Assembly: GCA_937951485.1 (NCBI GenBank)
Contig: CALEDJ010000027.1
Span: 1 to 18,158, forward strand
DNA from: an uncultured bacterium
GTDB taxonomy: Bacteria; Hydrogenedentota; Hydrogenedentia; Hydrogenedentales; CAILVY01
Direction: 5' to 3'
DNA length: 18,158 nucleotides
In this document: positions 1-18,158 of the stretch, piece by piece
Position numbering within the stretch: the stretch's first letter is position 1
How the letters are laid out: each line of letters opens with the position of its first letter
The notes under the pieces: generated by a model
What the model was told of the DNA's origin: nothing
Databases searched by the model: none
Seen by the model: only the letters and a program-made list of their open reading frames with translations
Program-made: the position numbers and the translations under genes

Positions 1-252
1 GCCGCAACGGACAGGCAATCGCCATCAGCCGGTGAATAGCCGTCTGCTGTGGCCGCCCTTTGGACTGCGTGTGTTTTCTGAATCGCCACGAGGGGCGGGA
101 AGTGTCGCTGTTCGCCTGCTTTATTGTCAACGCTGCACCCCCGGGAAAAGGACATTTTCCCCCTCACATCGTGACGAGGAAAGCATCATGATGAACCATC
201 CCTGAATTCCCCGCATTTGCGGCGACGGCGGGGGACGTGTCAGGATAGGCGC
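1..252. other. Non-coding or gene-end segment upstream of rmlD
   Basis: No convincing complete gene is seen here. One plus-strand frame (bases 2-208) has no stop, but its translation has no recognisable character. Another frame ends at base 35 and could be the tail of an upstream gene, but too little is present to judge. Bases 143-149 (GGGAAAA) and 155-161 (TTTTCCC) form a perfect 7-bp hairpin with a GGACA loop. It has no following T-tract, so it is not a normal intrinsic terminator. Bases 59-69 (tttggactgcg) match the start of the palindromic repeat at 15019-15029, so a decayed copy of that repeat may lie here. No clear promoter for rmlD was found. Confidence 0.4.
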
Positions 253-1101
253 ATGCGCACATTGATTTTCGGGGCAAAGGGCCAGTTGGGCCGGGAACTG
301 CTGGCGCGCTTTGAGGAAGCGGGGCCTGTGTGGGGCGCGGATTTGCCGGAGGCGGACATCACGGATGCCGCCGCCGTGGCGGAACTGTGCGAATCTTTCG
401 GACCGAATCTCGTGATCAACGCGGCGGCCTTCACGGATGTGGAGGGCGCGGAGGAGCGTCCGGAGGCGGCGTTTGCGGTGAACGAGCGGGGCGCTGCGCA
501 TGTGGCGGCGGCCGCCGCGCGCCGGGGCGCGCCGGTGGTGTATTACAGCACGGATTTCGTGTTTGACGGCCGCGCGACAACGCCCTATCCCCCGGATGCG
601 CCCGTGGCGCCGCTGTCGGTCTATGGGAAATCGAAGGCGGCGGGCGAAGCGGCGACGCGCGCGGCGCAGCCGCATCATTGCATCATCCGGACGGCATGGC
701 TCTATGGCCCGGGCGGCAACAATTTTGTCGAAAAAATTCTGCGCGCGGCGGCGGCGCTGCCCGAATTGCGGGTGGTGGAGGATGAGGTCGGATCGCCGAC
801 CTATGCGCGGGACCTGGCGGCGGCGACGTGGGCGCTGGTGCATCACCGGGCGCGGGGCGTTTTTCACGCCGTGAACGCGGGGCAGTGCTCACGCTATGCG
901 TTTGCGCGCGCGATTCTCAGCCTGGCCGGTTCGTCCACACAGGTGCATCCATGCGGCGCGGCGGAATTCAAAAGCAAGGCGGCGCGCCCGCGGTATGTGG
1001 TGCTGGACTGCGCGGGATTGACGGCGGCGACCGGCCACGTGATGCGGCCCTGGCAGGAGGCCCTCGCCGAGTATATGAAAGAAAGAGAAAGCAACACATG
1101 A
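253..1101 (+). CDS. rmlD: dTDP-4-dehydrorhamnose reductase (RmlD/RfbD)
   Basis: This 282-residue enzyme catalyses the last step of dTDP-L-rhamnose synthesis, the NAD(P)H-dependent reduction of dTDP-4-keto-L-rhamnose in the cytosol. The product feeds O-antigen or other surface polysaccharide. It is an extended short-chain dehydrogenase. Residues 7-13 (GAKGQLG) form the nucleotide-binding loop. The family's STD signature is at 99-101, followed by FVFDG, and the catalytic YxxxK is Y124/K128. Length is normal for RmlD. I chose the ATG at 253 because it opens directly on the Rossmann strand (MRTLIFG) and has an AGGAT-like ribosome site just upstream. A further 12 in-frame codons upstream are arginine-rich and unlikely. 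The stop overlaps the rmlB start by 4 bases (ATGA), so the two are translationally coupled. Confidence 0.93.
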   Translation: MRTLIFGAKGQLGRELLARFEEAGPVWGADLPEADITDAAAVAELCESFGPNLVINAAAFTDVEGAEERPEAAFAVNERGAAHVAAAAARRGAPVVYYSTDFVFDGRATTPYPPDAPVAPLSVYGKSKAAGEAATRAAQPHHCIIRTAWLYGPGGNNFVEKILRAAAALPELRVVEDEVGSPTYARDLAAATWALVHHRARGVFHAVNAGQCSRYAFARAILSLAGSSTQVHPCGAAEFKSKAARPRYVVLDCAGLTAATGHVMRPWQEALAEYMKERESNT

Positions 1102-2099
1102 AGCGGATTCTGGTCACGGGGGGCGCGGGATTTATCGGGTCGGCATTTGTCCGTTATCTGTTGCGGGAATACCCGGAGGTGCACGTCGTCGTTCTGGACA
1201 AACTCACCTACGCCGGAAACCTGGACAATCTGCGCGAGGCGGACCCCGCGCGGCATACCTTCATTCGCGGCGACATCGCCGACGCGGCGGCCGTCCGGGA
1301 GGCGATGCACGGCTGCGATGCGGTGGTGAATTTCGCGGCGGAAACGCATGTGGACCGGAGCATCCTCGGTGCGGCGGATTTCCTGCGCACGAATGTCGAG
1401 GGGGTGTACAACATCCTGGAGGCGGCAAAGGAACAGGGCACGGCCCGGGTGTTGCTGGTCTCGACGGACGAGGTATACGGGAGCATCGAGCAAGGGTCTT
1501 TCAAGGAGACCGACCCCCTGAACCCGCGTAATCCCTACAGCGCGGCGAAGGCCGGCGGCGAACTGATCGGGCGCTCCTATTTCACCACCTTCGGCGTGCC
1601 GGTGATCATCACGCGGGGATCGAACACCTACGGCCCCTACCAGTATCCGGAAAAGGTGCTGCCGCTTTTTGTCACCAATGCCATTGACGGCGAACCGCTG
1701 CCGCTCTACAAGGGGGGGGAACATAACGTCCGCGACTGGCTCTATGTGGACGATCACTGCCGGGGCATTGACGTGGCGCTGCGCGAAGGCGCGCCGGGCG
1801 AAATCTATAACATCGCCGGGGGCAATGAACGCGAGAACATCGCACTGACCCGGCGGATTCTGGCATTGACGGGCCGGGACGAATCGCTGATTCGGCTGGT
1901 GGCGGACCGCCCCGGCCACGACCGCCGCTATTCTATTGACGCGGGGAAAATCCGGGCGCTCGGCTGGAAACCGTTGATGGATTGGGACGAAGGCATCGTG
2001 CAGACGGTGCGCTGGTACCAGGACAACGAATGGTGGTGGCGCAAGATCAAGTCCGGCGAGTTCCGGCAATACTACGAGCGCCAATACGGCAACCGCTGA
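1098..2099 (+). CDS. rmlB: dTDP-glucose 4,6-dehydratase (RmlB/RfbB)
   Basis: This 333-residue NAD+-dependent enzyme converts dTDP-D-glucose to dTDP-4-keto-6-deoxy-D-glucose, the second step of dTDP-L-rhamnose synthesis. The Rossmann signature GGAGFIGS is at residues 8-15. The dehydratase triad motif TDEVYG begins at T123, with D124 and E125 as the acid/base pair, and YxxxK is Y147/K151. The conserved YGPYQYPEK and RDWLYVDDHC stretches are also present. Length is typical. The ATG at 1098 sits in an ATGA overlap with the rmlD stop and has an AAAGAGAAAG purine run before it. The open frame upstream merely runs antiparallel through rmlD. The other two pathway genes, rmlA and rmlC, are not in the window. 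A stem-loop follows the stop by 6 bases. Confidence 0.95.
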   Translation: MKRILVTGGAGFIGSAFVRYLLREYPEVHVVVLDKLTYAGNLDNLREADPARHTFIRGDIADAAAVREAMHGCDAVVNFAAETHVDRSILGAADFLRTNVEGVYNILEAAKEQGTARVLLVSTDEVYGSIEQGSFKETDPLNPRNPYSAAKAGGELIGRSYFTTFGVPVIITRGSNTYGPYQYPEKVLPLFVTNAIDGEPLPLYKGGEHNVRDWLYVDDHCRGIDVALREGAPGEIYNIAGGNERENIALTRRILALTGRDESLIRLVADRPGHDRRYSIDAGKIRALGWKPLMDWDEGIVQTVRWYQDNEWWWRKIKSGEFRQYYERQYGNR

Positions 2100-2105
2100 C
2101 GCATT

Positions 2106-2146
2106 GGACAGGATGGCGCGGCGGCGCCAGGGTGCATAATCTGTCC
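2106..2146. terminator. Two-tier hairpin between convergent rmlB and lplA transcripts
   Basis: GGACAG (2106-2111) pairs with CTGTCC (2141-2146). Nested inside, TGGCGC (2114-2119) pairs perfectly with GCGCCA (2124-2129) across a 4-base loop. It lies 6 bases after the rmlB stop, where a terminator is expected, and being palindromic it could serve both converging transcripts. No T-run follows on either strand, so intrinsic termination is not assured. It may only stabilise mRNA ends or assist Rho. Confidence 0.4.
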
Positions 2147-2187
2147 GGCGTATTTCAGAGCCTGCACCGTTGTTTGTGGATTGACCA

Positions 2188-2313
2188 TCATTTCACGATG
2201 GGCTTGCGGGTGCGGCGGCGCGCTGGAGAGACGATGCGTTTGCGGTGTTTTTTCACATCTTCGCGAAGTCGTTCAAAAAGTTTGCCCACATCACCGCCCC
2301 CATCCCGATTCAA
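2188..2313 (-). CDS. Possible small basic protein after lplA (uncertain)
   Basis: The frame of lplA remains open for 63 codons after its TAG stop (2380-2382), ending at a TGA at 2188-2190. The translated stretch is strongly basic, with a plausible amphipathic helix (KLFERLREDVKKHRKRI) and a basic tail (PARRRTRKPIVK). The most credible start I can see is TTG at 2311-2313, preceded at suitable spacing by AAAAGGAC (2317-2324), giving a 41-residue product. There is no ATG or GTG nearer the lplA stop. It could equally be chance open frame in GC-rich DNA, or the relic of a longer C-terminus. I recognise no family. Confidence 0.25.
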   Translation of the reverse strand: MNRDGGGDVGKLFERLREDVKKHRKRIVSPARRRTRKPIVK

Positions 2314-2379
2314 CCGGTCCTTTTGCCGGTAAACTTCTTTCAGAACCTGAGGCGGCAGCCGAAGATGCGTTACGTCCGC

Positions 2380-3105
2380 CTATCGGCGGTGGGTCCATTG
2401 AGGAGATCGGTATTTGCTTTGGGCAAGGGCGGCTGCGGTGGCGCTTTCTTCGGGGGTGGGCGATTCCGGGGGACCGGTCGCGCCAAAGGCTTCGCGCAAC
2501 GCTTCGCGGAGCGCCGCCGGATCGAGGGGGACGGCGCGGACGAATGCGCGGTGGCTGCGCGCACCACGATAGTCCGGGCGGTCTTCAGGTTCCAGAAGAT
2601 AGCGGTCCATGCCATCGTAGTCAGGCCGATAGACCAGCGTGCCGTGGTGCAGAATCGCGCGCCGGCGGCGGCGCTGGGCGTTACCGGAAATCTTGCAGCC
2701 GTCCAGGGCGAGGTCGCTGATGCCCGCAGGTTGCGCCGGGACGCCGCGTGCGGCCAACGCCGCCGCGATGCGGCCGAGGATAATCGCGTAGGATGCGTGC
2801 AGACGACCCAGTTCCGGCCATGCGTCCAGCGGAACCGCAAGGGCGTAATTCAGGCATCCCGGCCCCTGCAGCACGCAGCCGCCGGCCGTGCATCGGCGCA
2901 GCACGGGCACGCTGTCGGCCCGGCAATGGGCGAGATGCGCCACGCGCGCGACCGCCTGTCCCGTACCGATTACGACAAACCGGATCGGGCTTTCCCAGAA
3001 ACGAAGCGTCGGACCGGAGAGACCGTCTTCCGCGGCATCCAACAACGCCTCGTCCAGGGCGAGGTTCTCCGCGGGGTCGGCGAGACTCACATCAATCAAC
3101 CGCAT
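2380..3105 (-). CDS. lplA: Lipoate-protein ligase A family protein
   Basis: This 241-residue member of the biotin/lipoate A/B transferase fold probably attaches lipoyl or octanoyl groups to the GcvH lysine encoded in the same operon. The family features are RRCTAGG at 70-76 (matching the RRxSGGG substrate loop), the following LQGPGCLNYA, and DGCKISGNAQ with K138, the lysine that contacts the acyl-AMP in LplA. The ending KYRSPQW resembles the usual C-terminus of the catalytic domain. The roughly 80-residue accessory domain of E. coli LplA is absent, so this is a short form. It could act with a separate partner, or be an octanoyltransferase or amidotransferase of the LipM/LipL kind. The cysteine beside K138 (C137) is noted but not proof. 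The start overlaps the gcvPB end by 10 bases and no strong ribosome site is seen, implying coupling. Confidence 0.82.
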   Translation of the reverse strand: MRLIDVSLADPAENLALDEALLDAAEDGLSGPTLRFWESPIRFVVIGTGQAVARVAHLAHCRADSVPVLRRCTAGGCVLQGPGCLNYALAVPLDAWPELGRLHASYAIILGRIAAALAARGVPAQPAGISDLALDGCKISGNAQRRRRRAILHHGTLVYRPDYDGMDRYLLEPEDRPDYRGARSHRAFVRAVPLDPAALREALREAFGATGPPESPTPEESATAAALAQSKYRSPQWTHRR

Positions 3106-4541
3106 GGCAGACGCGCGCAGTTCAGTTCCCGGGCGGCCTTGACTTCGTCCAGCCTGCCGACGGGCGTGGTGTGCGGGGCGGTGCGCAGCGACTCCGGGTC
3201 GGTGTCCACACGGCGCGCGATGTCAATCATGGCGTCGCAGAAGGCGTCCAGCGTTTCCTTTGTCTCCGTTTCGGTCGGCTCGATCATCAGGCATTCCTTG
3301 ACCGTCAGCGGGAAATAGACGGTAGGTGCGTAAAAACCGCAATCGAGCAACGCCTTGGCGATGTCCAGCGCGCGGACGCCCTTCTCCGCCTGCGGCGTCG
3401 CGCTGAAAAGGCACTCGTGCATGAAACGGCCGTCAAAGGCCGGCTTGTAAACGTCTTTGAGTCGCGCGTGGACGTAGTTGGCGTTGACCACGGCGCCGCG
3501 GCTGATTTCGCGCAATCCTCCGTCGCCCAGACTGCGGATGTAGGCATAGGCACGCACCGCCACGAGGAAATTACCGAAGAACGCGGCGATGCGCCCGATG
3601 GATTTCTCCGGCATCTCGAGCGCATACGCATCGCCGTGACGCGCCACGCGCGGGCCGGGCAGATAGGGCAGCAGGCGCTCGCCCACGCCGACGGGACCGG
3701 AGCCGGGGCCGCCCATGCCGTGCGGCGTGGCGAAGGTCTTGTGCAGGTTGTAGTGCATCACGTCGAAGCCCAGGTCGCCGGGGCGGCACTGGCCGATGAT
3801 GGCGTTCAGGTTTGCGCCGTCGTAATAGAGCAAGGCGCCGCGCGCGTGCGCGCATTCGGCGATGCGGACAATGTCCGGCTCGAAGAGTCCGTGGGTGTTT
3901 GGACAGGTGAGCATGATGCCGGCGACCTCATCGGTCATTGCATCCTCGAAGCGCTGCAAGTCAATCGTCCCCTGCGTATTGGACGGGACCTGCACCACGC
4001 GGAAGCCGGCCATGGCTGCGCTGGCGGGATTGGTGCCGTGGGCGGAGTCCGGCACGAGAATGACCTTCTTGTGCGTATTGCCACGGTCGCGGTGGTAAGC
4101 GGCCATCATCAACGCGCCGGTCAACTCGCCGTGCGCCCCCGCGATGGGTTGCAGCGACACCGCCCGCAGCCCTGCGATTTCCGCAAGCAAGCCCTCCAGT
4201 TCGTGGATAAGGGCGAGCGCGCCCTGACAGCGCGACAGATAAGCGCCAACGCTGGACAAATGGGGATGCAATTGTGTAAACCCCGGATGCGACACCGCCT
4301 TTTCCGTCGCCTTTGGATTGTATTTCATGGTGCAGGAACCAAGGGGATAGAAACGGTCGTCCACGCCCGCATTGCGTTGTGAGAGGTGCGTGAAATGGCG
4401 AACCACGTCCAATTCGCTCACCTCCGGCAATTCGGCGGGCTGTACGCGCCGCAGTGCTTGCGGAAACGGCGCCGCCGGCACATCCAGCGGGTCGAGACGG
4501 GTGGCGCGGCGGGCACGGCATTTCTCATAGATCAACTGCAT
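3096..4541 (-). CDS. gcvPB: Glycine dehydrogenase (decarboxylating) subunit 2, GcvPB
   Basis: This 481-residue subunit carries the pyridoxal-phosphate site of the P-protein of the glycine cleavage system. The complex decarboxylates glycine and loads aminomethyl onto the lipoyl arm of GcvH. The PLP lysine is K268 in NLHKTFATPHG, followed by the glycine-rich GMGGPGSGPVGV. Other family signatures are YPLGSCTMKYNP (65-76), PDSAHGTNPASAAM (164-177) and YDGANLNAI (240-248). Length is typical for subunit 2 of the two-subunit form. The ATG at 4541 has a strong GGAGGAA site upstream. The frame extends further upstream but that part is shadow. The start overlaps the end of gcvPA by 10 bases and the stop overlaps lplA by 10, so gcvPA-gcvPB-lplA form one translationally coupled unit. 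Confidence 0.96.
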   Translation of the reverse strand: MQLIYEKCRARRATRLDPLDVPAAPFPQALRRVQPAELPEVSELDVVRHFTHLSQRNAGVDDRFYPLGSCTMKYNPKATEKAVSHPGFTQLHPHLSSVGAYLSRCQGALALIHELEGLLAEIAGLRAVSLQPIAGAHGELTGALMMAAYHRDRGNTHKKVILVPDSAHGTNPASAAMAGFRVVQVPSNTQGTIDLQRFEDAMTDEVAGIMLTCPNTHGLFEPDIVRIAECAHARGALLYYDGANLNAIIGQCRPGDLGFDVMHYNLHKTFATPHGMGGPGSGPVGVGERLLPYLPGPRVARHGDAYALEMPEKSIGRIAAFFGNFLVAVRAYAYIRSLGDGGLREISRGAVVNANYVHARLKDVYKPAFDGRFMHECLFSATPQAEKGVRALDIAKALLDCGFYAPTVYFPLTVKECLMIEPTETETKETLDAFCDAMIDIARRVDTDPESLRTAPHTTPVGRLDEVKAARELNCARLPCG

Positions 4542-5818
4542 GATATTTCCTCCAGCGCCGCTGCGAAGGCGTCCAACTGCGCGCGCGTCCGCTTCTCCGT
4601 GACGGCGATAAGCAGGTCGCACGGGCCGCCCACGCCCAGCGCGGCAAGCGGCAACCCTGCGTAGAATCCCCTGTCCAGCATGGCGGCGACCACTTCGTCC
4701 GCATGGCGCGGCAGGCGCACCGAGAACTCGTTGAAGGTCGGACCGTCGTTGAGTATTTCCACGAAACGCAACCGGCCCTTCAGGTATTCGGCTTTGGCGT
4801 GGCAGGCCTCGGCGGTTTCACGAAGGCCTTCCTTGCCCACCAGCGACAGGTAAAGCAGCGCGCGCAGCGCGCAGAGCGCCTGATTCGAGCAAATATTCGA
4901 CATGGCCTTTTCGCGGCGGATGTGCTGCTCCCGCGTTTGCAGCGTCAATACGAAGCCCCGCCGGCCGGCGGCGTCCACCGTCATCCCCGCAATGCGGCCC
5001 GGCATTTTGCGCACGTATTCCCGGCGCGTTGCCATGATGCCCAGATACGGTCCGCCGAAACTCAGCGGCATGCCCAGACACTGCCCTTCCGCCACCGCGA
5101 TGTCCGCACCCATGGCGCCGGGCGTCTTCAGCATCCCCAGTGAAATGGGATAGAACGACAACACCAGCAATGCCTTCGCCGCGTGGCAGCGTTCGGCCAG
5201 CGCACTGTAATCGCAAACGGTGCCGAGAAAAGAGGGATTTTGGACAATAACGCATGCCGCATCCGCGGGGTCATCGCCATCGGCGAGATCAAAATCCAGA
5301 TTCGCGGTGTGGGTTTCAAGCATACGGCGATAGATGGGATTGACGGAACCATGGACCACAATGCGGCGGCGCCCCGTTACGCGGGCGGCCATGGTCGCGG
5401 CCTCAAAGACCGCCGTGCCGCCGTCATAGAGAGAGGCATTCGAGAATTCCATCTCGGTCAGGCGGCAGATGGCGGTCTGGTATTCGTAGATTGCCTGAAG
5501 CGCGCCCTGAGAACACTCCGGCTGATAGGGCGTATACGCCGTATAGAATTCGCTCCTGCCCGCCAGCGCATCCACGGCGGCCGGAATGAAATGATCATAG
5601 TAACCGCCGCCAAGGAAACATACCGGTCGCGGGTCGTTGCGTTCCGCAAAGCCCGCGACATGATCCAGCACCGCCATTTCCGACATGCCCGGCGGCATGT
5701 TCCATTGCTGCATGCGCAATTCCGTTGGTATCGCGCTGAAGAGATCCTCCGTCTTCTCCACGCCGATCACATCGAGCATCGCCCGCTCATCGGCAGCCGT
5801 CATGGGAACCCAGGACAT
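4532..5818 (-). CDS. gcvPA: Glycine dehydrogenase (decarboxylating) subunit 1, GcvPA
   Basis: This 428-residue subunit pairs with GcvPB to form the P-protein of the glycine cleavage system and resembles the N-terminal half of single-chain GcvP. Characteristic stretches are FLGGGYYDHFIPAAVD, FYTAYTPYQPECSQGALQAI and the SNASLYDGGTA loop. Near the C-terminus, NEFSVRLP begins the small domain. The length is slightly below the usual 440-450 but both ends look complete. ATG at 5818 is preceded by a strong AGGAGGAA site. A 102-base gap separates it from gcvH and holds a tandem GTCGGAC repeat patch, which may affect mRNA folding or processing between the two genes. Confidence 0.95.
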   Translation of the reverse strand: MSWVPMTAADERAMLDVIGVEKTEDLFSAIPTELRMQQWNMPPGMSEMAVLDHVAGFAERNDPRPVCFLGGGYYDHFIPAAVDALAGRSEFYTAYTPYQPECSQGALQAIYEYQTAICRLTEMEFSNASLYDGGTAVFEAATMAARVTGRRRIVVHGSVNPIYRRMLETHTANLDFDLADGDDPADAACVIVQNPSFLGTVCDYSALAERCHAAKALLVLSFYPISLGMLKTPGAMGADIAVAEGQCLGMPLSFGGPYLGIMATRREYVRKMPGRIAGMTVDAAGRRGFVLTLQTREQHIRREKAMSNICSNQALCALRALLYLSLVGKEGLRETAEACHAKAEYLKGRLRFVEILNDGPTFNEFSVRLPRHADEVVAAMLDRGFYAGLPLAALGVGGPCDLLIAVTEKRTRAQLDAFAAALEEISCS

Positions 5819-5849
5819 CCGATACTTCCTCCTGTATTGTCCGGTCTAT

Positions 5850-5900
5850 CCAGCCCGTCGGGGCCGTCCGACCTGTCCGACTTGTCGGAGCCGCCCGACT
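5850..5900. repeat. Short tandem GTCGGAC-type repeat, copy 1
   Basis: Between gcvH and gcvPA, the minus strand reads successive imperfect units of about 8-10 bases: GTCGGAC, AGGTCGGACGG, CCCCGACGGG. In plus orientation these are ccgtccgac, ctgtccgac and ttgtcgg. The same core recurs at 11085-11113. Units alternate between GTCGGAC and its complement GTCCGAC, so the transcript can fold back on itself. It is not coding and appears to be a family of dispersed intergenic repeats in this genome. Confidence 0.65.
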
Positions 5901-5920
5901 TCCACCTCAAAACCAGCCCT

Positions 5921-6307
5921 TCAATGATCCTGTTTGTTCAGAAATTCCCGGTAGGCCGCCGCATCCATCAGCGCATCCAAATCCGCGACGTTCACGTCTC
6001 CCATCTTGAAGAACCAACCGGCGCCATAGGGGTCTTTGTTGACGCGTTCCGGTTCATTTTCAAGGGCCTCGTTTACGGCCACCACGATGCCTGACACGGG
6101 CGCATAGACTTCGCTCCACGCCTTGACCGAATCCACCGCCGCCACCGGGTCGCCCTGTTGCGCTTTTGCGCCCACCTCGGGCAGGTCCACATGGGTGATT
6201 TCGCCCAATTGTTCCTGGGCGAAATCGGTGATACCCACCACATACGCCCCCTTCTGAAAACCGATCCATTCATGCGCTTCGGTGTACTTCAAATCTTCCG
6301 GATTCAT
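5921..6307 (-). CDS. gcvH: Glycine cleavage system H protein
   Basis: This 128-residue lipoyl carrier shuttles the aminomethyl group from GcvP to GcvT and is then reoxidised by lipoamide dehydrogenase. The lipoyl-acceptor lysine is K62 in AVDSVKAWSEVYAPVSG, a close match to the H-protein consensus around the modified lysine. The opening (KYTEAHEWI), GITDFAQEQLGEI and the C-terminal GWFFKM are also typical. Length is normal. The ATG at 6307 has an AAAGGAG site. It lies 31 bases after gcvT. The lplA-family gene at the operon end is the likely modifier of K62. No lipoamide dehydrogenase (lpd) gene is in the window. Confidence 0.96.
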   Translation of the reverse strand: MNPEDLKYTEAHEWIGFQKGAYVVGITDFAQEQLGEITHVDLPEVGAKAQQGDPVAAVDSVKAWSEVYAPVSGIVVAVNEALENEPERVNKDPYGAGWFFKMGDVNVADLDALMDAAAYREFLNKQDH

Positions 6308-6338
6308 TGTGGCCTTCTCCTTTTTGTCGTCCGTGTTT

Positions 6339-7412
6339 TTATTCCTCGAATCGCATTCGGCAGGTGCCGTGTCTGTAAACAGGAGCCTCAGCAGTCGTGA
6401 CCGGAACGGCCCTTGGCCCGACCGTCAGCCTGGTGCCCGGCGCGGCAAACGCCGGTGGCACGTATGCCAGGCCGATGCCGCGTTCGACGCTCGGCCCAAA
6501 ACCGCCGCTGGTGACCACGCCGACAGGTTCCCCGTTGTGGCGGACCTCGAAACCGTGGCGCGGGGCCTGCCGGGTGTCCGATACGATGGGGGTAAGCCTT
6601 CGGGCGCAGCCGCCATCCCGCTGCGCGAGCAGCGCGGCCTTGCCGGGAAACTCCGATTCCCAAGCAATAAAGCGGTCCATCCCCGCCTCCAACGGGGTGG
6701 TGTCTTCCGTGATATCCTGCCCATAGAGGGGATAACACATCTCCATGCGCAGGGTGTCCCGCGCACCCAGGCCGCACGGCAGCACGGCGGGATGCGCAAT
6801 CAGCGCCCGCCACAGGGCGGAGGCATGTTCCGCCGGGGTGAACAGTTCATAGCCGAGTTCGCCCGTGTATCCAGCGCGCGTGGCGATGAGTTCCTTTCCC
6901 TTCCACGCGCAGCGCCGCCCTGTCCAATAGCCCAGCGAGGCTATGTCCCTCAGGCCGATATCCAGCAATACCTGTCGGGATGCGGGCCCCTGAAGGTCCA
7001 GTTTTGCCGTCGCATCCGATACATTCTCCACACCCGGACCGCCCAACAGGGCCGCAAGGCGCTTCAGGGGACCGGCGTTGGTGACCAGATACAGTTCATC
7101 CGCGGCCAGACGCAGCCCGACGCAATCGTCCACGATGCTGCCGCGGTCGTTCAGAATGGCCGTATAGCGGCAACGGCCGGGCTTCAGGCTGACCATGTCG
7201 GAAATGACCATGCGGTCAAAAGCGCGGATGGCCGCGTCTCCGCGCAGGATGAATTCGCCCATGTGCGAGCAATCGAAAAGTCCGGCCCGGCGGCGGGTGT
7301 GCTGATGCTCGGCGATGATGCCGGAGAACTGTATCGGCAAGGACCAGCCGTGGAAGTCGGTGATTTTGGCCCCGCATGCCGCATATTCGTCGAACAAAGG
7401 GGTGCGTCGCAC
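6339..7412 (-). CDS. gcvT: Aminomethyltransferase, glycine cleavage T protein
   Basis: This 357-residue enzyme transfers the methylene carbon from aminomethyl-lipoyl-GcvH to tetrahydrofolate, giving 5,10-methylene-THF and ammonia. Seen are the N-terminal TPLFDEY and FHGWSLPIQF, the folate-site acidic pair D95/D96 in RGSIVDDCVG (a conserved aspartate here is catalytic in the family), TGELGYELF, and LGARDTLRMEMCYPLYG. The length is typical. The start is GTG at 7412: AGGAG at 7420-7424 lies 7 bases before it, whereas an ATG at 7417 is only 2 bases from that site and out of frame. It is the first gene of the gcvT-gcvH-gcvPA-gcvPB-lplA operon. Its leader holds a ZTP-type riboswitch about 90 bases upstream. 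Confidence 0.96.
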   Translation of the reverse strand: MRRTPLFDEYAACGAKITDFHGWSLPIQFSGIIAEHQHTRRRAGLFDCSHMGEFILRGDAAIRAFDRMVISDMVSLKPGRCRYTAILNDRGSIVDDCVGLRLAADELYLVTNAGPLKRLAALLGGPGVENVSDATAKLDLQGPASRQVLLDIGLRDIASLGYWTGRRCAWKGKELIATRAGYTGELGYELFTPAEHASALWRALIAHPAVLPCGLGARDTLRMEMCYPLYGQDITEDTTPLEAGMDRFIAWESEFPGKAALLAQRDGGCARRLTPIVSDTRQAPRHGFEVRHNGEPVGVVTSGGFGPSVERGIGLAYVPPAFAAPGTRLTVGPRAVPVTTAEAPVYRHGTCRMRFEE

Positions 7413-7427
7413 GTCATTACTCCTGGA

Positions 7428-7479
7428 CGCCGCATGGGTTTCCGACGCGGCGCGCAGCCCGCCGGGTCATGGCGTGACC
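7428..7479 (-). promoter_or_regulatory. Probable expression platform of the gcvT riboswitch
   Basis: Between the aptamer and gcvT the minus-strand RNA can form CGCCGC (7447-7452) paired with GCGGCG (7428-7433). The 3' arm of this stem ends only 3 bases before the AGGAG ribosome site at 7420-7424. Just upstream, GGTCA-CGCCA-TGACC forms a hairpin that competes with an overlapping CATGG...CCATG pairing. No stem followed by a U-run is present, so control of translation initiation (or Rho) is more likely than an intrinsic attenuator. The fold was worked out by eye, not computed. Confidence 0.45.
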
Positions 7480-7504
7480 ATGCCCTGCTGTGTATTCGTG
7501 GTGC

Positions 7505-7584
7505 GCCCAGGCGATCGGCATCCCATTCCCGCCGCTTCCCCGTGGTTAAGGCCACGCCAACGCTCGCCAGTCACGACGGGATGC
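7505..7584 (-). promoter_or_regulatory. ZTP (pfl-motif) riboswitch aptamer in the gcv operon leader
   Basis: On the minus strand the RNA shows the ZTP-aptamer landmarks in order. P1 pairs GCATCCC (7578-7584) with GGGATGC (7518-7524). The conserved GUCGUGACUGGCGA is at 7564-7577. P2 is CGTGG (7552-7556) and CCACG (7541-7545) around loop CCTTAA. GGGGAAGC follows P2, close to the consensus GGGGAGC. The 3' conserved UCGCCUGGGC is at 7505-7514. GGCGA (7564-7568) pairs perfectly with UCGCC (7510-7514), giving the pseudoknot that defines this class. ZTP riboswitches sense ZMP/ZTP, which builds up when 10-formyl-THF is scarce, and switch on folate one-carbon and purine genes. Here the downstream operon supplies methylene-THF from glycine, which fits. 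I saw no glycine-riboswitch motif in this leader. Confidence 0.9.
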
Positions 7585-7591
7585 GACAGAT

Positions 7592-7622
7592 ACTGTGCCA
7601 AATCCCACCCCGTGCCTGTCAA
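7592..7622 (-). promoter_or_regulatory. Candidate sigma-70-like promoter for the gcv operon
   Basis: A perfect TTGACA -35 box lies at 7617-7622 (minus strand). The best -10 is weak, CACAGT at 7592-7597, with a 19-base spacer. Transcription would start around 7585, right at the 5' edge of the riboswitch P1 stem, which is where one would expect it. The position is persuasive but the -10 is poor. Confidence 0.35.
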
Positions 7623-7635
7623 ATTGGGGCCAAAG

Positions 7636-7680
7636 TTCTGGAGTACAGGCTTCAGTCTGTCGCGCCTTGGAATACAGACT
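7636..7680. repeat. Palindromic REP-like element (acaggcttcagtctgt)
   Basis: In the hldE-gcvT intergenic region, ggagtacaggcttcagtctgt is followed 8 bases later by a partial second copy, ttggaatacagact. The core ACAGgCT-TC-AGtCTGT is an imperfect hairpin. This structure, in a gap between two same-strand genes, looks like a dispersed repetitive extragenic palindrome. It lies downstream of hldE and upstream of the gcv promoter. Confidence 0.55.
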
Positions 7681-7732
7681 CTTCATTGTCGGGAAGGCAG
7701 TCGGCAAGACCCACGGTCCCGGAATAGGCTGC

Positions 7733-9205
7733 TCAGGTTTCCTGGAACATCCTGTTGATGAGATGCGTACTGGACTGTCCTTCGACACCGGGAATGATGG
7801 CGATTTCCCCACCGTAACTTTCGACGAGGCGGCGTTCGGGCTGGACGATGGTGTCGAGTGTGTAGTCGCCGCCCTTGGCATACACGTGGGGCTGCAGCGC
7901 CTCCAGAAGGGGCATGGGCGTTTTGCCATCGAAGATGATGACGTAGTCCACACATTCGAGGGCGGAGAGGACGATGGCGCGGTTCTGTTCGTTGACGAGG
8001 GGGCGGTCAGGCCCCTTGTTTTCGCGGACGGAACGGTCGCTGTTCAGGCCGACCACGAGCACATCGCCCTTCTGGCGCGCGCGCAGCAGGTAGGTGATGT
8101 GGCCGACGTGGAGGATGTCGAAGCAGCCGTTCGTCCAGACGATGCGCTTGCCGTCCTGCTTGAGTTTGTCCACGATGGGCTTGAGTTCATCGAGGGTTTT
8201 CAGTTTCGCGGGGCCGTGCTCGCTGGTGAGCGCCTGGACGACTTCGGCGTTGGACACGGTGACGACGCCTTCCTGGGTGACCGCGATGCCCGCCGCAGTG
8301 TTTCCGAGGAATGCGGCGTCGTGGAGCGAGCCGCCGGCGGCGAGCGTGATGGCGACGGCGGCATCCACGGTGTCGCCGGCGCCGGTGACATCCACGGCGC
8401 GCACGGGGCGAATAGGCACGTCTTCGATGGCGCCGTCGGCGGCGAAGATGGTGATGCCGTGGGGGCCGCGGGTGACAAGCGCGTTCTTGGCGCTCTTGAG
8501 CAGAAACTTCCCGGCTTCGCGCAGGCTTGCCTCGTCTTTCACTTCGATGCCGGCGGCCAGACCCGCCTCGGCGTCGTTGGGGACGACCACGTCAATGCCC
8601 TTGAACATGCCGGCGCGCTTGCGCGAATCGGCCACGGTCACGAGATGATGCTTCTGCGCGCATTCCACAATGGCCTGCAGCACATTTTCCGTGATACAGG
8701 ACACCACCTGATCGCCGATGATCACGGCGTCCACCCGGGGCGCAAGCGCGCGGATGTTTTCGATCACGCGGCGCTCGGTGTCGCCACTGATGAGCGTCGG
8801 CTTGGGGGTATCCATGCGCAGCATTTCCTGCGTGGGGATATTGTGGCCGCCGGCGCGGACCTTGCCGTAGGTGTTGGTGTGGCGTTTGGGGTCGGCGACG
8901 ATGTAGGCGGTGTCCACGCCGCGCACCTCGAATTCGCGCCGCACGATGCCCGCGTTCGTGTCTTCGCCGACCACGCCGACCATGTAGGTTTTTGCGCCGA
9001 GCGCGGCGGCGTTGCATGCGGCGTTGCCGCATGCGCCGGGGTTGTAGCGGCGTTCCTGCACTTCCAGCACGGGGATCGGCGCTTCGAGGCTGATCTCCGT
9101 CACCACGCCGAAGACATACTCGTCCAGGTAGATGTCACCCACCGCCATCACGCGGATGTCGTGGAATTTTTTCAGCAATGCAAGGTAGTGGTCCATTGTT
9201 TCCAT
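7733..9205 (-). CDS. hldE: Bifunctional heptose-7-phosphate kinase / heptose-1-phosphate adenylyltransferase (HldE)
   Basis: This 490-residue fusion makes ADP-D-glycero-beta-D-manno-heptose for the lipopolysaccharide inner core, supporting a Gram-negative outer membrane. Residues 1 to about 325 are a PfkB-family sugar kinase: NPGACGNAACNAAALGA near the start and the GAGDT anion hole at 275-279. Residues from about 350 to the end are a nucleotidyltransferase: TNGCFDILHVGH, with the HxGH catalytic motif at 366-369, then GLNSDRSVRENKG and the YAKGGDY stretch. Both halves look intact. The start is uncertain: ATG at 9205 (used here), 9196 and further upstream are in frame with only weak ribosome sites. 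The open frame upstream of these runs through a palindromic repeat and is not gene. Other heptose-pathway genes are not in the window. Confidence 0.94.
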   Translation of the reverse strand: METMDHYLALLKKFHDIRVMAVGDIYLDEYVFGVVTEISLEAPIPVLEVQERRYNPGACGNAACNAAALGAKTYMVGVVGEDTNAGIVRREFEVRGVDTAYIVADPKRHTNTYGKVRAGGHNIPTQEMLRMDTPKPTLISGDTERRVIENIRALAPRVDAVIIGDQVVSCITENVLQAIVECAQKHHLVTVADSRKRAGMFKGIDVVVPNDAEAGLAAGIEVKDEASLREAGKFLLKSAKNALVTRGPHGITIFAADGAIEDVPIRPVRAVDVTGAGDTVDAAVAITLAAGGSLHDAAFLGNTAAGIAVTQEGVVTVSNAEVVQALTSEHGPAKLKTLDELKPIVDKLKQDGKRIVWTNGCFDILHVGHITYLLRARQKGDVLVVGLNSDRSVRENKGPDRPLVNEQNRAIVLSALECVDYVIIFDGKTPMPLLEALQPHVYAKGGDYTLDTIVQPERRLVESYGGEIAIIPGVEGQSSTHLINRMFQET

Positions 9206-9288
9206 GTCTACAGGTGTTCCCATTCTCATCCGGCGCAACCGCAACCACGTCCATTGGCCCACGCACCCGCACCCCAAAGGACCTTTCC

Positions 9289-9377
9289 GGGTCATTTCCG
9301 CGCAGGCGGGAATCCGGCAATCGGGCAGCCGATGCCTGCGATTTTCTCTGGCCCGCCGCGTTCGCGGGGGTGACGGG
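9289..9377. repeat. Paired inverted palindromic repeat (gtcatttccgcgcaggcgggaat)
   Basis: In the 280-base gap between hldE and the UROD-family gene, bases 9289-9315 (gggtcatttccgcgcaggcgggaatcc) and 9342-9377 (a decayed inverse ending ccgcgttcgcgggggtgacggg) face each other as an inverted pair. The pattern closely resembles the common 'GTCATTCCCGCG-AAGGCGGGAATCC' palindromic repeats found between genes in many bacteria. Each half can form its own small hairpin (CCGCgcagGCGG; CCGCGttCGCGG). The rest of the gap shows no gene. Confidence 0.65.
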
Positions 9378-9485
9378 CGCCGGGCAAGAAGAGCGTTACA
9401 TGATGCACAACACGACAACTCTTGCCAAACATCCATGCACAGCGCGCGGATATCGTATTCAAAGAATGCAAAACGTTCGTGCCTC

Positions 9486-10640
9486 TCAACCAAAGGTTTC
9501 CCGCATCCGGTCGCAGTAGTAGCGCACATTGTCCCATTCGCCGTCGGGGGCGATGCGGTGGTCCGGGCAGGGGATGAACCCGCCCAAATCCACGAGGGGC
9601 TTGAGGCGCTCGATCTCCGCGTCCACGGCGGCGCGGTCGCGCGCAAAGACCACCTTGTTCATTCCGCCGACGCCGCGAAGTTCGCGCCCGTATTGCGCGC
9701 GCCATGGCGCGATGCTTGCGTTCCAGGTGCCCACTTCGATGGGGAACATCGTGTTCACGCCGTTGTGGAACCAGGTGGGGATGAGCGCGTCAATGCAGCC
9801 GTCGCAGTCCAGCGAACAGATCGTGATGCCGTGGCTGCGGCACAGTTCCGTGATGCGGCGGTAATGCGGCCCCACTTTTTCGTCGAAAACGGACGGAATC
9901 ACCAGCGGCCCGTTCTTGAAGCAGATGTCCTCCCAGAAATGGGCGAAATCAAACTTCGCGCCGCTCTCCAGCGCGGCCTTCGCGCACAGATAGCATAACT
10001 CGCCGACCGTGTTGATGATCTCGTCGTAGAGGTCCGGGTCTTCCGCGAAGAGATAACTTGAACCGACCACGCCCAGCGTGTCGCGGATTTTGCCGAAGAG
10101 GCTGCCGCAATGCAGCCCGTAATGGTAATCGCGATGGTCCTGTTGCAGGAATTCCAGGCCGCCTTCGTCAAAGGGGATCATTTTGTCGTTCACCCGCACC
10201 TTGGCCTTGTTGATGCGGTCCATGTTGAACTGCAATCGGGGCAGGTAGTGCTCCTCCCACTCCTTGCGGCCCTTGAGCAGATGATCAATCTCGGCGGGAA
10301 TCGAGGTCGCCCCGTCGCGCTCCAGCACGACGACCCCATCCGCGTTGCGCACCTGCCGGGAACCGTCCGGCAGGGTTTCCAGCACTTCCCGATCGAATGC
10401 CGGCGAAAGAAACGTGTTCGGATGGAATGCGGAATAGTAATTGACATCGAAGCCCAGTTTGGCGCTGACCACCGCGTCCACGGGATTGCCGTCGCCCCAT
10501 TCCTCCGCCTCTTCCTTGGTGAGATGCCCTTCTTCCGCCCACTTGTCCAGCGTATCTTTCCAGAAGCCGAAATGCACAATCGGCAGCCGATCGCAGGACT
10601 CGTAATTCAATACAGCCAAAACACGCTGGCGGTTATTCAT
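9486..10640 (-). CDS. Uroporphyrinogen decarboxylase (UROD) superfamily protein, not HemE
   Basis: This 384-residue protein has the UROD/methyltransferase-like TIM-barrel family pattern: the opening MNNRQRVLAVLNYESCDRLP, a central DPDLYDEIINTVGELC, and the C-terminal GGFIPCPDHRIAPDGEWDNVRYY that closes many family members. Its sequence style is that of the divergent UROD-like proteins common in PVC-like bacteria. These are related to corrinoid-dependent methyltransferases rather than to the haem enzyme. A cysteine-rich stretch CSLDCDGC (275-282), with E302 following, could be a metal site; this is inference. The substrate is unknown. The ATG at 10640 has a GGAAGGAA site. It lies 69 bases after rhaM on the same strand. 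A TAGAAT box at 10661-10666 may be a local promoter, so a sugar-linked role is possible but unproven. Confidence 0.8.
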   Translation of the reverse strand: MNNRQRVLAVLNYESCDRLPIVHFGFWKDTLDKWAEEGHLTKEEAEEWGDGNPVDAVVSAKLGFDVNYYSAFHPNTFLSPAFDREVLETLPDGSRQVRNADGVVVLERDGATSIPAEIDHLLKGRKEWEEHYLPRLQFNMDRINKAKVRVNDKMIPFDEGGLEFLQQDHRDYHYGLHCGSLFGKIRDTLGVVGSSYLFAEDPDLYDEIINTVGELCYLCAKAALESGAKFDFAHFWEDICFKNGPLVIPSVFDEKVGPHYRRITELCRSHGITICSLDCDGCIDALIPTWFHNGVNTMFPIEVGTWNASIAPWRAQYGRELRGVGGMNKVVFARDRAAVDAEIERLKPLVDLGGFIPCPDHRIAPDGEWDNVRYYCDRMRETFG

Positions 10641-10709
10641 GATATGCGGTTCCTTCCATCATTCTATGATAATCGCCGGAACCTGCCCGGCACAACGGCG
10701 TGGGGCTTG

Positions 10710-11021
10710 TCAGTCCATGTGAAAAACTTCCGGAATGGGCTTGAAGAGCGGTTTCTCGTTTTCGGTCAACATCAGCGGGTTGGTCTTCGCCCACCATTCC
10801 TTCATGATGGGTTCCAGCGCAATGCGTTCCAGACAGCCCGGCGGGTCGTCGGCCTCGTAGTAGCCGAAAAGGTCCAGCCCGCTGCGGAAAATCGAGTAGT
10901 TTCGAAACCCTGCGCGGCTGTGCGCCGCGCGCACCTCATCCCCGATGTCCACATGAAGCCGTTCATATTCCTCAACGACGGATTCATCTTTCAGGCGCAT
11001 CATAAACGCAAAGCGACCCAT
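10710..11021 (-). CDS. rhaM: L-rhamnose mutarotase (RhaM family)
   Basis: This 103-residue protein matches the length of the RhaM/YiiL family, dimeric alpha-beta barrels that interconvert the anomers of L-rhamnose (or a related deoxysugar) in the cytosol. Conserved features are EEYERLH with H23, the NYSIF strand with Y42, the WW pair at 76-77, and the closing EVFHMD, corresponding to EVFYLP in E. coli. The ATG at 11021 has AAAGGAG 8 bases upstream. The frame extends 19 codons further upstream but without a ribosome site. No rhamnose isomerase, kinase or aldolase gene is nearby. The closest linkage is the downstream UROD-family gene on the same strand. Confidence 0.88.
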   Translation of the reverse strand: MGRFAFMMRLKDESVVEEYERLHVDIGDEVRAAHSRAGFRNYSIFRSGLDLFGYYEADDPPGCLERIALEPIMKEWWAKTNPLMLTENEKPLFKPIPEVFHMD

Positions 11022-11084
11022 GGCATCACTCCTTTGGTTTGACGGCAAAGTGTCCCACAAGCGCCGCGCCAAGGGCAAATTTCC

Positions 11085-11113
11085 GGGTCGGACATGTCGG
11101 ACCGGTCGGGCGA
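11085..11113. repeat. Short tandem GTCGGAC-type repeat, copy 2
   Basis: Upstream of rhaM, the plus strand reads gggtcggacatgtcggacc followed by ggtcgggcgac: three 9-10 base units of GGTCGGACM. It is the same unit as in the gcvH-gcvPA gap at 5850-5900. The element is non-coding and lies between the MTase end and rhaM start, together with the 9-base tandem repeat beside it. Confidence 0.65.
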
Positions 11114-11155
11114 CGGATCAGCGGGATTGGCGATCGCCGTGTTGTCTTTGTCTTT

Positions 11156-11182
11156 TGCTGTCCTTGCCGTCCTTACCGTTCT
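11156..11182. repeat. Three 9-base tandem units (tgcYgtcct)
   Basis: Three consecutive 9-mers, tgctgtcct, tgccgtcct and taccgttct, lie directly after the methyltransferase stop, with degenerate pyrimidine-rich units continuing on the 11141 side. On the minus strand this reads as (AGGACGGCA)n. It also falls within a 23-codon frame (11118-11189) that starts in an ATGA overlap with the methyltransferase stop and encodes a lysine-rich GKDGKDSK peptide. The repeat explains that composition better than a real gene does. Confidence 0.55.
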
Positions 11183-11185
11183 TCT

Positions 11186-11896
11186 TCATCGTTTCTGTCT
11201 GGGCGCGTCGTCTTCTTTCTTCATGATGAAGAGGTAGTTGAAGCCCCGGAGAAAATAGTTCCCCTTGAGGGCTTCGGTGTGGTAGTGCCGCCGCTTGAGG
11301 GTGCGGTTGTGGCGGACGACGCACACAATGTCCACGGGCCGGAAATAGCGCTCCAGAATGCCGAAGAGCCGGAATCCGATGGGCGCGAAAGGCTTCTTGA
11401 CGCGAAAAGAATCGCAACAGTACAGCGCCATGAAGCGGCGGTTGCGCAGAATCCGGTGAATTTCCCGGATGACCTTCTCCATCGCCTCATAGTATTCCGG
11501 CTGCAGCGCGTCGAGTTTGCCGATACAGTCCGGATGATCGGAGTATTCGATGTGGGTGGAATAGGGCGGGTCCACAAACACGAAATCGGCCTTTTCGTTT
11601 TCGAGGGGGAGTTTCCGCGCGTCGGCGCGGAAGATGTCGTCGCGGAACGGAACGAGGTCGTAGCCCAGGGCGCGGCGGCCCAGGTCGCGCGCGACATCCA
11701 GCGTGGTGCCGCTGCCGCACATGGGGTCCACGACCAGATCGTTCTTGCGCGTGTAGCGTTCCAGCAGGTTCCAGATGACGTATGCGGGCGTGGCCCCGAT
11801 GTAGTCCTTGTCGCCCTGCATACCCTCGCCGTAATGCTGCGACGGGTAGTCCCAGAGGGTCGTGGTCATGGGGCGCAATTCCGGTTTCTTGTACAT
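11186..11896 (-). CDS. DNA methylase N4/N6-type SAM-dependent methyltransferase, orphan
   Basis: This 236-residue protein has DPMCGSGTT at 57-65 (SAM-binding) and the catalytic DPPY at 109-112, followed by STHIEYSDH. Its closing NYFLRGFNYLFIMKK resembles the final strand of COG0863-type amino-methyltransferases. The SAM motif precedes DPPY, the reverse of the classical beta-class order, and there is no obvious target-recognition domain. Substrate could be adenine-N6 or cytosine-N4 in DNA, or another amine. No restriction endonuclease or specificity subunit is adjacent. It follows glnE on the same strand after 14 bases, likely as one transcript. ATG at 11896 has a weak ribosome site. An ATG at 11869, preceded by GGAA, is an alternative start. 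Confidence 0.8.
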   Translation of the reverse strand: MYKKPELRPMTTTLWDYPSQHYGEGMQGDKDYIGATPAYVIWNLLERYTRKNDLVVDPMCGSGTTLDVARDLGRRALGYDLVPFRDDIFRADARKLPLENEKADFVFVDPPYSTHIEYSDHPDCIGKLDALQPEYYEAMEKVIREIHRILRNRRFMALYCCDSFRVKKPFAPIGFRLFGILERYFRPVDIVCVVRHNRTLKRRHYHTEALKGNYFLRGFNYLFIMKKEDDAPRQKR

Positions 11897-11910
11897 GGTG
11901 TCTGCTCGAT

Positions 11911-14900
11911 TCACCAGGTGGCGGGCGGCGTCGCTGCGCCGCCCATTATCTCCGCGCGTATCGCCTCGTATATCGCATGCACGCGCGCGCAATGTGCGCG
12001 GACATGCGCCGTCAGGTCCTCTTGGATGCCAAGGCGCGCCGCGAGATCGGCCTGTTCTTCGGGATTCTCCGGCGGCACGCTGGTCTGGCTGCCGTGCATC
12101 ATGCGCAGGCGGTTCAGGATGCGGCGCAGTTCGGCGTAGGCGCAGCGCAGGACATCGCAGTCTTCAGGACGCATCCCGCCGCGATCTTCGAGGATGTCCA
12201 GCGCAGCGAAGACGCCGCCGCGCTTCAGTTCCGGCCACTGCCGCGCGTGCATCAACTGTCGGCAGCGCACGGCGTATTCAAGTTCCGCGAGCCCGCCTTC
12301 CTGTTTCTTGAGGTCGCCGGGCGCGGCCTGCGCGACCATTTTGCCGCGCAACAGATCAATGTGCGCCATCGTTTCGCGGTCCAGCGGCGTGCTGAAAGCG
12401 ATGTCGCGCACCAGCGCTTCCATGCGCGTGGCGAAATCGGCGTCGCCCGCCACGGCGCGCGCCTTCATCAGCGCGAAGCGCTCCCATGCCTGCGCGCGCA
12501 CGCGGTAGTACTCCTCCAACTGTTGCGGGTCAATGGCGAGCACACCCTTGCTGCCGTCGGGGCGCAGGCGCGCGTCAATCTGGTAGAGCAGGCCGTAGCG
12601 CGTGGGCTCCTTGAGGATGCGGATGGTCTGCGCGGCTACCTCGGCGAAATAGGCCGCCGCGGACGGGTGGCTTGCGGCCCCCTCGGCGTCGTACACGAAG
12701 ACGAGGTCCAGGTCCGCGCCATAGCCCATCTCGCGACCGCCGAGTTTGCCCAGGCCGAGGATGGCGAACGACGCCTCACACGAACCGAGGCGCTGCGCGA
12801 CTTTCGCGCGCGCCTGCCTCAGCGCCTCGTCCAGGATGACCTCGGCCAACTGAGTGAGTTCATCGCCGACCTGCGCCACCGTGATGTTGCGCACAAGATC
12901 GCGCATGGCGACCCGCAGCGTCTCGCCGTCGCGCAGGCGGTACAGCGCCGCCTCGGATTCGACGGCGCTTTTCAGCGAGTCCAGTTCCGCTTCCAGGCTT
13001 TCGCGGGTGGAGGCGACATCCAGGGCGTCTACGCTGCTCATGAGGTCAAGCAGGCCGGGGTCGCGGATGAGCAAGGCGCAGAGATACTCGCTGTTGGCCA
13101 CGAGCGTCACCAGAAAATGACAGAGCACGGGATTGGCCGATAGCAGTTCATAGAGCGTGGCGGGCGCGCTCAATCCGGCGAGAATCTGCCCCAGTCGCAT
13201 CAGGATTGCGTCAGGATGCGCCGTGAATGACAACGCATTGAGCAAGAACGGCGTGATCGCGGAGAACTGCTGGTGGACGTGACGGCGGAAGGGGTGGCGG
13301 TCGGTGCCGGTCGCGAGTTGCAGCAGTTCCCGGCGCGCGCGTTGGGGGTCGCGGAAACCGAAGTCGCGCAGGCGCGCCATGCCGGCCTCGCCGTCGGAAT
13401 GTGGGTTCAGCAGGTCGCCCACCCAGAGGTGTCCGGAGCCTTTCGCGGCGAGAAACTGTTCCAGGATGCGGCGCGTCTCCTGGGTGCGGTCCCGATAGAC
13501 ATTCATGAACGACGCGCCGTCCTGATAGCCGAGCCGCCGGGCGAATTCGTCCAGCGCACCGCGGTCCTCCGGCAGTGCATGGCACTGCCGCCCGTCTTCG
13601 ATTTGCAGGCGGTGTTCCACCTGCCGGAGAAAGACGTAGTGGCTGGCGAGCGCGGCGGCGTCGAAGGGGCGGATGCACTCATGTCGGCCCAGTCTGTCAA
13701 TCGCTTCGAGCGTGTTGGCCGTGCGCAGATCGGGCCAGCGCCCGCCGTTGAGCAGTTGCAGCATCTGCACGGTGAACTCGATGTCGCGGATGCCGCCGCG
13801 CCCCATTTTTACCTCGCGCTCCGATGCGCCCGCCTCGGCAATCATCGCCTCGGTGCGGCGCTTGGTTTCGTGGATGTCCTCCAGCGTAGCGTCATCAAAA
13901 TACTTGGGAAACACGAAGGACCGGATCCTGGCGAGAAAGGCATCCCCCAAGGGCAGATGCCCGGCGCAGGGCCGCGCCTTGATCAGCGCCTGGCGCTCCC
14001 ACGCGCGCCCGCAGTCCAGGTAGTACTGGAGGGCGGTATCGAACGCGACGGCGAGCGGACCGCTGCGCCCGTAGGGCCGCAGCCGCATGTCCACCCGGAA
14101 AATCAACCCTTCCGCGGTCTGTTCGGATAGCGCCCGGATGATTCGTTCACCCAGTTTCTTGAAATACTCCGCGTTGCTGATACAGCCGCCGCGACCGCCG
14201 GCCGTCTCCCCTTCGTCGGCGTATAGAAACAACAGGTCAATGTCGGAACTGAAGTTCAACTCGCGCCCACCGAGTTTGCCCAGGGCGATGACGACGAAGT
14301 CCGCGCGACGCACGCCGTTGTCCGGCGTCGCCAGCATGGGCGCGCCGAAGCGTTCGCTCAATTCGCGGTCCGCCGCGCGAAGCGCGGCCTCAAGCATTGT
14401 GTCGGCGAGGTTGGACAGGTCCTCCGTCACCGACGCCACCGGCGCGTGCATGAAAATGTCGCGCGCGGCGATGCGCAGTATCTCGCGCTGCCGGAAACGC
14501 CGCATGGCCGGCAGGCACGCATCAAGCGACGCCAGGGCCGCCTCGTTGCCCAGGAACTCCGTCAGCATTTCCTCGCGCGGCCGCGCGCGGGCGAGATCGG
14601 CTTCCGACCACAGCCACGAGGCGTATTCAGGATGGCGGAAAAGAATGTCGCTCAGGAAATAACTCTGCGAAAACAGCGTCAGCAGCAGACGTAAATACTT
14701 CGGACTTCCCGCCATCAGCGCCGTTTCCGACGGCGCGGACAGGCACCGATCCAGAAAGCGCGCCAGCCCCGTCAGCGCGCGGTCGGGATTCGCGCATTCC
14801 GCCAGCGCCTGCGCCAGCAGGCGGTCCAGCCCGGGCCGCTCATGCGCGAGGACCGCCGCAAGATGCGCCTCCGCCTTCGATGCGTCGGCAAATGGAATAT

Positions 14901-14919
14901 GTTCAAATCCGGCATGCAT
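11911..14919 (-). CDS. glnE: Glutamine synthetase adenylyltransferase / adenylyl-removing enzyme (GlnE)
   Basis: This protein of about 1002 residues adenylylates and deadenylylates glutamine synthetase according to PII and glutamine signals, setting ammonia assimilation. It has the two-domain GlnE plan. An N-terminal nucleotidyltransferase (removing domain) shows GKLGGRELNFSSDIDLLFLY at about 214-233. A C-terminal adenylylating domain repeats the motif as GKLGGREMGYGADLDLVFVY at about 720-740. Each is followed by its own helical region, with the inter-domain GRGGIRDIEF stretch between. Both metal-binding D-x-D pairs are intact. The frame reaches upstream to a TTG at 14955. I prefer the ATG at 14919, although neither start has a clear ribosome site. 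The length is slightly above the 946 residues of the E. coli protein. No PII or glnA gene is in the window. Confidence 0.93.
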   Translation of the reverse strand: MHAGFEHIPFADASKAEAHLAAVLAHERPGLDRLLAQALAECANPDRALTGLARFLDRCLSAPSETALMAGSPKYLRLLLTLFSQSYFLSDILFRHPEYASWLWSEADLARARPREEMLTEFLGNEAALASLDACLPAMRRFRQREILRIAARDIFMHAPVASVTEDLSNLADTMLEAALRAADRELSERFGAPMLATPDNGVRRADFVVIALGKLGGRELNFSSDIDLLFLYADEGETAGGRGGCISNAEYFKKLGERIIRALSEQTAEGLIFRVDMRLRPYGRSGPLAVAFDTALQYYLDCGRAWERQALIKARPCAGHLPLGDAFLARIRSFVFPKYFDDATLEDIHETKRRTEAMIAEAGASEREVKMGRGGIRDIEFTVQMLQLLNGGRWPDLRTANTLEAIDRLGRHECIRPFDAAALASHYVFLRQVEHRLQIEDGRQCHALPEDRGALDEFARRLGYQDGASFMNVYRDRTQETRRILEQFLAAKGSGHLWVGDLLNPHSDGEAGMARLRDFGFRDPQRARRELLQLATGTDRHPFRRHVHQQFSAITPFLLNALSFTAHPDAILMRLGQILAGLSAPATLYELLSANPVLCHFLVTLVANSEYLCALLIRDPGLLDLMSSVDALDVASTRESLEAELDSLKSAVESEAALYRLRDGETLRVAMRDLVRNITVAQVGDELTQLAEVILDEALRQARAKVAQRLGSCEASFAILGLGKLGGREMGYGADLDLVFVYDAEGAASHPSAAAYFAEVAAQTIRILKEPTRYGLLYQIDARLRPDGSKGVLAIDPQQLEEYYRVRAQAWERFALMKARAVAGDADFATRMEALVRDIAFSTPLDRETMAHIDLLRGKMVAQAAPGDLKKQEGGLAELEYAVRCRQLMHARQWPELKRGGVFAALDILEDRGGMRPEDCDVLRCAYAELRRILNRLRMMHGSQTSVPPENPEEQADLAARLGIQEDLTAHVRAHCARVHAIYEAIRAEIMGGAATPPATW

Positions 14920-15016
14920 ATCGGCATCAGCACTTTCACAAGAAACCGGCGTCAACGATCAAAGATACCGCGTTTATGGAATCAAAAGCACATCAACCCA
15001 ATCCGTAACCGCCGGC

Positions 15017-15050
15017 GCTTTGGACTGCGGCGGCTTGCCGCCGCTTTTCT
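15017..15050. repeat. GC-rich palindromic repeat between divergent genes
   Basis: GCGGCGGC (15027-15034) and GCCGCCGC (15037-15044) form a perfect 8-bp stem with a TT loop, followed by TTTTCT and preceded by ctttggact. It resembles a terminator on the plus strand, but no plus-strand gene ends before it. It sits in the roughly 240-base gap between divergent glnE and the secreted-protein gene. The flank tttggactgcg also occurs at 59-69, pointing to a dispersed palindromic repeat. Confidence 0.6.
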
Positions 15051-15103
15051 CCGGGCGGTGTGCCGGAACCGATCGGCCCATTTGCCTGAAGATGTGCCAC
15101 CGG

Positions 15104-15112
15104 TGCTATAGT
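15104..15112 (+). promoter_or_regulatory. Extended -10 promoter for the secreted-protein gene
   Basis: TGCTATAGT is a TGn-extended -10 (TATAGT at 15107-15112). The best -35 is a poor TTGCCT at 15082-15087 with a 19-base spacer, which an extended -10 can tolerate. Transcription would start near 15119, about 40 bases before the chosen start codon. Confidence 0.5.
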
Positions 15113-15160
15113 GCGGCGGTGGCCGCGATGAAAGAAAGACCGCAGATGAGGGCAGATACG

Positions 15161-16252
15161 ATGCAACGGCGATGGTGGCAAGGGATGGCGTTCCGGGCTG
15201 CGCTCTGCCTGCTGGCGGTTCCGGGGATGCTTGTGGCGGGGGAAGCGGGGACGACGGTAACGGCGACCCTGGGCGGTGTGCCGGCCAATCCCGGTGATCC
15301 CGTGGAAGTCCCCCTGCATCTGGTCTCGGAGGGCGATGCGCCGGCGGCGCTGGTGATCTTTGTGGCCTTTGACCCTGCGCAGATACAGCCGGTGGCGGGT
15401 TATTTTGCGACAGCGCCCGGCGGCGCGCAATTCGAGGGCATGCCGGGCGTGGCATACGGTCTGGGCGCGGCGGCGCCCGGCGAGGCAGCGGTCGCGGCGG
15501 GGAAATTCGTGGACAGCCATGCGCCTGCACCCGGGCTGCTGGCGATCGGTGTGGCGGGCCTGAACGCAAATCCCATCGGCGACGGTGTCGTGGCGCTGTT
15601 GGCGTTCCGGGTGACGCCGGGTGTCGCGGAAGGCGCCACCGTGGTGCTGCGCGGCGTGGACGCCGATCATCCGCCGGTGCTGGTCGGCGACAAGGAAGCG
15701 CTGTCCACGGCGGCGCACTTTGACGGCCGCGCCCTGGCGCTGGCCATCGTGGACGGGGGCATTGCGGTCGGATGCCTTCCGGCCCCGCCAGTCAGAAGCA
15801 TCCACGCAACGCGCGATTTGGCCGACGGCGTCCGGATATGTTGGGAGCCGGTGCTGATTCCCGAAGCGGCGTATCGCGTCTTTCGCAGCGAAACAGCGGA
15901 CCCCTCGCTCGCTGTCGCGTTGGGAACGGGGTGGACGTTGCAAACAGAATACTTTGACACGACGGCCGCGCCGCCCGTCAGGATCGATCCCGGCGGATGT
16001 TTTCGCGCGGCACGATATGCGCCGGTAACATATTTTTATTGGGTAAAGGCCCGGGGGACCGGCTACTGTGAAGGACCGCTCAGGTCGTCGCCCGCGGCAG
16101 GCGCGCGGGCAATCTCCGGCGATATGCCCGGACAAGGATGCGCCGGCCAGAGCGCCGCCGGAACCCGGGCAGCCGCGGGCTTTGGCCTGGTCCATGGCGC
16201 GGCCCTGGCGCTCGCGCTGTTTTTCGGACGACGGGCGCGCCGACGCACATGA
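15161..16252 (+). CDS. Secreted protein: cohesin-like and fibronectin-III-like regions, possible C-terminal sorting tail
   Basis: The 363-residue protein begins with a signal peptide (RRWW then a hydrophobic run LCLLAVPGMLVA), with cleavage probably near residues 26-29. Residues about 31-175 start TTVTATLGGVPANPGDPVEV and look like a cohesin-type beta-sandwich of cell-surface proteins. Residues about 205-300 (ICWEPV, YRVFRS, TYFYWVKARG) look like a fibronectin type III module. The end carries a cysteine (GQGCAG), a short hydrophobic segment (LVHGAALALALFFG) and an arginine cluster RRARRR. This tail layout resembles C-terminal sorting signals such as MYXO-CTERM or GlyGly-CTERM, though no exact motif is met. 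ATG at 15161 is chosen for the GAGGG site 8 bases upstream. ATGs at 15128 and 15146 are in frame. Family assignments are by eye and moderate. lgt follows 75 bases downstream. Confidence 0.75.
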   Translation: MQRRWWQGMAFRAALCLLAVPGMLVAGEAGTTVTATLGGVPANPGDPVEVPLHLVSEGDAPAALVIFVAFDPAQIQPVAGYFATAPGGAQFEGMPGVAYGLGAAAPGEAAVAAGKFVDSHAPAPGLLAIGVAGLNANPIGDGVVALLAFRVTPGVAEGATVVLRGVDADHPPVLVGDKEALSTAAHFDGRALALAIVDGGIAVGCLPAPPVRSIHATRDLADGVRICWEPVLIPEAAYRVFRSETADPSLAVALGTGWTLQTEYFDTTAAPPVRIDPGGCFRAARYAPVTYFYWVKARGTGYCEGPLRSSPAAGARAISGDMPGQGCAGQSAAGTRAAAGFGLVHGAALALALFFGRRARRRT

Positions 16253-16289
16253 CGGACTTGATGAAACCATACTCTTAGTTGTTATATTG

Positions 16290-16299
16290 TTGTATACAA
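16290..16299. promoter_or_regulatory. Candidate GntR-type operator / -10 region before lgt
   Basis: TTGTATACAA is a perfect 10-base palindrome fitting the TnGT-N2-ACnA form bound by many GntR-family regulators. It sits 28 bases before lgt in an unusually AT-rich stretch (16264-16300). It contains the -10-like TACAAT (16295-16300) and follows TATATT (16283-16288), which has a TTGATG (16258-16263) 19 bases upstream. It may be simply the lgt promoter. An overlapping operator would repress it. Confidence 0.35.
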
Positions 16300-16327
16300 T
16301 CGCTTCCGGATTTTCAAAGGAATTTCG

Positions 16328-17158
16328 ATGCGGCCGGTACTGGTATCGCTGGGGTTTCTCCAGTTTCACTCCTACACGGTGATGCTTGCGACAGCCTACC
16401 TGATGGGGGTCTTGCTGTCGGTGCGGGAGAACTGCAAGCGGGCCGACCCCTATCCTGTGACACCGGTGGGTGGGGTGTGGGTGTATTTCGGGGCGCTGAT
16501 TGGCGCGCGGCTCTATTACATCATTCAGTACGAGGGGTGGCGCGAGGCCTATCGTGCGGTGCTTTTCTGGGAGGGGGGCCTTGTGTTCTACGGAGGGCTT
16601 TTCGGCGGCTTCCTCGCAGCAGTGCTGTACTTGCGTGTCAAACGCGTGCCGATACTCCCCATGGCCGACATTGTGATGCCCTATGTGCCGCTGTCGCATG
16701 CGATTGCGCGCATCGGATGTTTCCTGAACGGGTGCTGCTGGGGATTGCCGACAACGCTGCCTTGGGGGGTGCGGTTTCCGAAAAGTCTCTGGGGGGCCTA
16801 TGGACAACAGATGGAACAGGGATTGATTGACGCAGGCGCCGCGTACAGCCTGCCAGTGCATCCCACGCAATTGTATTGCAGCCTGGGGTTGTTGGTCATT
16901 TTTTTCATCATGCGGTGGTTCTACAAGCGCAAGCGCCATGACGGTTCGGTGGCGCTGCTGTATCCACTGCTTTATGGCGCGCTTCGGTTTGTGGTGGAAA
17001 TTTTCCGGGGCGACAGTGCGCGACCGCTTTGGGGCATGACAGTGTCGCAGATGGTTGCGCTGTTGCTGATTTTGGGGGCGGCCGCGGGTTTCCTGGTATT
17101 GAATAGGAATTGGGATCGCGCTGATGCACCGGAAAAAACCACGGGGGAAATCACATGA
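16328..17158 (+). CDS. lgt: Prolipoprotein diacylglyceryl transferase (Lgt)
   Basis: This 276-residue inner-membrane enzyme transfers diacylglycerol from phosphatidylglycerol to the lipobox cysteine of prolipoproteins, the first step of lipoprotein maturation. It has about seven hydrophobic segments. Family motifs are FHSYTVMLATAYLMG near the N-terminus, GGLVFYGGLFGG (83-94), RIGCFLNGCCWG (128-139), HPTQLY (178-183) and RFVVEIFRGD (220-229). The invariant arginines and histidine region are present, and length is normal. The ATG has an AAAGGA site 8 bases upstream. Base composition is somewhat less GC-rich than the neighbours. The stop TGA overlaps an ATG (ATGA at 17155), but the 77-codon frame that follows is not convincing as a gene. 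Confidence 0.95.
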   Translation: MRPVLVSLGFLQFHSYTVMLATAYLMGVLLSVRENCKRADPYPVTPVGGVWVYFGALIGARLYYIIQYEGWREAYRAVLFWEGGLVFYGGLFGGFLAAVLYLRVKRVPILPMADIVMPYVPLSHAIARIGCFLNGCCWGLPTTLPWGVRFPKSLWGAYGQQMEQGLIDAGAAYSLPVHPTQLYCSLGLLVIFFIMRWFYKRKRHDGSVALLYPLLYGALRFVVEIFRGDSARPLWGMTVSQMVALLLILGAAAGFLVLNRNWDRADAPEKTTGEIT

Positions 17159-17346
17159 CAAAGGGGAAAAAGCCTATAATTTGCGTTCCCGCCGGGTTTT
17201 GTGATACCTTTTTGATGTGTGAGGCATGCAGACAGGGACAAACCGAAAGAGACGTAGTACGCTGCTTGGGAAAGATGTTTCAAGCCATCCCGCGTCATTG
17301 CAACCCCCAAGCGTCGAAAAAAATTGAAAAAGCCCCCGGTTATGTG
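17159..17346. other. Intergenic, lower-GC stretch after lgt
   Basis: No reliable gene is seen. GCTTGGG and CCCAAGC (about 17262-17313) could pair over a roughly 40-base loop, with A-rich sequence following. There is no clear terminator for lgt. A 77-codon frame starts at 17155 but is interrupted in logic by the strong promoter at 17347-17375, which lies inside it. Confidence 0.4.
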
Positions 17347-17375
17347 TTGACAATGGGGGTAGTCTTGTCTATAAT
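17347..17375 (+). promoter_or_regulatory. Perfect-consensus sigma-70 promoter
   Basis: TTGACA at 17347-17352 and TATAAT at 17370-17375 are separated by exactly 17 bases, a full match to the vegetative consensus. Transcription would start at about 17382 and run right into the last gene, leaving a leader of about 180 bases. It is the strongest promoter in the window. Confidence 0.85.
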
Positions 17376-17381
17376 GGCTTA

Positions 17382-17560
17382 TCATTGACCCATGATGTGT
17401 GTGTGAAACCGGGAGCCTGACACAGGGGGAAACCTGCGAAGGCAAAGGGTTTACAAATAATCGGTAAGGTGTTTTTGGATGAGGGACGAACGCAGCGGGC
17501 GTCTTCGCTCGGGGCGGAAACTTTGCTGTGTGGGACCAACGGTGTAAAGGAGAAACCAGT
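17382..17560 (+). promoter_or_regulatory. Long structured 5' leader, candidate cis-regulatory RNA
   Basis: The leader folds into a three-tier hairpin: AAACC (17406-17410) with GGTTT (17448-17452); GCCT (17415-17418) with AGGC (17440-17443); and CAGG (17423-17426) with CCTG (17433-17436) around loop GGGAAA. The internal loops are purine-rich (GGGA/AAAG). A further hairpin is possible near 17487-17507 (CGAA...TTCG around ACGC/GCGT). The ribosome site AAAGGAG lies at the 3' end. This could be a riboswitch or other sensor, or a stabilising leader of an abundant secreted protein. I could match it to no known class. Confidence 0.4.
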
Positions 17561-18158
17561 ATGGGGACCAGAAAGAAACTTATTCTTGCATCGCTCGTAG
17601 GCATGATGATGGTGCTCGCATTCATCATTGGCCTCGTGCCTTCGCATGACACGGACCGTTCAGGAGCGGCAATATCCGACAATGGCCGTGTTGATATGGT
17701 CGACATCCTCGACCTGATCCTTGGTTCCGCGGCGAAATCGGATGGCGTGACGCTGGCGTCGCGGTTGGATGGCGTGATTGTCAAGACCCCGGTGGATAAC
17801 GCCGAGAGACCGGTTATCCCTGTGCCGCTGCAAGCAACGGTTGAGGGTGACGGCAACGATCTGGTGACCTTCGTGGCCAATGTAGCGGACGATCCCGACG
17901 CCTTTCCCGCGCCGAACGAGTGGTCAGGGGATGTCTTTACGGACGCGCTGTCTTTCCCTTACATCGGCGCGCTGGACATCAGCCCCTTCCTCACCGGTGT
18001 GGCCAATACCAGCACCGCCATCGCCATTTATGCCCTGACAAACGCCACCCGGCAGACCAAGGCCGTCACCTTGGTGTATGAGGCGGCGAACGCCCGTGAA
18101 GACGCAGTGCTGCTTCGTATTGATGAGGTGGAGGCGGGGGTGGACACCGATGATAACG
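17561..18158 (+). CDS. Exported protein of unknown function, 5' part (runs off the window)
   Basis: The frame is open for 199 codons from ATG 17561 to the right edge without a stop. AAAGGAG sits at good spacing before the ATG. The N-terminus MGTRKKLILASLVGMMMVLAFIIG is a signal peptide or membrane anchor. Residues about 39-55 (SDNGRVDMVDILDLI) recall half a dockerin repeat but lack its first calcium-binding positions. The remainder, rich in Val, Thr, Ala and Asp (TFVANVADDPDAF, ALDISPFLTGV, TLVYEAANARED), reads like a beta-rich extracellular protein. I recognise no specific family. A perfect promoter and long leader suggest strong or regulated expression. The second exported protein in this cluster is at 15161. 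Confidence 0.75.
   Translation, partial: MGTRKKLILASLVGMMMVLAFIIGLVPSHDTDRSGAAISDNGRVDMVDILDLILGSAAKSDGVTLASRLDGVIVKTPVDNAERPVIPVPLQATVEGDGNDLVTFVANVADDPDAFPAPNEWSGDVFTDALSFPYIGALDISPFLTGVANTSTAIAIYALTNATRQTKAVTLVYEAANAREDAVLLRIDEVEAGVDTDDN

Follow-up and report, generated by a model that had tools for sequence, protein, structure and literature searches.

A ZMP/ZTP riboswitch precedes the glycine cleavage operon across Candidatus Hydrogenedentota and probably switches it on at translation initiation

In better-known bacteria the glycine cleavage genes are often controlled by a glycine riboswitch. Glycine cleavage yields methylene-THF, which is turned into 10-formyl-THF by FolD, while formate-THF ligase (fhs) is the other common source of 10-formyl-THF. 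Shortage of 10-formyl-THF is signalled by ZTP (PMC9481103), and the targets of the ZMP/ZTP (pfl) riboswitches given in the discovery paper were purH, fhs, pfl, glyA and folD, with metH among the less frequent ones (PMC2864571). In the pfl ZTP switch of Clostridium beijerinckii, an invader strand binds P3 by pairing on its 3' side and continues through the pseudoknot (PMC10085676).

The window analysed here, a stretch of 18,158 nucleotides from an uncultured bacterium of the Hydrogenedentota, was scanned against all Rfam families, and the ZMP/ZTP family (RF01750) was the sole match, no other family reaching its threshold in the window. A first-pass annotation of the sequence had proposed a ZTP riboswitch in the minus-strand leader of gcvT, and the covariance-model search that it named as a check returned a strong match over the full length of the model (7498-7584, minus strand, aligned to model positions 1-86 of 86; the score is 55.4 bits, the gathering score 39 and E 7.8e-7). 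Of the 7505-7584 interval first proposed, the 5' end at 7584 stood, and the 3' end had to be extended slightly, to 7498. The parts of the leader are:

7498-7584, minus strand: ZMP/ZTP (pfl) riboswitch aptamer, full length (Rfam RF01750)
7574-7580, minus strand: 5' strand of P1, CCCGUCG, with its partner CGGCGGG at 7528-7534 and compensatory changes in 54 relatives
7564-7568, minus strand: 5' strand of the pseudoknot, GGCGA, with its partner UCGCC at 7510-7514
7505-7519, minus strand: P3 domain GCCGAUCGCCUGGGC, holding the 3' strand of the pseudoknot and the proposed anti-Shine-Dalgarno strand CCUGGGC (7505-7511)
7420-7428, minus strand: Shine-Dalgarno region GUCCAGGAG, from sequence reading and a duplex check

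Alignment to the Rfam consensus showed that the strongly conserved core letters of both conserved domains are intact (GACUGGCG, GGGGAAGC and GCCGAUCGCCUGGGC). The conserved elements reported earlier are present, and the earlier description of the 5-bp P2 (CGUGG/CCACG) and of the pseudoknot (GGCGA/UCGCC) is correct. The 7-bp P1 (CCCGUCG/CGGCGGG) is real as well, but to call it perfect was slightly generous, since it includes one U-G wobble. When the Rfam structure was projected on 54 gcvT leaders, 48-54 of them kept the inner P1 pairs, and compensatory C-G/U-A/G-C exchanges were seen at several P1 pairs. The P2 core did not vary, and the P3 core hardly at all. The first four pairs of the pseudoknot are G-C in 54/54 leaders and the fifth is A-U in 49/54; the pseudoknot is thus conserved, yet not covarying, and its loss in homologous leaders, named beforehand as an observation that would speak against a riboswitch, was not seen. 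The gcvT leader RNA is confirmed as a genuine ZTP riboswitch, and membership of this class makes ZMP/ZTP the expected ligand of the aptamer at 7498-7584.

On the same strand, about 85 nt separate the 3' end of the aptamer from the downstream gcvT gene with its GTG start, and the genes that follow are:

6339-7412, minus strand: gcvT, GTG start (NF001567, 332.7 bits, cut-off 300; TIGR00528, 295.2 bits, cut-off 235.85)
5921-6307, minus strand: gcvH (TIGR00527, 153.1 bits, cut-off 115.85)
4532-5818, minus strand: gcvPA (NF001696, 567 bits, cut-off 364)
3096-4541, minus strand: gcvPB (NF003346, 686.9 bits, cut-off 441)
2380-3105, minus strand: lipoate-protein-ligase-like gene, last in the operon (TIGR00545, 103.6 bits, under the cut-off of 280)

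For gcvPB the open reading frame begins at 4622 and the family match at residue 28, so translation probably starts from the ATG at 4541. The first-pass annotation had read this operon as gcvT-gcvH-gcvPA-gcvPB-lplA; the first four genes scored above the curated NCBIfam cut-offs, and the last is called lplA-like here because its matches to lipoate-protein ligase models were all below cut-off. A homologue of it follows gcvPB in many relatives. Elsewhere in the window, a 384-aa open reading frame (9486-10640, minus strand) had no NCBIfam match at 1e-3.

The aptamer is the only ZTP aptamer of its genome, in which folD and fhs are both present and no match was found to the AICAR transformylase-like gene that is linked to ZTP aptamers in relatives. 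A glycine riboswitch at the gcvT locus was rejected, as the covariance model RF00504 had no detectable match in the window or in the whole genome. None was over the cut-off in any of the 68 genomes of the class either; the lone sub-threshold match in the class (L108, G028:C57:123039-123156) scored 30.8 bits against a cut-off of 32.

The survey of related genomes covered 68 assemblies of Candidatus Hydrogenedentota, the class search and the phylum search returning the identical set. ZTP aptamers were found in 59 of them (76 aptamers, 42-69 bits with RF01750), including 37 of the 38 good-quality genomes. Targets were assigned from up to 6 kb of sequence behind every aptamer: gcvT comes directly after 54 of them, an AICAR transformylase-like gene after 20, and two lie at contig ends, so that every aptamer with sequence behind it belongs to one of these two targets. 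The 54 ZTP-gcvT loci come from 54 genomes and 35 genera. In general gcvH, gcvPA and gcvPB come next, and on contigs of sufficient length an lplA-like gene often comes after them. Among the 14 genomes without the pair, nine had no gcvT match at the threshold used, one had a gcvT cut by a contig end, and four (G020, G042, G057 and G060, the only such cases among the assessable gcvT genes) had a gcvT with no detected aptamer in front. The presence of fhs in three of these four, against 14 of the 54, involves too few genomes to claim an association (p 0.07). An assembly of Candidatus Hydrogenedentota also contained a GcvT relative with 61% identity. The leader at this locus agrees with that of G011, a genome from the same order as the window's organism, which puts the window in this phylum; the locus serves as a taxonomic label only, not as independent evidence. 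The survey, of the kind that the first-pass annotation had called for, shows ZTP riboswitches before gcvT in related genomes, and the pairing is a phylum-wide rule in Hydrogenedentota, occurring at the same place in nearly all sequenced relatives.

The second target (L103, L095, L037, L067, L073, L057 and 14 further loci) encodes a stand-alone protein of about 372 aa, with no IMP cyclohydrolase part in the open reading frames seen, whose AICAR transformylase-like identity is given by a sequence signature and not by a family scan. In 19 of the 20 cases the proteins are close relatives of one another.

In a sample of 318 genomes from outside the phylum, 16 ZTP aptamers were found in 15 genomes. 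None of the 16 is followed by gcvT. The genes behind them are glyA in seven cases (once as the second gene), pfl in two and fdhA in two, with one case each of fhs, purH, a formate/nitrite-type transporter, a benE-type transporter and an ambiguous gene. The link between ZTP and gcvT is thus a feature of Hydrogenedentota in the material searched, the outside sample being far too small to call it exclusive. Several of the outside loci are of interest in their own right. A BenE-type benzoate transporter (L115:2703-4058, minus strand; TIGR00843, 411 bits), an unexpected target, stands directly behind a ZTP aptamer. At L123:528-3137 (plus strand) the aptamer is followed by a very long GC-rich open reading frame whose C-terminal part resembles tryptophanyl-tRNA synthetase, which leaves the first gene ambiguous. 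Formate handling appears as a ZTP target at L113:3101-3931 (minus strand), L117:711-3419 (plus strand) and L122:655-3345 (plus strand), where aptamers precede a formate/nitrite-type transporter or formate dehydrogenase alpha.

With regard to the expression platform, the sequence AGGAG lies seven bases upstream of the gcvT GTG start, and GUCCAGG (7422-7428) is complementary to the aptamer strand CCUGGGC (7505-7511) through six Watson-Crick pairs and one G-U pair. Across the lineage, 16/54 gcvT genes have AGGCG, the complement of aptamer CGCCU, in their ribosome-site window, compared with 5/119 gcvH, gcvPA and lplA-like genes (Fisher p 7.7e-6). The genomes compared are related and so not independent, but the motif is present in 12/35 genera. 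It was found in 1/20 of the AICAR transformylase-like genes. Covariation links the two bases 3' of AGGCG to the two that precede CGCCU (UU/AA, AU/AU and GU/AC; permutation p about 0.002). One relative, G067, carries a perfect CCUGGGC/GCCCAGG pairing, and other loci pair via other parts of the same aptamer strand. Permutation of the longest helix over all loci gave a small effect (5.07 versus 4.86, reached by 2/200 shuffles; about 0.017 by genus).

The CCAGG-type pairing of the window itself was not enriched (3/54 gcvT leaders). The window leader was not more stable than shuffled sequence (z 0.80), and ViennaRNA accessibility of the Shine-Dalgarno region did not differ overall between the free and the aptamer-excluded state in the 54 leaders (p 0.62), in a model that omits the pseudoknot; partition-function folding was accordingly dropped as proof of Shine-Dalgarno release. 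Because thermodynamic folding gave the switch no general support, the platform is something that we infer. For the lineage, the Shine-Dalgarno step is partly supported, with odds slightly better than even; at the window locus, where the pairing type is not enriched and no general accessibility change was seen, it is a weaker proposal.

Our main reading is that a canonical ZMP/ZTP riboswitch turns the glycine cleavage operon on, probably at translation initiation (probability about 0.85). When 10-formyl-THF runs short, AICAR transformylase would stall and ZMP/ZTP would rise; the ligand would stabilise the pseudoknot between P1-P2 and P3 and switch on gcvT-gcvH-gcvPA-gcvPB-lplA-like, so that 5,10-methylene-THF made from glycine could be converted to 10-formyl-THF via FolD. 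Without ligand, CGCCU or CCUGGGC in the P3/pseudoknot strand of the aptamer probably pairs with the Shine-Dalgarno region; once bound, the aptamer would keep that strand and free the ribosome site. The on direction is taken from the riboswitch class, and it is a sensible one since ZTP marks a shortage of 10-formyl-THF, glycine cleavage and FolD supply this compound, and fhs was found in only 20/68 genomes of the class. The metabolic logic proposed at the outset also fits the findings that the sole further target is an AICAR transformylase-like gene and that most genomes gave no fhs match. Whether glycine cleavage was put under folate-stress control in place of glycine control as an ancestral, fixed arrangement of the phylum, with the Shine-Dalgarno region competing with the pseudoknot, is evenly balanced in our judgement.

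The most serious alternative, although an improbable one, is that the riboswitch acts on transcription, by Rho-dependent or weak intrinsic termination, and not on ribosome access. Terminators overlap many known pfl RNAs (PMC2864571; PMC10085676), and the terminator checks made here cover the intrinsic type, Rho sites being invisible to them. The window leader, however, has no intrinsic terminator, and T-runs of at least five, which this alternative could use, occur in only 7/54 leaders, so that control by termination looks uncommon and translation is pointed to. Some leaders are as short as 31-47 nt, which leaves little room, and complementarity to the Shine-Dalgarno region is enriched. It is considerably less probable that high ZTP turns the operon off. 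Tandem ZTP switches of the off type are predicted before moeA (PMC9481103), but glycine cleavage makes the very one-carbon unit that is scarce at high ZTP, and the one further target within the phylum is AICAR transformylase-like, of the enzyme type that consumes ZMP. In addition, the folded aptamer occupies the strand to which the ribosome site is complementary.

More doubtful still is an aptamer variant that shares the architecture but binds another ligand, such as another folate or purine intermediate. Changed targets sometimes accompany changed ligands in other riboswitch classes; here, however, the conserved core letters are unaltered in the window, scores are 42-69 bits throughout the phylum, and AICAR transformylase-like genes of the same phylum carry the same aptamer. 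A match that arose by chance or has decayed, and that regulates nothing, would fit the unremarkable folding energy of the leader. It is very unlikely given the bit score, the covariation and a position before gcvT kept in 54 genomes and 35 genera.

The canonical on switch before gcvT would couple glycine breakdown directly to the alarmone ZTP throughout a phylum that is mostly uncultured. It suggests that the glycine cleavage system can serve to supply one-carbon units and not to dispose of glycine. The 54 leaders, from 35 genera, also form a comparative data set for studying possible control of ribosome access by ZTP aptamers. The RNA class, the ligand and the general logic are known, and the unusual element is the lineage-fixed gcvT target, which may possibly have been listed before.

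In comparison with the described RF01750 riboswitches, the full-length aptamer, P1, P2, P3, the pseudoknot, the core letters and the one-carbon/purine setting are shared, whereas the target here is the glycine cleavage operon. The glycine riboswitch (gcvT motif, RF00504) has the same target genes but is an unrelated RNA, with no match over cut-off in this genome or class. The ZTP/glycine tandem riboswitches of Bacillus and Oceanobacillus likewise link ZTP and glycine signals (PMC9481103), although they combine both aptamers before a serine-synthesis gene, in contrast to the single ZTP aptamer before gcvT. In C. beijerinckii the invader forms the terminator, while in many of the relatives studied here the complementary strand is the Shine-Dalgarno region; if true, this competition would be the translational counterpart of the known terminator invasion.
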